DNA of 64,000 nucleotides from Paenibacillus sp. FSL W8-0426 (lineage in GTDB: Bacteria > Bacillota > Bacilli > Paenibacillales > Paenibacillaceae), in the NCBI RefSeq assembly GCF_037969725.1, contig NZ_CP150203.1, forward strand, positions 6,439,501-6,503,500. Reading direction: 5' to 3'. The position numbers were made by a program, and so were the translations under genes. Positions 1 through 64,000 of the stretch are shown one piece after another (position 1 is the stretch's first letter; each line of letters begins with the position of its first letter). The notes under the pieces are model-generated. The model did not search any database and was not told where the DNA came from. It saw nothing but the letters and a program-made list of their open reading frames with translations.

Positions 1-142
1 CGTGAATGACGCGTTGCACCACAGGATATTGTTCAGCCGTGAATGGATGCTCGCCGAGTTCCTCGGTAATCATTTCGAAGCTTTTTCCTTCAATTTCCTG
101 CGGCTGTACGGTGAGCGGTTTAAATTCCGTTTTGAAATCCAT
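1..142 (-). CDS. cbiC: Precorrin-8X methylmutase, N-terminal part (CbiC/CobH)
   Basis: This is the start of a minus-strand gene that runs off the left edge, so only about 47 residues are visible. The visible protein has the motifs KPLTVQPQEIEG, SFEMITEELG and EQYPVVQRVIH, which I recognise as the N-terminus of cobalt-precorrin-8 methylmutase. The enzyme moves the C11 methyl group to C12 to give cobyrinic acid. The ATG at 142 is preceded by AAGGAG at good distance. In Bacillus megaterium cbiC follows cbiJ directly; here 511 bp carrying a repeat element separate them, so cbiC may be read through from upstream or have its own promoter. Confidence 0.85.
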   Translation of the reverse strand, partial: MDFKTEFKPLTVQPQEIEGKSFEMITEELGEHPFTAEQYPVVQRVIH

Positions 143-211
143 GTGCCTGCACTCCTTCATTATTGAAAATGGTATTAACGGTCATGGCGTTCCCTGTTCT
201 CGGCTTCCTTC

Positions 212-393
212 TAACGAACCTGAGACACCTTATTCGGGTGTTTTCACACACTTCTTTAGGCTAACGAACATCAGCATCGTTATTGGCGGGAATCCGGACG
301 AAAGTGACCTTTATACTGCCAAATAGCGTGCCTCAGGTTCGTTACAGTTCCAAGAAGCTTTTTTTCGCAAAATAAGGTGTCTGATGTTCGTTA
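212..393. repeat. Four-unit 23-bp inverted repeat element between cbiJ and cbiC
   Basis: Four related 23-bp units begin with TAACGAAC and mostly end with TATT. Two are on the plus strand (212-234, 262-284) and two on the minus strand (322-344, 371-393). The two forward starts are 50 bp apart and the two reverse starts 49 bp, so the element is nearly symmetrical. Units 1 and 3 share the core CCTGAG, units 2 and 4 share CATCAG. As RNA it could fold into two nested hairpins. It looks like a non-coding interspersed repeat (MITE- or REP-like); no protein is encoded and no target duplication was seen. Confidence 0.75.
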
Positions 394-483
394 TATTTTC
401 GGGCCTTGCTTCACTTGAATTTGAATGGTTCAAATTCCAACTAAATAATCAGGCTTAGCCGCTCCGGTTGTCCCCATGATTGT

Positions 484-510
484 ATGTGCTTTATGTGCTT
501 TGTGTGCTTT
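484..510. repeat. Three tandem copies of a 9-bp unit
   Basis: The unit ATGTGCTTT is present twice and then once as GTGTGCTTT. It lies in the otherwise featureless 394-653 part of the cbiJ-cbiC gap, where I see no gene or clear terminator. The function, if any, is unknown. Confidence 0.6.
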
Positions 511-653
511 GTTTACTTAGTGTTCTGTTTGTATTGCGCTCAACTGTACATTTCGCCGTTCATATGACAGTTAAACTGAACGTCTTCAAGCTCGCCTTAA
601 ATTGACCCGGAATATACGGTTATCTTTAATTAATCCGGGTTGCTGCACCCATA

Positions 654-1424
654 TTACTTATGAAAAATACGCCCTAACTCTTCCAATACGCCTTCGTAAT
701 GGTCAAACACCGTACCGAACTCGACCTCCGGTCTGGCGATCAGCACGACATGGATGCCCAGTTCCAGCGCCGCTTGCACCTTCTCGTCGACTGCACCGGT
801 TTTGCCGCTTTCCTTGGTGACCATCACTGTCGTGGCATAATGTTTATATAAGGCTTCATTCAGTTCGCGTGAAAAAGGTCCCTGCATCGCAATGATGTTG
901 CGCTGCTCCACACCCAGCTCCCCGCATTTCTCCATGTTGTCGAGACGCGGCAGCATTCGCGCCACCAATCGAACGTCCGGATCGCCGAGCAGGTGCTTTG
1001 TGAAAATTTGCAGCGTTTTGCTGCCCGTGGTCAACATGACTGATCCTTTAAGCTCCTTGGCCTTGATCGCTGCTTCCTCGTAAGACGGCACGACATGAAG
1101 CAGCGGATGATCGTCATAGGCCAGTCCTGTCCGTTCATAACGGATATAGGGAATATCCGCCTGTTTAGCCGCTTCCATCGCATTGGCATGGGCTTCCTCC
1201 GCAAATGGATGGCTTGCATCGACAATGGCTTTGCTGCCTTGCTCGCGGGCCAGCTGCGCCATTGCTTCAGCGGTCATGCGGCCTGTCCGCACCTTTAACC
1301 CGGCTTCCGCCAGACTGTTCGCCGCACTCTCCGTTACCACCGACGTTAACACTTCAACACCGGTTTCGTGAATGCGTAACGCCAACTCCCGCGCATCGCT
1401 TGTTCCGCACAACATCAGGATCAT
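654..1424 (-). CDS. cbiJ: Cobalt-precorrin-6A reductase (CbiJ/CobK)
   Basis: The 256-residue protein has the family hallmarks MLCGTSDAR at the N-terminus (nucleotide-binding loop, residues 4-12) and IVDASHPFA near residue 70. The family reduces precorrin-6A to precorrin-6B with NAD(P)H during corrin ring synthesis in the cytoplasm. The ATG at 1424 overlaps the stop codon of cbiX by the ATGA arrangement, which points to translational coupling. It is the third gene of the visible cbiH60-cbiX-cbiJ block, the same order as in the Bacillus megaterium cobI operon. No terminator is obvious directly after the stop codon; the repeat-bearing gap follows. Confidence 0.93.
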   Translation of the reverse strand: MILMLCGTSDARELALRIHETGVEVLTSVVTESAANSLAEAGLKVRTGRMTAEAMAQLAREQGSKAIVDASHPFAEEAHANAMEAAKQADIPYIRYERTGLAYDDHPLLHVVPSYEEAAIKAKELKGSVMLTTGSKTLQIFTKHLLGDPDVRLVARMLPRLDNMEKCGELGVEQRNIIAMQGPFSRELNEALYKHYATTVMVTKESGKTGAVDEKVQAALELGIHVVLIARPEVEFGTVFDHYEGVLEELGRIFHK

Positions 1425-2614
1425 GGACGGCCCACCTGCTCTCCCGCAGACGCCTCTTGCTTGTCCGAAACGTCATGTTCTCCCTTTCCGGGGGCGCGGT
1501 TATCCTGTTCTTCGTCCTTCTCGTGATGGGACAGAGGAATCTCCCCATCATGATCGTGATGAAAATCGCGTGATGATGCAAAATGATCATGCTCGTGATG
1601 ATGATGGTGACCGTGATCGTGGTGATGATTATGATCATGGTGGTGATCGTGATCATGGTGATGGTCATGGTCATGATGGTGGTCATGGTCATGATGGTGA
1701 TCGTGATCATGGTGGTGATCGTGATCATGATGGTGGTCATGGTCATGATCGTGATGATGGTGGTGGTGTTTCATCGCTTCGATCCGATACTGGAACTCGT
1801 TCCAAGCTGCATCGACTCTGCCTTCCAATGCATCAAATGCACGCTGAGTCACCAGTTCCACCAGCTTGGGATGGAAACCGAAATAACCGCCCAGTTCAAC
1901 CTGAATCTCCGGATGCTCGGCTGCGAATGCCGCCGTCATCTCGTCGATCCGTTTAATCAGCACACCCGTAAACAGGAAATACGGAAGAACGATAATCCGT
2001 TTGGCCCCAAGCGCCAGACAGCGCTGCAGCCCTTCCGGGAACAAAGGCTCGGTGACGCCGATAAAACAGCTTTCCGCCCATTTATAAGGAAGCTTCTCCC
2101 ACAACATCCGCGTCATTTTGAAAAAGTCGCTATTGGCATCCGGATCACTGCTTCCCCGGCCAAGCACCAGCACCGCCGTTTCCTCATCCCGGGCTGGAGC
2201 AGGCGGGGCAGCCACTGCGACTGCTCCGCGAGAGGCTCCCGCCGATACGGGCTTCGCCTCATGCAAGCGAGTCTGCAAAATCTCAATCACTTTGTCGTGT
2301 ACGCCAATCGGGCGGCCATACACGAATTCAACCTGCGGATAACGTGCTTTTGCACGATCGATCGCATTCGGGATGTCTACTTTGGCATGTCCGGCCGCAA
2401 ACAGAATAATCGGCACCAGCACAACACGTGTCGCTCCTCTGTTCACGCAGGCTGTAACACCCTCAGCGATGCTTGGACGCGTCAATTCCAAAAAGCAAGT
2501 TTCCACGATCGTAGCTTCCGGAGCCTGCTCTGCTACGGTACGCGCAAACTCCTTCAGTTCGTTGTTCCCCTCAGGGTCACGACTTCCGTGACCTACCAGC
2601 AATATGGCATTCAT
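1421..2614 (-). CDS. cbiX: Sirohydrochlorin cobaltochelatase, long form with His/Asp-rich tail (CbiX)
   Basis: The protein inserts cobalt into sirohydrochlorin, the first step of the anaerobic cobalamin branch. I take the ATG at 2614 because the protein then begins MNAILLVGHGSRDPEGN, the usual CbiX start, and GGGGAGGAAG lies upstream; an in-frame ATG further upstream would add 21 unusual residues. Two CbiX halves are visible: GHGSRDP near residue 8, and GRGSSDPD with FIGVTEP in the second half. From about residue 283 to 360 the chain is almost entirely His and Asp in HHHDHD units, followed by a charged tail. The Bacillus megaterium CbiX also has a histidine-rich region, but the cysteine motif of its [4Fe-4S] tail is absent here. 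The tail probably binds metal (inference). Confidence 0.93.
   Translation of the reverse strand: MNAILLVGHGSRDPEGNNELKEFARTVAEQAPEATIVETCFLELTRPSIAEGVTACVNRGATRVVLVPIILFAAGHAKVDIPNAIDRAKARYPQVEFVYGRPIGVHDKVIEILQTRLHEAKPVSAGASRGAVAVAAPPAPARDEETAVLVLGRGSSDPDANSDFFKMTRMLWEKLPYKWAESCFIGVTEPLFPEGLQRCLALGAKRIIVLPYFLFTGVLIKRIDEMTAAFAAEHPEIQVELGGYFGFHPKLVELVTQRAFDALEGRVDAAWNEFQYRIEAMKHHHHHHDHDHDHHHDHDHHHDHDHHHDHDHHHDHDHHHDHDHHHDHNHHHDHGHHHHHEHDHFASSRDFHHDHDGEIPLSHHEKDEEQDNRAPGKGEHDVSDKQEASAGEQVGRP
1575..1767. repeat. Low-complexity DNA repeat encoding the CbiX His/Asp tail
   Basis: The plus strand is built of ATGGTGATC/ATGGTCATG-type triplets repeating with a period of about 18 bp, corresponding to HHHDHD units in cbiX. 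Such a tract is prone to slippage, so the number of units may vary between strains. The opposite-strand open frames over this tract are artefacts of the repeat. Confidence 0.8.
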
Positions 2615-2721
2615 GTGCGATTGCTTCCTCCCCATTCCCGGCCCCTCAGGACCGGGCTTCCTGATTGATATGTCCATGCATTGCTTATTGGTTCAAAGGT
2701 AAATCCTTGGCTCCCGATCAT

Positions 2722-4536
2722 CTAATCCCCACAAACCGGGTTTACTTCAACCGTGACCGGTGCATCCACATGGCGGAAGCCCTGAATCACGCCAACCCGT
2801 TTGAAAAATTTATGAAAACGCTCATTCGGATGTCCTTTTTCTTTGTACTCCGCAACGATCCGTTCCACGATGCCGCCAATTTCGTCGCCCGGAATGCCTT
2901 CCGCGACCGGTTGCGCGGGATGGGCGTTGCGCCCGAACTTTTTGCCGCCGAGGAACAGGTCGTAACCGCCTTTGCGGTACACGATGCCGATATCCTCCAA
3001 CACCGCGCCGTAACATGCCATGCCGCAGCCGTTCAGGGCCACGCTCGTTTCCTTCGGCGCACTCACGCCGCCGATGACGGCCTGCAGGTGTTCTGCCATC
3101 GGTACGGCATCATCCTTCTCCATGTTGCAGAAGTCGCAGGCTTTCACCTTGATGACGTCCCCGATCGGCACCACGATGAACTTCGCGGCGCGCAGCTCGG
3201 CAACGAGCCGGTCCGGCTCGAAGGTTGGCACGCGCAATATGATCTGGTGCTCCGGCGTATACTCCAGCTCGCCGTCGTCACCCGCGCATTGCGCAAGCAG
3301 CGCCATCTGTGCGGCGCTGAACTTTTTGTTGCCGACGCCGGGCGATACGCCCACCTCGAAGAGCGGCGGCTTGCTGCCTGGCGCGGGCGCCGTGCGCTCC
3401 AGGGCCTGCGGCGCAGCGGCTCCAGGCCCGGCGTCCAGCCAGCGGCTGGCTGCTTCGCCCGCGAGGGCCCCGCCTGCCGCGAGCCGACCGAGCGCCTCCG
3501 CGGCCAGCTCGGCTGCGCCGATGGACGCGGCTGCGGCGGCTGCGTGCGTCGCGGCAACCGCCGGCGCAGGCCGCTCGGCGACGAGCACGGCAGTGGCTCC
3601 GCCGGCATCGCTGCCCGCCGGGCTCGTCGCCGGTCCCGCAGGCGCTGCGCCGGCCGCGCTTTGGCCCGCTGCCGTACCGCTCGCGGCAGCACGGGCCTCC
3701 ATCGCGCCGAGCGACCATGGCTCGGCTTCCGTGCGCAGCCGCTCATGCGGCCGGAGCGGCTGTTCCGTCGCGTTCAGCGTGTATTTCCGCTGATAGCCGC
3801 GCGGGGTCACCATGAGGCCTTCGTACATCATGGTGGACGAATTGCCGATGATCACGGTCGTCAGCATGCCGATGTCATGGTTCAGCATATCCTCCAGCGT
3901 GGTGATGACCACATGCTGGCGGTCGCGGTACGCGCTTTTGACCAGCCCGACAGGGGTCTTGGGATCACGGTAACGCAGCAGAATCTCCTGCGTTTCTACG
4001 ATCTGGCGGGTCCGCCTGCCGCTCCGCGGATTGTACAATGCAATGACGAAATCAGCGGAAGCCGCGGCCTCAACCCGGCGCTTAATGGTGTCCCACGGGG
4101 TCAGATGGTCGCTCAAACTGATCGTGCAAGCATCGTGCATGACAGGCGCTCCCAGCAAGGAAGCGCAGGACTGGATCGCCGAAACGCCCGGAACCACCTC
4201 CACTTCCACGCCGCTGTCCGGCTTCCATCCGCGCTCCATCAACACTTCGTATACGAGGCCGGCCATACCGTATACGCCCGCGTCGCCGCTGGAAATCACG
4301 GCCACGATTTTTCCCGCTTCCGCCTGTCTTACCGCTTCCTGCGCACGGCTGACTTCCTCGGTCATGCCCGTACGTACGATTTCCTGTCCGGTCAGCAGCG
4401 GCCGAATCAGGTCGACGTACGTGTTGTAGCCGATAATGACCTCGCTCTCTCTCAGTGCCTCAAGCGCCCGGTGGGTAATATGCTCCATGGCCCCTGGACC
4501 GAATCCGATAACAAGCAGCTTGCCTAGTCCTTGCAT
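2722..4536 (-). CDS. cbiH60: CbiH60: precorrin-3B C17-methyltransferase fused to a sulfite-reductase-like Fe-S domain
   Basis: Residues 1-250 form a SAM-dependent tetrapyrrole methylase (LLVIGFGPGAMEHIT, SSGDAGVYGMAG, VPGVSAIQSCA), the CbiH/CobJ enzyme that methylates C17 and contracts the ring. Residues about 395-604 resemble nitrite/sulfite reductase domains, with Cys467-x2-Cys470 and Cys504-x3-Cys508 as likely [4Fe-4S] ligands. This fusion is known as CbiH60 in Bacillus megaterium. Between the domains is an unusually long Ala/Pro/Gly-rich linker (about 275-392), whose DNA (3360-3760) is much more GC-rich than the surroundings. The start at 4536 has a strong GGAGGAGGAG site. It is the first gene after the cobalamin riboswitch. 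Confidence 0.93.
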   Translation of the reverse strand: MQGLGKLLVIGFGPGAMEHITHRALEALRESEVIIGYNTYVDLIRPLLTGQEIVRTGMTEEVSRAQEAVRQAEAGKIVAVISSGDAGVYGMAGLVYEVLMERGWKPDSGVEVEVVPGVSAIQSCASLLGAPVMHDACTISLSDHLTPWDTIKRRVEAAASADFVIALYNPRSGRRTRQIVETQEILLRYRDPKTPVGLVKSAYRDRQHVVITTLEDMLNHDIGMLTTVIIGNSSTMMYEGLMVTPRGYQRKYTLNATEQPLRPHERLRTEAEPWSLGAMEARAAASGTAAGQSAAGAAPAGPATSPAGSDAGGATAVLVAERPAPAVAATHAAAAAASIGAAELAAEALGRLAAGGALAGEAASRWLDAGPGAAAPQALERTAPAPGSKPPLFEVGVSPGVGNKKFSAAQMALLAQCAGDDGELEYTPEHQIILRVPTFEPDRLVAELRAAKFIVVPIGDVIKVKACDFCNMEKDDAVPMAEHLQAVIGGVSAPKETSVALNGCGMACYGAVLEDIGIVYRKGGYDLFLGGKKFGRNAHPAQPVAEGIPGDEIGGIVERIVAEYKEKGHPNERFHKFFKRVGVIQGFRHVDAPVTVEVNPVCGD

Positions 4537-4645
4537 CTGTTTCTCCTCCTCCGATAACCTGTCCGACTTAAACAGTGAAGAAGGACGGCTAAGCCGGCCT
4601 TCTTCGCGCCTTATCGCATATTCAAAACTCTGAGAACGCCAATAA

Positions 4646-4670
4646 ATCCCGTCCGCAATGCGGACGGGAT
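4646..4670 (-). terminator. Hairpin in the cobalamin leader, probable expression-platform terminator
   Basis: A perfect ATCCCGTCCGC/GCGGACGGGAT stem with a 3-nt loop lies between the riboswitch aptamer and cbiH60. On the minus strand it is followed by TTATT, a weak U-tract. Its position 155 nt after the aptamer and 110 nt before the start codon fits a B12-controlled terminator, but I could not define the competing antiterminator. Confidence 0.55.
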
Positions 4671-4826
4671 ACGAATGTACGTATGCTCAAGAACACAGCA
4701 TCATTCCGTGGAAGAATGATCCTGCTGATGCATGGCCCGGAAGGGTCTGCCGGACGGACCTATGGTCCGCCCTTTTCCTGATCGTTCGTACACCGCTCCT
4801 TTCCGCGAAGGGTCCGGTGACACATT

Positions 4827-5022
4827 CAAGGTAGGTCTCCTGGCTCTGGTTCATCAGCTTCCTTTTCGTCTTCCCCGGTGAATCCGAGTGACTTATCAGC
4901 AGCAGCTCCAACGTCTGCGCAACCGATATTATTGAAAGGAGCCTCCCCATTACAGTGGCGGGACCGCTCGGGATTTGCACCCGATTCCCTGTTACCTCTT
5001 GCCTGAAAGCAAGAGCACCTTG
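4827..5022 (-). promoter_or_regulatory. Cobalamin (AdoCbl) riboswitch
   Basis: Read on the minus strand, the region carries the signature segments in order: GGTGCAAATCCC with GCGGTCCCGCCACTGTAA, then AGTCAC followed by GAAGACG, and finally the B12 box GCCAGGAGACCTACC (4830-4844). CAAGGT at 5017-5022 pairs with ACCTTG at 4827-4832 to close the P1 stem, which sets the limits given. It should repress the downstream cbiH60-cbiX-cbiJ genes when adenosylcobalamin is high. A short open frame that crosses this RNA is not a gene. Confidence 0.95.
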
Positions 5023-5148
5023 TCTGTTTTCATGTGATGATATTGTCTTCATCATACCATCCGTCAGGAAATGATGTCCATGCCCATGAAGGCCTGCATT
5101 CATTTAATTTTCCCGCCCGGACGCAATCCTTTGCCTGCGAAACTAAAA

Positions 5149-5178
5149 AGGCCCTGATCCATGTATGGATCAAGGCCT
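5149..5178 (-). terminator. Intrinsic terminator after hemD
   Basis: On the minus strand the stem AGGCCTTGATCC/GGATCAGGGCCT is followed by TTTTTAGTTT. It lies 100 nt past the hemD stop codon and before the cobalamin riboswitch, so hemD and the cbi genes are separate transcripts unless there is read-through. Confidence 0.85.
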
Positions 5179-5281
5179 CTTCTTATTAGCTTTTCCATTC
5201 CTCTTCGGTTGACCAAAACCCGCACATCAGCATAGCGAAGGACTGCTCTCAGCCTTTTCGCCTTTTTATACCGTGCATCCT

Positions 5282-6106
5282 TTAAGCCTGATCTACCTTC
5301 AAAGCGGCGTAATAACGGCCCAGCTCCACGATGAGCGCCCCCATCTTTTCTTCCTCGGGGACAACGCGAACCTCGATGCCTTCCTCGCGCATGGCATTTG
5401 CCGTTACTTTGCCCACCGAAGCGGCCACCACGCCCTGCCTGAACGCCTCCTGCATCTGTTCCAGCTTGCCTTGCGAAGCTGCGTATTCCGTCAAAAAACG
5501 CACCTGCGGGCCGCTTGTAAAAGCAACGGCGTCAACCTCGTTCGCGATGATTTCGTTCAACAGCTGCGCCAGCTCCGCTTCTTCCGGCGGCACATGCCGA
5601 TAAGGCAGCACCTGCCGCACCTGGGCGCCTTGCTGCTCCAGCCAACTCACCAGTTTCGGTGCCGTTTCGCCATGGAGCTGCAGCATCACTTTTTTCCCGG
5701 CAAGATCATGGGCAGCAAACTCGCGGATCAACCCTTCCGTGCTGCCATCATCGTCCCGAACGATGGGTGAAAGCCTGCGCTTGCGCAGTGCATTCACCGT
5801 TTTGTATCCTCTCGCCGCAATCGACGAAGCCGCAAGTACATCAAGCAGCGCTCCGGCAAGCTCCATATCCTCTGCCATATCAAAAATGGCATCGAGCCCC
5901 ATGCCCGTCGTCAGCACCGCCCAGTCCGGCGGATTGGAAATCCAGGAGACCAGTCCGTCCCGAATGCTCCGGTCATCCAGAAACACCGTTCCCTGTGCAG
6001 GCCGTACCAGCGGAATTCCGCCCATTTTTTCAACCAGCAGGGACATCTCCCTCGACTTGCGCGGTCCCGTCAGAGCCACGCGTATGCCTGCCAAATGTTG
6101 CGCCAT
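5282..6106 (-). CDS. hemD: Uroporphyrinogen-III synthase-like protein (HemD)
   Basis: The 274-residue protein shows the low-similarity pattern of uroporphyrinogen-III synthases: VALTGPRKSREMSLLVEKMGG at the start, GSTEGLIREF in the middle and AVAFTSGPQVRFL with VAASVGKVTANAMREEGI near the end. The enzyme closes hydroxymethylbilane to uroporphyrinogen III, the branch point for heme, siroheme and cobalamin. The start at 6106 (MAQHL) has GGGGGGAACGAT before it; a 12-residue longer form is possible but has a poorer site. It stands alone on the minus strand directly upstream of the cobalamin riboswitch, so it probably feeds precursor to the cbi pathway. A second housekeeping hemD elsewhere in the genome is likely but cannot be seen here. 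Confidence 0.85.
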   Translation of the reverse strand: MAQHLAGIRVALTGPRKSREMSLLVEKMGGIPLVRPAQGTVFLDDRSIRDGLVSWISNPPDWAVLTTGMGLDAIFDMAEDMELAGALLDVLAASSIAARGYKTVNALRKRRLSPIVRDDDGSTEGLIREFAAHDLAGKKVMLQLHGETAPKLVSWLEQQGAQVRQVLPYRHVPPEEAELAQLLNEIIANEVDAVAFTSGPQVRFLTEYAASQGKLEQMQEAFRQGVVAASVGKVTANAMREEGIEVRVVPEEEKMGALIVELGRYYAALKVDQA

Positions 6107-6254
6107 ATCGTTCCCCCCAGTTGGATTCTGCCGAAAGTTCATCAGTCTGACTTCAGTATACAGGCAGAGCCCATGCAGGGGAACCTTGAATACCCTTTAT
6201 TTTCGGGGTTTTCCTATAACGATTTTTTATAAAATCCATAAACCATGCACCTTC

Positions 6255-7409
6255 TTAAGAAGGTTGAAGTTTTCCGCCCTGCGGGCCGCTTCGCTTTCTT
6301 TCATCCTCCTGCCCGGATTTCTCCGCATGCTGCTCATGCTTGCCTGCCCGTTTCTTTTTGGGTCGAAGAAACAGAAACAACAGGATCGGAATCAAGACCT
6401 CAAACACTATGGCGATCCATGTCCATTCCCGCGTAAACCGGTAAAGCTGGACGGCGTTCCGGAAAAACCAAAACGCGCAAACAAACCCGAGCAGCGCAAT
6501 CGGTCCGGTCAGCACTTTGCCGGATACCTTCGGAATCATCCGTTTGAGCCCCCAACATACAAAATACAGATCAAACGCGATTTTGGTAACCATGGCAGGC
6601 AGGGTCGCCGCGGCCAATGGCAAGTCAAACCGGTCCAGAAACTCGCTGATCTGCAATTGCCGTGCCAATTCGTAAGAAGGATACACCAACCGTGAGGCAA
6701 TTTCCACGCCGATGGACGCAATCGTTTCAATAAGGATCAACATCATCAGCAAAACGGCCCATAACATTCCCCGAAAAGCAGGCTTGAATTTAAAGTCACT
6801 GCCTTTCATGACAAAGGGGAGCGCAACCATCTCGCCAAAAAAGGAAAAGATGTACCAAGTGCCTCTCCCCACGCCTGCCGCATCAACGTCCAAATACGGC
6901 AGCAGATTGTTCAGGTCCACTTGCGGGGCAACCATAAACGGCACGATGACCGAATTGACCAGAAACAGCGTGACATACAGCTCTGCCATTCCGATCAGTG
7001 ATCCCAAACCGCCCCTCACGATAAAAACGGCCATCACGAGGATCGTTAGTGCAATGATCGAGATCGGGGTCGTTTCCAACAACGTTATGCTGACATAATC
7101 GCCGATCAAACGCAAATCCCTTGCGAAGACAAAAAGAAAAAACAGGATGTACAGCATACCCGTAACCCTTCCCCAAAAAGGATGCCGTTCCACCAGGGAT
7201 TGAAACAAGTCCTTATCGGGAAAGCGGCGCATCATCCGGCTGATCAGCCAGAAGGATATCCCCATCACGACAAATGCGGGGATATAGGACAAGTAGGCAT
7301 GTTGTTTGGCATAATAGATGGCTTGTGCATGAGGCTGAATTAACGTGCCGGTCATACTCATCAACATGACAAGCAGAAACAGCTGCCTCGGTTTCACTTC
7401 CTGGTTCAT
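6255..7409 (-). CDS. Spore germinant receptor B subunit (GerAB/GerKB family permease)
   Basis: The 384-residue membrane protein has about ten hydrophobic segments and belongs to the endospore germination permease branch of the APC superfamily; it begins with VKPRQLFLLVMLMSMTGTL, contains ARDLRLIGDYVSITLLETTPI, and ends in a long basic tail after LFLFLRPKKKR. B subunits sit in the inner spore membrane and are thought to bind the germinant. GGGAGGGAGTACC precedes the ATG. It is the last gene of the A-C-D-B operon read on the minus strand. No clear terminator was seen in the 148 bp between it and hemD. Confidence 0.9.
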   Translation of the reverse strand: MNQEVKPRQLFLLVMLMSMTGTLIQPHAQAIYYAKQHAYLSYIPAFVVMGISFWLISRMMRRFPDKDLFQSLVERHPFWGRVTGMLYILFFLFVFARDLRLIGDYVSITLLETTPISIIALTILVMAVFIVRGGLGSLIGMAELYVTLFLVNSVIVPFMVAPQVDLNNLLPYLDVDAAGVGRGTWYIFSFFGEMVALPFVMKGSDFKFKPAFRGMLWAVLLMMLILIETIASIGVEIASRLVYPSYELARQLQISEFLDRFDLPLAAATLPAMVTKIAFDLYFVCWGLKRMIPKVSGKVLTGPIALLGFVCAFWFFRNAVQLYRFTREWTWIAIVFEVLIPILLFLFLRPKKKRAGKHEQHAEKSGQEDERKRSGPQGGKLQPS

Positions 7410-7457
7410 GGTACTCCCTCCCGTCTTCCATATGGATGCCCGTGTCGTATCCGCTTT

Positions 7458-7679
7458 TTAAGGCAAAGGAAGCCAGTGCTGAATAAGGTGGGCGATCCAT
7501 ACAGATACAAAAAACGTTTTTTTGAGCTGGATGACGTATAACCATATGCCTGTCGTAACAGCGATCAAACCATAGGAAAGCCAGCGGTTTACCGCCGCCG
7601 CTTGCCGCAGATGTTTGAAATCCATAAAAAGAACGGCGACGACCATGGCCAAATAGGTAAACAACAGCGGCTTAATCAT
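7458..7679 (-). CDS. Small two-helix membrane protein, probable germinant receptor D subunit
   Basis: The 73-residue product has two hydrophobic segments (about 5-18 and 33-50) separated by a short charged loop. Small two-helix D subunits of this size are known beside several Bacillus germinant receptor operons, where they modulate receptor activity. The gene overlaps the end of the C-subunit gene by 8 bp and has GAGGAGG upstream, so it is clearly part of the operon. The assignment rests on size, topology and position, not on sequence identity. Confidence 0.75.
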   Translation of the reverse strand: MIKPLLFTYLAMVVAVLFMDFKHLRQAAAVNRWLSYGLIAVTTGIWLYVIQLKKTFFVSVWIAHLIQHWLPLP

Positions 7680-8871
7680 GGATGATATCCTCCTCGACTA
7701 CGCCAATCGGCTTGTTGACGATACCGACATTTTCAATGATAATGTGCGGCTCGACCTCAACCGTAATGTCCGGGTAGATATCTCTCCATCGGTCTTTGAG
7801 CTTGTCCCATTCTTTCGGATATTTACGATAGATCGCACGGCCCACCCCCAAAATATCGGCCCGATATTTTTTTTGAAGCAGCTGCACGCCTTCTTCAATA
7901 TCCGCTTTCACTTTTTGATGGATCGCTTTATTTAAACTCATGATCTCGTTTTCCCTAAGATCACCGTAATTGGACTCGTTGTCCACGATGACGCCCTTTG
8001 CATACATTTGAATCTTAACGCTGACCTTTCCGTTGACCACATGGGGCCGCAAGGAAGAATTATTCTCGTTTAACTTGATGAAAATATCCCCCTTCCCGCG
8101 TGGCGCCTTAACCATGATCTCGGGTTCGTTGGCCTCGCCCATGGCCAAAATAAGCGCGTCTGCCGGAGCTTTGTCTATCATGCCTACCAGTTTATCCTTA
8201 ATAAATATGGCAATTCCGTCCAGCTTGATGTTTGTTTTTACATTCTTCCAATTTTCAGGGACATTCTCAGTCACGGAAGCGACTGGCAGAAACGGATCGA
8301 TCCCCTCGGCCAAAATGGAGTCGATAAACGTTTTGAGCGAACGCGGGTGCCGCATGTTCAGCAGACACAGCTCCCGTACCATTTCGGAAGGGAACTTTTC
8401 GATAGGGGCATCGGCATCCAGCACTTTATAAGCCGGCCCCCTCGTTACGATCGGCAAGGCCGAGAAACGGTTTAATGGATAACGGGTCAGCAAATCAAGC
8501 ATGGGGGCAACCCCTTCCTTGGCAAGCTCCTCGCCGATCAGCAATGTACGGCGGTGCGCATAGTACAGCCGTCTGGAAAGTGACTTCTGGCCTTCAAGCG
8601 ACGTTCCGCGCAGCGTTTTGGCCGTATTGGACAGCATGAACCAGGACTTGTCCCCGCTGGTGCCGCCTCCTCCCCCTTCGCTTCCCGTGGAACCGGCCTG
8701 GCCCGGAAGCGCAATCTGCAGGCTTGACCGATAGTTGTTATCCTCCCTGTCAATGGCTATGCCGATGACAAAAGCGATGTCGTTGATTTCCTCGCGATCC
8801 CAGCATCCCGAGAGGACAACGGTGAGCAGGAGCAACATCGCCATGGCACGCCGCTTATGCAAATTCAGCAT
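7672..8871 (-). CDS. Spore germinant receptor C subunit, Ger(x)C family lipoprotein
   Basis: The protein starts with a basic, hydrophobic signal and a lipobox VLSGC with Cys23, followed by WDREEINDIAFVIGIAIDRE, the typical opening of Ger(x)C proteins. The mature chain is lipidated and lies on the outer face of the inner spore membrane. Its 399-residue length is normal for the family. It follows the A-subunit gene by 4 bp. A Gly-rich loop near residues 60-70 (GSTGSEGGGGG) is an unusual low-complexity insertion. Confidence 0.93.
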   Translation of the reverse strand: MLNLHKRRAMAMLLLLTVVLSGCWDREEINDIAFVIGIAIDREDNNYRSSLQIALPGQAGSTGSEGGGGGTSGDKSWFMLSNTAKTLRGTSLEGQKSLSRRLYYAHRRTLLIGEELAKEGVAPMLDLLTRYPLNRFSALPIVTRGPAYKVLDADAPIEKFPSEMVRELCLLNMRHPRSLKTFIDSILAEGIDPFLPVASVTENVPENWKNVKTNIKLDGIAIFIKDKLVGMIDKAPADALILAMGEANEPEIMVKAPRGKGDIFIKLNENNSSLRPHVVNGKVSVKIQMYAKGVIVDNESNYGDLRENEIMSLNKAIHQKVKADIEEGVQLLQKKYRADILGVGRAIYRKYPKEWDKLKDRWRDIYPDITVEVEPHIIIENVGIVNKPIGVVEEDIIHD

Positions 8872-8875
8872 GATC

Positions 8876-10462
8876 TCACCATCCTTCCTCCGACTCCGGC
8901 GACCCGTTGATATTTGGATTCATGCGCCTCTGATCGACATCAACCTTGGAAGGGCGACGAACCATTTTCCACCACGGCACACGCATCACGATATCCTTCG
9001 TATCCGATTTATGGTATGGGCTCAATCCGGACAAATACGGAACGCCAAAGGAGGTCATCTGCGTCAGATGCACGGAAATCAGCACAAGCCCGATAACGAT
9101 GCCATATAGACCCAGCATACCTGCCAGCAGCATGATCGGAAACCGCAGCAAACGCACCGTGATCGCAAAGTTGAACCGGGGAATCGTAAATGACGCGATA
9201 CCTGTCATCGATACGATAATGACCATGGGCGCAGACACAATGCCGGCCTGAACCGCAGCCTGCCCGATCACGAGCGCGCCCAGGATGCTGACGGCCTGTC
9301 CCACCGTTTTGGGCAGCCTGACCCCCGCTTCGCGCAATGCTTCGAAGGATAGTTCCATAATTAGCGCCTCCACCAGTGCAGGAAAAGGAATGGCTTCCCG
9401 GGCAGCGGCGATGCTCAGAATGAGCGTGGTCGGCAGCATGTCCTGGTGAAACGTCGTGATCGCGATATACAGCGCCGGAAGGAAAAGCGCAATGGCCACG
9501 AAAAGGAATCGGATCCAGCGGATAAGATTCGAAATGAAGAAGCGTTCGTAATAATCCTCGCTGGCCTGAAGCATCTGCCACATCGTGACCGGCGCGATGA
9601 GCGCAAACGGCGTTCCGTCCACAAAGATGGCAAATCTCCCCTCCAACAGATTGCCGGCAACCGTGTCCGGACGCTCGGTATAGTGCATTTGCGGGAACGG
9701 AGAAAAGGGATGATCCTCGATCAGTTCTTCGATATATCCGCTTTCGAGGATGCCATCGATTTTGATTTTGTTTAACCTTTCCTTCACATCCTTGATCAGC
9801 TTGGGATCGGCAATGCCTTCCAAATAGGTCAGCACCACATTGGTTTTCGTTTCGGTGCCCATCGTCATGCTCAGCATTTTCAGCGAGGATGTTTTTAATT
9901 TGAAACGAAGCAAGGCCGTGTTCACGCGAAGCGTCTCCGTGAACCCTTCCCTCGGTCCCCTGATGACGGACTCCGTCTGCGGTTCTTCAACGCCGCGGCG
10001 AACGCCCCCCTTTACATTGAACAACCAGCCTTCCTTGCTGCCGTCCACAAGCAGCAACACCGATGACTCCAGAAGCCCGTCAGTGGCTTCCGCCCAGGAA
10101 TCTACCTTTTTGATCTGGGTCAATGCGACTCGCGTGTCGTCCAGAGGCGCTTCCGGCTCATTGGTCCGATCTTCCACCAAGCCTCGAATGAGCGGACGCA
10201 GCATATGTTCCTGAATGTCCGAGGAATTGACGATGCCCTCGATGTATACCAGCAATCCTTGCACGTCGGGCGAAATCATGACGTTTCGGAAGACCACGTC
10301 CGAGGCATCCGAAAAGATCTCTTTAAGCGCCTCCAGATGGCTCTCATGGGTCGCACCGATGGGCTGCCGGACAAAAGGCGGGGCGGGCAATCCCAATGGA
10401 ATGTGTTTTTTATTTTGAGAATTGGGGAAAGAAGGTCCTCCCTCCGTTTTGTTTCCAGCCAT
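8876..10462 (-). CDS. Spore germinant receptor A subunit (GerAA family)
   Basis: The 528-residue protein has the GerA layout: a soluble N-terminal half (DASDVVFRNV, GLLVYIEGIVNS, LESSVLLLVDG, ETLRVNTALLRFKL, PFPQMHYTERPD), and a C-terminal half with about five membrane helices (FLPALYIAITTFHQDMLPT, AAREAIPFPALVEALIMELSFEALREAG). GGAGGG precedes the ATG at 10462. A, C, D and B subunits together form one complete receptor that starts germination when a nutrient binds; the nutrient cannot be told from sequence. A forespore (sigma-G) promoter is expected upstream, but I could not identify one with confidence in 10463-10590. Confidence 0.93.
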   Translation of the reverse strand: MAGNKTEGGPSFPNSQNKKHIPLGLPAPPFVRQPIGATHESHLEALKEIFSDASDVVFRNVMISPDVQGLLVYIEGIVNSSDIQEHMLRPLIRGLVEDRTNEPEAPLDDTRVALTQIKKVDSWAEATDGLLESSVLLLVDGSKEGWLFNVKGGVRRGVEEPQTESVIRGPREGFTETLRVNTALLRFKLKTSSLKMLSMTMGTETKTNVVLTYLEGIADPKLIKDVKERLNKIKIDGILESGYIEELIEDHPFSPFPQMHYTERPDTVAGNLLEGRFAIFVDGTPFALIAPVTMWQMLQASEDYYERFFISNLIRWIRFLFVAIALFLPALYIAITTFHQDMLPTTLILSIAAAREAIPFPALVEALIMELSFEALREAGVRLPKTVGQAVSILGALVIGQAAVQAGIVSAPMVIIVSMTGIASFTIPRFNFAITVRLLRFPIMLLAGMLGLYGIVIGLVLISVHLTQMTSFGVPYLSGLSPYHKSDTKDIVMRVPWWKMVRRPSKVDVDQRRMNPNINGSPESEEGW

Positions 10463-10592
10463 GTACCGTCCCTCCGTTCTCGAATCTATACACGGTAGCT
10501 TGTGCCAGCATAAACGGAATTATGTGTCAATTTTCAAAATGGTGAAATAACAATGCGGTCCATAGGATGTGAACTACAGAAGAACAAATAAA

Positions 10593-10624
10593 AGGCCACC
10601 CGAGTTTGTGTACTCGGATGACCT
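10593..10624 (-). terminator. Terminator of the siderophore transporter operon
   Basis: Minus-strand stem AGGTCATCCGAGT/ACTCGGGTGGCCT with G-U pairs, followed by TTTTATTTGTT. It ends the minus-strand transcript that comes from the yclQ-type gene. Confidence 0.85.
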
Positions 10625-10678
10625 CTATGTAAAAACGGTGTAAAGGAAACCTTAATGGGTGGGTCTAAGACAATGGAC

Positions 10679-11671
10679 TCATTGCACGTTGGCATCCACT
10701 TCCTTGATCATCTCTTGCATAGATTCGAGCCCGCCGCCGGACAGATACCAGTAGTTTGGATCAAGGTATACGATATGACCTTCCTTGAAAGCATTTGTGT
10801 TTTTCACCAGATCGTTCTCGATGACCTGCTTGGCCGGAACGGCTTCTCCCTGGCCGGAAACGACCGCGCTGCGATCCACGACAAACAAATAATCCGGATT
10901 TTTCTCCATCACGTATTCAAAGGAAACGCTCTGTCCGTGCGTGGACACCTCAATATTTTCATCGGCAGGTTTGAAGCCGAAGACGTCATGAATTACGCCG
11001 AACCGGGAACCGGCTCCATATGCGCTCAATTTACCTTCGTTCGTCAGTACGACCAGCGCGTTTTTGCCTGAAGCCTTCACTTTATCGTTCAGCGCTTTAA
11101 TCGAGGCTTCGATGGAGGAGATGGCTTCTTCAGCCTCTTTTTCCTTGCCGAAAATTTGACCAAGCGTCGTTACGTTCCCTTTCAGGCTGTTCATGTAATC
11201 GGCATTGTCCACGGCCATGTAGATGGTAGGGGCAATGTCGCTCAATTCCTCATACGAATCCTGCAAACGCCCCGAAATGATGATCAGGTCCGGTTTCAAG
11301 GCATTGACCGCCTCAAAGTCGGCCTCTTTCAGCCCGCCCACGTTGGCGTATTTGCTCTCATCGTTATATTTGGACAGATACGGGGGAACGCCCTCCTGGG
11401 GAACGCCCGCAACTTCAACGCCCAATTGGTCGAGGGAATCGAGAACTCCGTAATCGAAGACAACGACCTTTTGCGGATTTTTTTTCACGGTCGTCTCGCC
11501 CAGCATATGTTTGACCACGATCTCTCCATCCGTTTCAGCAGGTGTCGAAGCCTGGGTTTCCGTCCCGGACGCATTCCCCTGTCCCGCATTCTCGGCTGAT
11601 TTCGCTCCACCACATGCCGCCATCACAACAGACAGCGCAAGCAACAACGTGAATAACCATACTTTTTTCAT
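10679..11671 (-). CDS. yclQ: Siderophore-binding lipoprotein of an iron ABC transporter (YclQ-like)
   Basis: The 330-residue lipoprotein has a signal peptide ending in the lipobox MAAC (Cys20) and a Fe3+-siderophore binding fold with PQKVVVFDYGVLDSLDQLG, FEAVNALKPDLIIISGR and LSAYGAGSRFGVIHDVFGF. The last motif is typical of the YclQ group, which binds petrobactin-type catecholates in Bacillus. I use the ATG at 11671 (MKKVWLF), which has GAGAGGTG upstream and gives a normal signal peptide; an in-frame start eight codons earlier is weaker. It is the fourth gene of the operon, after the two permeases and the ATPase, and is expected to be repressed by Fur through the upstream box. Confidence 0.92.
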   Translation of the reverse strand: MKKVWLFTLLLALSVVMAACGGAKSAENAGQGNASGTETQASTPAETDGEIVVKHMLGETTVKKNPQKVVVFDYGVLDSLDQLGVEVAGVPQEGVPPYLSKYNDESKYANVGGLKEADFEAVNALKPDLIIISGRLQDSYEELSDIAPTIYMAVDNADYMNSLKGNVTTLGQIFGKEKEAEEAISSIEASIKALNDKVKASGKNALVVLTNEGKLSAYGAGSRFGVIHDVFGFKPADENIEVSTHGQSVSFEYVMEKNPDYLFVVDRSAVVSGQGEAVPAKQVIENDLVKNTNAFKEGHIVYLDPNYWYLSGGGLESMQEMIKEVDANVQ

Positions 11672-11701
11672 TCGTGAACACCTCTCGCCTTTCATTGTGA
11701 A

Positions 11702-12460
11702 TTATGAAAAATAAACGCAAATTTTACGTCCGTCAATCCATTGCACGGGAATGTGCATATCGTAAACCTCTCTCAACACTTCTGTGTCAATGATGTCTTC
11801 GGTCCTGCCCTCCTGCACAACTCGCCCATCCTTAAGCGCGACGATATGATCCGAATAACAGGAAGCAAAGTTGATGTCGTGAATGACAATGACGACCGTT
11901 TTGCCCAGTTCATCGACCATCCTGCGAAGCACCTTCATAATTTGCACGGAGTGCTTCATGTCCAGATTGTTGAGCGGTTCATCCAGCAGCACGTATTCCG
12001 TGTTCTGAGCGATGACCATCGCAATGTAAGCACGCTGCCGCTGGCCGCCGCTCAGTTCATCCAGATACTTTTTCTGAAACGGCCCCAAATCCATATAATT
12101 GATCGCTTCCTGAATATGCAGCCTGTCTTCTGGCGTAAGCCTCCCTTGCGAGTACGGAAAGCGTCCAAAAGCAACCAGATCTTCTACGGTCAGCCGGATA
12201 TTGATATGGTTGGATTGCTTCAGCACCGATATTTTTTTGGAAAGCTCCTTGCTTTTCCAGGTCCCGAGCTCGCGCCCCTCAATAAGCACCTGGCCGGAAT
12301 CCTTCTCAATCAATCTCGTAATCATGGATAACAGCGTGCTTTTCCCCGCACCATTCGGGCCGATGAACGAAGTGATCTTGCCTTTGGCGATGTTTATGGA
12401 GACATCATCCACTACCCGGACTCCGCCGTATTGTTTTGTGACATTTCTGACTTCTATCAC
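11702..12460 (-). CDS. yclP: Iron-siderophore ABC transporter ATPase (YclP-like)
   Basis: The 252-residue ATPase has a Walker A motif GPNGAGKST (34-42), signature LSGGQ (136-140) and Walker B VLLDEP (157-162), with NHINIRLTVEDLVAFGRFPYS typical of the FecE/YclP group. It powers the YclN/YclO permease pair at the inner face of the membrane. It starts with GTG, preceded by AAAGGAG, and that GTG overlaps the yclO stop codon as GTGA. Confidence 0.93.
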   Translation of the reverse strand: MIEVRNVTKQYGGVRVVDDVSINIAKGKITSFIGPNGAGKSTLLSMITRLIEKDSGQVLIEGRELGTWKSKELSKKISVLKQSNHINIRLTVEDLVAFGRFPYSQGRLTPEDRLHIQEAINYMDLGPFQKKYLDELSGGQRQRAYIAMVIAQNTEYVLLDEPLNNLDMKHSVQIMKVLRRMVDELGKTVVIVIHDINFASCYSDHIVALKDGRVVQEGRTEDIIDTEVLREVYDMHIPVQWIDGRKICVYFS

Positions 12461-13422
12461 GACTTATTCTCCTTTAGCAGCAAATAGATGAAATAGACAC
12501 CGCCGATAAAATTGATAATGACGCTCACTGTAGTGGCAAAGGTAAATACTCTTTCAACGATCAGCTGCCCGCCGACCAACGCTACGATCGAGATCATCAC
12601 GGAGCCCCACAGCAGCACGATATGCCTATGGGTTCTGAATACTTGATGGGCCACGTTCGCCACAAGCAGGCCCAGGAACATGATCGGACCGACAAGCGCG
12701 GTAGAGATGGATACCAGCACCATGACAACCAGCAGCAGACGTTTGACGATCCGAGCATAGTCCACGCCCAAGTTCACTGCATGATCTTTGCCGAGCGACA
12801 AGACGTCGAGGTATTTGTTGAATCGTCTAGCATAAAGTAGAATCAGCACGATCGCCGCCATGGAAATGATCAGCAGATCGGTATTGACGTTATTGAAGCT
12901 GGCAAACATTTTGCCCTGCAGCACCAAAAACTCATTGGGATCGATCAAGACTTCCATGAATGTGGACATGCTCTGAAACAACGTGCCGAGAATCAAACCT
13001 ACCAACAGCAGCAGGTAGATGTTTCGCCCTCTCTCCCTGCGGAACATGAACTGATGCAGCAGCAGGGAGAACAGCACCATCAGTGCAACCGATACGGCAA
13101 AGTTGATATTTTGGTTGATGAAGCTGATATGTGCACTGCCAAACACAAATACCGCAAAGGTTTGGAACAGCATATACAGCGAGTCCAGGCCCATAATGCC
13201 CGGCGTAAGAATGCGATTGTTCGTGATCGTCTGAAAGATGACCGTGGAGTAGGCAATGCACGCCCCGGTGAGCGCGATCGCCAATATTTTTTTCCCTCTC
13301 CGAGGCAAGATGTAATCCCAGTTCCCGCCTGCCTGGATGGTCATAAACACCGCAACCAGAATGACTGCTGCCGCGACCAGCAAAATAAACTTCCACGTGT
13401 TAGCCGTAAATTTCATGTTCAT
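12457..13422 (-). CDS. yclO: Iron-siderophore ABC transporter permease (YclO-like)
   Basis: The 321-residue protein has about nine hydrophobic helices and the FecCD permease motifs ILTPGIMGLDSLYMLFQT and LGKDHAVNLGVDY with GPIMFLGLLVANVAHQVF, the ATPase-contact region. It pairs with YclN as the membrane channel. It overlaps yclN upstream and yclP downstream by 4 bp each. Confidence 0.93.
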   Translation of the reverse strand: MNMKFTANTWKFILLVAAAVILVAVFMTIQAGGNWDYILPRRGKKILAIALTGACIAYSTVIFQTITNNRILTPGIMGLDSLYMLFQTFAVFVFGSAHISFINQNINFAVSVALMVLFSLLLHQFMFRRERGRNIYLLLLVGLILGTLFQSMSTFMEVLIDPNEFLVLQGKMFASFNNVNTDLLIISMAAIVLILLYARRFNKYLDVLSLGKDHAVNLGVDYARIVKRLLLVVMVLVSISTALVGPIMFLGLLVANVAHQVFRTHRHIVLLWGSVMISIVALVGGQLIVERVFTFATTVSVIINFIGGVYFIYLLLKENKS

Positions 13423-14372
13423 GATGCATACGCCTTTCTTCGAAGCAGCAAATACAGGAACAATACGCTGCCGACCACGCCTACCGTCAGACTGATGGAC
13501 AGCTGATACGGATAAATGACGAGTTGTCCCAGAATGTCGCAGACCAGCACAAAAATGGCGCCAAGCACCGCCGTATGCGGCAAAGTACTGCGGAGATTGT
13601 CCCCCTTGTACAGGGTGACGATGTTCGGCACGACCAGCCCCAAAAACGGAATCGTTCCTACCGTGATGATCACGACAGCCGACACCATCGCAACCAGAAT
13701 GAGTCCGATATTCACAACTCTCCGATAAGCAAGCCCCAGATTGGTGGCGAAATCTTCTCCCATGCCCGCCAGCGTAAACCGGTTGGCAAACAGGTAGACG
13801 ATCACCAGCAGCGGGATGCTGATATAAATCAACTCATACCGGCCTTTCATGATGGTCGAGAAATCTCCCTGCAGCCAAGAGGAGATATTCTGGATGAGAT
13901 CATTTTTATAAGCAAAAAACGTCGTGATCGAGCTCATGATATTCCCGAACATCAGGCCCAGAAGCGCAATGTAGACGGTATCCTTGAATTTGACCCGCTC
14001 CAGAATACGCATGAAAATGAAGGTGCCCGCCAAGGCAAAAACAAAGGCCACCAACATTTTTTGCAAAGGAGAAGCGCCCGGGAACCACATCAACGTGACG
14101 AGAATGCCGAGCCGTGCCGAATCCATCGTTCCCGCCGTCGTAGGCGAGACGAACCGGTTCCGTGTGAGCTGCTGCATAATCAGTCCGATGACGCTCATGC
14201 TGACCCCGGCGACAAGGATGCTGATCAGGCGCGGAATCCGACTGACCTGCAGCACTTGCAGCTGTACAGCATTCAGGTCAAATAAATCCCAAGGCGCAAT
14301 ATCTGAATTGCCGATAAATATGTACGCGAAAGACAAAACCAGCAGTATGACCAGCATGTACCTCAACTTCAT
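13419..14372 (-). CDS. yclN: Iron-siderophore ABC transporter permease (YclN-like)
   Basis: This FecCD-family permease has a long hydrophobic chain with VSRIPRLISILVAGVSMSVIGLIMQQLTRNRF and TVGTIPFLGLVVPNIVTL. I start it at 14372 (MKLRYML), giving 317 residues, the normal YclN length, with GAGGGG upstream; an open frame continues 35 codons further but runs towards the Fur box and promoter. It is the first gene of the yclNOPQ-type operon, which imports ferric siderophore. Confidence 0.92.
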   Translation of the reverse strand: MKLRYMLVILLVLSFAYIFIGNSDIAPWDLFDLNAVQLQVLQVSRIPRLISILVAGVSMSVIGLIMQQLTRNRFVSPTTAGTMDSARLGILVTLMWFPGASPLQKMLVAFVFALAGTFIFMRILERVKFKDTVYIALLGLMFGNIMSSITTFFAYKNDLIQNISSWLQGDFSTIMKGRYELIYISIPLLVIVYLFANRFTLAGMGEDFATNLGLAYRRVVNIGLILVAMVSAVVIITVGTIPFLGLVVPNIVTLYKGDNLRSTLPHTAVLGAIFVLVCDILGQLVIYPYQLSISLTVGVVGSVLFLYLLLRRKAYAS

Positions 14373-14453
14373 CTCTCTTACAGACCCCTCGCTTATAGCC
14401 GTAAAACGGAAGTACCCCTTCTTGCAGCCAATTTTCATCTGTTTGATTCTTAT

Positions 14454-14472
14454 GATAATGATATTCATTATC
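14454..14472 (-). promoter_or_regulatory. Fur box upstream of yclN
   Basis: GATAATGATATTCATTATC matches the classical 19-bp Fur consensus GATAATGATAATCATTATC at 18 positions. It lies just downstream of the promoter elements, so Fur with Fe2+ should block transcription of the siderophore operon. Confidence 0.92.
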
Positions 14473-14482
14473 GACATTGTCC

Positions 14483-14514
14483 ATTATATTAGTTTTTATT
14501 AAATTGATTGTCAA
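14483..14514 (-). promoter_or_regulatory. Sigma-A-type promoter of the siderophore operon
   Basis: On the minus strand TTGACA (14509-14514) is followed after 17 bp by TAATAT (14486-14491), with a TATAAT overlapping 3 bp further on. The Fur box lies 11 to 14 bp beyond. Confidence 0.7.
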
Positions 14515-14558
14515 CCCACTTCATCGTCCTGAACAGGTTGGAAATTGCGCAAAAAAAA

Positions 14559-14588
14559 GAAAACAACCTGCCGAAGCAGGTTGTTTTC
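14559..14588 (-). terminator. Terminator after the doxX gene
   Basis: A stem GAAAACAACCTGC/GCAGGTTGTTTTC with a 4-nt loop is followed on the minus strand by TTTTTTTT. It separates the doxX operon from the divergent-side siderophore promoter; the T-run on the plus side is shorter. Confidence 0.9.
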
Positions 14589-14635
14589 TGCCATATCCTG
14601 TACGTTTCACTCCATATACGCTTCAAACTAAAACA

Positions 14636-15040
14636 TCAACGGTGTCCTGAACCGGACTGCCTTGAGAAAAGCTGGTCCAGCGCAAGAAATCGGCTGCCTG
14701 TGAATAACAAGGCAAGCGAACTTGCCAGCAGCGTATATTCCAGCTCCGTTCCGCCCAGAAACGGCGCATCCGCCTTGGCCATGATCAATGCTCCGGCCGT
14801 TACGGCAATGAACAGCGCAGCAAATACGCGGGTGCCCAGGCCTAGAATCACGGCTGCTCCGCCTGCGAGTTCAATGATGGCCACAACGGAGGCAAGGTAT
14901 CCAGGAACGCCAAGACTTTCGAAGAAGCCTACCGTATTGCTGATGCCGCCTTCGAACTTGCTCCAGCCATGCAATGCAAAGACCGCTCCTATGGCAATCC
15001 TCAGAAAAAACAATCCGATTTCCACACTTCTACTATTCAA
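14636..15040 (-). CDS. DoxX family membrane protein
   Basis: The 134-residue protein has four hydrophobic helices and the DoxX/SURF4-like pattern FFLRIAIGAVFALHGWSKFEGG, VAIIELAGGAAVILGLGTR and LLFTGSRFLALD. DoxX-type proteins are linked to thiol and oxidant stress in some bacteria, but the biochemical role is not settled. The start is TTG at 15040, supported by GGAGG ten bases upstream; an ATG nearby is followed at once by a stop. The gene follows the M56 protease gene by 45 bp and ends in a strong terminator, so it is probably the third gene of the blaI-type operon. Confidence 0.8.
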   Translation of the reverse strand: MNSRSVEIGLFFLRIAIGAVFALHGWSKFEGGISNTVGFFESLGVPGYLASVVAIIELAGGAAVILGLGTRVFAALFIAVTAGALIMAKADAPFLGGTELEYTLLASSLALLFTGSRFLALDQLFSRQSGSGHR

Positions 15041-15085
15041 GTTTCATCTTCCTCCTTCCATTCGGGTGGGCTGAACCGGAAATGG

Positions 15086-15946
15086 TCAGCCAATCGACCA
15101 CACAAACAGGACAGATAACATAAGAATGGCGGTCGCGGACACCAGTACCGCAAATCGCGGCAGCGTTAGCGCAACCTCCAGTTCGGGATTGAGCAGCCTC
15201 GAAATTCGAACGTTCACCGATACATCGGCAAACGACGATTGTACCGACATGTCTCTGACTCGCCATGACTCGGGACAGGCACGTATCAATTTGAGCAGCG
15301 CGCTCCCAATGCCGGCAACGTTCCCTGTGCGCCTGATCGCTTCGTTATCCGCCAGTATTTCCCGGACGATGCCGTAATGTTTCGCGACATGCTTCAAAAC
15401 GGGAAGATAAGGCATCATGCTGGCAAATACGGTCAGCAGCGTCGTTTTAAGCGGGTCGCGATGCCAGAGATGATGAAGCTCATGATAAACGACTGCCTCC
15501 TCTTCATCGTTATCCAGCATGTTCAGAAGGCCTGTCGACAAAACGATGCGCGGCCTCCACAGCCCGATAGTGAACGCGAGCGGAGCCTTTTCGGCCACTA
15601 CGATAAATCCGGTCTGCCCCACATGTTCGTATTTGGTTTGCAGGCTGCGTGACCATCCTTTATCCTCGATCCTCCACAACCTTTTCATCGCTGCCCGTGT
15701 CTTCATCAACCGATGAACCAAAAGCCACCCCGTGCCCGCAAATGTTATGATCGCCAATCCGACGAGCACATGGCCCACCCATGTCCAACCCATTCGGCTC
15801 ATCCAATGATTGCACAGCCAGAGCAGGTTAAACGGCATGTCCCATCCAAACATTTTGTACAGCAGGTACATCGACATCTGAAGGAACACAAGCAGTGGAA
15901 TGCCGAGCCCAACGGCGAACAGCAGCTTCGAACGCGCCGCCCACAT
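15086..15946 (-). CDS. M56 family membrane metallopeptidase (BlaR1-like, without sensor domain)
   Basis: The 286-residue protein has N-terminal helices and a zinc-protease motif VYHELHHLWHRDP (HELHH at 155-159), with REILADNEA further on as the likely third-ligand region. This is the M56 protease core found in BlaR1/MecR1. It ends after one more helix and lacks the extracellular penicillin-binding domain that makes BlaR1 about 600 residues long. The start codon lies directly after the blaI-type stop codon with AAAGGAG inside that gene, so the two are coupled. It probably cleaves or inactivates the neighbouring repressor in response to an unknown signal (inference). Confidence 0.85.
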   Translation of the reverse strand: MWAARSKLLFAVGLGIPLLVFLQMSMYLLYKMFGWDMPFNLLWLCNHWMSRMGWTWVGHVLVGLAIITFAGTGWLLVHRLMKTRAAMKRLWRIEDKGWSRSLQTKYEHVGQTGFIVVAEKAPLAFTIGLWRPRIVLSTGLLNMLDNDEEEAVVYHELHHLWHRDPLKTTLLTVFASMMPYLPVLKHVAKHYGIVREILADNEAIRRTGNVAGIGSALLKLIRACPESWRVRDMSVQSSFADVSVNVRISRLLNPELEVALTLPRFAVLVSATAILMLSVLFVWSIG

Positions 15947-15947
15947 G

Positions 15948-16364
15948 TCAGTTGTTCTCCTTTTTCCACTCTTTGATCTTCTGTTCCAGCCGTTCGATCA
16001 AGCTTGCATCCACATCCTCCAACGCATCCAGCATATGGTTTACGGCCAAGGCCCCGAACTCGTCGACCAGTTCATGCGAAAGCTCCTTCGATTGGTCATT
16101 CATGAACTGTTCCTTGCTCTGCACCGGATGGTACAGCGAAGTTCTGCCTTTCTGCGATTTGCTGAGCAATCCCTTGTCCACAAGCCGGTTCATCACCGTC
16201 ATGACCGTGTTGAAGTTGACGTCCCGATCCTGTTCAAGCGCCGTTTGCACCTCACGGATACTGCTGCCAGGGCGACTCCACAGCACATCCATGATTTTGG
16301 CCTCCAGTGGACCAAAGAAACGATTCAATCCACGTTCTCCCACTTTGAAATTGAGTATTTTCAT
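15948..16364 (-). CDS. BlaI/MecI/CopY-type transcriptional repressor
   Basis: The 138-residue protein has the Penicillinase_R winged helix: FGPLEAKIMDVLWSRPGSSIREVQTAL, then FNTVMTVMNRLVDKGLLSKSQKGRTSLYHPV, and a C-terminal dimerisation part with DALEDVDASLIERLEQKI. Family members repress their own operon and are removed by proteolysis (BlaI) or metal (CopY). The inducer here cannot be told; no beta-lactamase lies nearby. Its promoter is covered by the dyad ACTAC-N5-GTAGT at 16382-16396, and a nearly identical dyad occurs before the DUF3105 gene at 56.1 kb. Confidence 0.9.
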   Translation of the reverse strand: MKILNFKVGERGLNRFFGPLEAKIMDVLWSRPGSSIREVQTALEQDRDVNFNTVMTVMNRLVDKGLLSKSQKGRTSLYHPVQSKEQFMNDQSKELSHELVDEFGALAVNHMLDALEDVDASLIERLEQKIKEWKKENN

Positions 16365-16381
16365 GATCCGACACCCCTCAC

Positions 16382-16416
16382 ACTACCCATTGTAGTTTCG
16401 TATAGCAGGAAGTCAA
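16382..16416 (-). promoter_or_regulatory. Promoter and operator of the blaI-type operon
   Basis: On the minus strand TTGACT (16411-16416), 16 bp, TACAAT (16389-16394) form the promoter. The -10 box is buried in the dyad ACTACAATGGGTAGT (16382-16396), which fits an autoregulatory BlaI-type operator. Confidence 0.7.
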
Positions 16417-16518
16417 CCTTTATATCACGAGTTCGTTGTGATTATTTTGAAAAATGTAGTAATTCCTTCCATTCCTCTGGCGCAAAAAATACGGCGCTCA
16501 GTTCGTAAGATCAAAAAA

Positions 16519-16550
16519 AGCAAATGCCGCCTTTTAAAGCGGCATTTGCT
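16519..16550 (-). terminator. Terminator after katA
   Basis: A stem AGCAAATGCCGC/GCGGCATTTGCT followed on the minus strand by TTTTTTGATC. It ends the catalase transcript. Confidence 0.9.
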
Positions 16551-16596
16551 TCATTCCATCCCCTTTAGGGATCGTGATCATTACAGGTAGGCTCGA

Positions 16597-18060
16597 TTAA
16601 TCTTGTTGCCCTGTAGGCATATGTGCGGAAATATCTACGCCAAGCCCATGGGCAAGTCGACCACCCAATTGCGCGTCCGCCCGGAAGAAATGACACAGTG
16701 CACGCATCTGGATCTGCACAGGAACTCCCTTAAGGTCATTTACAAGATTGCTCAAGAGATTCTGTTGCTCTTGTGGCGTATACGAACGGAACAGCTCGCC
16801 AGCTTGTGTGTAATCATCCGTCTTTTCAATCCGTTCCCGAGTCACGTTCCCTTGCAGCGGCGCCTCGCTATCCCGATACGCCGGATCTTCCTTCGGAGTA
16901 TCTTCATAGCTGTTCGGCTCGTAGTTTACCGGAGACGGGTTCTGGTTCACGTTCATCAGACCGTCGCGCTGGTAATTGCGAACCGGTGCGTAAGGGCAAT
17001 TCACCGGAATTTGCATATAATTCGGTCCCAATCTGTGCCGCTGCGTATCCGGATAAGAAAACAGGCGGCCCTGCAGCAATTTGTCTTCGGAAGGTTCGAT
17101 TCCCGGAACCACCACGCTTGGAGAAAATGCAGCCTGCTCCACTTCGGCAAAGAAATTTTGCGGATTGCGATTCAAGGTCATCGTTCCTACGGGACGGAAC
17201 GGAATGACATCCTCCGGCCATGTTTTAGTCGGGTCCAACGGGTCAAAGGCGAAATCGTCCATCTGCTCCGGCGTCAACAGCTGCACCATGAGCCTCCACT
17301 GAGGGAAGTCGCCATTTTTGATGTGATCGTACAGGTCGCGGGTCGCATGGTTGAAATCCTGCCCCTGCACTTGCGCGGCCTCTTCACGGGAGAACGTGCG
17401 AACGCCTTGCAACGACTCCCATTTGTATTTGACATAATGAACCTTGCCCTCTGCGTTGATCCATTTGAAGGCATGCACGCTGAATCCGTCCATTTGCCGG
17501 TAGTTGGCCGGCGTGCCGAGATCGGAGAATAACCAGGTAAGCATATGCGTGGATTCGGGCGATAGCGTCATGAAGTCCCAATACCGGGACGGGTCCTGGA
17601 TGTTCGTATCCGGGGCCGGCTTAAGCGAATGGACCATATCGGGGAACTTTATCGCATCCCGGATGAAGAACACCGGCAAGTGATTGCCCACGATGTCGTA
17701 GTTCCCTTCCTTCGTATACAACTTTACGGCAAAACCGCGCGGGTCACGCGCCGTCTCCGGCGAACCCGTGCCATGGATGACCGTGGAGAAACGAACCAGC
17801 ACCGGTGTCTCGGTACCCGGCTCCTGCAGGAAATCCGCCTTCGTGAATTCCTTCATGCTCTCTTCCAGCCTGAATACGCCATGGGCTCCTGCACCTCTGG
17901 CATGCACGACGCGTTCCGGAATCCGCTCCCGGTCAAAGTGAGCAATTTTCTCGATCAGGTGGTAATCCTCCAATAATGTGGGGCCCCTTCTCCCTGCGGT
18001 GCGCGAGTTTTGGTTGTCTCCTACCGGTGCGCCTTGGTTGGTGGTCAAACGTTCTGTCAT
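16597..18060 (-). CDS. katA: Heme catalase, small-subunit type
   Basis: The 487-residue enzyme breaks down hydrogen peroxide in the cytoplasm. Visible catalytic elements are ERVVHARGAGAHG with distal His53, VGNHLPVFFIRDA with Asn126, and RLFSYPDTQRHRLGPNY with Tyr336 as proximal heme ligand. Length and motifs fit the clade 3 monofunctional catalases such as Bacillus KatA. The ATG at 18060 has AAGGAGGAG upstream. A PerR-type box lies about 100 bp before the start and a perR-like gene is next but one, so peroxide induction by PerR is very likely. Confidence 0.97.
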   Translation of the reverse strand: MTERLTTNQGAPVGDNQNSRTAGRRGPTLLEDYHLIEKIAHFDRERIPERVVHARGAGAHGVFRLEESMKEFTKADFLQEPGTETPVLVRFSTVIHGTGSPETARDPRGFAVKLYTKEGNYDIVGNHLPVFFIRDAIKFPDMVHSLKPAPDTNIQDPSRYWDFMTLSPESTHMLTWLFSDLGTPANYRQMDGFSVHAFKWINAEGKVHYVKYKWESLQGVRTFSREEAAQVQGQDFNHATRDLYDHIKNGDFPQWRLMVQLLTPEQMDDFAFDPLDPTKTWPEDVIPFRPVGTMTLNRNPQNFFAEVEQAAFSPSVVVPGIEPSEDKLLQGRLFSYPDTQRHRLGPNYMQIPVNCPYAPVRNYQRDGLMNVNQNPSPVNYEPNSYEDTPKEDPAYRDSEAPLQGNVTRERIEKTDDYTQAGELFRSYTPQEQQNLLSNLVNDLKGVPVQIQMRALCHFFRADAQLGGRLAHGLGVDISAHMPTGQQD

Positions 18061-18158
18061 ATCATGCTCCTCCTTATTCAGTCATTATCATGTGGGGTAT
18101 GCCACGCCATGGGTGTATATCAAATTCATATGCAAATGGGTCGCATTTGAATGTACAT

Positions 18159-18173
18159 TTAGACTAGATCTAA
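18159..18173. promoter_or_regulatory. PerR-type box upstream of katA
   Basis: TTAGACTAGATCTAA is a 15-bp imperfect palindrome of the TTA-AAT-N-ATT-TAA Per box class. Its complement matches the box before dps at 13 of 15 positions. It lies about 100 bp upstream of the katA start codon on the minus-strand transcript. Confidence 0.75.
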
Positions 18174-18292
18174 CTGTTAAATCGATTCTAACATGTACCC
18201 TATCGGCTTGCATGAGATTCGCATGAGTTTACGATGAGATTTGGGCGTTCTTCATGAATGAAACATGAGCATGGATATGGGCAAAAAAAAGA

Positions 18293-18306
18293 GCGGACTA
18301 ATCCGC
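18293..18306 (-). terminator. Short terminator overlapping the stop codon of the response-regulator gene
   Basis: On the minus strand GCGGA-TTAG-TCCGC is followed by TCTTTTTTTT. The stop codon TAG lies in the loop. The stem is only five pairs, so termination may be partial. Confidence 0.6.
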
Positions 18307-19104
18307 CAGGCGGTAGCCCACTCCTCTTACCGTTACGATATATTGCGGGGAAGCCGCGTTATCCCCCAGCTTTTTGCGCAAGCTTTTGATATGCACATCC
18401 ACCACGTTGCTTCCTCCGGTAAAGTCCGTTTCCCAAATGTCGCTGAGCATTTCCTCGCGAGAGATGACCGCGCCTTTGGCATCGATGAGCTTCACCAGCA
18501 AATCGTACTCCGTTTTCGTCAAATGAATGCGGGTGTTATCCCGCTGCACGCTCATCTTCTCTCGATCCAGCCATAAATCCTTGAAGCCGATGCGATGATC
18601 CTCCTCCGGCAAAAACGCGCGTTTGGGCAATACCGGACTATTGCCGATCATGCGCTGTACGCGGTAAAGCGCCTCCTGCGGACGGGCCGGCCAGACCAGC
18701 AATTCCTCCTGCAGCATTGGCCCGCTGGCGTTGCCGATCATATTTTCCCCAACCAGGTACAAACAAGGCGTAACATGTTCCGCCTCGCGGTTCAAGCGGC
18801 TGCTGATGCCGGCAAAAGCATCGATGGTTCCAGCCACGGACAGATCGTAGATCAACAGGTCAAATACAAGACGTTCGTGCAGATCCGGTTCCCACCGGTG
18901 AAATACCAGCACATCAAAGCAGCTGTCGGTCAGTGCTTTGACGAGTTCATGCACCTGGCCCGGCATCGGGCTAATCAGAATGACGCGCCGCGTAACGGGG
19001 CATGCCTCTACCATAGGCACTTGTTCGGACAAAGCCGGCTTGACCCGCAGCGGCAAACGGCGACCGGACAGCTTTATTTTCACTTGCCCCGTTTGTTCCT
19101 GCAT
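18298..19104 (-). CDS. Atypical OmpR-type winged-helix regulator with degenerate receiver domain
   Basis: The C-terminal third (residues about 170-268) is a clear OmpR/PhoB winged helix: IHLTKTEYDLLVKLIDAKGAVISREEMLSDIW and NVVDVHIKSLRKKLG...VRGVGYRL. Residues about 36-140 look like a receiver (RRVILISPMPGQ, FDLLIYDLSVAG), but the paired acidic residues after the first strand are missing, so normal phosphorylation is doubtful. No histidine kinase gene is adjacent. I start it at 19104 (MQEQTG) because GGAGGTG lies ten bases upstream, inside the perR-like gene; the two genes overlap by 25 bp and are therefore coupled. It probably acts in the same oxidative-stress circuit (inference). Confidence 0.85.
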   Translation of the reverse strand: MQEQTGQVKIKLSGRRLPLRVKPALSEQVPMVEACPVTRRVILISPMPGQVHELVKALTDSCFDVLVFHRWEPDLHERLVFDLLIYDLSVAGTIDAFAGISSRLNREAEHVTPCLYLVGENMIGNASGPMLQEELLVWPARPQEALYRVQRMIGNSPVLPKRAFLPEEDHRIGFKDLWLDREKMSVQRDNTRIHLTKTEYDLLVKLIDAKGAVISREEMLSDIWETDFTGGSNVVDVHIKSLRKKLGDNAASPQYIVTVRGVGYRLAD

Positions 19105-19475
19105 TCTTCGCAGACACCTCCAAAGACCACGTGAGCATGGTCGATTGCATACCCGGTTTCGTCGGCCACCTGCTTCAACCATTCGGGTGGAACCACGGTC
19201 ATGACTTCATCCACTTTGCCGCACATTTCGCACATAATATGTTGGTGGTCATCCATCCGGGCATCGTAGCGGCTTGCCGCTTCTCCCAGCTTCAGCTCGC
19301 GAATCAGTTCCTTCTCGGTCAAATACCGCAGCGAGTTATACACCGTGCCGTAAGCAAGGTTATATCCCTGCTCCACCAATCGGTTCATGACGTCCGCCGC
19401 AGTCGGATGATCTTCCGAGTGGCGAACCACATCGTAAACAGCCTGTCGTTGTATCGTCAAATTTAACGTTCTCAC
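19080..19475 (-). CDS. perR: Fur-family peroxide-responsive repressor (PerR-like)
   Basis: The 131-residue protein has the Fur winged helix (DHPTAADVMNRL, AYGTVYNSLRYLTEKELI) and two CxxC pairs (Cys82/85, Cys122/125) for structural zinc. The regulatory site residues of PerR are present: His23, Asp71 in ASRYD, His77, His79 and Asp89; an Asp rather than Glu in ASRYD favours PerR over Fur. I prefer GTG at 19475, seven bases after AAAGGAG; the ATG two codons earlier is too close to that site. The N-terminus is then some residues shorter than Bacillus PerR. A PerR-type box covers its own promoter, and similar boxes precede katA and dps. Confidence 0.88.
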   Translation of the reverse strand: MRTLNLTIQRQAVYDVVRHSEDHPTAADVMNRLVEQGYNLAYGTVYNSLRYLTEKELIRELKLGEAASRYDARMDDHQHIMCEMCGKVDEVMTVVPPEWLKQVADETGYAIDHAHVVFGGVCEECRNKRGK

Positions 19476-19572
19476 AGCCATTCTCCTTTACTCTATCCAT
19501 TCAAACCGCCCAAAGTTCACATAACTTCAAGCGGCCATTATATTGTTTTGAATCATCATAATCAATTTCAAT

Positions 19573-19610
19573 TTAGATTAAGTATAAATCTTTATATACA
19601 AAAAAGTCAA
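19573..19610 (-). promoter_or_regulatory. perR promoter with overlapping PerR-type box
   Basis: On the minus strand TTGACT (19605-19610), 18 bp, TATACT (19581-19586). The box TTAGATTAAGTATAA (plus strand, 19573-19587) covers the -10 element, as expected for autorepression. Confidence 0.78.
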
Positions 19611-19750
19611 CAAAGCCTACGTTTTCGGTAATCCCTGCCCTTTTTCAACGTTTTTCACCACCATCCGCCTCTATATCGCGGGATAATATGGTTCGCCACC
19701 AGCCCTTTTTTCATATAGAATAAAAGAATGTGCGCTGAGAGGAGGAGAGT

Positions 19751-20872
19751 TTGTTGATAAGCACTTTTTTCGTAAATGTCTGTGTCATGATCACCTTTAT
19801 GTACATATCGGGAATCCTTGCTAAATTTTATGGTATTCGCATTTCCGAGCCTTCGATCCGTACCCAGCTCATCGGAGGCCTATTGTTCGGAATCTATGGC
19901 ACGGTGCTTATGAACTACTCTTTCCCTTTGAACGAAACGACCATCGTTGATCTGCGCCATCTTGCCGTCGTTACCGCTGCCGTATATGTCGGCGGCATGG
20001 CTTCAGTTGTGTCCGGGCTTGTCATTGCCTTGCTGCGCATCGTCTTGTTTGGCGTGTCCTCTTCTGCCATCGACTCGGCTTTTGTCTTGACGATCATCGG
20101 ACTGACGGGCGTATATTTCCATTATGCCTCCTGGGCCAGATTAACCAAAATCATAACCATGAACCTGCTGGGCATGTCGCTCATCTTTATTATCCTGATC
20201 ATGAACACGTCAAGCATGAATTCGTTGATGAAAGTGTATCCGCTGCAGATGGCCATCTCCTTTATCGGGGGATTGTTCATTTATGTCATCGCGGAATTTA
20301 TCAATAAATCGAATGAACTGCTGTTCCAATTGGAACGGCGGGCCTCCACGGACCATCTGACCAACCTGGGCAACCGCAGGCAGTTCGAAAAATCGCTGGA
20401 ACTCCAGCTTCAGCAAGCCAGGCAGCATAACCAATATCTCTCGCTTCTCGCCATCGACATCGACCGTTTCAAAAAAATAAACGACAGCTACGGCCATAGT
20501 TCAGGGGACGCCGTATTGAAGCAAATCGGGCAATTGCTCCTGAACCAGGCGAGGCCGACCGACCTCGTTTCACGAAACGGCGGCGAGGAATTCGCCGTAT
20601 TGTTGATAGACTGCAATGCACATCAGGCCATGGCCATTGCAGAGCGCATCAGGCATGCCGTCGAAAAATACGTATTCGCCCTGCCTGACGGCAGCACCGT
20701 TCGCCTCACCGTGTCCATAGGCGTTGCCGTCTTTCCGGATCATTGCGACGAATACGATGACAACGACCTCTTCGAACACGCGGACCGTGCATTGTATGAG
20801 GCCAAAAATACCGGCCGGAACAGAGTATGCTCCATTCCGAAGCCGATCGAACTGCAAACCGGCGAGTGCTGA
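19751..20872 (+). CDS. Membrane-bound diguanylate cyclase (5TM receptor plus GGDEF)
   Basis: Residues 1-185 contain about six hydrophobic helices of the 5TMR-LYT type (GGLLFGIYGTVLMNYSFPL, VVTAAVYVGGMASVVSGL), and residues about 195-365 are a GGDEF domain with STDHLTNLGNRRQF, IDIDRFKKINDSYGHSSGDAVLK and an active-site GGEEF (277-281). An RPTD I-site (268-271) lies five residues before the GGEEF, so product inhibition by c-di-GMP is likely. The gene makes c-di-GMP in response to an unknown membrane signal. The start is TTG at 19751 (or the TTG next to it) after GGAGGAGAG. It is a single-gene unit closed by a terminator. Confidence 0.92.
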   Translation: MLISTFFVNVCVMITFMYISGILAKFYGIRISEPSIRTQLIGGLLFGIYGTVLMNYSFPLNETTIVDLRHLAVVTAAVYVGGMASVVSGLVIALLRIVLFGVSSSAIDSAFVLTIIGLTGVYFHYASWARLTKIITMNLLGMSLIFIILIMNTSSMNSLMKVYPLQMAISFIGGLFIYVIAEFINKSNELLFQLERRASTDHLTNLGNRRQFEKSLELQLQQARQHNQYLSLLAIDIDRFKKINDSYGHSSGDAVLKQIGQLLLNQARPTDLVSRNGGEEFAVLLIDCNAHQAMAIAERIRHAVEKYVFALPDGSTVRLTVSIGVAVFPDHCDEYDDNDLFEHADRALYEAKNTGRNRVCSIPKPIELQTGEC

Positions 20873-20892
20873 CCCGCCCGAAACAAATATGA

Positions 20893-20927
20893 AGGGATAC
20901 CCCGAGACTGGCGCTCGGGGTATCCCT
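20893..20927 (+). terminator. Terminator after the diguanylate cyclase gene
   Basis: The stem AGGGATACCCCGAG/CTCGGGGTATCCCT is followed by TTTTCG on the plus strand. On the minus strand it also follows the convergent aldo/keto reductase gene, so it may serve both. Confidence 0.9.
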
Positions 20928-20968
20928 TTTTCGATCGTTTAGAGGCCGATCACGCCTTTATGCGCAAA

Positions 20969-21907
20969 TCAGGCCAAAATGCGTTCAATTTCGCCGATGA
21001 TTTCCGCGTCCAGTTTGATGCCTGAAGCTGCCGCGTTTTCTTTGACCTGTTCAGGACGGCTTGCTCCCACGAGCGCGCTGGACACGTTACTTTGGCGCAA
21101 AATCCAGGCCAAGGCCAGCTGCCCCACTTTGATCTCCAGTTTGTTCGCAAGCTCGATGAGCCGATTCACTTTGGCGATCTTGTCGGCATTGATTTTGCCT
21201 TCGTCCCAACCCAGCTTCGCAGCCCGGCTGTTCTCCGGAATGTCGGATACGGATGTGTATTTGCCCGTCAGCAAGCCTTGAGCCAACGGCGAATATACTA
21301 CTTGTCCGATGCCTTTGCGCTCGCCGAGCGGAATGATCTCTTTCTCAATGTAACGATCAAACATGTTGTATACAGGTTGGTTCACAACGATATGATCCAG
21401 CAGCAAACGATCTGCCGTGCCCAGCGCGGCCTCCATCTGCGCTGCCGTCCACTGGCTGACGCCCACGTACAGCACTTTGCCATGACGCACGAGATCATCG
21501 AGTGCACGCAGCGTTTCTTCGATCGGCGTCTCCTCGTGATAGCGGTGGCAATAATATATATCTACATATTCAGTTCCTAACCGTTTCAGGCTGGCCTCGC
21601 ACTGCTCCATGATGTGCTTCCGGGACAAGCCCTGGTCATTGGGGCCGTCGCCCATTTTGCCGAACACCTTGGTGGCCAGAACGTATGAATCGCGTGGACG
21701 TGCTTTTAGCGTCTGTCCAAGCAGCTCCTCTGCCGCTCCGCGCTCATACACATTCGCTGTATCGAAAAAGTTAATGCCCTCATCGAATGCGGTTTCAATG
21801 GAGCGAACCGCGTTCTCGCGTTCCACATACCCGCCATATGTCAGCCAGCTGCCAAGGCTGATCTCGCTTACTTTAAGTCCGCTTTTGCCCAGTCTGCGAT
21901 ATTCCAT
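20969..21907 (-). CDS. Aldo/keto reductase
   Basis: The 312-residue NADPH-dependent reductase has the family motifs MEYRRLGKSGLKVSEISLGSW, FDTANVYERGAAEELLG (catalytic Asp and Tyr), VLATKVFG (Lys) and YVDIYYCHRYHEETPIEETLRALDDLV (His). The channel-like motifs resemble the voltage-gated K+ channel beta subunit/YghZ branch. The substrate is unknown. I start at 21907 because the protein then begins with the family motif and GAGGAGG lies upstream; the open frame extends 42 codons further. It stands alone, convergent with the diguanylate cyclase and divergent from nrdD. Confidence 0.92.
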   Translation of the reverse strand: MEYRRLGKSGLKVSEISLGSWLTYGGYVERENAVRSIETAFDEGINFFDTANVYERGAAEELLGQTLKARPRDSYVLATKVFGKMGDGPNDQGLSRKHIMEQCEASLKRLGTEYVDIYYCHRYHEETPIEETLRALDDLVRHGKVLYVGVSQWTAAQMEAALGTADRLLLDHIVVNQPVYNMFDRYIEKEIIPLGERKGIGQVVYSPLAQGLLTGKYTSVSDIPENSRAAKLGWDEGKINADKIAKVNRLIELANKLEIKVGQLALAWILRQSNVSSALVGASRPEQVKENAAASGIKLDAEIIGEIERILA

Positions 21908-22100
21908 TGATTCTACATCCTCCTCATGCAATAGGTTATGGATAAAGTTCCCTTTCCATTTTACCGCACATTGCGCAAATAAACAGTCCAAAGTTGTCCA
22001 TGAACCCAATAGGGTCATGTTCATAGGCGGCATCCATCTTCAAATTCGAAATTTTTTTATCCGTGCAGCGATGGGGAATACGGCTCCCGAGGGCGAGACA

Positions 22101-22118
22101 GTGTGATTATCCTCACAC
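22101..22118. promoter_or_regulatory. Fnr/Crp-type dyad upstream of nrdD
   Basis: GTGTGATTATCCTCACAC is a perfect dyad containing TGTGA-N6-TCACA, the recognition sequence of Bacillus Fnr and the Crp family. It lies 103 bp before the nrdD start codon, ahead of the NrdR-type boxes, and fits anaerobic activation. Confidence 0.75.
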
Positions 22119-22124
22119 CCAAAA

Positions 22125-22172
22125 AGCCTATATATAGTTTATAAATAGGTAATGTTCATCTATATCTAGTAT
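22125..22172. promoter_or_regulatory. Two NrdR-type boxes upstream of nrdD
   Basis: CTATATATAG (22128-22137) and CTATATCTAG (22160-22169) match the core of the NrdR box. They are 32 bp apart, three helical turns, which is the usual arrangement of paired NrdR sites at nrd promoters. The nrdR gene itself is not in this window. Confidence 0.78.
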
Positions 22173-22220
22173 TCAACGACATAACTTTATAGATCAATGG
22201 ATTATGGGAGGAATTTTGAT

Positions 22221-24182
22221 ATGAGTACGCTTGAACGCGTTGCCCCGCCGTCCCCGGACCTGCTGTCCGATCTCGGGCGGCGAATCATCGGTGCGGAGGA
22301 TGCGGATACACTTCGGGAAAATGCCAACCTCAATGGCGATTCCTTCAGCGGAAAAATGAGCAGGCTCGGTTCGGAAACGGCGAAATGGCATGCCATGCGC
22401 CACGTACTGCCCCGGGAGCTGTCCGAAGCGGTGGAGAACGGCGATCTGTACGTGCACGATCTGGACCAATACGCGCTTGGAACGACGAACTGCATATTCA
22501 TTCCGTTTGACCGGCTGCTCGCTTCCGGTTTCAACACGGGCAACGGCTCGGTGCGTACTCCGCAAACGATCATGTCGGCCATGGCGCTGGTTGCGATCAT
22601 TTTCCAGTCCCAGCAAAACAGCCAATACGGCGGCGTCTCGGCCAACAAAATCGACTGGGACCTGGCGCCTTACGTACAGCGCTCCTTCCGCAAGCATTAC
22701 CGCAAAGGACAGCGGCTGTTCGGGGAACAGGCCGCGATCGGGGACGAGCAGCTGCATCTGGATAGCGAGCAGGCACAGCGCGCCTGCCCGAAAGCCTATG
22801 CGTTCGCCTGCGAAGAAACAGAGCAGGAGACGGGACAGGCCGCCGAGTCGCTGATCCACAATCTGAACACGATGAGCAGCCGGGCCGGCGGGCAGATTCC
22901 GTTCACGTCGCTCAACTACGGGCTGTGCACGTCCGCCGAGGGCCGCCTCGTTTCCCGGTCGCTGCTGGAAGCGACCATCCGCGGGCTGGGGAACGGCGAG
23001 ACGCCTGTGTTCCCGCAGCATATTTTCCAGTGCAAGCAAGGCATCAACCAGGCCGAAGGAGAGCCGAATTACGATCTGTTCCGGCTCGCGATCACCTGCT
23101 CGTCACGGCGGATGTATCCCAATTTCGTCAATGTCGATGCCTCCTTCAACTTGCCGTATTACCGGCCGGAGGACCCCGATACGATCATTGCAACCATGGG
23201 CTGCCGGACGCGCACGCTGGCCGATCGTTTCGGGCGCAACCGCCAGAGCGGCAAAGGCAACCTGTCCTTTAATACGATCAATCTCGTTAAATTGGGCATT
23301 CGCTTTGGCATTTGCCAGGGCACTCGGGCCGTCGCCGACCGCAGCGGATTCTATGAGGCGCTCGACTCCGTTATGCGCAATGCGGTTCGCGGGCTGCTGC
23401 ACCGTTACCGCATTCAGACCGGCCAGCCCGCCAAAGCGTCGGACTTCATGATGCGGGAAGGCGTATGGGAAGGCGGCGAACGCCTTGCGCCGGATGAACC
23501 GGTGGCCGACCTGCTGAAGCACGGTACGTTGTCCGTCGGTTTCATCGGGCTTGCGGAATGCATGACGGCGATGTATGGCCGCCATCATGGACAGGACCCG
23601 AGCATCCACCAGGAAGCGCTGAACGTCATCCGCACGATGCGGGAGTTCTGTGATCGCATGAGCGACGCCCATAACCTGAATATTACGTTGTTCGCAACAC
23701 CTGCGGAGGGCCTTTCCGGCAAATTCACCAAAATCGACCGGGCCAACTATGGCCTGATCGAAGGCATCAACGATCGCGAATACTACACCAACTCGTTCCA
23801 CGTTCCGGTCTACCACGCGTTGCCGGCCTATCGCAAAATCGAACTGGAGGCCCCGTTCCATGCGTTATGCAATGCCGGAGCGATCTCCTATATCGAGTTG
23901 GACGGCAATGTACGTGCCAACACGACCGCGTTTCAACGCATCGTGCAATTTGCCCTTGCCCAGGATATCGGCTACTTCTCCATCAACCACCCGATCGACC
24001 ACTGCACAGGATGCGGTTATGAGGGGGTCATCGGCGCAGTTTGCCCAGGCTGCCAGGCCCATGAGGATCAGGTACATATCCAGCGCTTGCGCCGGGTGAC
24101 CGGTTACCTGACCGGGGACTATAAAGTGCGCTTCAATGCCGCGAAGCAGGCCGAGGTCCGGGATCGGGTGAAGCATAAATGA
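22221..24182 (+). CDS. nrdD: Anaerobic (class III) ribonucleoside-triphosphate reductase
   Basis: The 653-residue protein reduces NTPs to dNTPs without oxygen. It has NANLNGDSFSGKMSRLGSE, HDLDQYALGTTNC and PNFVNVDASFNLPYY of the barrel, a four-cysteine zinc site CTGCGY...CPGC (595-611), and RRVTGYL with the radical Gly628 near the C-terminus. I start at 22221 (MSTLERV) because GGGAGG precedes it. The usual N-terminal ATP-cone of about 90 residues is missing, so allosteric activity control by ATP/dATP must be absent or different. It overlaps nrdG by the ATGA arrangement, and carries Fnr- and NrdR-type sites upstream. Confidence 0.95.
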   Translation: MSTLERVAPPSPDLLSDLGRRIIGAEDADTLRENANLNGDSFSGKMSRLGSETAKWHAMRHVLPRELSEAVENGDLYVHDLDQYALGTTNCIFIPFDRLLASGFNTGNGSVRTPQTIMSAMALVAIIFQSQQNSQYGGVSANKIDWDLAPYVQRSFRKHYRKGQRLFGEQAAIGDEQLHLDSEQAQRACPKAYAFACEETEQETGQAAESLIHNLNTMSSRAGGQIPFTSLNYGLCTSAEGRLVSRSLLEATIRGLGNGETPVFPQHIFQCKQGINQAEGEPNYDLFRLAITCSSRRMYPNFVNVDASFNLPYYRPEDPDTIIATMGCRTRTLADRFGRNRQSGKGNLSFNTINLVKLGIRFGICQGTRAVADRSGFYEALDSVMRNAVRGLLHRYRIQTGQPAKASDFMMREGVWEGGERLAPDEPVADLLKHGTLSVGFIGLAECMTAMYGRHHGQDPSIHQEALNVIRTMREFCDRMSDAHNLNITLFATPAEGLSGKFTKIDRANYGLIEGINDREYYTNSFHVPVYHALPAYRKIELEAPFHALCNAGAISYIELDGNVRANTTAFQRIVQFALAQDIGYFSINHPIDHCTGCGYEGVIGAVCPGCQAHEDQVHIQRLRRVTGYLTGDYKVRFNAAKQAEVRDRVKHK

Positions 24183-24688
24183 ACCTGTTCGGCTATATCC
24201 CCGAATCGGTCAATGAGGGACCGGGTCTAAGGGCTGTACTGTTCATCAGCGGATGCCGCCATGCCTGCCCGGGCTGCTTCAGCCCGGACTCGTGGAGCTT
24301 TCGGGCAGGAGAGCCTTTTACGGCAGAGCGGCAGCGGCAGATTTTGCAGGAAATCGCGGACCATCCGCTGCTGGAAGGAGTTACGTTATGCGGCGGCGAT
24401 CCTTTTTTCTCCGCAGCGGAATGCAGCGCATGGGTACGTGAGCTTCGTACTGTCAGGCCGGACCTTAGCGTGTGGGCGTATACCGGATTCGTCTACGATG
24501 AACTGATCGCCGACCCGGCAAGAGCCGAGCTTGCCCGGCTGTGCGATGCGATCATCGACGGCCCTTATCTGGCCGCAGAACGGGACATTTCGCTGCCTTA
24601 CCGCGGCAGCCGAAATCAACGGATCATTGACGTAAAAGCCACCTTGGCCAGCAATCACATCGTTATAATGCAGACGGATGCATTGTAA
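24179..24688 (+). CDS. nrdG: Anaerobic ribonucleotide reductase activating protein (radical SAM)
   Basis: The 169-residue radical SAM enzyme has GCRHACPGC with Cys26, Cys30 and Cys33 (CxxxCxxC) for the [4Fe-4S] cluster, and VTLCGGDPFF for SAM binding. It generates the glycyl radical on NrdD. Its start codon overlaps the nrdD stop codon. VNEGPGLRAVLFISGC is typical of NrdG. Length is normal. Confidence 0.96.
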   Translation: MNLFGYIPESVNEGPGLRAVLFISGCRHACPGCFSPDSWSFRAGEPFTAERQRQILQEIADHPLLEGVTLCGGDPFFSAAECSAWVRELRTVRPDLSVWAYTGFVYDELIADPARAELARLCDAIIDGPYLAAERDISLPYRGSRNQRIIDVKATLASNHIVIMQTDAL

Positions 24689-24811
24689 CGGTGTTTTTTT
24701 GTTTAATTATTGCATTGGCATAGCACCATTGATCCGCCCTGAACGAAACCAACCCCGACAGCTGAAACATTTTGGGCAAAAGACTGGTTACGCCGGAGGA
24801 ACGGTAAGGAC

Positions 24812-24858
24812 GGCAAAAAGGCAGAGCCCCTGACTGCAGGAGCTGCTGCCTTTTTGCC
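24812..24858. terminator. Bidirectional terminator between nrdG and the GH3 gene
   Basis: A perfect 13-bp stem GGCAAAAAGGCAG/CTGCCTTTTTGCC has T-runs in both directions and lies between two convergent genes. The 24689-24811 stretch before it shows no gene. Confidence 0.8.
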
Positions 24859-24899
24859 TCGGCATATGACGCCTTGATGATGAATAACTAAAAATTCGG

Positions 24900-27719
24900 T
24901 TATCGGATTTCGAAATAACTGATCCGCACACCGGCGGACAGCACAATGTATACATCGCGTTGGCCGGAAGCTCCTTGAAGCTCTGCCTTCAAGGTAGACC
25001 ATTGCTGCGCTCCGCCCTTGGAAGCCTCCGCGCGTCCGGCAAGCGGGCCGTCCGGAGCATCCAGACGAACTTCGATTGCCGCATGGTCCAGCTCTGCCGA
25101 TACGCGTGCTTCGAATGCGGCCGCACCGCTGCCCAGATCGGCATCTTTGAAGGCAATCCATCCCTGCTCGCCCGTAACACGTACGGCAGTGCCGCCTTCC
25201 TTGCTTTCATCGAGATCCACGCCGGCATATGCATCGTAATTTTCCGCACGGGTTGCTGCAGCCAGGTTGCGCGGAGGAATCGTTTCTCCATCCACGCTCA
25301 GATCGGCAACCAGCTGAATATCGGATGAGGATTTACCTACCATAATGGAGTAAGTCCCCGCCTCTACTACATAACGGTCCCGGGTTACATCCCAAATGGC
25401 AAGTTCCTGAACAGGCAGCGTGAAGCTGACTTTCACGGTAGCTCCAGCTTCGATATGAAGACGACGGAAGCCTTTGAGCGTTTTGAGCGGGCGTTTCACG
25501 CGCGATTGGCCGGCACGAACATACAGCTGCACCACTTCGTCGCTCGCCACGGACCCGGTATTCGTCACGTCCACCGTAACGGTTACGTTCTCTTCCGTTC
25601 CCGCACTTGCCGGGCTCAGCGCCAGGTTACTGTATTTAAACGGAGCATACGTCAAACCATGACCGAACGGATACAACACGTCTCCCTCGAAATACTGGTA
25701 CGTTCTTCCGGATTGGATGATATCGTAATCTTTGATGTCGGTCAGTTGGTCGGCGGATTTCACCCACGTCATGTTCAGGCGGCCTGCCGGCGCATAGTCG
25801 CCATACAGCACGTCAGCGACGGCGTTGCCCAACTCCTGTCCGGCATGGGATGTGTACAGCACCGCTGGAATGTTCTCCTGTACCCAGTTCGAAGTGAACG
25901 GATAACTGCCCACAATGACCACGATGGTGTTTGGATTTGCCGCATGTACAGCCTCGACAAGGCGCTGCTGGGATTCTGCAAGATCGAGACCGGGACGATC
26001 AATCTCTTCCTTGCCGTTCACGAGCGGATTGTTGCCCACGAACACGATAGCCGTTTCGGCTTCTTTCGCGGCGGCGACCGCTTCCTCCAAACCGTTCACG
26101 ACGATCTCTTTCTTAAACGTTTGTTCCGCACCAAACGTCTTGATTTCTTCCGACACGGCGAAGGCATCCTGGCCGCCGTTCGGCGCAGTGACCGTTTTGC
26201 CGTTCCATGTCGTGAGGCCAACGCTGCCATCCTCTTGAGGCAACAGATGGAATACCTCTTTGACGAACCAGCCGTAAACTTCGTCCGCAGAAGCGGTTAC
26301 TGTCTCTTCGTCCGTGGTGAGGTATTTGCCGTTGCTCTCCGCCTGCAGCGTATAGCTGCCAAAGCCCCAATCGGTAAGCTTGAACGTTTCCGCTTGGCCG
26401 GAAGCGATGACAGGCGTTTTTTCCCCGTCTGCCAATCCTACGGCCTTGCCGTTTGCAGTCGATGTCAGCGTGATCCGGTCGTCCCCGTCTTTGTACGTAA
26501 CGTTGTCGATGCCGATTTTGCCCTGGATGGCTTCAAGCGGGGATACGCTGTAAGGCATCGTTCCTGCATACCAGTCGCGGTAAACCGTTCCGCCAAGCTG
26601 TCCGATGACGGCAACCTTGCCGGACTTGGTTTTGTCCAGCGGCAGCGTGCCGTTATCGTTTTTGAGCAATACCACTTGTTCTCTTGCCGCTCTGAGCGTC
26701 AATGCTTTGGCTTGCTCGGTCATCATGGCTTCTTCGCCGATGGAAGCGTACGGATTGCCTTCGGCCGGATCGAACTCGCCCAGGCGGAAACGAACGCGGA
26801 ACGTGTTGAACAACGCACGGTCGATATCTTCCATAGTCAGCAAACCTTGCTCAAGCCCTTCGCGCAGCGCTTGTTTGGACAAATCCGCATCATCGGTAAT
26901 GCTGTCGATGCCTGCCTTTACGGACTCCACCGTACCCGGTGTGTGGGAATCATAGTATTTATGATCGTTCTTGATGCCCATAACGTCCCCTGCATCACTG
27001 ACGATAAAACCGTCCATGCCCCATTCGCCTTTGACGATCTCGTTCACGAACGGATGGAGCAGCGCCGGCGTGCCGTTAATGGAGTTGTACGCCGTCATCA
27101 TCGACTGTGCGCCGCCCTCCTTGAACGGTTTCTCAAATGCTTTCAAGTAATATTCGCGCATATTGCGCGGATCAATGCTGGAGGAACCGCTGCCGCGATC
27201 CACCTCATTGTTGTTGGCCAAAAAATGCTTCAGCGTGGCAACCGCTTTATAATACTTCGGGTGGTCTCCCTGAATCCCTTTGACTAACGCTGTCGTCAGT
27301 TCCGCCGTCAGTTCAGGGTCTTCGCCGTAAGCTTCTTCGTTGCGTCCCCAGCGCGGATCGCGTTCCATGTCGACGGTAGGCGCCCACAGCGTCAAGCCGT
27401 TTACCGCCGGGTTGCGTTTGTAAAATACGCGTGCCTCATCGCCGATCACCGAACCGATCTCTTTCATCAGGTCGGTATCCCATGTGCAGGCCAAGCCTAC
27501 CGGCTGCGGGAAGGAAGTCGCTTCGCCAAGCCATGCCAAGCCGTGGGCCGCTTCTGTTCCGTGTTTGTACGCAGCGATGCCGAGGCGTTCGACGGCAGGC
27601 TGATACTGCAGCATGGATTCGATTTTCTCGTCGTCGGTGAGACGGGATACCAGGTCTTTAACCCGTACATCCAGTTCAAGCGTCGTATCCTGGAAAGGAT
27701 ATTTGGTCTGGTTGGTCAT
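24900..27719 (-). CDS. Glycoside hydrolase family 3 with inserted and C-terminal accessory domains
   Basis: The 939-residue protein shows the GH3 core: LWAPTVDMERDPRWGRNEEAYGEDP (111-135), LKHFLANNN (163-171) and GFIVSDAGDV with nucleophile Asp242. The second GH3 domain starts near residue 345 (REQVVLLKNDNGTLPLD) and continues after 550. Between them, about 440-540, is an insertion with a beta-trefoil-like look (YTLQAESNGKYLTTDE). A fibronectin-like domain follows (TVDVTNTGSVASDEVVQLYV), and about the last 130 residues resemble a CBM6-type module (ENYDAYAGVDL...IAFKDADLGSG). No signal peptide is seen, so it is probably cytoplasmic. The sugar specificity (glucosidase, xylosidase or other) is not readable from this. 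Confidence 0.9.
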   Translation of the reverse strand: MTNQTKYPFQDTTLELDVRVKDLVSRLTDDEKIESMLQYQPAVERLGIAAYKHGTEAAHGLAWLGEATSFPQPVGLACTWDTDLMKEIGSVIGDEARVFYKRNPAVNGLTLWAPTVDMERDPRWGRNEEAYGEDPELTAELTTALVKGIQGDHPKYYKAVATLKHFLANNNEVDRGSGSSSIDPRNMREYYLKAFEKPFKEGGAQSMMTAYNSINGTPALLHPFVNEIVKGEWGMDGFIVSDAGDVMGIKNDHKYYDSHTPGTVESVKAGIDSITDDADLSKQALREGLEQGLLTMEDIDRALFNTFRVRFRLGEFDPAEGNPYASIGEEAMMTEQAKALTLRAAREQVVLLKNDNGTLPLDKTKSGKVAVIGQLGGTVYRDWYAGTMPYSVSPLEAIQGKIGIDNVTYKDGDDRITLTSTANGKAVGLADGEKTPVIASGQAETFKLTDWGFGSYTLQAESNGKYLTTDEETVTASADEVYGWFVKEVFHLLPQEDGSVGLTTWNGKTVTAPNGGQDAFAVSEEIKTFGAEQTFKKEIVVNGLEEAVAAAKEAETAIVFVGNNPLVNGKEEIDRPGLDLAESQQRLVEAVHAANPNTIVVIVGSYPFTSNWVQENIPAVLYTSHAGQELGNAVADVLYGDYAPAGRLNMTWVKSADQLTDIKDYDIIQSGRTYQYFEGDVLYPFGHGLTYAPFKYSNLALSPASAGTEENVTVTVDVTNTGSVASDEVVQLYVRAGQSRVKRPLKTLKGFRRLHIEAGATVKVSFTLPVQELAIWDVTRDRYVVEAGTYSIMVGKSSSDIQLVADLSVDGETIPPRNLAAATRAENYDAYAGVDLDESKEGGTAVRVTGEQGWIAFKDADLGSGAAAFEARVSAELDHAAIEVRLDAPDGPLAGRAEASKGGAQQWSTLKAELQGASGQRDVYIVLSAGVRISYFEIR

Positions 27720-28061
27720 ATCGGAAATCTCCTTTTAAATAGCCATAGTTAATCAAGCCATGATAGCGAATACATTAACAATCTCCAATGAAGCTGTTAC
27801 CACTCTGTTTTTTTGGTTTATAAAAATGGAGAATACCCCCTATTTACAAGGGATATCGTCTTCCCAGCTTTATAATAACCTATTTACTAAAACGGTTTCG
27901 GTATTCCTATCATAAAACATGTTCGTTAAAAAAAACAGGGGGCGACTCCAGGAAAATGTGAACATTACCCACAGGATATCCGCTTTGATCGTTTTTTTCC
28001 TAAATCGAATGGCAATCATGAATAAATGTGAGACCAGAATCACCAAACAGGAGGAAACCGA
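27720..28061. other. 342-bp divergent intergenic region between GH3 and FAD/Rieske genes
   Basis: The region is AT-rich and must hold promoters for both divergent genes. I see AAAACGGTTT at 27889-27898, a short LacI-type palindrome, and TATCAT-like and TATAAT-like boxes nearby, but no element I can place with confidence. No gene was found. Confidence 0.4.
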
Positions 28062-29603
28062 ATGAACAGCAAACAGCATCCCCCTACCAGACTGCCTGAA
28101 TTTCCTAACTCGCTCTGGAGAAGCACGCATACATTCCCGACCTTTCCGACGCTTGAAGAGGATGCAACCGCAGACGTTGCGATCATCGGCGCAGGAATTG
28201 CCGGCATAACGACCGCCTATTTGTTGGCCCAGTCGGGATTGAGCGTCATTGTGCTCGAAGCAGGCAAGGTACTGGACGGGACGACGGGACATACGACCGC
28301 CAAGGTGACGGCGCAGCATGGAGTGGTCTATAACGAGCTGCTGCAGCACTTCGGACATGAACAGGCACGCATGTATTACGACGGCAATACGGAGGCCATC
28401 CGTTGGATGCGAGCCTTGGTTCAGGAGAAACAAATCGATTGCCAATGGGCTGAAGAAGATGCTTATGTGTACATTCAATCCGAGGACAATTTGAAAAAGA
28501 TGGAGTTTGAGCTGACCGCCTACGACAAGCTGGGGATTTCCGGCGATTGGGTCTCCTCCCTTCCCGTATCGGTCCAATCCAGGGCCGGCATACGCATGCC
28601 GGGGCAAGCGCGCTTCGATCCGCTGGCGTACTTGCATTATTTGCTCGATGAAGCCGTGCAAAATGGCGTCCGCTTCTACGAAAAAACCACGGCAACGGAC
28701 GTGGAGGAAGATGCGTCCCTGCATGTGCGGACTTACAACGGTTCGTCCGTCACCGCCCAGCATATCGTCGTGGCATCCCATTTTCCCGTATATGATCCGG
28801 GCTTTTATTTCACACGCCTGCATGCCGAGCGCTCCTATGCCATTGCAGTCGAGCCCGGGAAGCCATACCCCGGAGGCATGTACATTTCGGACGACGAACC
28901 CAGACGTTCGCTCCGTGCGGTCATGCATGAAGGCAAGGAGCTCATCGTGTTCGGGGGAGAAAACCACAAAACGGGCCAAGGCATCTGCACCTTCGGCCAT
29001 TATGAAAATCTGGAACGTTTCGCGGAGGATACGTTCGGTATCGTCAGCATTCCTTTTCGCTGGTCGGCCCAGGACCTGGTCTCGATCGACAAGGTACCTT
29101 ACATCGGCCCAATTACAGGGCGACATGAGCGCGTATACGTCGCTACCGGGTTTGCCAAATGGGGCATGACGACCGGTACGATGGCTGGCCATATCCTTGC
29201 CGACCGCATCACCGGACGGGACAATCCCCATGCGGCCATATTCGATCCCGCACGGTTCAAGGCCGATCCCGGATTGAAAAACATCGTGGTCGAAAATGCC
29301 AACGTCGCCAAAGAGCTGATCTCCGGCAAGGTTGGCCTGACACATGCCACCGCTGACCAGTTGGGGACTGACGAAGGATCCGTCGTCCGTCACCAAGGCA
29401 AACGCGCCGGAGCTTACAAGGATCACAGCGGCAAGCTGTTCCTTGTAGATACGACCTGTACCCACCTTGGCTGCGAGGTGGAATGGAATGAAGGTGAGCG
29501 TACATGGGATTGCCCGTGCCATGGTTCGCGATTTGATTACACCGGCAAAGTCATCGAAGGCCCTGCCACGCAGGACCTGCCCGCACTTGAAACACCGCAA
29601 TAA
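28062..29603 (+). CDS. FAD-dependent oxidoreductase with C-terminal Rieske [2Fe-2S] domain
   Basis: The 513-residue protein starts with a DAO-type FAD domain (DVAIIGAGIAGITTAYLLAQ, GAGIAG at 43-48; DGTTGHTTAKVTAQHG). After about residue 415 comes a Rieske domain with Cys466-x-His468 and Cys484-x2-His487 as cluster ligands; the extra Cys471 and Cys486 suggest the disulfide of high-potential Rieske proteins. Proteins of this layout occur in Bacillus (YhfW-like) but their substrate is not established. No signal peptide is seen. AGGAGG precedes the ATG. It is a single gene. Confidence 0.9.
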   Translation: MNSKQHPPTRLPEFPNSLWRSTHTFPTFPTLEEDATADVAIIGAGIAGITTAYLLAQSGLSVIVLEAGKVLDGTTGHTTAKVTAQHGVVYNELLQHFGHEQARMYYDGNTEAIRWMRALVQEKQIDCQWAEEDAYVYIQSEDNLKKMEFELTAYDKLGISGDWVSSLPVSVQSRAGIRMPGQARFDPLAYLHYLLDEAVQNGVRFYEKTTATDVEEDASLHVRTYNGSSVTAQHIVVASHFPVYDPGFYFTRLHAERSYAIAVEPGKPYPGGMYISDDEPRRSLRAVMHEGKELIVFGGENHKTGQGICTFGHYENLERFAEDTFGIVSIPFRWSAQDLVSIDKVPYIGPITGRHERVYVATGFAKWGMTTGTMAGHILADRITGRDNPHAAIFDPARFKADPGLKNIVVENANVAKELISGKVGLTHATADQLGTDEGSVVRHQGKRAGAYKDHSGKLFLVDTTCTHLGCEVEWNEGERTWDCPCHGSRFDYTGKVIEGPATQDLPALETPQ

Positions 29604-29770
29604 CGTTTGAATACGGCATCGGCTTTAAGGACCTGGATCGAAATCCGTCTCAGGGCGGAGGTTATCGATTCAGGTTTGCCGTATGCTGTTTTAGGGGGAA
29701 CCCGCACTGCCTCTCAAAAGACGTTTACATGCGTAAAATCATGTTCCAGAGCCCATTTTAATTCACTATC

Positions 29771-29799
29771 TTGCATTATACAGTACCTGATGGTATCAT
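29771..29799 (+). promoter_or_regulatory. Promoter of the padR operon
   Basis: TTGCAT, 17 bp, TATCAT lies 64 bp before the start codon. The spacer and the sequence just after contain GTAC twice (CAGTACC, CTGTACT), a possible PadR half-site arrangement, though this is only suggestive. Confidence 0.6.
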
Positions 29800-29862
29800 T
29801 GTTTCTGTACTACTGAACATTACACAATAGTAAAAAAACATCGAATTCAAGGAGGGACCTGC

Positions 29863-30192
29863 GTGAACGTGAACATCCAGTTCAAAAAGGGAGTTCTGGA
29901 ACTGTGCGTCCTGGTGCTGATTCATCGGCAGGACCGTTACGGCTACGAACTGGCACAGGCGGTCTCCAGACATATTGAAGTAGCTGAAGGCGCGTTATAC
30001 CCGCTATTGCGCAGACTCGTCAACGAAGGCTACTGCACCACTTATCTGCAGGAATCGAGTGAAGGTCCGCCCCGGAAATATTATAAGCTGTCCGATGCAG
30101 GACGCGACTACATGAGGACGCTCTCGAGCGAATGGAACGAATTCGTGCGCAATGTGTCAAATCTATTGGAAGAAGGGAACCTGAATGAATAG
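29863..30192 (+). CDS. PadR family transcriptional regulator
   Basis: The 109-residue protein has the PadR winged helix with VLVLIHRQDRYGYELAQAVSRHI, VAEGALYPLLRRLVNEGYC and GPPRKYYKLSDAGRDYM, and no long C-terminal helix domain, so it belongs to the short PadR class. The start is GTG at 29863 with AAGGAGG upstream. It overlaps the next gene by 8 bp. Such regulators usually repress their own operon, which here also encodes two envelope-related proteins. Confidence 0.92.
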   Translation: MNVNIQFKKGVLELCVLVLIHRQDRYGYELAQAVSRHIEVAEGALYPLLRRLVNEGYCTTYLQESSEGPPRKYYKLSDAGRDYMRTLSSEWNEFVRNVSNLLEEGNLNE

Positions 30193-30781
30193 ACAACAAT
30201 TTATGCAGGCGATGGAATTTCATTTAAGGCCGATGGATCCGTCGGAACGCAATGAACTGTTATCGGACTATGACCAGCATTTCGAGCAGGGGCTTCAGGA
30301 AGGAAAAGCCGAAGAAACGATCGTGTTCGAACTCGGTCAGCCCGAGGAACTCGCGCGTGAGGCGCTGGGCGACCGTTATGCGGCCGCGCCGTCAGCGCCA
30401 GGCTTTGATCATTTTGACTATCCACCCCCGCCTTACGGATCGCCGGCCCGACATCAGAGCAGCAGCGCGGCACGCACCCTTTTTACAGGCATCGGACTGA
30501 TTTTTCTGAATCTCATTCTCGGCATTCCTCTCGGCGCCACCCTTTGGTCCATCTGGCTGGCTATTGCCAGCCTGTCACTGCTTATGCTGGCTCCCATCGC
30601 TGCAGCAGTCGACTTCGTTTATTTCAATCATCTGGAGATGGCCGAAATTTTCGTAGCCGTTGGCGTATGCGGCATAGGCATGTTGTTTGCGCTGGCAGCC
30701 AAATGGTTGTTCAACGGATTTGCCGCCACAACAGCCGGGTACATCCGCTGGAACCTTAAGACATGGAAAGGAGGGGCTTAA
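30185..30781 (+). CDS. DUF1700 (HAAS) family membrane protein
   Basis: The 198-residue protein has an N-terminal cytoplasmic HAAS-type domain (MNRQQFMQAMEFHLRPM, ELLSDYDQHFEQGLQEGKAEETIVFELGQPEELA) and then three to four hydrophobic helices from about residue 95. The family often sits between a PadR regulator and a DUF4097 protein, as here. Its function is unknown; it is thought to interact with PadR-like proteins through the HAAS domain. Confidence 0.88.
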   Translation: MNRQQFMQAMEFHLRPMDPSERNELLSDYDQHFEQGLQEGKAEETIVFELGQPEELAREALGDRYAAAPSAPGFDHFDYPPPPYGSPARHQSSSAARTLFTGIGLIFLNLILGIPLGATLWSIWLAIASLSLLMLAPIAAAVDFVYFNHLEMAEIFVAVGVCGIGMLFALAAKWLFNGFAATTAGYIRWNLKTWKGGA

Positions 30782-30784
30782 TCC

Positions 30785-31684
30785 ATGACGGTCAAAAAAT
30801 GGGTTACTGCTGCGCTTGTATTCATCCTCATCGGAATCATCGGTACCTCGGTATACGGATTTCAGTTCGGAGATCAGCGGGAGGCATACTCGAAACGCTG
30901 GGAATTTCAGAACGACCAGCTGCAGCGCCTGATCCTGGATGCCCATTTTGACGGGGGTATCCGGTTTATCGAAAGCCCCGATGCAAACGGCTATATCGAA
31001 GTTAATGGAAAATGGGATCCAGCCACCGTCGAAAGCTTCAAGAAGGCTGCATTATCGAATGGGACCTTCGTTCTTTCCGATACGGAGCAGGCAAGTTTCC
31101 AATTTTTCAACCTCTACTGGGAGGATTTGAAATCAACGATGACCGTTGCCCTGCCTGCGGGACACCATTTAAACGAAGTCAAAATCAGCTCTTCCTCCAG
31201 CGATATCGAATTGCAAGGGCTAAACGCCCAAACGCTTGAGCTGGACAATACGTCAGGAAGCGTCGGCCTCAAGGACATCCATGCGCCGAACATTCGGCTC
31301 GACCTGACCTCGGGAGATATCAAGGCATCCGGGATCCAGGGCGACGTGGACGTATCCCAGACATCGGGCAGTTTGCGGATTGAAGGTTTGACCGGCGATC
31401 TGCATAGCTCCATCCAATCCGGCGACACCCGTGTAACCGATCTCCATGGGACGGCTAACGTTCAATTCACTTCAGGCAACGTCGACATTGAACAGGCGAC
31501 GGCAGGGTCGATCGACGTATCGGGCCAATCCGGCGACGTCCGCATTCAGGCCGCAGCCGATTTTGCCGGCGTATACGACACTCGGGCCACCTCGGGGGAC
31601 ATCACCACGCCCGACTCACCAATGACGAGCAGCGACGTAATTAAGGTTCGTACGACCTCAGGTAATATCAAAATTACCCAATAA
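30785..31684 (+). CDS. DUF4097 family envelope protein with one N-terminal membrane anchor
   Basis: Residues 6-27 form a membrane helix, followed by a repetitive beta-strand domain from about 115 to 299 with many TSGD/TSGN/QSGD turns (SGSVGLKDI, LTSGDIKASGI, TSGNVDIEQA), the beta-solenoid pattern of DUF4097 proteins. It is the last gene of the PadR-DUF1700-DUF4097 operon and follows by 3 bp. The outside domain probably sits at the membrane surface; its function is not known. Confidence 0.88.
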   Translation: MTVKKWVTAALVFILIGIIGTSVYGFQFGDQREAYSKRWEFQNDQLQRLILDAHFDGGIRFIESPDANGYIEVNGKWDPATVESFKKAALSNGTFVLSDTEQASFQFFNLYWEDLKSTMTVALPAGHHLNEVKISSSSSDIELQGLNAQTLELDNTSGSVGLKDIHAPNIRLDLTSGDIKASGIQGDVDVSQTSGSLRIEGLTGDLHSSIQSGDTRVTDLHGTANVQFTSGNVDIEQATAGSIDVSGQSGDVRIQAAADFAGVYDTRATSGDITTPDSPMTSSDVIKVRTTSGNIKITQ

Positions 31685-31745
31685 AGCTTCTCCGAATGGA
31701 ATTGGGCTGGTGACGAAGCGAATTTCCGATCCTTGGGTAATATAG

Positions 31746-31751
31746 TATAAT
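31746..31751 (+). promoter_or_regulatory. -10 element of the SDR gene
   Basis: TATAAT lies 36 bp before the start codon of the dehydrogenase. No good -35 box is visible at 16-18 bp. Confidence 0.4.
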
Positions 31752-31786
31752 CAAAGGCCAGTCCAATTTTAAAGGAGGATTCCTGC

Positions 31787-32506
31787 ATGGAATTGAAAAA
31801 CAAAACAGCTATCATCACCGGCGCAGGCAAAGGCATCGGACGCGCCATCGCGGAGTCTCTAGCCAAAGAAGGCGTTCACCTCGGGCTCATCGCCCGCACG
31901 GCATCCGACCTGGAAGCTCTGCAGCAATCCTTGAGCGAGACGCATGGCGTGAAGGTCATCATCGCGGTGGCCGACATTTCCGATCGCACGCAAGCCGAGG
32001 CGGCCGTTGCTGCCATCGAAACCGAGCTTGGCGCCGTGGACATCCTGATCAACAATGCGGGCATCGCCAGCTTCGGCACGCTGCTCGATATGGATCCTGA
32101 AGAGTGGGAACGCATCCTGCACGTCAACGTGATGGGTACATACTACGTTACACGCGCAGCTTTGCCTAGCATGATCAAGCAAAGCAGCGGAAGCATCATC
32201 AATATCGCTTCCACTGCGGGCGAACGCGGCTTCGCAACAGGTTCGGCCTATTGCGCATCCAAATTCGCGCTGCTCGGCATGACCGAATCGCTGATGCAGG
32301 AAGTCCGCAAATCGAACATCCGGGTAACCGCCCTGACGCCAAGCACGGTGAATACCGAGCTGGCCAGCAATGCAGGGTTGAAAATCGGCGACGAAGACCG
32401 CATGATGCAGCCGGAGGACGTAGCCGAGCTGGCCTTGGCCACCCTCAAGCTGTCGGATCGCGTTTTCGTCAAAGCGGCCGGCATCTGGACGACCAACCCG
32501 CAATAA
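31787..32506 (+). CDS. Short-chain dehydrogenase/reductase (FabG-like)
   Basis: The 239-residue classical SDR has TGAGKGIG (11-18), the NNAG motif (89-92) and catalytic Ser142, Tyr155 and Lys159 in SAYCASK. It resembles 3-oxoacyl-ACP reductases, but a lone gene of this type outside a fatty acid cluster may reduce other ketones. AAAGGAGG precedes the ATG. A strong terminator follows. Confidence 0.92.
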   Translation: MELKNKTAIITGAGKGIGRAIAESLAKEGVHLGLIARTASDLEALQQSLSETHGVKVIIAVADISDRTQAEAAVAAIETELGAVDILINNAGIASFGTLLDMDPEEWERILHVNVMGTYYVTRAALPSMIKQSSGSIINIASTAGERGFATGSAYCASKFALLGMTESLMQEVRKSNIRVTALTPSTVNTELASNAGLKIGDEDRMMQPEDVAELALATLKLSDRVFVKAAGIWTTNPQ

Positions 32507-32575
32507 GCGGCAGTTCCGGTCATTTCTGGACGTTGCATTGTCGGAGGAAGAATTGCTCCCGACTTCATTTGGATA

Positions 32576-32616
32576 ACACAAAAACCACGGGTACGCGGTA
32601 CCTGTGGTTTTTGTGT
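32576..32616 (+). terminator. Terminator after the SDR gene
   Basis: A stem ACACAAAAACCACGGGTAC/GTACCTGTGGTTTTTGTGT with a 3-nt loop, T-rich on both strands. It lies between the SDR gene and the convergent XRE gene and could serve both. Confidence 0.85.
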
Positions 32617-32720
32617 TTGATGTTGATGCGTAAAATCAGCTAGAAAGAGCAGCGGGACAGTCCGCTACGTTATCAAGCATCGTTTGAAGGCCGCATATCA
32701 GCGCTTCACGCGCTCCTACC

Positions 32721-33269
32721 TTAATGCTCCCCGAGCCGATCCAGATCCAGTTCCTTGGACACGGCGATCAGGATCACCGCAGTCTCTGCGCCAACATTCG
32801 TGACCTCGTGCGGCACGACCGCATTCCAGCTGAACGAATCGCCCGCCTCCAGCGTTTCCCCGTCCTCTCCCTGCTCGGCACGAATCGTGCCCTGCAGCAC
32901 GAGATGGCTTTCTTCCCCCGCATGTTTGCTCATCCCGGTCGAGGCTCCCGGCGGCAGCTCCACGAGGGACATGCGCATCGCTCCTTTGGCCGTCAGGTGC
33001 TGCACTTTGACTTGCCCGTCCCCCGCAGTCGTCTCTTTTCGCTCGTTTTTTCGCACCACGTTCATCCGCTGCTCGGGCGTGAGCAGCAAATACGGCAGCG
33101 GCACGTCCAGATAATCCGCAATGCTCTCAAGCGTTGCTATGGACGGCGAGGTTTTGTTGTTTTCCACGTTGCTGATGAAACCTTTGGATAACCCTGTTCC
33201 TTCGCACAGCTGCATGATCGTGATTTGCTTCTGCTTGCGGATCGTACGAATCGTTTTGCCAATATCCAT
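32721..33269 (-). CDS. XRE family regulator with C-terminal cupin domain
   Basis: The 182-residue protein has an XRE helix-turn-helix in residues 1-60 (IRKQKQITIMQLCEGTGLSKGFISNVENNK) and a cupin domain about 95-175 (GEESHLVLQGTIRAEQGEDGETLEAGDSFSW, VPHEVTNVGAE). Proteins of this build sense small metabolites through the cupin and control nearby transport or catabolic genes (family knowledge). The gene starts at 33269 after GGGAGG. The VOC gene lies 40 bp upstream on the same strand and may be co-transcribed. Confidence 0.9.
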   Translation of the reverse strand: MDIGKTIRTIRKQKQITIMQLCEGTGLSKGFISNVENNKTSPSIATLESIADYLDVPLPYLLLTPEQRMNVVRKNERKETTAGDGQVKVQHLTAKGAMRMSLVELPPGASTGMSKHAGEESHLVLQGTIRAEQGEDGETLEAGDSFSWNAVVPHEVTNVGAETAVILIAVSKELDLDRLGEH

Positions 33270-33309
33270 GTCGCTGCTTGTTCCTCCCTACTTTCAGTGC
33301 CTGACTCGC

Positions 33310-33675
33310 TTACCCGTTATCCTGCTGATAGAAAACAATCCGGTTGCCGGATGGATCAATCACTTCCATTTCCCTGAGGCCCCAAGGCGTCTCCGTAATA
33401 CCCGGTCTGGAATGCTTGTGCTTTTGCCGGTTCAAAGACTCGCATAATCCATCCAAATCCGTCGTTTCGATGCGCACGGCAGCTCCCGGGGTGCAATCTC
33501 CGTAATGCCCGGACAAATGAAGCACGATGCCATCCAGCGATACCTGCATGTACAACGGCAGATCCTCTTCGAAGCGATGTTCCCAATCCACCTTGAAACC
33601 TAAATACTCTACGTAGAACGATCTGGCCTGCTCCTCATCAAATATACGAAGAATGGGCACTATTCCTTTCAGCAT
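33310..33675 (-). CDS. Glyoxalase/bleomycin-resistance (VOC) superfamily protein
   Basis: The 121-residue protein has the VOC pattern MLKGIVPILRIFDEEQARSFYVEYLGFKVDWEHRF, LHLSGHYGDCTPG and WGLREMEVIDPSGNRIVFYQ. The start at 33675 is chosen because GAGGAG lies eight bases upstream; the open frame extends 23 codons further. The family binds metal and small molecules, with roles from methylglyoxal removal to drug binding; the ligand here is unknown. Confidence 0.88.
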   Translation of the reverse strand: MLKGIVPILRIFDEEQARSFYVEYLGFKVDWEHRFEEDLPLYMQVSLDGIVLHLSGHYGDCTPGAAVRIETTDLDGLCESLNRQKHKHSRPGITETPWGLREMEVIDPSGNRIVFYQQDNG

Positions 33676-33796
33676 TCGCTTCACTCCTCTGATCAAGATG
33701 GCGATACAGAGCTGGATCGAGCCAGCCGGCTTTATTATTGGCATAAGGATTAAGGATTCCCTATACGTAACATATTTTCATAATACAAAAAATATG

Positions 33797-33825
33797 TTGA
33801 CCCAACAATGCGATCATGCTACATT
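33797..33825 (+). promoter_or_regulatory. Promoter of the LigB-type dioxygenase gene
   Basis: TTGACC, 17 bp, TACATT lies 71 bp before the start codon at 33896, in an AT-rich gap between divergent genes. Confidence 0.65.
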
Positions 33826-33895
33826 TCGTTCATAAATAAAGATGTTTGTTTTCTATTGGTGAACTTTATAAAGGTACGAAAGGACTGAATGCACG

Positions 33896-34666
33896 ATGAT
33901 GCCTTCCTTGTTTATCGCCCATGGCGCGCCTTCCCTTGCACTGGAGGACAACGCATATACCGAATTTCTGCAAGACCTTGCCGGACAACTCCCCAGACCC
34001 AAAGCCATCGTGCTCTTCTCGGCACACTGGGAATCCGGAACACAGCTTGTATCTTCAGTAGCCCGGCATGACACGATCTATGATTTCGGCGGTTTCCAGC
34101 CCGAACTGTACCAGATCAAATATCCTGCCCAAGGACATGCCGAAACGACCAAAGATGTCCTGCATTTATTTGCCAAAGCAGGCATCGAAGCGAAAACAGA
34201 TGAAATCCGTGGACTTGATCATGGTGCCTGGGTCGTGCTCCGCCTGCTCTATCCGGATGCCGACATTCCGGTCGTGGCCCTGTCGGTGAACCGATACTTG
34301 TCCAATGAAGAGCAATACAAAATCGGCCAGGCGCTGGGTGCGCTCCGCGAGCAGGACGTGCTCGTGATCGGCAGCGGCGGAACCGTTCACAACCTTCGCC
34401 GATTGAACTGGGAAAGCAACGGCGTGGACGCATGGGCCATGGAATTCGATGACTGGCTGCAAGAAAACGTCTCCGCTTGGAACACCGGAGCACTCTTTGC
34501 CTATGACACGATTGCTCCATTCGCTCATGCGGCGGTACCTACGCCGGAGCATTTCGTGCCGCTCCTGCTGGCGATGGGTGCAGGAGATCGCAATCGACAG
34601 GCTTCTCTGCTGTTCAGAGCATACCAATATGGCAATCTAAGCCTTTCCTGCTGGAAATTCGACTAA
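33896..34666 (+). CDS. Extradiol ring-cleavage dioxygenase family protein (LigB/YgiD type)
   Basis: The 256-residue protein has the class III extradiol dioxygenase motifs SLFIAHGAPSLAL (His9), AIVLFSAHWES (His44), RGLDHGAWVVL (His109) and VIGSGGTVHNL, which bind the metal. The nearest described group is YgiD/4,5-DOPA dioxygenase-like. The physiological substrate is unknown. It starts with two adjacent ATG codons after AAAGGA; I use the first. It is a single gene. Confidence 0.88.
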   Translation: MMPSLFIAHGAPSLALEDNAYTEFLQDLAGQLPRPKAIVLFSAHWESGTQLVSSVARHDTIYDFGGFQPELYQIKYPAQGHAETTKDVLHLFAKAGIEAKTDEIRGLDHGAWVVLRLLYPDADIPVVALSVNRYLSNEEQYKIGQALGALREQDVLVIGSGGTVHNLRRLNWESNGVDAWAMEFDDWLQENVSAWNTGALFAYDTIAPFAHAAVPTPEHFVPLLLAMGAGDRNRQASLLFRAYQYGNLSLSCWKFD

Positions 34667-34852
34667 ACTTGTTTGTTTCAGAGACAGCTCATTTAGTGTA
34701 TTGATGGTTAGCAGATCGGTCGGATATGACCTTTTTTGCATAATGCTGCCTTAAGTAAAGCACGCTATAATAACATTTAGTGGAAATGCACATGCTTTAA
34801 CCAAGCGCACTGCCTTTTGCCATCTAATACATTATTGGGAGGAACATTCAAC

Positions 34853-35857
34853 GTGGTTGAACAACCGAAATCGGAGAGCCTGATGTCTCTCGTCAAAAAA
34901 GGAAACACCTCCTCGGCGACGGCGATGGCAGGTAATGCGGTGCTTGCCCTCTGCAAAGGAGGAGCGTTCCTGCTCAGCGGAAGCGGAGCGATGTTTGCCT
35001 CGGCCATGCACTCGCTTGCAGACGCCATTAACCAAGGGTTCGTGTTTGTCGGGAGCGTATTGTCCGAGAAACAGCCGACGCGCCGCTTCCCGACCGGATT
35101 CGGGCGGGTCATCAACATTTTCTGCATGATCGCCGTCATCGTGGTGACCATTATGGCGTACGAGACCATCCATGAGGGCATTCATCTGCTGCAGCACCCG
35201 GCAGGCCACTCGGGCGGACTGTGGATCAACATCGGCGTGCTTCTGCTCAACATCCTGATCGATGGAGCCATTCTCATCAAAGCGATGAAAGAGATTCTGG
35301 TGGAGGCGCGCGCGCCGAAAACCAGCGGTCTCGGACTCGTTCCCGCAGCGATCAAAAACGTGGGACGCGCCGCCCCGCCTACTCGCCTTGTATTTTATGA
35401 GGACGTGGTAGCCGTTTTGGGCGCAACGCTGGCGCTCATCTCGGTGGTAGTTATTGCACTGACGAATTTCGCCTTGCTCGACGGCATCGTCACGACGCTG
35501 ATCGGCTGCCTTATGATTGCCGTGGCCTTCCGCGTCGGATTTGACAACATGATCGGGCTCATCGGCGTGGCCGCCCCGCAAGACGTTGAGGACAAAGTAA
35601 CCCGGACGATCCTGGCCGATTCCCATGTTGCGGATATTCAAATGATGCGCATCATTCAGGAAGGCCGCTACTATCATGTCGAAGGTCTGATCGAGCTGAC
35701 CAAAGGGCTGACGCTGGCCGATGCCGACGACATCAAATTCCGGATTCAGGAGAAGCTGATGACCGATCCCGATATCGCGGATGCGGCCATCTCGATCATC
35801 GAAGATGACGGCGTGAACACCTGGGGCAAAAAACAAGCCGAGATCGTAGAGCCTTAA
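34853..35857 (+). CDS. Cation diffusion facilitator family transporter
   Basis: The 334-residue membrane protein has the CDF pattern GNAVLALCKGGAFLLSGSGAMFASAMHSLADAINQGFVF (metal-site His and Asp in HSLAD), GFGRVINIFCMIAVIVV and a C-terminal cytoplasmic domain (ILADSHVADIQMMRIIQEGRYYHVEG). It probably exports a divalent metal by antiport. The start is GTG at 34853, after GGGAGG; it gives MVEQPKSE. The second metal motif is less typical than in CzcD-like members, so the ion cannot be named. Confidence 0.88.
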   Translation: MVEQPKSESLMSLVKKGNTSSATAMAGNAVLALCKGGAFLLSGSGAMFASAMHSLADAINQGFVFVGSVLSEKQPTRRFPTGFGRVINIFCMIAVIVVTIMAYETIHEGIHLLQHPAGHSGGLWINIGVLLLNILIDGAILIKAMKEILVEARAPKTSGLGLVPAAIKNVGRAAPPTRLVFYEDVVAVLGATLALISVVVIALTNFALLDGIVTTLIGCLMIAVAFRVGFDNMIGLIGVAAPQDVEDKVTRTILADSHVADIQMMRIIQEGRYYHVEGLIELTKGLTLADADDIKFRIQEKLMTDPDIADAAISIIEDDGVNTWGKKQAEIVEP

Positions 35858-35895
35858 CACAAAATTAAATGCGGCAGACATACAAGATGAACGAA

Positions 35896-35919
35896 GAACC
35901 TAGACTTTGGTCTAGGTTC
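35896..35919 (+). terminator. Terminator after the CDF gene
   Basis: The stem GAACCTAGAC/GTCTAGGTTC with a 4-nt loop is followed by ATTTTAA on the plus strand. Confidence 0.8.
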
Positions 35920-36037
35920 ATTTTAACTCCACAGACCGAGGATCGCATTTTCCAGCTCATGGTATGCTGTATGTAATGAAACAGAGGAATCCGTGACCAA
36001 CCAGATCATTGATCCCACGATGCAGAGGAGAGATCGT

Positions 36038-36541
36038 ATGTCTAAACGCGCTATTCTGGCGCCCGTGCTGATTTTGCTGGGCGTCTACCTGATGCTTAAC
36101 CAGGGAGGTTCCCTCGGCCCAGGCACCATTTTCGCCACCTTCTGGCCCACCTTGTTTGTTATCCCGCTAGGACTGTTCTTTCACTGGCTCTACTTCTCCA
36201 TGATCGGCAGGGGGGTCGGCCTGCTCGTTCCGGGCGGGATTCTGTTAACCGCGGGTATCGTCAGCCAGATCGCCATGCTGTTCGGCAACTGGGGCACGAT
36301 GTGGCCGGGTTTCATCCTGGCCGCTGCAGTCGGTCTGTTCGAGCTGTACTGGTTCGGCGGCCGCAATCGCTGGCTGCTTATTCCGATCAACATCCTGCTG
36401 GTGCTGTCCTTGCTGTTCTTTGCAGTGATGTCGCTAGGCAATATGCTCAGCAGTCTGTCCTTCATTCAGCCATTCGTGGCAATCGGACTTATCGTGCTGG
36501 GTTCATGGTTTATTCTCGGCCGCAGCAAAAAACGGATGTAA
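36038..36541 (+). CDS. Small polytopic membrane protein of unknown function
   Basis: The 167-residue product has about five hydrophobic segments (ILAPVLILLGVYLMLNQGG, FWPTLFVIPLGLFFHWLYF, GLLVPGGILLTAGIVSQI, MWPGFILAAAVGLFELYWFGG, ILLVLSLLFFAVMSL) and a basic end. It resembles the LiaI/LiaF-type small membrane proteins by pattern only, and I do not recognise a named family. The ATG at 36038 has GAGGAGAG upstream; a GTG 15 codons earlier is less likely. A terminator follows. Confidence 0.75.
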   Translation: MSKRAILAPVLILLGVYLMLNQGGSLGPGTIFATFWPTLFVIPLGLFFHWLYFSMIGRGVGLLVPGGILLTAGIVSQIAMLFGNWGTMWPGFILAAAVGLFELYWFGGRNRWLLIPINILLVLSLLFFAVMSLGNMLSSLSFIQPFVAIGLIVLGSWFILGRSKKRM

Positions 36542-36601
36542 AAGGTACGGAGAGCGTACCATGGCTGCGTGCAATCGATGCACGAACGACTATTGCAACG
36601 C

Positions 36602-36653
36602 AAAAACCCCCGTTCGCCCAGGCACGTCATGTGCCCGGCAAACGGGGGTTTTT
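36602..36653. terminator. Bidirectional terminator between the membrane protein and potD
   Basis: A stem AAAAACCCCCGTT/AACGGGGGTTTTT with a second internal stem serves two convergent genes, with T-runs on both sides. Confidence 0.88.
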
Positions 36654-36698
36654 CATGGCATAAGGTGCGATTTGACCGCGAAGCGGGCAGACGCGCCT

Positions 36699-37772
36699 TT
36701 ATTTGCTGTGCATTTTAAACTCAAGGAACAAGTCGTTGTAGTGGGACAGCATTTTTTTGCCCAGATTATCGTATACTTCCAGCTTGCCCGTCAGCGTCTC
36801 GTCCGGATAGAAGCGCTCATCCCCGGAAATGTCCTCTGGCAGCAGCTTCAAGGCCTCGGCATTCGGCGTGGAATAACCGACATACTCGGCGTTGCGGGCC
36901 GCATTCTCGGGATCAAGCATAAAGTTGATGAACTGGTGTGCCCCGTCGATGTTGCGGGCTGTCTTCGGAATAACCATGTTGTCGAACCACAAGTTCGAGC
37001 CTTCTTCAGGCACCACGTAATCCAGCTTGTCGTTTTCGTCCATGATTTCGGAAGCGTCTCCCGACCACACGAGGCCTACGGCCGCCTCTTCATTGGCAAG
37101 CAGCATTTTGATCTCGTCTCCGACAATCGCCCGCACGTTCGGCGTTAAGGTGGACAATTTGGCCAGAGCCTGCTGCAAGTGGTCCTCATTGGTGTCGTTC
37201 AAGGAGTACCCCAGGCTGTTCAAGCCCATGCCGATGACCTCACGAGCACCGTCGAGCAGCAAAATCTGGTTTTTGAGCCGGGAATCCCACAGATCGTTCC
37301 AGCTGTTAAACGTCAGCCCATCGACCAACTCGGGATTGTACACGATGCCGACCGTTCCCCAGAAGTACGGGATGGAATAGCGATTATCCTCATCGAACGA
37401 CAGGTTAAGGAACCGGGGATCGATGAATTTGAGATTGGGCAGCTTGTTGTGATCGAGCGGGACAAGCAGGTTTTCTTCCTTCATTTTACTGATCGCATAT
37501 TCGGAAGGGATCGCCACGTCGAAGGTGGTTCCTCCCTGCTCGATCTTCGTCAGCATCGCCTCATTGGAATCGAAGGTCTGGTAGATGACCTTGATGCCCG
37601 TTTCCTCTTCAAATTCGGTCAACAGATCGGGATCGATATAATCGCCCCAGTTATAGATCGTCAACGTGTTGCCGCCGGAATACCCCTGGCTTCGGTTCAA
37701 GTAAGATGCCAGGATCATAAAGGCAAAGGCCGCAATGAATACCAGCGCAAACGTCCGTACCAGCTGTTTCAT
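36699..37772 (-). CDS. potD: Spermidine/putrescine ABC transporter substrate-binding protein
   Basis: The 357-residue protein has one N-terminal hydrophobic segment (residues 6-23) and the PotD motifs TLTIYNWGDYIDPDLLTEFEEETGIKVIYQTFDSNEAMLTKI, DVAIPSEYAISKM and AVGLVWSGDASEIM. It has no lipobox cysteine, so it seems held by its uncleaved signal segment. It binds polyamines outside the membrane. The start codon overlaps the potC stop codon as ATGA, and it is the last gene of potABCD. Confidence 0.92.
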   Translation of the reverse strand: MKQLVRTFALVFIAAFAFMILASYLNRSQGYSGGNTLTIYNWGDYIDPDLLTEFEEETGIKVIYQTFDSNEAMLTKIEQGGTTFDVAIPSEYAISKMKEENLLVPLDHNKLPNLKFIDPRFLNLSFDEDNRYSIPYFWGTVGIVYNPELVDGLTFNSWNDLWDSRLKNQILLLDGAREVIGMGLNSLGYSLNDTNEDHLQQALAKLSTLTPNVRAIVGDEIKMLLANEEAAVGLVWSGDASEIMDENDKLDYVVPEEGSNLWFDNMVIPKTARNIDGAHQFINFMLDPENAARNAEYVGYSTPNAEALKLLPEDISGDERFYPDETLTGKLEVYDNLGKKMLSHYNDLFLEFKMHSK

Positions 37773-38575
37773 GGGCGCAGCCCCCTTCCGGCAGGCGTTT
37801 TCGCGGCGCGGCGGTTAATGAAGTAATACCCGATCACCAGCAGCACCGTCAACAGGAACAGCAATGTGGACAGCGCATTGATGGACAGGGATACCCCTTG
37901 TCTCGCCCTGGAGTAAATCTCCACCGAAAGCGTGGAATAACCGTTGCCCGTCACAAAGAACGTAACAGCAAAGTCATCCAGCGAGTAAGTCAGCGCCATG
38001 AAAAATCCGGCGAAAATGCCTGGTTTCACGTAAGGCAGCACCACTCGCGTCAGCACCTGCCACGAGCCCGCGCCGAGGTCACGTGCCGCGTCCATCAGCG
38101 TTGGGCTCATCTCCTGCAGCTTCGGCAGTACCATGATGACCACGATCGGCACGCTGAACGCAATGTGCGAGAGCAGGACCGAAGTGAATCCCAGCTTGAT
38201 GCCGATCATGGTGAACAGGATCAGGAACGATGCGCCGATAATGACGTCCGGACTAACGATCAGCACGTTGTTCAGCGAGAGCAACGTATTTTTCGTCCGT
38301 TTGCGACGTACATGATAGATCGCCAGCGCTCCGGCAATGCCGAGAATCGTTGAAATCGCCGAGGACAACAACGCGATGATGAACGTGTTCAGCACGATGA
38401 TCAGCAGCCGCGTATCTGCGAACACTTCCCGGTACCACTCCAGGGTGAAACCCTCGAAGTTCCGCATATGCCCGCCGCTGTTGAATGAATAGAAAATCAG
38501 ATATGCAATCGGTGCGTACAAAATCAGAAACACGATCGTCAAATACAGGTTAGACAGCTTTCCGTTTCTTCCCAC
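37769..38575 (-). CDS. potC: Spermidine/putrescine ABC transporter permease
   Basis: The 268-residue permease has about six helices and the ATPase-contact motif LMDAARDLGAGSWQVLTRVVLPYVKPGI of binding-protein-dependent transporters. The start is GTG at 38575 after GGAGGTG and lies 26 bp inside potB. It pairs with PotB. Confidence 0.92.
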   Translation of the reverse strand: MGRNGKLSNLYLTIVFLILYAPIAYLIFYSFNSGGHMRNFEGFTLEWYREVFADTRLLIIVLNTFIIALLSSAISTILGIAGALAIYHVRRKRTKNTLLSLNNVLIVSPDVIIGASFLILFTMIGIKLGFTSVLLSHIAFSVPIVVIMVLPKLQEMSPTLMDAARDLGAGSWQVLTRVVLPYVKPGIFAGFFMALTYSLDDFAVTFFVTGNGYSTLSVEIYSRARQGVSLSINALSTLLFLLTVLLVIGYYFINRRAAKTPAGRGLRP

Positions 38576-39372
38576 CGCGCACCTCCTTCCTGCCAGATCC
38601 GGTCAGAAACATGATGACTGCCATCGCAATGATCAAAAAGACGGCAATCGTCGAACCCATGCCCCAATCCTGGGTGACGAGAAAATGCTGCTCGATCGCC
38701 GTCCCCAGCGTAATGACCCGATTCCCCGCGATCAGACGAGTGATCATAAACAGGGACAACGCCGGAATGAAGACGGCTTGGCAGCCGGATTTCACGCCGC
38801 TCAGCGTCAGGGGAAAGATGACCCGGCGGAACGTCAGCCAGGACGAAGCCCCCAGATCGCGGGCCGCATAGATCAGCGACGGATTCATTTCTTCCAGCGC
38901 ATTGAAGATCGGCAAAATCATGAACGGAATAAAAATGTAGACCGACACGAATATGAAACTGAAGTCGGTAAACAAAATTTGCTGTGTGCCGATGCCGACC
39001 ACTTCAAGCAGGGAATTGGTCAGCCCGTATGTTCCGAACAGGCCGATAAAGGCATATGCCTTGAGCAGCAGGTTGATCCAGCTCGGCAGAATGATCAGCA
39101 GCAGCCATAACTGCTTGTGCTTGGTCCGTGTCAGCAGGTAAGCCGTCGGATAGGATACCAGCAAAGAGAACACGGTGATCAAAAACGCGTACCAGAACGA
39201 GCTGAGCGTCATCTTCATGTACACTGGCGTAAAAAATTCGGCATAGTTGCCGAGCGTAAAATTCCCTTCAACGTCGAAGAACGAGTAATACACCACGAGC
39301 AGCACCGGGGCAACGACGAACAATACCATCCATATGACATAGGGAATCAGATACGCATTGCGCGTGCTCGCC

Positions 39373-39383
<11 letters not shown>
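38550..39383 (-). CDS. potB: Spermidine/putrescine ABC transporter permease
   Basis: The 277-residue permease has six helices and the contact motif [34 protein letters not shown] precedes the ATG at 39383, which lies 11 bp inside potA. It forms the channel with PotC. Confidence 0.92.
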
Positions 39384-40482
<1,099 letters not shown>

Positions 40483-40515
40483 GTCTCGCATCGCCCCCTT
40501 AATCTTGAGGTTTAC

Positions 40516-40594
40516 CCTAAGAAACCTTATCCATTATACACGACTTTGGTTCAGCCATGTTTCGAATAAGGTTAATTTACCCCATTTTCTTAGG
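40516..40594 (-). promoter_or_regulatory. pot promoter region with nested inverted repeats
   Basis: A minus-strand TATAAT (complement at 40533-40538) is flanked by inverted arms. CCTAAGAAACCTTAT at 40516-40530 is mirrored by ATAAGGTT at 40566-40573 and TTTCTTAGG at 40586-40594. The symmetry around the promoter suggests sites for a regulator that bridges the two arms. No -35 box is clear. Confidence 0.5.
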
Positions 40595-40704
40595 ATTGGA
40601 AAGGCATTCCGGCACGGACTGCCCTAATGGATCGACTAGCATACGGACCATAGGAGTTCCAAAAATAATTCCAAAAACAGAATCGAACATGCGTTCCCAA
40701 AAGG

Positions 40705-40720
40705 TATAATATGGTATAAT
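40705..40720 (+). promoter_or_regulatory. Tandem -10 boxes before the small-peptide gene
   Basis: GGTATAAT occurs twice, ten bases apart (TATAAT at 40705-40710 and 40715-40720). No good -35 box is seen. Transcripts would have a leader of about 60 nt. Confidence 0.55.
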
Positions 40721-40784
40721 GAATGGGACAAAGCATCCGGTGGTACTACGTCACGGCGAAGATGCCCTGAGAGGGGGTGACGCT

Positions 40785-40913
40785 GTGTCGCTTGATCTTT
40801 TGGTGAAAATGCTGGACGTGCTGCTCAAACTGGTCGGTATTTCGGCCGGTTTGCAAACGTTAATCGGTCCGCGGAAGAAAACACGCAAAGTCAAGAAAAA
40901 CCACCGGCAATAG
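40785..40913 (+). CDS. 42-residue amphipathic basic peptide, candidate type I toxin
   Basis: GTG at 40785 follows GAGGGGG at good distance and opens a 42-codon frame. The first 27 residues (MSLDLLVKMLDVLLKLVGIS and so on) would form a hydrophobic, amphipathic helix with Lys and Asp spaced on one face; the last 14 are strongly basic (RKKTRKVKKNHR). The gene has its own -10 boxes and a terminator whose left arm overlaps the last codons. The leader CCGGTGGT (40737-40744) can pair with ACCACCGG at the 3' end (40900-40907). These features resemble type I toxin genes, though the sequence matches none I know; a membrane-active or regulatory peptide is the alternative. Confidence 0.55.
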   Translation: MSLDLLVKMLDVLLKLVGISAGLQTLIGPRKKTRKVKKNHRQ

Positions 40914-40938
40914 GTTGGAGCCCCACCCGGTGGTTTTT
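40896..40938. terminator. Terminator at the end of the small-peptide gene, usable on both strands
   Basis: AAAAACCACCGG/CCGGTGGTTTTT, 12 bp, loop of 19. It ends in TTTTTCAG on the plus strand and TTTTTCTTG on the minus strand, so it can end both the peptide mRNA and a converging antisense RNA. Confidence 0.8.
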
Positions 40939-40987
40939 CAGTGAAGTGTCGAAATCTCGCCGTGGTTGCCCACCGGCCGACTTTGTC

Positions 40988-41019
40988 AACATCCGCGATG
41001 TTCCCGCATCGCGGATGTT
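40988..41019. terminator. Second hairpin downstream of the small-peptide gene
   Basis: A perfect 13-bp stem AACATCCGCGATG/CATCGCGGATGTT with a 6-nt loop, followed by TTATG on the plus strand. It may be a backup terminator or the 5' stem-loop of an antisense RNA. Confidence 0.6.
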
Positions 41020-41046
41020 TTATGCTGCTACGGTTCTTATAGCACC

Positions 41047-41055
41047 AGTATACCA
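41047..41055 (-). promoter_or_regulatory. Possible extended -10 promoter for an antisense RNA
   Basis: On the minus strand TGGTATACT has the extended form TGnTATACT. RNA from here would run about 150 nt through the hairpin at 40988-41019 and end at the bidirectional terminator, overlapping the 3' end of the peptide mRNA. No -35 box is visible, so this is a suggestion. Confidence 0.35.
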
Positions 41056-41224
41056 CAATCGAAACGATGGGAACCATTTCAAAACCGATCTCGACCGCGC
41101 CGTTGATGCCAGTATTCTGATTTGGCCGATCGACGCATATGATGTCGGGGATATGTAAATATGTGTGCAAGGAAACGGTCTGAACGCATGGAGTGAATTT
41201 CCGTACTGCGGAAAGGAGGCACCT

Positions 41225-42505
41225 ATGGATCTTCGCCGTAATTTGCCGTTATTAATCGTGGTCTGTTTTCTCAGCCAGATGGGAGGATTCATGATTCTCC
41301 CCCTGTTTCCGCTGTTTATTGATGGATTGGGGTTGTCCAGCTGGACGATGGGAATCATCTTTGCCATGTTTTATGTCGGGAAAGTCATCGGAGGCATGCC
41401 CGCTGCCGGGTTGTATCGAAAAACGGGAGGCAAAACGTCGCTCATCCTCATGCTGCTGATGCTCGCGCTCTGCATGGCCGGCTTCGCCATGGCCTCCTCG
41501 GCCCTGCTGCTCGGCCTGCTGCGGCTGCTGCAAGGGCTTGCTTCTACCGGGCTTACCGTCACGGTGCGTTCGATCATCGGTGATGGCGGCAGCGAGCACA
41601 ATCGCGGGCTGTACAATGGCTATATCAGCAGCAGCGAGGGTGGCGGCATGGTGCTCGGCCCGGTCGTCAGCGGCTGGCTGGCGCTGCATTTCCCGCCTTC
41701 CGTGCCCTTTTGGCTGGTCACGGTTTGCTGCCTGGTCGCCATGCTTGCGGCCATGGCTATACGCAACACAACAACAAGTTCTAAGGCTGACGCCGGATCA
41801 TCGTCCAAAGTGGACGCTGCGATGCTACCCGCCGCCGCTTCCCCGTCCCCTGCCTCCTTTACGGAAACCGATGAAAGTGCCAACCGGGCTGGACTCCGCG
41901 GCGAGCTTACACCCAGCCAGCAGCTGTTCGGTTATAGCCTGGTGCATTTTCTGGAAATGAGCGCATATGCCGTCTTCTTGACCTATTTTGCACTCTATGC
42001 GACCCATATCATGCAATGGAACTCCTTCTCCATCAGCCTGGCCTTTACGGTCGTAGGCATTTCAACCTTGGCCGCAGCGCCGCTGGCAGGTTATCTCTCG
42101 GATCGCATGGGAGACCGCCTGCTGCTCTGCATGCTGGGCATGCTGTTCATCGGGGTGGAGGTCGCTGTGTTCCTGACGACATCGTCGTATGTCTGGGTAT
42201 ATCTCGGCATGCTGATCGGCGGAGTCGGCGGGGCATGTTATATGGACTCCTTTTTCGCGCACATCGGCGATCATATTCCGGAGACTGGCCGCAGTGAAGC
42301 CATCGGCAAAATCGTCTCGGCCGCAGAGATCGGCTCCATCGTCTCTCCGTTGATTGCAGCGCTGCTGGCGGAAGCCGGATCGCTGTACGCCGTCTTTTGG
42401 TTCAACCTCGCACTCATTGGTGCGGCGATCACCGTGCAAGCCTTCATGCGCAAGCAGCTTCGCACCGAACATTTGTCGTCCGAGAATGCACGCAGCAAAC
42501 AATAA
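41225..42505 (+). CDS. Major facilitator superfamily transporter
   Basis: The 426-residue protein has twelve hydrophobic helices in two halves joined by a polar, Ala/Ser-rich loop (about 183-225). The first half shows GIIFAMFYVGKVIGGMPAAGLYRKTGGK, the MFS A-motif region; the second shows APLAGYLSDRMGDRLLL, its repeat. It resembles drug or metabolite exporters, but no substrate can be named. The ATG at 41225 has AAAGGAGG upstream. Confidence 0.9.
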   Translation: MDLRRNLPLLIVVCFLSQMGGFMILPLFPLFIDGLGLSSWTMGIIFAMFYVGKVIGGMPAAGLYRKTGGKTSLILMLLMLALCMAGFAMASSALLLGLLRLLQGLASTGLTVTVRSIIGDGGSEHNRGLYNGYISSSEGGGMVLGPVVSGWLALHFPPSVPFWLVTVCCLVAMLAAMAIRNTTTSSKADAGSSSKVDAAMLPAAASPSPASFTETDESANRAGLRGELTPSQQLFGYSLVHFLEMSAYAVFLTYFALYATHIMQWNSFSISLAFTVVGISTLAAAPLAGYLSDRMGDRLLLCMLGMLFIGVEVAVFLTTSSYVWVYLGMLIGGVGGACYMDSFFAHIGDHIPETGRSEAIGKIVSAAEIGSIVSPLIAALLAEAGSLYAVFWFNLALIGAAITVQAFMRKQLRTEHLSSENARSKQ

Positions 42506-42551
42506 AATTTGACTCAAAGGAGACCAAAATCCGTCCTTCTTGAATGGATCG

Positions 42552-43019
42552 TCAGCCATTTTGAATGAGCGCGGCGATTTGCCCTGCGTGCTCGGCTATT
42601 TTGCTGCGCAGAAAGGGATCTGTCTTCTCAGGCAAAGCCGACGGATGGAAAAACATCGCTTCGAGAACTTCCACCCCATCCGGCCTTAGCTCACCCTCGT
42701 ATTCGGTGCAGACGTAGCCGATCACCACATTGGAGTACACGTGGCCGTTCCGCAGCTTGGTATATAAATCTTTGCCCGAAAACACGCCGTACAACCGCAG
42801 CCGCCCTAGCTCGATCCCCAATTCTTCCCTGACTTCGCGCATGGCGCATTCCTCGGCGGATTCGTCCAGTTCCATGCATCCCCCCGGCACGCCCCAAGTA
42901 TCATCGACATGGCGCACCAGCAAAATTTCCCCGACCGGATTGAGGATCAGCACACTTGGCCTTACCAGAATGAGCGGCGCATTGCCGATTCGTTCACGCA
43001 AAGACTCGACATATCCCAT
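42552..43019 (-). CDS. Nudix hydrolase
   Basis: The 155-residue protein has a complete Nudix box with GGCMELDESAEECAMREVREELGIEL (about 46-71; Gx5Ex7REUxEExGU). The enzyme hydrolyses a nucleoside diphosphate linked to another group; the substrate is not defined. The gene converges with the MFS gene with only 46 bp between and no clear terminator. Confidence 0.9.
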   Translation of the reverse strand: MGYVESLRERIGNAPLILVRPSVLILNPVGEILLVRHVDDTWGVPGGCMELDESAEECAMREVREELGIELGRLRLYGVFSGKDLYTKLRNGHVYSNVVIGYVCTEYEGELRPDGVEVLEAMFFHPSALPEKTDPFLRSKIAEHAGQIAALIQNG

Positions 43020-43129
43020 TTTCGGACATCTCCTTATTATGTGAAGTTATGGAGTAAGTATAGTTCCGGAAAATCACCCAATAAAGAGAAAAGAATAGAG
43101 AATACATTTCCTATTTTCAGTAAAAAAAA

Positions 43130-43162
43130 GCCCGTTCGCATCACCTTAGTGGGCAAACGGGC
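43130..43162 (-). terminator. Terminator overlapping the end of the nitric oxide synthase gene
   Basis: On the minus strand GCCCGTT/AACGGGC encloses the stop codon and is followed by TTTTTTTT. Confidence 0.75.
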
Positions 43163-44291
43163 ATTTCATCGGGGCGTCGCCAAAAGCTGCAGCTTGGCAG
43201 GAATACGCCTTCTCCTGATAAAAAAAATTGGGCTTCACGAGTTTGTTGCGATACGGCTTATGGAAAATATGCGTCGTTGCAGGCGACACAGGCGGAATAA
43301 GCCAAGTCCAGTCGCCGGTCAGCTCGCGTCCCTCCTGGGATTCCCGCTGCTCGAACAAGGCAAACTGCGAAGCCGCAGTGTGATGGTCCACGATGCTGAC
43401 GCCCGCCTTCTTGAACGAATGCAGCACGGCTGCATTGAGCTCCACCAGTGCCCGATCCTTCCATAGCGTCGTTTCGCTCGACGTGTCCATGCCAAGCGCC
43501 TTCGCGACTTCAGGCAGCTTGTTGTACCGGAATGGATCGGCGAGATTGCGCGCGCCGATCTCCGTTCCCATGTACCACCCGTTGAACGGTGCCGCCGGAT
43601 AGGAAATGCCCCCGATTTCCAGACGCATGTCGGCAATCATCGGCACGCCGTACCAGCGCAAGCCCAAATGGGCCATCTCTGGCCGGTCCGGATGCTCGAT
43701 GCGCACTTCCACGATATCCTCCCCCGGCACCTCGAACCATTCGGGGTCCTGTCCATCCGATTGAATAATGATCGGCAACACATCATATGGGGTGCCCGCC
43801 CCTTGCCAACCCAGGGACATCGCCACTTCAGTCATCTCCACCGAAGCCGGGTCGCCCACGATGCCATTCTCCGTTTCGTATCCGGCATACCGGATCAACT
43901 GATGATTCCAGATCCGCAAGGGAGCGCCTTGAGGCCCTTCCGGCGCCATAACCGTGATCATCGGAATGACCTTGCCGCCATTCGATGCCGTCCGGATATG
44001 GTGAAGGATGGCCTCGGCTGCTTGAGCGGCCGTCTCGATCTCGCGCGCATCCACGATGCGCAGCTTGTCCCAGAACAGGCGGCCGATGCAGCGGTTGCTG
44101 TTCCGCCATGCCATTTTGCAGCCATGCTCCAGCTCTTCCTTCGTGTGCGTGTACATGCCTGTGGCCGCGATGTCGCCCAGCACGATAACAAGCCGGGCCT
44201 CCGCGACTTCGCGCGTGTGGCCCAGCTCTTCATAACATGTATATATAAACCGTTCCGCTTCCAGTTTCAGCTCTTCCGGGTCTGTCCGCAT
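43146..44291 (-). CDS. nos: Nitric oxide synthase oxygenase (bacterial type)
   Basis: The 381-residue protein is the oxygenase half of NOS, with the heme thiolate in MAWRNSNRCIGRLFW (Cys68), YTHTKEELEHG, RIWNHQLIRYAGYE, APFNGWYMGTEIGARNL with the arginine-binding Glu, and VDHHTAASQFALFE. As in other Bacillota there is no reductase domain; electrons must come from a cellular flavoprotein. It makes NO from arginine and protects Bacillus from oxidative stress. I start at 44291 (MRTDPEEL) with GGGTGG upstream; an ATG 7 codons earlier has no site. The C-terminus carries an extra tail with two cysteines (SCQAAAF, KCPFAH) that I do not expect in Bacillus NOS. Confidence 0.94.
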   Translation of the reverse strand: MRTDPEELKLEAERFIYTCYEELGHTREVAEARLVIVLGDIAATGMYTHTKEELEHGCKMAWRNSNRCIGRLFWDKLRIVDAREIETAAQAAEAILHHIRTASNGGKVIPMITVMAPEGPQGAPLRIWNHQLIRYAGYETENGIVGDPASVEMTEVAMSLGWQGAGTPYDVLPIIIQSDGQDPEWFEVPGEDIVEVRIEHPDRPEMAHLGLRWYGVPMIADMRLEIGGISYPAAPFNGWYMGTEIGARNLADPFRYNKLPEVAKALGMDTSSETTLWKDRALVELNAAVLHSFKKAGVSIVDHHTAASQFALFEQRESQEGRELTGDWTWLIPPVSPATTHIFHKPYRNKLVKPNFFYQEKAYSCQAAAFGDAPMKCPFAH

Positions 44292-44418
44292 TGTCCATAA
44301 CCACCCATCCATACGACTTGAATGCCATCATTATACGGCAAGCCCACCGGATTTGTAAGCGAACGGGCATTTTGTTCACGGACTCTACATATCGTTGTCA
44401 GGATGCAGGCAACCTTGA

Positions 44419-44895
44419 TTATTTGCCCAGAAAAGCATTCAGCATCCAGATTTCTTTTTCCAGTCCAGCCGTGAAGCCGATCAGCATATCTTCGGTTGCG
44501 TTATCCACGGCTTCGCCTGCAGCTTCAATGCCTTCATGAATGACCGACACCATGGTCCGGAGATCAGCAACGACGGCCTCCACCATTTGCTCTGCGGTTG
44601 GTTGTCCAGCCGCTTCTTCGATTGGCGAAAGGCTCAACTGCTCACTGAGCGTAGCTACGGGGCTGCCGCCAATAGCCAGCAAACGCTCTGCAACCTCGTC
44701 CATGTTGGCGGTCGCCAAGTTGTACAATTCTTCGAATTTGCCGTGCAGGGTGAAGAAATGAGGACCTTTCACATACCAGTGGAAGTTGTGCAGTTTAGTA
44801 TACAATACGGACCAGCCTGCGATTTGGCGGTTCAGTACGTTGTGAAGTTCGGTCATGCGTGCGTTGAATGTGTTAGTAGTTTGGATTGTGCTCAT
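44419..44895 (-). CDS. dps: Dps family DNA-binding ferritin-like protein
   Basis: The 158-residue protein has the ferroxidase ligands of Dps: NFHWYVKGPHFFTLHGKFEELY with His39 and His51, and MDEVAERLL with Asp66 and Glu70. Dodecamers oxidise and store iron and protect DNA from peroxide. A PerR-type box and a good promoter lie upstream (45060-45114), so it is probably the mrgA-like member of the PerR regulon. Confidence 0.94.
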   Translation of the reverse strand: MSTIQTTNTFNARMTELHNVLNRQIAGWSVLYTKLHNFHWYVKGPHFFTLHGKFEELYNLATANMDEVAERLLAIGGSPVATLSEQLSLSPIEEAAGQPTAEQMVEAVVADLRTMVSVIHEGIEAAGEAVDNATEDMLIGFTAGLEKEIWMLNAFLGK

Positions 44896-45059
44896 GGATT
44901 ATATCCCCTTTCGGAATGTAGAATTTAAGTGTTTATATAAGTTGATTCGTTCGTTACACCCTGTTACTCCGATTGCATCCCATCTCCAGAATGGTTCTGC
45001 ACTCTCCGTTAATGTGTAACATATTCAATCAATTTATATTCATTTTTAACTTCTTTAAT

Positions 45060-45114
45060 TTAGACTTAATCTAAATCTTGTTTTAATTATATCATCGGAT
45101 ATTCACTTTGAAAA
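45060..45114 (-). promoter_or_regulatory. dps promoter with PerR-type box
   Basis: On the minus strand TTTTCA (45109-45114), 17 bp, TATAAT (45086-45091). The box TTAGACTTAATCTAA (45060-45074) lies just downstream of the -10 element. Its minus-strand form TTAGATTAAGTCTAA differs from the perR box at one position. Confidence 0.78.
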
Positions 45115-45337
45115 GACCTATGGCACTTCTTTCAAATGAAGATTCCATGAAGCGGCCTTCATCTTCTGACCTTATATAACGAAATTAGACAAATGCACCA
45201 TAAGACATGGACTGCATCATTATGACGGTTCCTACACGAAGTATTTTGAGCACGATCTCAAGAAAAAAAGGATATGTATAAGGACAACAAATATGATAAT
45301 AATATTAATCATTCGCTTTCTGTTTTCTTTCACTTTG

Positions 45338-45366
45338 TTGACAAACTGAACATACATTTATAATAT
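45338..45366 (+). promoter_or_regulatory. Promoter of the HTH/toxin-like gene pair
   Basis: TTGACA (45338-45343) is followed after 17 bp by TAATAT, overlapping a TATAAT at 45359-45364. Transcription would start near 45371, which excludes an ATG at 45365 as translation start. Confidence 0.65.
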
Positions 45367-45388
45367 GGGGGTGAGAGGTGAGATGATA

Positions 45389-46036
45389 ATGCGTCCAACC
45401 GTAATTGAAAGAAGTATCTTAACCGGACCGAGTGCTCACAGTTATTTACAAAATATGATCGAGTTCGACTTGCCAACCACAGCAGCACTCATTAAAAACT
45501 TATTGTTTACAGTGAAAGGGGCAGAACGTTACGTTAAACTGTGGGACGAGGAACAACTGTCCGACAAAGCAATGGTTATGGAGTATGCTTTAGCCTTGTT
45601 ACAACACATTTCGGAGGAAGCTGCTCGAGAACAAGTTAGTGTAAACTTCTCAACTACAGAAGTTGCTAAGTACCTGGGCGTTTCACCGCAAACAATTAAC
45701 ACCTGGATTCGTCAGGGGAAAATAATTGGTGCTGAAAAAGAAGGACAGAAGTGGTCCAAAATTTCGGAAGATGCTGAAGTTATTTTTGCGAATGGTAATC
45801 GCGTCTCCGTTGCAGTATTGAAAGCGAATTGGGAAGCTGAAAACCAAAATCCAGAAGTCGATGAAATAACTTACTTACAAAAATCCATTAAAGAGTTTGA
45901 ACAAAACTACGGTGGCACATTCGAAGAAGTTTTTGGCGACAAGACAATCAAAGAGCTCACAGCAGAGGACACAGATGCTTCGGTATGGTGGTCATACAAA
46001 GCGAGGTTAGCTAGTGCGCAAGTTTCTCAACGTTAA
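45389..46036 (+). CDS. Excisionase-type HTH protein, candidate antitoxin
   Basis: The 215-residue protein has an HTH_17-type motif in residues 88-122 (FSTTEVAKYLGVSPQTINTWIRQGKIIG), as in excisionases and many antitoxins. The rest matches nothing I recognise. I place the start at 45389 (MRPTV), eight bases after AGAGGTG and downstream of the promoter. It overlaps the next gene by 23 bp. The codons are much more AT-rich than in the neighbours, so horizontal gain is likely. With its small partner it looks like a toxin-antitoxin pair, but a small regulator plus effector of another kind is possible. Confidence 0.65.
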   Translation: MRPTVIERSILTGPSAHSYLQNMIEFDLPTTAALIKNLLFTVKGAERYVKLWDEEQLSDKAMVMEYALALLQHISEEAAREQVSVNFSTTEVAKYLGVSPQTINTWIRQGKIIGAEKEGQKWSKISEDAEVIFANGNRVSVAVLKANWEAENQNPEVDEITYLQKSIKEFEQNYGGTFEEVFGDKTIKELTAEDTDASVWWSYKARLASAQVSQR

Positions 46037-46472
46037 AAAGACAGTTTTCAGTAACCTTGATCATGTCTACCCGGAAATTTTTTCGGCAAGACCTATTGAG
46101 ACGCCAAGAGAAGAACTCGACCACAAAAAGGGTCGAGAAATTAATGTGAATATAAAATTCCATGATTATGATGGATATCTTCAATGCAAAGAGATCTTTG
46201 AAGGTGACGAACTAATCGAATATTATTATGACTGGTATGCCGGTAACAAGGAGATTCTTCAAAAATTTCATGCCCACTATCACCGTGATGAAACTCCACA
46301 CGAATTTAAAAAGTTTGATCCATGGCATTTCCATGTTCCTATGAACTTGGAAGACAAAGATGGTCAACGAATTGAAGGTGTTCCAGGGTATACAATACAT
46401 GATGTTCTTAGTAATCATATTATTCCATATATTTTAAAAACGAGACGTTCTCAGAGACAGCGTAGAAATTAA
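46014..46472 (+). CDS. Small protein with His/Asp-rich core, candidate toxin (TumE/DUF6516-like)
   Basis: The 152-residue product starts with GTG at 46014, seven bases after GAGG, inside the end of the HTH gene. Its middle part (INVNIKFHDYDGYLQCKEIFEG, IEYYYDWYAGN, LQKFHAHYHRDETPHEFKKFDPWHFHV) recalls the layout of DUF6516/TumE-like toxins, where a Tyr-rich strand is followed by RxDNxPHH and FPxHxH motifs. The match is by pattern only. It ends in a basic tail, and a terminator follows directly, so the pair forms a closed transcription unit. Confidence 0.6.
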   Translation: MRKFLNVKKTVFSNLDHVYPEIFSARPIETPREELDHKKGREINVNIKFHDYDGYLQCKEIFEGDELIEYYYDWYAGNKEILQKFHAHYHRDETPHEFKKFDPWHFHVPMNLEDKDGQRIEGVPGYTIHDVLSNHIIPYILKTRRSQRQRRN

Positions 46473-46477
46473 TCGTG

Positions 46478-46499
46478 AGTCCTCCTATTAAGGAGGACT
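46478..46499 (+). terminator. Terminator after the HTH/toxin-like pair
   Basis: AGTCCTCCT/AGGAGGACT with a 4-nt loop, followed by TTTTTGG. Confidence 0.88.
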
Positions 46500-46563
46500 T
46501 TTTGGTGCGATAAGTGCAGGTCCTTCGTGTACTAAAAGGCTTATCTATTTTGTAGCTACTACA

Positions 46564-47304
46564 CTAAAGCACGCGTACAGGGGACACCGCCTTTGCCAAT
46601 ATTCGTCCAATCTCCTCATAGCTATGAGCCAAGTAATGCGCCTGATGATCCGATTCCGGTTCGGCCTGGCGATGATTGAACCAGATCACCTGCCAACCGG
46701 CATTGACTGCGCCCACGACATCGTTCCGCCAAGAGTCTCCGATATAGAAGCTGTTGCGCGCCTCGGTCCCCGTCTGTTTGCTCACATGCTCGAACAAACG
46801 GCGGTCCGGCTTGGCATAGCCGATCGTCCCCGAGATGAAAATACGCTCTCTCGGAATCACGTCTCGCACCTTCAGTGCCTCAAGCTTCCGCTCCTGATGC
46901 GCACCTTCGCCGTTGGTAATCAAACCGACAAAATGGCCTTCCTCCATCAATTCATGCATCAGTGCATACGCTCCATCAAACGGTTGAATGTGGAACTGGC
47001 GGCCCAAATACCGCTCCTGGAGTGCAGCAGCCTGTTCAGGTTCTACCGCAATCCCGAACTCTTTCAGCATCAGCTCAAAACGCCGACGGCGCATCCGTTC
47101 CACCGCTTCCGGCTCCGGCACGGCGGATAGCCCTTCCTGATCGGAAAGCCAGTCGCTGTAATAACGAAAACGGTGGTATGCCTCCGCATAAGGAAAATCG
47201 TCAGGCAGCCCGATGACTTCCTGCAGCGCTCCCCGCAGCGGCTGTAAATGATCGTACAGTGTATCGTCCACGTCGAAAAAGATCGCTTTTTTCTCTGGTT
47301 CCAT
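46564..47304 (-). CDS. HAD superfamily hydrolase
   Basis: The 246-residue protein has the four HAD motifs: FFDVDDTLYDH with nucleophile Asp11 and Asp13, LITNGEGAHQERKLEAL, the YAKPDRRLFEHV lysine region and FYIGDSWRNDVVGAVNAGW. It resembles the YjjG/YfnB-type nucleotidase group, which removes phosphate from small metabolites. I take ATG at 47304 (MEPEKKAI), ten bases after GGGAGGG. Its function in the cell is unknown. Confidence 0.88.
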   Translation of the reverse strand: MEPEKKAIFFDVDDTLYDHLQPLRGALQEVIGLPDDFPYAEAYHRFRYYSDWLSDQEGLSAVPEPEAVERMRRRRFELMLKEFGIAVEPEQAAALQERYLGRQFHIQPFDGAYALMHELMEEGHFVGLITNGEGAHQERKLEALKVRDVIPRERIFISGTIGYAKPDRRLFEHVSKQTGTEARNSFYIGDSWRNDVVGAVNAGWQVIWFNHRQAEPESDHQAHYLAHSYEEIGRILAKAVSPVRVL

Positions 47305-47461
47305 TAACGTCATCTCCCTCCCACTTCTCATCCACGAAATGTAGCTATGATACCATATCCGCACAAGGATGTTGATATCTCACTCCAACCAACGCTTGAA
47401 ACTCCTATGGCAAATGCCCTGATGTCCTTGCTGTTCCTCTCCAAACAAAACATAAAAAAGA

Positions 47462-47494
47462 CATACGCACTCTCTCCAAAAGAGAATGCATATG
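47462..47494 (-). terminator. Terminator of the nucleoside operon
   Basis: On the minus strand CATATGCATTCTCT/AGAGAGTGCGTATG with a short loop, followed by TCTTTTTT. It ends the transcript just after the adenine deaminase gene. Confidence 0.8.
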
Positions 47495-47503
47495 CCTGCT
47501 CCA

Positions 47504-49282
47504 TTAATCCACGATCAATGGTACAACTTTGCCCGCATTAACATCGATCAAGCCATGATCCGTGATCTTGAGCGCCGGGCTTACCGCCAGCGAATGCGTG
47601 CTTAGCGACATGATCGGATTATAGTGTACATACCCGAGCGAGAGCATCGCTGCGCGCAGCTCCTTCACTTGATGTGATACAACAGCGAGTGGTTCCTCGG
47701 TCAGGATGCCACCCACCGGCAGTTCCAGATGGGACAATACTTTGCCGTCTTCCACTACACAGAAACCACCCTGGCTCGAAATCACCGTGTTAGCTGCCAG
47801 AATCATATCTTCGCGATTACGTCCTACAACCAGAAGGTTGTGATTGTCATGCGAATATGTCGTTGCAATGGCACCGCGTTTGATCGTATCCCCGCCAATC
47901 AGGCCATACGCCCGATTGCCGTTCACGGCATAACGCTCGAACGTCGCGATTTGACCGTATTCGCTGTTTTCCCATTGCAATTCACCGTTCAACGCTTCGA
48001 TCGGCGCGATCAGCTCTTCCACAAAGGTCGAACCGTCTTTCACCATCATCACCCGGCAGTTATGCAGGCCATCGGACAACTGGGTAACCGAACCTGCCGA
48101 ACTCGCCTCCGCCTTTGCTCCCAGCATGCTTCCGTTCACTTTGGGATCGTCCAGCCGGATGGAGAAATCGCTGGCTGCCAACGGATTCAGTTTCACGCTG
48201 CTATAGAAGTGTGACGGAAATTGCGGAGCTGTCCGTGTCTGCTCATACGGTTCGTAATCGTCATAAGCTTTCTTCCCGTTTTTATATACCTGTTCAATCG
48301 AAAGTTTATCCAGATCCGCTACAAGCGAGTAGTCGGCGATTTTACCCGGCGCGATGCTGCCGCGATCGGTCATCTTCATCCGTGCCGCAGGCGTCGACGT
48401 TGCCGCATAGATGGCGTCTTCGGGGCGCATGCCCATGCCGATGGCCTTGCGCACGATATGGTCAAGGTGTCCGCGGGCCACGAGCGAATCCGGCATGACG
48501 TCATCCGTGACGAAGCAGAAATGCTGCGACACATCATGACCGATCAAGTAATCGATCACTTCCGGCGTCATCGATTTTTCCTGAATCTCGATGAACATGC
48601 CTGCCGCGATGCGGGCCTGAAGGCCTTCGATGCTTTGATGGGTATGATCGGAATCCACCCCGGCATAGATCAGGCGATGCAGATCCAGTCCCAGCAGCTT
48701 CGGCGTATGTCCTTCGATGACAAGATCGGGATAGTTTTTGCGGATATGGCGCAAAATCTGGTTGGTTTTGCATTCCGGATCGCGAATGACGTCAACGTAG
48801 TTCATGATTTCGCCCAGACAGATGATCTCCCCGGTCGCAAGCAGCGCATCCATATCCTCGATTTCGATTGATCCGCCCGTTGTTTCCATCGGCGTGGCCG
48901 GCACGGAGCTCGGGATGCCGTAGAACATGTCCACCGTCGTCTCCCGGCTCGCGGCCATCATTTCCTGCACGCCTTCCAGGCCGAACACGTTTGCCATCTC
49001 ATGCGGTTCCGCCACGATGGAGGTAACTCCGCATCGGATCAGTCCATGAGAAAAGGTCGCGGGGGTCACCATCGTGCTTTCGATGTGCAGATGGATGTCG
49101 ATGAGGCCGGGAATCATGTACCGTCCCCGGGCATCGATCACCTCGCACGCTTCGAACCGATCCGTCCCGCCAGGTCCGATGTATAGAAATCTGCCGTCCA
49201 GCACGGCAACGTTATTCTCTTCGAATCGTTTATAGTAGCTGTTGTACACCCGTACATTGACAATCAGTTGATCGACACGCAT
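47504..49282 (-). CDS. ade: Adenine deaminase
   Basis: The 592-residue enzyme turns adenine into hypoxanthine. It has the metal motif GLIDIHLHIESTMVTP (His64, His66), VIEGHTPKLLG, SDHTHQSIEGL and the C-terminal GGDTIKRGAIATTYSHDNHNLLVVG of AdeC-type deaminases. It is the last gene of a six-gene operon, 75 bp after the ABC ATPase gene, with AGGAG before the ATG. Its place next to a nucleoside hydrolase and a transporter points to use of imported adenosine or adenine as purine and nitrogen source. Confidence 0.95.
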   Translation of the reverse strand: MRVDQLIVNVRVYNSYYKRFEENNVAVLDGRFLYIGPGGTDRFEACEVIDARGRYMIPGLIDIHLHIESTMVTPATFSHGLIRCGVTSIVAEPHEMANVFGLEGVQEMMAASRETTVDMFYGIPSSVPATPMETTGGSIEIEDMDALLATGEIICLGEIMNYVDVIRDPECKTNQILRHIRKNYPDLVIEGHTPKLLGLDLHRLIYAGVDSDHTHQSIEGLQARIAAGMFIEIQEKSMTPEVIDYLIGHDVSQHFCFVTDDVMPDSLVARGHLDHIVRKAIGMGMRPEDAIYAATSTPAARMKMTDRGSIAPGKIADYSLVADLDKLSIEQVYKNGKKAYDDYEPYEQTRTAPQFPSHFYSSVKLNPLAASDFSIRLDDPKVNGSMLGAKAEASSAGSVTQLSDGLHNCRVMMVKDGSTFVEELIAPIEALNGELQWENSEYGQIATFERYAVNGNRAYGLIGGDTIKRGAIATTYSHDNHNLLVVGRNREDMILAANTVISSQGGFCVVEDGKVLSHLELPVGGILTEEPLAVVSHQVKELRAAMLSLGYVHYNPIMSLSTHSLAVSPALKITDHGLIDVNAGKVVPLIVD

Positions 49283-49356
49283 GGGGCATCATCTCCTTTT
49301 TCTCGGTGTCAAGCATATGGAATGATGCCATAGGCTTCCATCCATGCTTCCTGCTT

Positions 49357-50412
49357 CTATTCCACAAGTACAAGCTTGTCCTGCGGGAAAATGAGGCTGA
49401 CCCGCTGTCCGCTGAGATAAGGCGTCTCCATCTCCTGATTGGCGGTGAAGTCTCCCAGCTCCGTCTCGATCACGTATTGGTAACTGCGTCCCAAATACGT
49501 GCTGACCTTCACGATGCCCGGCAATGCGTTCAATTGTTCCGAAGTGTCGCCGCTCACGATCAGGTCGTCGGGACGAATCGCGCCTTTGCGAGCGCCCGGT
49601 CTTGCCGTCCCCGGATGTGCCGTCGCGGTGAACTGTCTTCCGCCTGCTTTCAGGGTAATCGTATCGCCCGCATCACTGCGGTCCGCGAACTCGATGAAGT
49701 TGTGGAACCCGATGAATCGGGCCACGAATTCCGTCGCCGGATATTTGAAAATCGTTTCCGGGCGGTCGAGCTGCTCGACGACGCCTTTGTTCATGATCGC
49801 CACCTGGTCGGAAATGGAGAAGCACTCCTCCTGATCATGCGAGACGTACAATGTCGTAATCCCCAGCTCCTGCTGGATTCGGCGGATCTCCACGCGCATG
49901 TTCACCCGCAGGTTGGCATCGAGGTTGCTGAGCGGCTCGTCGAAGAGCAGCAGATCCGGCTCGATGACCAGCGCGCGGGCAATCGCCACGCGCTGCCGCT
50001 GACCGCCGGACAGCTCCTGCGGGAACCTTTTTTCGAAACCGTTCAGGTTCACCACTTCGAGAATGCGCATGACGCGCGCCCCGATATCTTTATCCTTCAC
50101 TTTGCGCATCCGCAGGCCGAAGGCTACGTTGTCGTAAACCGACAAATGCGGGAACAGCGCATAGCTCTGAAACACAAATCCGAAATTCCGTTTGTTCACC
50201 GGAACCTTCGTATAGTCCTTGCCGCCGAACATGAACTTGCCTTGCTGTGCTTCCAGAAATCCGGCGATGAGACGCAGTGTCGTTGTTTTGCCGCAGCCGC
50301 TCGGTCCAAGGAGGGAGAGCAGCTTGCCTTTTTCCAGCTCCAATCGAAAATCCTTCAGGATCGTCTGGTTGTCATAAGCCACCGATACCTGGTCCAAAGT
50401 CAGCAATGCCAT
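49357..50412 (-). CDS. ABC transporter ATPase, PotA-type, of the nucleoside operon
   Basis: The 351-residue ATPase has [11 protein letters not shown] (Walker A, 36-44), [15 protein letters not shown] and LLLFDEPLSNLD, with a C-terminal TOBE-type part. It belongs to the spermidine/iron/thiamine group of ATPases by sequence. The start at 50412 (MALLTL) has GGAGGC upstream. It energises the two permeases directly upstream in the operon. Confidence 0.9.
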   Translation of the reverse strand: MALLTLDQVSVAYDNQTILKDFRLELEKGKLLSLLGPSGCGKTTTLRLIAGFLEAQQGKFMFGGKDYTKVPVNKRNFGFVFQSYALFPHLSVYDNVAFGLRMRKVKDKDIGARVMRILEVVNLNGFEKRFPQELSGGQRQRVAIARALVIEPDLLLFDEPLSNLDANLRVNMRVEIRRIQQELGITTLYVSHDQEECFSISDQVAIMNKGVVEQLDRPETIFKYPATEFVARFIGFHNFIEFADRSDAGDTITLKAGGRQFTATAHPGTARPGARKGAIRPDDLIVSGDTSEQLNALPGIVKVSTYLGRSYQYVIETELGDFTANQEMETPYLSGQRVSLIFPQDKLVLVE

Positions 50413-50430
50413 ACGCTTTAGCGCCTCCAA

Positions 50431-51222
50431 TTAACGTTTAGTAAAATAAGAAAGTCCACCCATTACACGTTCGATCACAAACATGAGCAAGCCGGTCAGC
50501 ACCATGAGCAGCACCGAAATCGCCGCGATGGTCGGATCGAAATAATTTTCCACGTACGTCAGCATCTGTATCGGCAATGTGCTTACCCCTGGTCCGGTCA
50601 TGAACACGGAAATGTCGACATTGTTGAACGACTCCAGGAAAGCAATGAGCACCGCAGCCAGAATACCTGACCGAATGTTGGGCAGCACCACCTGGAAGAA
50701 CGTTCTGATCCGTCCCGCTCCCAGACTCAGCGCAGCCTCTTCCACGGCAAAGTCAAAGCTCGACAAGCTCGACGCGATGACCCGAATGATAAATGGAAGC
50801 ATAATTACCGTGTGGCCGATCAAAAGCCCGAGGTACATCGGCAGATGATAGATCACGATCAAGTATCTCATCAGCGTGAAACCAAGCACGATCCCCGGGA
50901 TGAGCACCGGAGACAGGAAGATTGCATTCAAAAGCGATTTTCCTTTGAAATCAAAACGGCTCAGCGCATAAGCGGCAGGAATCCCGAGCACCAGCGCGAG
51001 CAGATTTCCCAGCAGGGAAATGACGATCGACGTCTGGAACGTGCGCACGAAACCGCCTGCGTTGAATATATTTTCGTACCAGCGGAGGGAGAAGCCCTCC
51101 GGCGGAAATTTCAGTACCGTTCCCGGCTCGAACGACGTGACCGAGATGATCAGAAGCGGGCCCAGCAGAAAGATAAAGACCAGCAGACTGAACAGGCCCA
51201 GCCCGATATGTTTCTCCCGCAT
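50431..51222 (-). CDS. ABC transporter permease, PotC-type, of the nucleoside operon
   Basis: The 263-residue permease has six helices and the contact motif AVEEAALSLGAGRIRTFFQVVLPNIRSGI. It is 4 bp from the next permease gene and 18 bp from the ATPase gene. Sequence places it in the PotC family; context suggests that the substrate is a nucleoside or nucleobase and not a polyamine (inference). Confidence 0.9.
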   Translation of the reverse strand: MREKHIGLGLFSLLVFIFLLGPLLIISVTSFEPGTVLKFPPEGFSLRWYENIFNAGGFVRTFQTSIVISLLGNLLALVLGIPAAYALSRFDFKGKSLLNAIFLSPVLIPGIVLGFTLMRYLIVIYHLPMYLGLLIGHTVIMLPFIIRVIASSLSSFDFAVEEAALSLGAGRIRTFFQVVLPNIRSGILAAVLIAFLESFNNVDISVFMTGPGVSTLPIQMLTYVENYFDPTIAAISVLLMVLTGLLMFVIERVMGGLSYFTKR

Positions 51223-51226
51223 AATT

Positions 51227-52048
51227 TTACCCCTTCGGATTTAAAGTTTTGGCCAATTTGTTCATGATGCCAACGACGACAAACGTAATGACAATCATGA
51301 TCGCCGCAATGACCGAGGCCAGATACCAGTCATTCAGCGTCATCGCGTTCTGATACAGGAACGTTGCGATGACCCGCTGCTTACCGCCGAGCAGGGCCGG
51401 CGTTGTATATGCCGTGAGGCTGCCCACGAAGACAAGCACGGCACCAATGACGAGACCGGGCACCGCCAGCGGGAAGACTACCCGGCGGAATGCCGTGAAA
51501 CGGGAGGCACCCAAGCTCTGAGCCGCTTTGAGCAGATCGCCGTCAATGTTCTCCAGCACGCCGACCAGGGAAATGATCATGAGCGGCAGGAACAGATGCG
51601 TCAAACCGATCATCATCGCGGCTGGCGTATACATGATATCCAGCGGTTTGTCGATGATGCCGAGACCGACCAGCGTATTGTTGACGAGCCCTTTGCGGCC
51701 GAGAATGATCATCCAGCTGAACGAACGCACGACCGGGCTCGTCAGCAACGGAAAGATGGCGAGGGCAAGCAGAATGCCCTTGCGCCGAGGCGCTTTTTGC
51801 GAAATATAATATGCCGTCGGGAATCCGAGCACCACGCATACCAAGGTGGTGACCACGCTGACCTGCAGCGTCGTAAGCAGAATTTTCAAAAAGTAGGGGT
51901 CTCTGAAAAATTGCATGTACCCTTCAAACGTAAACCGGTTTTCCTGAAAGAAGGTCGAGCCGATCGTCAGGACAATCGGTATGACCATAAAGGCTGCCAG
52001 AAAAACGAGACCAGGCAGCAGCAGCCAGTACATAACTGATTTTTTCAT
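51227..52048 (-). CDS. ABC transporter permease, PotB-type, of the nucleoside operon
   Basis: The 273-residue permease has six helices and the contact motif LLKAAQSLGASRFTAFRRVVFPLAVPGL. I use the ATG at 52048, seven bases after AGGAG; a GTG just before it is too close to that site. It pairs with the PotC-type permease next to it. Confidence 0.9.
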   Translation of the reverse strand: MKKSVMYWLLLPGLVFLAAFMVIPIVLTIGSTFFQENRFTFEGYMQFFRDPYFLKILLTTLQVSVVTTLVCVVLGFPTAYYISQKAPRRKGILLALAIFPLLTSPVVRSFSWMIILGRKGLVNNTLVGLGIIDKPLDIMYTPAAMMIGLTHLFLPLMIISLVGVLENIDGDLLKAAQSLGASRFTAFRRVVFPLAVPGLVIGAVLVFVGSLTAYTTPALLGGKQRVIATFLYQNAMTLNDWYLASVIAAIMIVITFVVVGIMNKLAKTLNPKG

Positions 52049-52123
52049 CACGATGCTCCTGACATAAGGAATGGATTGGGATCGAAATGATATGGAATCG
52101 ATTTCGACCCCTCTACGATATAG

Positions 52124-53062
52124 CTACGCATTAAGTGCGCCGATAAACAGTTCCAGGAACGCTTCGGCGTCGACGGCTTCACACACCAACGTGTTCGGCT
52201 TTTGACCGAGACGGTTCTGGAAGTCGCAGACCATTTGGCCATCGCACAGACGGCTCGCCGTTTCCACGTCCACGTAGTACGACTTGCGTTCCACAAGCTC
52301 CGGTGCGAGCGCCACGCCCACCGCCAGAGGATCATGAAGAGCGCACGCGCGTACGCCGTTCATTTGCTCATAACGCCGGATATATATTTCGGTGCTCTGA
52401 GCCACATAACTGCGCAGTACCGGATCGGTCAACCGCCCAATCGCTTCTTCATTCAGCAGCGTCTGGCGCGTAACGTCCAGTCCGACCTGCGTCAGCTTCT
52501 CGAATCCTGCATGCAGCACGATGCGTGCCGCTTCAGGATCAGCGTACGTGTTGTACTCGGCCGTCGGGGTAATGTTTCCGTGTCCGCGCACCACGCCGCC
52601 CATAAAGATGACTTCCTTGACGAGGGACGGCAGCTCCGGGCATTTGGCCAGCGCAAGGGCCAGATTCGTCAGCGGCGCCGTCATAATCAGCGTCACTTCG
52701 CCAGGGTAACGTTTCACCTGTTCAATGATAAAATCCGGTCCAAAGCCTTCTTCTGCACGCTTCGAGCGCGCCGGATCGGGCAAAGCTCCGCCAAGCCCGT
52801 CCTGGCCGTGCACGCGATGTTCGTAATGAGACTGGCGGGTCAATGGACCCGCAGCCCCGGGGATGACCGGAATATCCGTTCCATCCACCAGCTCCAGCAC
52901 TTTGCACGTATTCTCCGTGGCCTGCGCAAGCGATACGTTCCCACAGACCGTTGTGATGCCGAGCATATCGAAGCGGCGGCTTTTGACTGCCAGCAAAATG
53001 GCAAGGGCGTCGTCGATGCCGGTGTCCACGTCCAAAATCATGCGTTTTGTCGTTTCATTCAT
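52124..53062 (-). CDS. Inosine-uridine type nucleoside hydrolase
   Basis: The 312-residue enzyme has the calcium motif LDVDTGIDDALAI (Asp11, 13, 17, 18) and VIFMGGVVRGHGNITPTAEYNTYADPEAARIVL. It splits ribonucleosides into base and ribose. It lies directly after the binding-protein gene (15 bp) and before the permeases, so uptake and cleavage are coupled. No signal peptide is seen, so it acts in the cytoplasm. Confidence 0.93.
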   Translation of the reverse strand: MNETTKRMILDVDTGIDDALAILLAVKSRRFDMLGITTVCGNVSLAQATENTCKVLELVDGTDIPVIPGAAGPLTRQSHYEHRVHGQDGLGGALPDPARSKRAEEGFGPDFIIEQVKRYPGEVTLIMTAPLTNLALALAKCPELPSLVKEVIFMGGVVRGHGNITPTAEYNTYADPEAARIVLHAGFEKLTQVGLDVTRQTLLNEEAIGRLTDPVLRSYVAQSTEIYIRRYEQMNGVRACALHDPLAVGVALAPELVERKSYYVDVETASRLCDGQMVCDFQNRLGQKPNTLVCEAVDAEAFLELFIGALNA

Positions 53063-53077
53063 GGCTTAGTCCCCCAC

Positions 53078-54148
53078 TTATTGCGCGATTTCGCGATTCC
53101 AGCGATCTGTCCATGTTTTTGCCTGTTTGTTGACGAATTCCATATCCAGCTTGTTCAGCTTCTCTACGACGTCCGCGCCGTATGTTACGCCTTCCGCTTC
53201 TTCCGCCGTCAACTCGACCTTGGTGTTTACCGGGGAATCGACTTTGGCTTTGGCCGATTTGGCCTGCACGTCTTGGCTGAGCTGCCAGTTGATGAACTCT
53301 TCGGCGAGCTCTTTGTTTTTGCTGCCTTTGACCACATTGATCGTATTCATAACGGCATATCCGCCTTCGCTAGGCGTTACGAATTTCGCGTTTGGCACGG
53401 CTGCTTTCAGATCTTTGAAGTACATTTCCATGATCGGTCCGCCGGCGATTTCTTCTTGCGAGAACATGTTCACGAACTCCGACGTTTGGGTGTAGAACTT
53501 AACTACATTTCCGCTCAGTTCTTTCAGTTTGGCGAATGCCGCATCTTCATTGAACGTTTGGTTGCTTGCAATGCGGGATGCCGCATCCAGCACCATCGGT
53601 CCGGCCGTTGCCGTAATGTTCGGGATCGTCACGTTGTTTGCGAATGCCGGGTCCCACAGATCGTTCCAAGACGTGACTTCTTTGGATACCAGGTCCGGGT
53701 TGTAGGCGATGCCCAATTGTCCGATCGTGTAGGCAGGGCCGTAATCTTCGCCAAGCGGTGCTTTGGCCATATCGTAAATATCGTTAATGTTCGGAATTTT
53801 GGAACGGTCGATTTTTTCGAACAAACCTTCGTCAATCCCTTGCTGCGCATAGTAGTCCGACAAGTAGATCACGTCGACATCCGATGTGCCCTGGCGAATT
53901 TTGTTCAAGCGTTCGGCATTGTTGCCGACTTCCAACACGATGTCCACATTGTGCTCTTTTTCGAATGGACCGAATACTTCTTCATTAAAGAAATCTTCCG
54001 AAAATCCCCACGTGGAGATCACGAGCTTGGTCGGCGCCGCGCCGCCATTGCTTGAGCCTTCCGCGTTATCCGCGTTGCTTCCGCATCCTGCCAGCAATAC
54101 CGATGTCATCGCTGCTGCTACCAAACCGCTTACCCATGTTTTCCTCAT
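53078..54148 (-). CDS. ABC transporter binding lipoprotein (PotD/iron-type fold) of the nucleoside operon
   Basis: The 356-residue lipoprotein has a signal peptide with the lipobox LLAGC (Cys22) and a type II periplasmic binding fold (KLVISTWGFSEDFFNEEVFGPFEKEHNVDIVLEVGNNAERLNKI, VDVIYLSDYYAQQGIDEGLFEKID). The start at 54148 has GGAGG upstream; the frame runs upstream into the leader but without a good site. It is the first gene of the six-gene operon. Its partner enzymes suggest nucleoside binding, though by fold it belongs with polyamine- and iron-type binding proteins. Confidence 0.9.
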   Translation of the reverse strand: MRKTWVSGLVAAAMTSVLLAGCGSNADNAEGSSNGGAAPTKLVISTWGFSEDFFNEEVFGPFEKEHNVDIVLEVGNNAERLNKIRQGTSDVDVIYLSDYYAQQGIDEGLFEKIDRSKIPNINDIYDMAKAPLGEDYGPAYTIGQLGIAYNPDLVSKEVTSWNDLWDPAFANNVTIPNITATAGPMVLDAASRIASNQTFNEDAAFAKLKELSGNVVKFYTQTSEFVNMFSQEEIAGGPIMEMYFKDLKAAVPNAKFVTPSEGGYAVMNTINVVKGSKNKELAEEFINWQLSQDVQAKSAKAKVDSPVNTKVELTAEEAEGVTYGADVVEKLNKLDMEFVNKQAKTWTDRWNREIAQ

Positions 54149-54192
54149 GTTCCTGATTCCTCCTAGAAATGTGTGTTGGTAAAAAAACAAAA

Positions 54193-54229
54193 AGAAAAGC
54201 ATTCTTGTATTCAACAAGAACACTTTTCT
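54193..54229 (-). terminator. Intrinsic terminator in the leader of the nucleoside operon
   Basis: On the minus strand AGAAAAGTGTTCTTGT/ACAAGAATGCTTTTCT with a 5-nt loop is followed by TTTTGTTTTTTT. It lies 45 bp before the first gene. It either ends the upstream DUF2294 transcript or acts as an attenuator for the operon; I could not recognise an aptamer in 54230-54389. Confidence 0.75.
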
Positions 54230-54389
54230 TCGTAAACAAAGGAAAGCGACACCCGTTACCGGTTCATTCGAGGTTTCCGCTTCAGAATCAATCCGAAGCA
54301 AGACGCCATCGTGCTATGAAATTGTGTAGGACCCGATTCATGCGGTGGAGCGGTTCAATGCACGTTGCTTGCCGACAAGTCGGTCAGCC

Positions 54390-54734
54390 CTATGCTTGCT
54401 CCAGAATCACGTTCGTGATGGCCCACTGCGTGGACGCATCATAATCCCTGAGTACAGCTTCAATTGGCAACCCCATCTGCTGCTCCAACTTGTCCCTGAA
54501 TTTTTTCTTATATAAAACAGACATACGGAAGTCCACTTCCAGCTTCAAGCCGGGGGCCTCCCCTTCCAGGGCGTCGGAGCGCGGCGAACGTCGGTGTTTG
54601 GCATAGAAGGTCACGATGTTCTGATCGATCGTCACTCTCAGGAGAGTCGTCCCGAATCCGAACAGTTCCTTCGAAATTTCATTGTAGAACTGGCACATTT
54701 TTTTCTTGCTTTCATTGCTGTCCAGTCGTTCCAT
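54390..54734 (-). CDS. DUF2294 family protein
   Basis: The 114-residue protein matches the small DUF2294 family by pattern (NEISKELFGFGTTLLRVTIDQNIVTFYAKHRRSP, FRMSVLYKKKFRDKLEQQMG). The function of the family is unknown. The ATG at 54734 follows GGGTGAG, and a good promoter lies upstream. It is followed after about 160 bp by the terminator before the nucleoside operon. Confidence 0.8.
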   Translation of the reverse strand: MERLDSNESKKKMCQFYNEISKELFGFGTTLLRVTIDQNIVTFYAKHRRSPRSDALEGEAPGLKLEVDFRMSVLYKKKFRDKLEQQMGLPIEAVLRDYDASTQWAITNVILEQA

Positions 54735-55105
54735 TGAACTCACCCACATCATTTACTACCGTACATTCGACGTGTTAACACGATTGATTATACATAAATG
54801 TCCGGGTTTGGGCAACCCAAAAGATCAATATAACCAACATTGCACCTACAAAAAGCGAACATTTAACATTATATGATCAGTATTTGTCACATTTTCACGA
54901 TTATAGGAAACCGTGACTTCCTACCTCAAATCATGCCCTCTCGGCACCTAATCTATCCAAAGGCATGAATATTGATATGGTGATCGCTACTGCGGACGAT
55001 CCGTCGGTGATTACCCCAAAAGCATGGACAAACTTCTGCAACAACCGTTAAAATGGGACAAAATGTACGCCAATTATCTAAAATATGGAATCGGAGGTTT
55101 GAAAC
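54735..55105. other. 371-bp AT-rich divergent region
   Basis: Only the promoter of the DUF2294 gene (54787-54815) could be placed. The right part must contain the promoter of the zinc-ribbon gene, but no clear pair of boxes was found. Open frames across this stretch look like chance. Confidence 0.5.
54787..54815 (-). promoter_or_regulatory. Promoter of the DUF2294 gene
   Basis: On the minus strand TTGCCC (54810-54815), 17 bp, TATAAT (54787-54792). Confidence 0.7.
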
Positions 55106-55972
55106 ATGAAATGCCCTGTTTGCAATCATGAAAACGCAAATGCACGCTTTTGTGAAAAGTGCGGCTCCAAACTTGCTCCAGGCGAGCCTTTGACTGAAAC
55201 AAGGAAGATGGATGAAAGATTGGAGCCTGCGGCTGAGGCAGAATCCGGGTACACGCATTGGTCCAGTACGCAGGAGCCATTTTCCGCGTCCCCCTCGTCT
55301 TCTCCATCCGTCTCGGCACAGCCTTCCGCATCCGGTGACAAGGACAACAATCAATGGAGCAATGTACTGCAGAATGAAAAAGTTCAACAAGCCAAAGAAG
55401 TAAGCAAGCAATACCTGTCTTATTTTCTGAGTGTGATGGCCCGCCCTTATCAGACGATGAAAACGGTCGGTGAACAACATGCCCTGAACGGACTTTTAAC
55501 CATGGCACTTGTCATCCTGCTGGTCTCCTTATTCTTTTTGCAAACCTTCAGTGCCTACAATTTTTCGAGCTTGTTCTTGGGCGGATTCGTTCGTCCGTTG
55601 ATCTTTACCGCCGTAACGCTGGCTGCTGCGCTCGTTTTGATCTACGCCGTGTTGAAAATGGAAAAGCTCGCTTTTCATGCGAAGACCCTCGTCGCCCAAT
55701 TTGGCAGTTTGCTTGTCCCTGCTGCAGCCTCGCTCATTGTAGCCAACGTGTTTGTGTTTATTTCATTTTCCATCGCATTCTATTTATTTGTTGTTTCTTA
55801 TATTATTATTTTTGTGGCGCTGAATGCGGTGCTGTTTCATTATCCGCTCAATCGTTCTGCGGCCGCAATGGACAGCCTTTACAGTGTATTGATTGCAAAC
55901 GTCGTGCTGTTCTATATCATGTACCGTTTGCTCGCTGCAACCATTTTCGGCATGATCGGCATGTTGTTCTAG
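55106..55972 (+). CDS. Zinc-ribbon membrane protein (DUF6574-like)
   Basis: The 288-residue protein starts with a zinc ribbon (MKCPVCNHENANARFCEKCGSKL, four cysteines), followed by a polar Ser/Ala/Pro linker and, from about residue 128, five to six hydrophobic helices. GGAGG precedes the ATG. Proteins of this layout occur in Bacillota but have no defined role; the zinc ribbon probably sits in the cytoplasm. Confidence 0.82.
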   Translation: MKCPVCNHENANARFCEKCGSKLAPGEPLTETRKMDERLEPAAEAESGYTHWSSTQEPFSASPSSSPSVSAQPSASGDKDNNQWSNVLQNEKVQQAKEVSKQYLSYFLSVMARPYQTMKTVGEQHALNGLLTMALVILLVSLFFLQTFSAYNFSSLFLGGFVRPLIFTAVTLAAALVLIYAVLKMEKLAFHAKTLVAQFGSLLVPAAASLIVANVFVFISFSIAFYLFVVSYIIIFVALNAVLFHYPLNRSAAAMDSLYSVLIANVVLFYIMYRLLAATIFGMIGMLF

Positions 55973-56062
55973 CCTTTTGTACGCTATATAAGTACATATT
56001 GTTTAAGAAGTTCTCACCGCATGTTCTATCATGCGGATGGAGGACTTCTTTCGTCTACGGGA

Positions 56063-56101
56063 TTGCGCTTTCCGTACCATTTACACTACAATATGTAGTG
56101 T
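56063..56101 (+). promoter_or_regulatory. Promoter and BlaI-type operator of the DUF3105 gene
   Basis: TTGCGC (56063-56068), 18 bp, TACAAT (56087-56092). The -10 element lies inside the perfect dyad ACACTACAATATGTAGTGT (56083-56101). The core ACTACAATATGTAGT matches the operator at 16382-16396 (read on its minus strand) at 13 of 15 positions. Confidence 0.72.
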
Positions 56102-56132
56102 TCAATCCTATTATAGAAAGCCGAGGACTCCC

Positions 56133-56888
56133 ATGGACCATAACATGAATGACATGCAAATGATGCAGATGAACCATGAAGCCGCCACCATCTCCTACCT
56201 GTGGCTGATGATCGGGGGCATAGCCTTGCTGCTGGCTATCGCAGCCTACGTTTGGGCGTTTCGAATCAAAGGCTCCGTAATGGCGCATTCCAAGAAACAG
56301 GAGCGGGCAGCGATTAAGAAAAAAAGCCGTTCCATCCGACTGGCAGCCCATATTACACTGGCGGCATCGCTAATTTTGATGGGGGTATACGCTCTTCAAG
56401 GAGCGAATACGAAATACGACGTTTCCGATCTGGACGCAAACGCCGATATCGAAGTCACTAACGATGCTTATTATGGCGCAGAGCATACGGAAGATCCTAT
56501 TTCATACGAGATGAACATACCCACTTCGGGACCGCACAATCCTCATGACATCAAGTTTGGATTCTATACCGATTTTCCGGGGTATCCTTATCTCGTCCAT
56601 AATCTGGAGCATGGGGATATCATTATTTATTACCGTGAAGACGCAAGCGAGATGATCAAGGAACATCTCAAATATTTCGCCAACTTCCGCAAGGCTGGTT
56701 CCGGCATTCTCGCCGTGCCCAACCAAGATATTCCGGAAGGGAGCGAGTTCGTCGTCACCGCCTGGACCAAAACGATGAACTTGCCCGCATATGACGAAGC
56801 CAAAATCGGCACGTTCATTAACCGCTATATCAACCAGGGACCGGAGAAAATCCCCCCTTCCGTTCGGCAAGGCGGCGGAACCATGTAA
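56133..56888 (+). CDS. DUF3105 family membrane protein with Met/His-rich N-terminus
   Basis: The 251-residue protein has a Met/His-rich start (MDHNMNDMQMMQMNHE), a first membrane helix about 20-40, a second about 68-86, and an outside DUF3105 domain with SGPHNPHDIKFGFYTDFPGYPYLVHNLEHGDIIIYY and FVVTAWTKTMNLPAYD. The family has no known function. The N-terminal Met/His pattern could bind copper or another soft metal (inference). I start at 56133, behind GAGGA and the operator/promoter. The BlaI-type dyad before it suggests control by the repressor at 15948-16364. Confidence 0.85.
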   Translation: MDHNMNDMQMMQMNHEAATISYLWLMIGGIALLLAIAAYVWAFRIKGSVMAHSKKQERAAIKKKSRSIRLAAHITLAASLILMGVYALQGANTKYDVSDLDANADIEVTNDAYYGAEHTEDPISYEMNIPTSGPHNPHDIKFGFYTDFPGYPYLVHNLEHGDIIIYYREDASEMIKEHLKYFANFRKAGSGILAVPNQDIPEGSEFVVTAWTKTMNLPAYDEAKIGTFINRYINQGPEKIPPSVRQGGGTM

Positions 56889-56924
56889 TACGGCAGCAAG
56901 CGCAGACCGACTCAATTTTAAAAA

Positions 56925-56971
56925 AAGCCGCAAACAGCACCGGAATAAAACTCCGGTCTGTAGCGGCTTTC
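56925..56971. terminator. Bidirectional terminator between DUF3105 and the second nucleoside hydrolase
   Basis: Stem AAAGCCGC/GCGGCTTT with an inner ACCGGA/TCCGGT stem; T-runs follow on both strands, and the flanking genes converge. Confidence 0.85.
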
Positions 56972-57014
56972 TTTTATGAATGTCACGACATGGTGCGCTG
57001 TGGCAGCGCAGTAA

Positions 57015-57968
57015 TTAATAACGCTGCGGAGCAGCCTTTTTGCCCAGGTCGGTCATGTATGTGAAGAATGCTTCAGGGTCCGTGTCATAGACGAGCTGTA
57101 CCGGACGTCCGTCCGCTTGCTCTACCGTACGGCCTTGGCTCGGACCATCCGGAATCACGACGCAGTTGACCGTTTTTTTCTTCACGATATCTTCGCGTCC
57201 CACGGAAGCCGTTGTTAACACGTCCCACAGATAGTACGTGGAGTTCGTCTCGCTGTACACAAGCGGCGGACATCCTGCATAACAGTTGCCGATGAAATCC
57301 ACGCCTTCATAGCGGCGTTCGGAAGCCCAGCGTTTGCGCACGGCTGGCGTCAGCGGCACTTTGTTCGTACTTTCCAGTGCCACCAGGTCGATCTGGATGC
57401 TGCTCTCCCATACGCGGTAAGCTGCCTCCGGATCCCAGAAGACGTTCCATTCCGCGGTGCCGTCGTGTTCAGGCTCCTCGACGTTCCCTTTTTCGAATGT
57501 GCCACCCATCCATACGAGCTTCTCGATTTTCTCTTCGATGTCCGGTGCTTCATCCAAAGCGCGTGCCAGGTCGGTCAGCGGGCCGGTAAAGAGCAGGAGC
57601 GTCTTGCCTTCCGTATTGCGTACTTTTTCAATCAAATGTTTATGGGCAGGAATGGTGGACAGCGGTGCTTCCATCTTTCCGGATTCGTTCAGAATCGGCA
57701 ATGCATCTACATAAAATGAGTGCAATCTCCACGCCGCAGGGAACGGGTTTTTCCCTCTGGAATTGGATTTCGAAACTTCGATCTCATACGAACCGAAACG
57801 GTCGATGATTTTGCGGCTCGCATCGGTCGCCGGCTCCAGATATCCGTCTGCCGGAATTACCGATACCCCGGTTACGTGTACATTGTCCATTTGCAAAAGC
57901 ATAAACAACGAAACGAGGTCGTCCACGCCGCCGTCATGGTTAAAGTAAACATTCAACTTGTTGGTCAT
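57015..57968 (-). CDS. Nucleoside hydrolase, second paralogue
   Basis: The 317-residue protein has the calcium motif VYFNHDGGVDDLVSLFML (Asp12, 16, 17) and LVWMGGTFEKGNVEEPEHDGTAEWNVFWDPEAAYRVW. It differs clearly from the hydrolase at 52.1-53.1 kb, so it may cleave other nucleosides. I use the ATG at 57968 (MTNKLNV); the ribosome site is rather far upstream. It follows the MMPL gene on the same strand, but a promoter at 58044-58073 suggests separate transcription. Confidence 0.88.
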   Translation of the reverse strand: MTNKLNVYFNHDGGVDDLVSLFMLLQMDNVHVTGVSVIPADGYLEPATDASRKIIDRFGSYEIEVSKSNSRGKNPFPAAWRLHSFYVDALPILNESGKMEAPLSTIPAHKHLIEKVRNTEGKTLLLFTGPLTDLARALDEAPDIEEKIEKLVWMGGTFEKGNVEEPEHDGTAEWNVFWDPEAAYRVWESSIQIDLVALESTNKVPLTPAVRKRWASERRYEGVDFIGNCYAGCPPLVYSETNSTYYLWDVLTTASVGREDIVKKKTVNCVVIPDGPSQGRTVEQADGRPVQLVYDTDPEAFFTYMTDLGKKAAPQRY

Positions 57969-58043
57969 TGCTTGTTTTTCATCCTTCCTCTGGTGTCCCA
58001 TTGATGTTGAACAGGTCCGTCCGCCCTAGCCGACGTTACCTCT

Positions 58044-58073
58044 ATTATGTCCCAAAACCCATGCGCGCGTAAA
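58044..58073 (-). promoter_or_regulatory. Probable promoter of the second nucleoside hydrolase gene
   Basis: On the minus strand TTTACG (58068-58073), 18 bp, CATAAT (58044-58049). Confidence 0.55.
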
Positions 58074-58075
58074 CC

Positions 58076-60310
58076 TTAGACGGACTCGGTCTGCTTCTCT
58101 CGTGCTTTCTCGGGTACGGGAACGTACCTGCCGGGCCAGAAGGACCATTTGCCGAGCAGCGTCGTAATCGCAGGGACCAGGAAAGGCCTTACGAGGAACG
58201 TATCCAGCAGCACGCCCGCTGCGGTAATGATGCCGAACTGCACCAGCACCTGAATCGGAAGCGTTGCAAGCACGGCAAACGTGCCGGCCAGAATAAGCCC
58301 GGCGGACGTGATCACTGACCCGGTCTCTCCCACGCCTTCCTTGATCGCCTGGCGAAGAGGCATCGTTTTGCGTTTTTGCCAGATGCTCGAAATCATGAAA
58401 ATGTTGTAGTCCTCGCCGAGCGCCACCAGGAAAACGAACGAATACAGCGGGATTGCGCCCTGAATGGCATCTGCGCCTAGGCCGTAATGAATGATTAGCC
58501 AGCCCAGCCCCAGGGCCGAGAAATAGGACAGAACCACCGTCAGGATCAGGTACGCCGTAGCCACGACTGAACGCAGGTATAACAGCAGCAACAGCGTAAT
58601 CATGCCAATGACGACCGGAATGATGATGCGTGCATCGCGTTCACCGGCCGTTTCGATGTCATATTGCTCTGCCGTCTGGCCGTGGATCCATACGCGGCTG
58701 GACGAACCGTCGACTCCGGCGTCGGTCAGTGCCTGTTCCGCAGTTGCCCGGAGATCCGGAATATGCTGCATGGCTTCCATCGAATACGGATTCAGATTGA
58801 ATTCGACGTCGTACCCCGTCATGTTGGCGTTCTCGGCCCCTTGCTGCGGTTCGCCAACCTTGCTCACATAATCAAGGGCCTCCAGCCGCTGCTTCAATTC
58901 CGTATTTTTGCCTCCGGCATCGACGATCACCTTCGCCGGAGCAAGCTCCCCTTGCGAAAATTGTTCGCCGATGATCGTAAAACCTTCGCGGGAAGGCACG
59001 TCTTCCGGGAAGGAGGACAACAAGTCATACGTGAATTTGATTTGACTGGAGAAGGATGCAAGCCCCCCCAGGAGCACCAGTGTGACGATCAGAACCGTCC
59101 AAGGCTTCGTGATCACTGTGCGGCCGATCCAGCTTTCCCGGATTTTGCGCGGTGCTGGAGCCGGTTTGCCTTTTTTGCGGGCCCGTTCGGCCTCCATCTC
59201 ATGCGTGCGCGGAACGAACGGATAGAACGAACCCCGCCCAAAGATGGCCAGCAGCGCCGGTACCAGCGTCAGACTTGCGATAAACATAATGAAGATGGAC
59301 AGACTGAAAGGAACGGCAAAACGTTGGTATGCCCCGTATTCGGCCAACAGCAGCACCAGCAGCGCCGCCACAACCGTGAACCCGCTCATCGCAATCGCGC
59401 CGGAAGAACCGGTGATGGCTTGGAAGAGTGCTTTTCGTTTGTCCGGTTCATGATACAGGATTTGGCGGAACCTTGAAATGAGGAACAGACAATAATCCGT
59501 ACCTGCGCCGAACAGCAGCACGGTCATGATCGAGATGGACTGCGCGTCCACCGTAATCCAGCCTTTGTCGGCCATGAAGCCCAAAATCGGGCTGGTTACC
59601 ATATAGGCGAAACCTACCGCAATAATCGGAATGATCGCGAGCACTGGCGAACGGTAGATCAGAAGCAGCAGCACGAGCACAAGAAGTACCGTAGCGATGA
59701 GCAGCGACACGTCCGCCGACGCAAACAGGCCGCTCGCATCGATCGAGATGCCAACCGGGCCGGTCACGCGTGCACTCAGCGTTCCATTCGAATCGTCAAC
59801 GGCCACCGTGAATGGGTTGCTGCCGAAAATATCCTCGGTTTTCCGTTCCAGCCCTTTAATGCCTTCCTTGAGCTGACCGGAGTCTGCCGTCTCATTGAAA
59901 AACAGCGGCATTACGAGTGTGCTGCCGTCTTCAGACAACTGCCCTTTGATCGCCTGCGGCGGCAGTTGATACAGCGGAACGACGGTTTGCTGCTGTTCCA
60001 CCGGGTCCTGGTCCAGCCGCTCGGTCAATGCCTGAATCTGTTCAATCTGCCGATCCGTCAGGCCGCCGGCTTGATGCCACACAATCAATGCGGGCAGTCC
60101 TTGCCCGCCCGGAAATTCCCGCCCGGCAACGGCAGCTGCCTGCACCGAAGGCTTCGATTCGTCCAGATCCTGTGCGTTGTTTGTTTCACGATCGCCTACT
60201 GCCGGCCATATAACCCCTAGCAGCACAGCTACAACAATCCATACCACCAAGGTGATCCATTTACTTCGTTTGCCCGCAACAAAACGGCCGTAGCCTGAAC
60301 CTTCCTGCAT
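58076..60310 (-). CDS. MMPL family (RND-type) membrane transporter
   Basis: The 744-residue protein has two repeats of a membrane helix, an outer domain and five more helices, as in MmpL/YdfJ proteins. Typical segments are SISIMTVLLFGAGTDYCLFLISRFRQIL in the first half and YSFVFLVALGEDYNIFMISSIWQKRK in the second. It probably exports a lipid, peptide or drug using proton flow. A TetR gene is divergent 211 bp away, so it is likely the target of that repressor. Confidence 0.92.
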   Translation of the reverse strand: MQEGSGYGRFVAGKRSKWITLVVWIVVAVLLGVIWPAVGDRETNNAQDLDESKPSVQAAAVAGREFPGGQGLPALIVWHQAGGLTDRQIEQIQALTERLDQDPVEQQQTVVPLYQLPPQAIKGQLSEDGSTLVMPLFFNETADSGQLKEGIKGLERKTEDIFGSNPFTVAVDDSNGTLSARVTGPVGISIDASGLFASADVSLLIATVLLVLVLLLLIYRSPVLAIIPIIAVGFAYMVTSPILGFMADKGWITVDAQSISIMTVLLFGAGTDYCLFLISRFRQILYHEPDKRKALFQAITGSSGAIAMSGFTVVAALLVLLLAEYGAYQRFAVPFSLSIFIMFIASLTLVPALLAIFGRGSFYPFVPRTHEMEAERARKKGKPAPAPRKIRESWIGRTVITKPWTVLIVTLVLLGGLASFSSQIKFTYDLLSSFPEDVPSREGFTIIGEQFSQGELAPAKVIVDAGGKNTELKQRLEALDYVSKVGEPQQGAENANMTGYDVEFNLNPYSMEAMQHIPDLRATAEQALTDAGVDGSSSRVWIHGQTAEQYDIETAGERDARIIIPVVIGMITLLLLLYLRSVVATAYLILTVVLSYFSALGLGWLIIHYGLGADAIQGAIPLYSFVFLVALGEDYNIFMISSIWQKRKTMPLRQAIKEGVGETGSVITSAGLILAGTFAVLATLPIQVLVQFGIITAAGVLLDTFLVRPFLVPAITTLLGKWSFWPGRYVPVPEKAREKQTESV

Positions 60311-60369
60311 GTTTGTTTCATCTCCTTTATTTCAGCAGCGTATGACCGTATGTGTGAAAAATCATAGAA

Positions 60370-60385
60370 ATGAACCGTCGGTCAT
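60370..60385. promoter_or_regulatory. Candidate TetR operator
   Basis: ATGAACCGTCGGTCAT contains the palindrome ACCG-T-CGGT with near-symmetric ATG/CAT flanks and lies between the divergent MMPL and TetR genes. No other feature is placed in 60311-60521. Confidence 0.45.
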
Positions 60386-60521
60386 CGTACAATCGAATTA
60401 ATTATATATACCGGAAGGTTAATTATGCAATTGATATTTTTGTGAACGCCGTTGCCTATACTTTACCGTCCGGAACATGTACAATCTAATGATGCATAAT
60501 CCCATGGAAAGAGGTATCTCC

Positions 60522-61145
60522 ATGAGCAAAAAATCAAATCCTGCCCGTACGCCGGGCAGGCCAAAGGCAAATGCGGAACAGGCATCTGCCCGCACGAAAA
60601 TATTGGCGACTGCGTCCCGGTTGTTTATGGAATACGGCTATGAACCGGTCTCTTTACAACAGATCGCATCCTTATGCGGCGTGACGAAAGCGTCGATCTA
60701 TTACCATTTCTCCAGCAAACCCGGCCTGTTCACCGTGGCCATCACCCATATGATGGCCATGGGCATGGAGCAGACCGCCCTTCGACTGGATGCTCCCGGT
60801 ACGCTGCGTGAACGGCTGGAAAGCATCGCTGAAGCCAAAATGCAGCGCTCCCATGTCGATACGGAAACGATGATGCGAGAGGCGGAAACGTACCTCGATC
60901 CGGACCAACTGCAGCAAATCCGCGAGGCCGAAACGCGCATTTTCCAAGTGCTGGCCACCCACTTTGAGCGGGAAATGCAGATCGGTTATTTGCGCCGGAG
61001 CAATCCGCTGCTGCTGGCACAGGCTTTTACCTCCCTGCTGATGCTGGCCAACCGCGAGGACGTTCGCAGCATGCACGAGAATATTGCCGACCTGGCACGG
61101 GAGCTGGTGAACCTGTTTCTGGAGGGAGCCGCTCAACAAGCGTGA
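60522..61145 (+). CDS. TetR family transcriptional regulator
   Basis: The 207-residue protein has the TetR helix-turn-helix ARTKILATASRLFMEYGYEPVSLQQIASLCGVTKASIYYHFSSK (about 23-66) and a helical ligand-binding part behind it. The start at 60522 (MSKKSNP) follows GAGG; an upstream in-frame ATG is less likely. It is divergent from the MMPL exporter and probably represses it until a ligand binds. Confidence 0.9.
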   Translation: MSKKSNPARTPGRPKANAEQASARTKILATASRLFMEYGYEPVSLQQIASLCGVTKASIYYHFSSKPGLFTVAITHMMAMGMEQTALRLDAPGTLRERLESIAEAKMQRSHVDTETMMREAETYLDPDQLQQIREAETRIFQVLATHFEREMQIGYLRRSNPLLLAQAFTSLLMLANREDVRSMHENIADLARELVNLFLEGAAQQA

Positions 61146-61351
61146 ATCCCTCCCCAGCCCTTCGCCCGTGTCGTTATCCCTGGCACACCCCGCTCGATAC
61201 TAATCCGGGGAGGCATATAATGCACTCTTTTCCTGTCGATCAACTTCTTCTATAGAAGATGAACAAAATGCTATATTTTCAAATGTATAACAATAGTCTA
61301 TAATCGGTGTTACCCGAATCAAACCGAACCTTGCATAGTGGAGGGGGATCA

Positions 61352-61933
61352 GCAATGACCGATACAAAACCAACGAAAGCGCGCATTCCACGTCTGCTTG
61401 AGACGGAGCGCATCTATCTGCGTCTATTTGAACCGACCGATGTGGATGCGTATTTCCCTAGTCTGTTCGACGAGGAAATGCGCAGGCTGACCGGCACGCA
61501 GGGCAGCTTTACCCATCAGCAGGTGGAACGATTCGTGGAGGAGGCTTCGCAGGACAGCTCCCGAATCATGCTGCTCATCTGCCTGCAGGATACCGACGAA
61601 ATGATCGGCGAGATCGCCTTGATGGATATGCATGCCAAAAACCGAAGCGGCCACATCCGCATCGCCATCGACAGTGCGGCGCATCAGGGCAAAGGCTACG
61701 GGACCGAAGCCATGAAGCTCCTGCTGGACTACGGCTTCGGCATCTGCAATCTGCACCGGATCGAGCTTGAAGTTTATGCGTTCAACGATCGGGCTATTCG
61801 TACGTATGAGAAGCTCGGTTTTAAGCGCGAGGGCGTGAGAAGGGATGTGCTGTTCTACAATCATCGGTATCACGACGCCATTCTGATGAGCATGTTGGAA
61901 GAAGAGTTCCGCGAACGCTATGTACGTGCCTAA
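61352..61933 (+). CDS. GNAT family N-acetyltransferase (RimJ-like)
   Basis: The 193-residue protein has the GNAT pattern LLETERIYLRLFEPTDVDAYF, IRIAIDSAAHQGKGYGTEAMKLLLDYGF (acetyl-CoA loop QGKGYGTE) and LEVYAFNDRAIRTYEKLGFKREGVRRD. It moves an acetyl group from acetyl-CoA to an amine or protein N-terminus. GGAGGGGG precedes the ATG at 61352. It stands alone and is followed by a terminator. Confidence 0.9.
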   Translation, partial: AMTDTKPTKARIPRLLETERIYLRLFEPTDVDAYFPSLFDEEMRRLTGTQGSFTHQQVERFVEEASQDSSRIMLLICLQDTDEMIGEIALMDMHAKNRSGHIRIAIDSAAHQGKGYGTEAMKLLLDYGFGICNLHRIELEVYAFNDRAIRTYEKLGFKREGVRRDVLFYNHRYHDAILMSMLEEEFRERYVRA

Positions 61934-61961
61934 TATGTACTTCCATCGAACTCTGAAAAAG

Positions 61962-62000
61962 AAAAAACCGAGATCGGCGTAATTCCGACCTCGGTTTTTT
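61962..62000. terminator. Bidirectional terminator between the GNAT and ABC exporter genes
   Basis: Stem AAAAAACCGAGATCGG/CCGACCTCGGTTTTTT (one mismatch) with a 7-nt loop, with T-runs on both strands. Confidence 0.9.
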
Positions 62001-62028
62001 TGATGTTGCTTGCAGTGTATGCCTGGCT

Positions 62029-63912
62029 CTACACCGCTTGCGGTTGTTCCTCCGCAAACTGGCTGTTGTACAGATCGGCGTAGAAGCCCTGTTTTTCCAT
62101 CAACGCTTCGTGGTTGCCCTGCTCGATCACGTTCCCGTGGTCCATCACCAGAATCAGGTCCGCTCCGCGAATCGTAGACAAACGGTGGGCAATGACAAAG
62201 CTGGTGCGGTCCTTCATCAGATCGTTCATCGCTTTCTGGATGAATACCTCGGTGCGCGTATCGACGCTGCTCGTTGCTTCGTCCAGAATCAGGATGGACG
62301 GATTCGCGAGAATCGCTCTTGCAATGGTCAGCAGCTGTTTCTGCCCTTGGGAGATGTTCGATGCGTCCTCGTTCAGCACCGTGTCATATCCATCCGGCAG
62401 CGTGCGGATAAAGTGGTCGGCATGCGCGGCAACCGCGGCACGCACAATATCGTCTTCCGTGGCTCCCTCTTTGCCGTAGGCAATGTTGTCACGGATCGTG
62501 CCGTTGAACAGCCACGTATCCTGAAGCACCATGCCGAACATGCTGCGCAGCTGGCCGCGTTCCATGTCGCGAATGTCCACGCCGTCAATAGCGATGCGCC
62601 CATCCTGGATTTCGTAGAAACGCATCAGGAGATTGATCAGCGTCGTTTTCCCGGCGCCGGTCGGTCCCACGATGGCCACCGTCTGCCCTGGCGCGACATC
62701 GATGTTCATGTTGCGGATGAGCGGCGCATCGGCTTTGTAGCCGAAGTTCACGCCCTGGAACGTGACCGCGCCTCTAGGCTGTTTCAGCTGCGCAGGTTGG
62801 CTGGTTTCCGGAACCTCTTCCTCTTCGTCCAACAGCTCGAACACCCGCTCTGCCGAAGCAATCGTGGATTGGATGATGTTCGAGATGTTCGCGATCTGGT
62901 TGATCGGCTGCGTGAATTGTCGCGAATATTGCGTAAAGGCCAAAATGTCCCCGATGGAAATCGAACCGCGGGTGACGAAAATGCCGCCCACCACACAGAT
63001 CAATACATATCCCAGGTTACCTACAAAACTCATGAGCGGCATGATGATACCCGAAATGAACTGAGCCTTCCAACCGGAAGCGTACAATTCTTCATTGATT
63101 TTTTCGAACTGCGCCACAGACTGCTCTTCCCGTCCGAACGCTTTGACGACTTTATGTCCTGTGTACATTTCCTCTACATGGCCATTCAATTCGCCGAGCG
63201 ATTTTTGCTGGCCGGCAAAGTGTTTCTGGGAACGGGACGCCACCGCAATGACCACGATCATGCTCAGCGGCAGCGTCAGTACCGTGATCAACGTCATCCA
63301 TGGGCTGATCGTCAGCATCATGATAATGACGCCGACCACCGTCACAACCGATGTAATGAACTGGGCCAAACTTTGTTGAAGCGTGTTACTGATGTTGTCC
63401 ACGTCATTGGTTGCACGGCTCAACGTTTCCCCATGCGTGCGGGAGTCGAAGTATTTGAGCGGCAAACGGCCGATCTTTGCACTAATCTGTTCGCGCATAT
63501 CGTACACGACTCGTTGAGCGACGCCAGCCATCAGATATTGTTGAACATACATAAAGGCTGCACTGAACAGATACAAACCAAGCAGCAAATACAATACTTT
63601 CATCAAGGCTGGAAAATCAACGCCACCGCCCTGAATTCCTGTCATAATCGCAATCGCGCCCTGGGCCAAAATATCCGTTCCTTCCGCCATGACCTTCGGG
63701 CTGATGATGCCGAACACGGTGCTCAGAATCGCTGTAACGAGCACGCCAAGAAGCCGGTAGCGATGAGGTTTAAGATATTGGATCAGCCGACGCATCGTAC
63801 CCTTGAAGTCTTTGGCCTTTTCACCCGGAGGACGCATGCCCATGCCGGGACCCGGACCGGGATGCCTCGGTCCTGCCGCAGGACGTGCGTTGTTCGATGG
63901 ACGTTCACTCAT
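62029..63912 (-). CDS. ABC exporter half-transporter (membrane plus ATPase domains), second gene of a pair
   Basis: The 627-residue protein has a Pro/Gly-rich N-terminal tail, six membrane helices (about 45-345) and an ATPase domain with AIVGPTGAGKTTL (Walker A), ISQGQKQLLTIARAI (signature) and ILILDEATSSVDTRTE. It belongs to the MsbA/LmrD-like group of exporters. Its ATG overlaps the stop codon of the upstream gene as ATGA, so the two products probably make a heterodimer for drugs or lipids. The signature has Gln in place of the usual Gly-Gly pattern (SQGQ). Confidence 0.92.
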   Translation of the reverse strand: MSERPSNNARPAAGPRHPGPGPGMGMRPPGEKAKDFKGTMRRLIQYLKPHRYRLLGVLVTAILSTVFGIISPKVMAEGTDILAQGAIAIMTGIQGGGVDFPALMKVLYLLLGLYLFSAAFMYVQQYLMAGVAQRVVYDMREQISAKIGRLPLKYFDSRTHGETLSRATNDVDNISNTLQQSLAQFITSVVTVVGVIIMMLTISPWMTLITVLTLPLSMIVVIAVASRSQKHFAGQQKSLGELNGHVEEMYTGHKVVKAFGREEQSVAQFEKINEELYASGWKAQFISGIIMPLMSFVGNLGYVLICVVGGIFVTRGSISIGDILAFTQYSRQFTQPINQIANISNIIQSTIASAERVFELLDEEEEVPETSQPAQLKQPRGAVTFQGVNFGYKADAPLIRNMNIDVAPGQTVAIVGPTGAGKTTLINLLMRFYEIQDGRIAIDGVDIRDMERGQLRSMFGMVLQDTWLFNGTIRDNIAYGKEGATEDDIVRAAVAAHADHFIRTLPDGYDTVLNEDASNISQGQKQLLTIARAILANPSILILDEATSSVDTRTEVFIQKAMNDLMKDRTSFVIAHRLSTIRGADLILVMDHGNVIEQGNHEALMEKQGFYADLYNSQFAEEQPQAV

Positions 63913-64000
63913 GCGATCTCCTCCTCTGTCAGCTGGGAAGATACAATTTCACGGTACACTTCATTGTTCTCCAGCAGTTCCTGATGCGTTCCTGAACCTA
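63909..64000 (-). CDS. ABC exporter half-transporter, C-terminal end only
   Basis: Only the last 29 codons or so are inside the window. They read GSGTHQELLENNEVYREIVSSQ and then LTEEEIA, the typical C-terminus of ABC exporters (GTHxELLxxNxxYRxIxxSQ). The stop codon overlaps the start of the next exporter gene, and GAGGAGGAG at its end serves as ribosome site for that gene. Confidence 0.85.
   Translation of the reverse strand, partial: GSGTHQELLENNEVYREIVSSQLTEEEIA

Follow-up and report, generated by a model that had tools for sequence, protein, structure and literature searches.

A probable type I toxin-antitoxin locus with a new peptide toxin family in Paenibacillus

The analyzed stretch of DNA, hereafter the window, comprises 64,000 nucleotides (positions 6439501-6503500) of the single-contig 6.9-Mb genome of Paenibacillus sp. 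FSL W8-0426. The locus described here lies in a 733-bp intergene, between a minus-strand gene for an ABC-transporter ATPase (start at window position 40491) and a plus-strand gene for an MFS transporter (41225), both named from their translations. On the plus strand the locus consists, in order, of an extended -10 box, a 58-nt leader, a 42-amino-acid ORF with a GTG start, a hairpin (T1) over the last codons, a 3' tail, and a second hairpin (T2) with a T-run. Distal to T2, and read on the minus strand, lies the extended -10 box of a predicted antisense RNA. A cobalamin riboswitch elsewhere in the window (4813-5037, minus strand) was its sole Rfam match at the gathering threshold.

The plus-strand extended -10 box TGGTATAAT (40712-40720) is accompanied by a second -10 box, TATAAT (40705-40710). 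With +1 set 7 nt after the -10 box and the 3' end placed in the T-run of T2, the predicted toxin mRNA spans 40727-41022. Its leader X (40727-40758) can pair either with the 3' tail (40957-40987) or with the start region and the ORF end. Nucleotides 40750-40758 are the leader strand of a start-codon stem whose partner, 40781-40789, contains the GTG. The Shine-Dalgarno sequence AGAGGGGGTG (40770-40779) lies beside, and partly within, a small CCC/GGG hairpin that is paired in 98.5% of alignment cells. The putative toxin ORF (40785-40913), supported by comparison of relatives, encodes a predicted helix with a basic tail ending in KKNHRQ. T1 (40896-40938) has U-runs on both strands, and T2 (40988-41022, hairpin 40988-41019) is the predicted mRNA terminator. 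On the minus strand, the extended -10 box TGGTATACT (41047-41055) would give a predicted antisense RNA of ~150 nt (40891-41040), the candidate antitoxin, reaching to T1. A preliminary description of this DNA had named the -10 boxes of both strands, the Shine-Dalgarno sequence, the 42-residue ORF, T1, and a complementarity between leader CCGGTGGT (40737-40744) and ORF-end ACCACCGG (40900-40907); all are present where it had placed them.

Conservation of these features was analyzed in relatives of the locus. From 69 distinct loci, 45 were aligned with MAFFT after duplicates and loci lacking an intact ORF by rule had been removed. The rule also excluded one locus whose ORF, by eye, is intact with a later start, and another of the 69, from a rumen metagenome-assembled genome (MAG), was taken as a chance match. 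The sense extended -10 motif was found in 40 of the 45 intact loci, against a mean of 0.4 and a maximum of 3 in 200 dinucleotide shuffles. The antisense motif, proposed earlier to give an RNA of about 150 nt, recurred in 32 of 45 (mean 0.87 and maximum 4 in 200 dinucleotide shuffles), and on the opposite strand of the same region in 4 of 45. In 40000-42000 a simple consensus scan detected no sigma-70 promoter in which both hexamers were present, and neither T1 nor T2 was among the three terminator-like sites it listed.

In all 42 loci examined the T2 hairpin is followed by at least five T in 9 nt on the plus strand, versus none of the 42 on the minus strand (loci L018, L034, and L082 were excluded from the T2, folding, and leader/tail analyses). 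Because of this polarity T2 was taken as the mRNA terminator; it lies 50 nt beyond T1, which brings the predicted mRNA to ~296 nt. The same polarity led us to reject the view that the 40988-41019 hairpin belongs to the antisense RNA alone, at its 5' end. Both RNAs had been thought to stop at one bidirectional terminator. T1 indeed has U-runs both ways and should end the antisense RNA, and part of the mRNA may also stop there, but this shared site is most likely not the only stop for the mRNA, which probably continues to its own T2. All but roughly the first 20 nt of the predicted antisense RNA would lie opposite the 3' part of the mRNA, in agreement with the overlap first described.

Similarity searches defined a small peptide family. 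Searching 5.8 billion proteins with the single sequence gave two matches, one of them the window's own protein, whereas a profile gave 39 at E ≤ 1, most of them with a Paenibacillus name; a Listeria sp. and a Bacillota MAG contributed one each to the 39. The closest named record is from Paenibacillus sp. JJ-223, and the Listeria relative belongs to strain FSL L8-0308. At E ≤ 0.01 the family occurs in 23 of 75 genomes of the genus and, in the search for such small frames that had been recommended for related genomes, in 48 of 394 genomes (6 of 19 genera) of the bacterial family; the window's own genome has one locus. Seven plasmid records, all Paenibacillus, carry the family, three of them typed as mobilizable, and all seven loci have a full ORF of 42-44 amino acids; the query here was a constructed consensus, of which the matched piece covered 62%. 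No match was found among 50,697 phage records.

The peptide had been called unlike known ones, and the databases agree. Four family members searched against Pfam and NCBIfam gave chance-level hits to PetG (E 0.1) and THEG4 (E 0.12), and no named toxin profile, Fst toxins included. Nothing credible was found among solved structures (best E 1.7) or PHROGs (best E 0.012, to a nameless family), and PADLOC returned no match. The Hol_Tox profile (PF16935) did not match the four members at E ≤ 10, while as a control it recovered four Hol_Tox loci of the same genome, and profiles of the two peptide groups do not align (hhalign probability 0.3%). Since neither the Hol_Tox nor the Fst profile matches, the peptides were filed as a new Gram-positive type I toxin family. 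Neither Pfam nor NCBIfam names this family, members of which are found repeatedly in genomes and plasmids of Paenibacillus.

Frame conservation with synonymous changes had been set as a check on the ORF. In 500 of 500 pairs of relatives (50-95% protein identity) pS exceeded pN, with means of 0.60 versus 0.26. The synonymous rate falls to 0.17 over the last 10 codon columns, where the ORF overlaps T1, which suggests that the RNA constrains the ORF end. The 45 aligned peptides are 41-44 residues long, with a mean net charge of 5.8. They are amphipathic (hydrophobic moment 0.47 versus 0.28 when shuffled), with p below 0.05 in 80% of loci and p of 0.07 for the window's own peptide, and 38 of 45 reach a 19-residue hydropathy of 1.6. 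Residues 2-41 are predicted to form a single helix, with a mean pLDDT of 77 and lower values in the tail. The gene thus appears to be a small-peptide gene under purifying selection, as a type I toxin gene would be, and we infer a membrane-acting peptide that does harm when present in excess.

A basic, mostly amphipathic helix carried on plasmids would also fit a secreted antimicrobial or signalling peptide of the leaderless bacteriocin kind, with an mRNA that is structured incidentally and an antisense RNA that only tunes its level. We consider this improbable: the seven plasmid regions inspected have no recurrent gene for transport, immunity, or processing beside the locus, and Hol_Tox type I loci are laid out in the same way (see below).

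The RNA itself is conserved beyond the ORF. Stems were scored on the MAFFT alignment of the 45 loci, which was not fitted to structure. The named mRNA stems were paired in 96.4% of cells, versus 29-53% when slid, and 25 cells were changed on both sides against a shuffle mean of 5.4. For the start-codon stem, 94.8% of cells were paired and both-side changes occurred in four of nine pairs; T1 was paired in 93.9% of cells with 14 changed on both sides (shuffle mean 1.5), and both-side changes affected 9 of 11 pairs of the T2 hairpin. Stems of the antisense strand were paired in 91.9% of cells and had 83 both-side changes versus a shuffle mean of 21; further pair types numbered 33 versus 35.9, below most shuffles.

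The leader and the tail form an inverted repeat. Pairing within the mRNA predicts that differences between them are G-U compatible on the mRNA strand. Such differences numbered 81 for the mRNA strand versus 35 for the other strand, beside 69 others and 981 identities; they represent 40 distinct pairs among relatives that are not independent. Three leader/tail segments (a, b, and c) were paired in 79.6, 94.9, and 94.9% of cells as plus-strand RNA, and in 75.5, 89.9, and 85.1% when read as minus-strand RNA. Predicted leader/tail pairing was 0.51, versus 0.24 with shuffled tails, and exceeded all five of a locus's own shuffles in 38 of 42 loci. The fold-back proposed originally, leader 40737-40744 with 40900-40907, holds as a conserved complementarity (97.5% of cells) and was demoted as the main fold: in T1-ended mRNAs its mean folding score was 0.13, as the T1 hairpin wins. 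The leader, the 3' arm of T1, and the tail's complement are nearly identical versions of a single motif, and for this reason the covariation seen for the leader/ORF-end pairing does not identify the true partner. The folding models favor the 3' tail (40957-40987) as the probable main fold-back partner of the leader.

Inverted repeats at both ends of a short insert raise another reading, in which the locus is a small MITE-like mobile repeat whose termini are the leader and tail and whose gene and promoters are incidental. At this place, six relatives that lack the family were examined. In four, the two flanking genes are separated by 245-248 bp that contain no such locus, compared with 733 bp here, so that the locus was gained or lost at this site; in the other two the ABC gene was not found within the stretch inspected. 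Against the mobile repeat stand the single family locus in this genome, the purifying selection on the ORF, and the position of the sense -10 box, T2, and the antisense -10 box, which lie outside the repeats and yet are conserved. We therefore regard it as very improbable.

The consequences of antisense pairing for the toxin mRNA were explored by folding the 42 loci. Blocking the part covered by the antisense RNA lowered mean start-codon openness from 0.25 to 0.04. The start-stem score rose from 0.63 to 1.04; this score is one-ninth of a sum and may exceed 1. In 17 of 42 loci the full-length mRNA had a closed start codon even without blocking (openness below 0.1), and at the window's own locus the decrease in openness was limited, from 0.80 to 0.41, and the start-stem score reached only 0.25. 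Openness of the Shine-Dalgarno sequence was nearly unchanged (0.30 to 0.26). These models suggest that covering the mRNA 3' end would shut the start codon in part of the loci. An antitoxin that works as a leader mimic, binding the ribosome site, was also considered and found no support, since duplex energies were no better than those of shuffled copies (mean z -0.18, 45 loci).

A mechanism can be proposed from these predictions. In the full-length mRNA the tail would partly hold the leader. The antisense RNA would pair with the mRNA 3' end and remove the tail from the leader, which could then close the start codon, while RNase III would cut the duplex. In cells deprived of the antisense RNA, as when a plasmid bearing the locus is lost, leftover mRNA would be translated. 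The folding thus suggests an antitoxin that acts at a distance, as SR4 does on bsrG, probably together with duplex cutting by RNase III.

Decayed copies were surveyed among 76 loci, the 69 above and the seven on plasmids. The ORF was intact by rule in 53, of which 46 had a recognizable antisense -10 box and 49 a recognizable tail. Nine of the 23 loci without an intact ORF keep the ORF end, T1, tail, and antisense -10 box. The converse, an intact ORF with the antisense module absent or disrupted, was seen in L018, L034, and L082, and four more intact-ORF loci, all of one clade, lack a recognizable antisense -10 box. In L082 the 3' arm of T1 and the antisense region are replaced, just after the intact ORF, by other sequence, which resembles an insertion-sequence end. 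These exceptions aside, the decay pattern broadly matches that expected of a toxin and its antitoxin.

Orphan 3' halves, with T1, tail, and T2 and no toxin ORF, follow the same conserved gene in five genomes, and four further ones were seen elsewhere. That ORF-less halves persist in several genomes would suit a regulatory RNA pair without a toxic peptide, the ORF encoding a harmless membrane peptide. Yet the five orphans at the shared place have, by eye, also lost the antisense -10 box and therefore look like remnants, and a harmless peptide does not accord with the purifying selection on the ORF; we give this reading very little credence.

The layout is not confined to the new family. The genome of strain FSL W8-0426 encodes four small ORFs of the Hol_Tox family, the model that also covers bsrE, at genome positions 1140543 (+), 1555088 (-), 870799 (-), and 5737041 (+). 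In the first three, leader and tail can form a helix, T1 lies at the ORF end, and T2 is followed by a T-run; the antisense motif TGTTATAAT is clear in two of these three. In folding, which covered these three, the leader/tail helix scored 0.48-0.52 versus shuffled means of 0.13-0.24, with at least one of 20 shuffles exceeding the real value at L128. The fourth locus looked different by eye. Hol_Tox peptides here are without the long basic tail.

An RNA model (R1) built on the antisense region of the new family matched 54 of 75 genomes of the genus at E ≤ 0.01, E-values being rough. A Hol_Tox ORF in convergent orientation abuts at least 11 of the 88 weaker R1 matches, one of them in the window's own genome; this is a lower bound from 15 Hol_Tox rows chosen by eye for shared contigs, and four further weaker rows that overlap orphan halves were excluded from the 88. 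R1 also matches orphan 3' halves and two loci, L158 and L160, that have a similar RNA layout and encode a different basic peptide containing LYRW, which gave no useful alignment with the new family. L160 is in a second genome of the window's species. Separately, a weak R1 match of ~33-37 bits and similar length recurs in more than a dozen genomes at what looks like one orthologous place.

The shared layout is likely a scaffold of common descent on which the toxin diverged or was exchanged; the same layout might conceivably have originated independently in the new family and Hol_Tox. We advance a stronger version tentatively, with somewhat less than even confidence: one RNA scaffold (leader, T1, tail, T2, and antisense promoter) would carry at least three unlike toxins, the new family, Hol_Tox, and the LYRW type of L158 and L160, the RNA switch being inherited and the toxin exchanged, and the leader would switch among three partners, the start codon, the ORF end, and the tail, with the antitoxin setting the switch from the far end. 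A passage of PMC6562991 already suggests an exchange between BsrG and BsrE/H at one locus. The layout common to Hol_Tox makes toxin exchange on a shared RNA scaffold directly testable.

We conclude that the locus is very probably a type I toxin-antitoxin system with a new toxin family, a judgment based on sequence comparison. Its conserved elements, as judged from the alignment, comprise the peptide gene, its promoter, the start-codon stem, the leader/tail complementarity, two predicted terminators, and a convergent promoter for the predicted antisense RNA. The toxin-antitoxin reading was the one offered at the outset, and plasmid carriage, ORF-less loci that keep the antisense part, and the Hol_Tox-like layout now add to it. 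The peptides would extend the Gram-positive type I systems by a toxin family that recurs on plasmids and chromosomes alike, and the 45 intact homologous loci are a natural alignment for testing how a 3'-bound antitoxin can close a start codon 100-200 nt away.

Loci like txpA and bsrG are reported for one Paenibacillus species in PMC6562991. The accessible parts of mostly open papers on type I toxin-antitoxin systems, small RNAs, and holin-like toxins in Paenibacillus, the last represented by a survey of P. larvae phages, do not describe the family, and the main text of a P. riograndensis RNA-seq paper (PMC5670726) has no word beginning with "toxin".

According to the relevant sections of PMC6562991 and PMC4147584, the convergent RNAs of bsrG/SR4 and txpA/RatA pair at their 3' ends and the ribosome site lies in a stem, as is predicted for the new locus. 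The bsrG/SR4 overlap is given there as ~120 nt, with an SR4 effect that reaches far from its binding site (PMC6562991, PMC4147584). The same parts of PMC6562991 describe B. subtilis toxin mRNAs of this kind as closing their ribosome sites, with SR4 at the bsrG 3' end closing the site further. The likeness to both pairs that had been suggested is apt, given the convergent 3' overlap, the start-region stem, and the basic amphipathic peptide, and a predicted 3'-end overlap of convergent RNAs with a closed ribosome site places the locus beside txpA and bsrG. The difference is that here the start codon, and not the Shine-Dalgarno sequence, is predicted to be closed. Sequence likeness of the peptide to TxpA and BsrG was judged indirectly, from the absence of a Pfam/NCBIfam match.

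The Fst/par system of pAD1 has, as far as its accounts in PMC4147584 and PMC6562991 extend, convergent RNAs with a shared 3' terminator and a GUG start, as predicted for the new locus, and plasmid carriage occurs in both families. In Fst/par, direct repeats pair the two RNAs and block the ribosome, whereas the repeats here are inverted and would pair within the mRNA; no Fst/par-type direct repeats were found at the locus, and the duplex of the antisense RNA with the mRNA 5' region was no better than shuffled. A long-distance interaction between the 5' and 3' ends of the full-length toxin mRNA is likewise described for hok/Sok and aapA/IsoA in the portions of PMC6733600 on these systems. In those systems the long-distance helix closes the Shine-Dalgarno sequence and 3' trimming activates the mRNA, whereas in the new locus the helix is predicted to compete with the start-codon stem.
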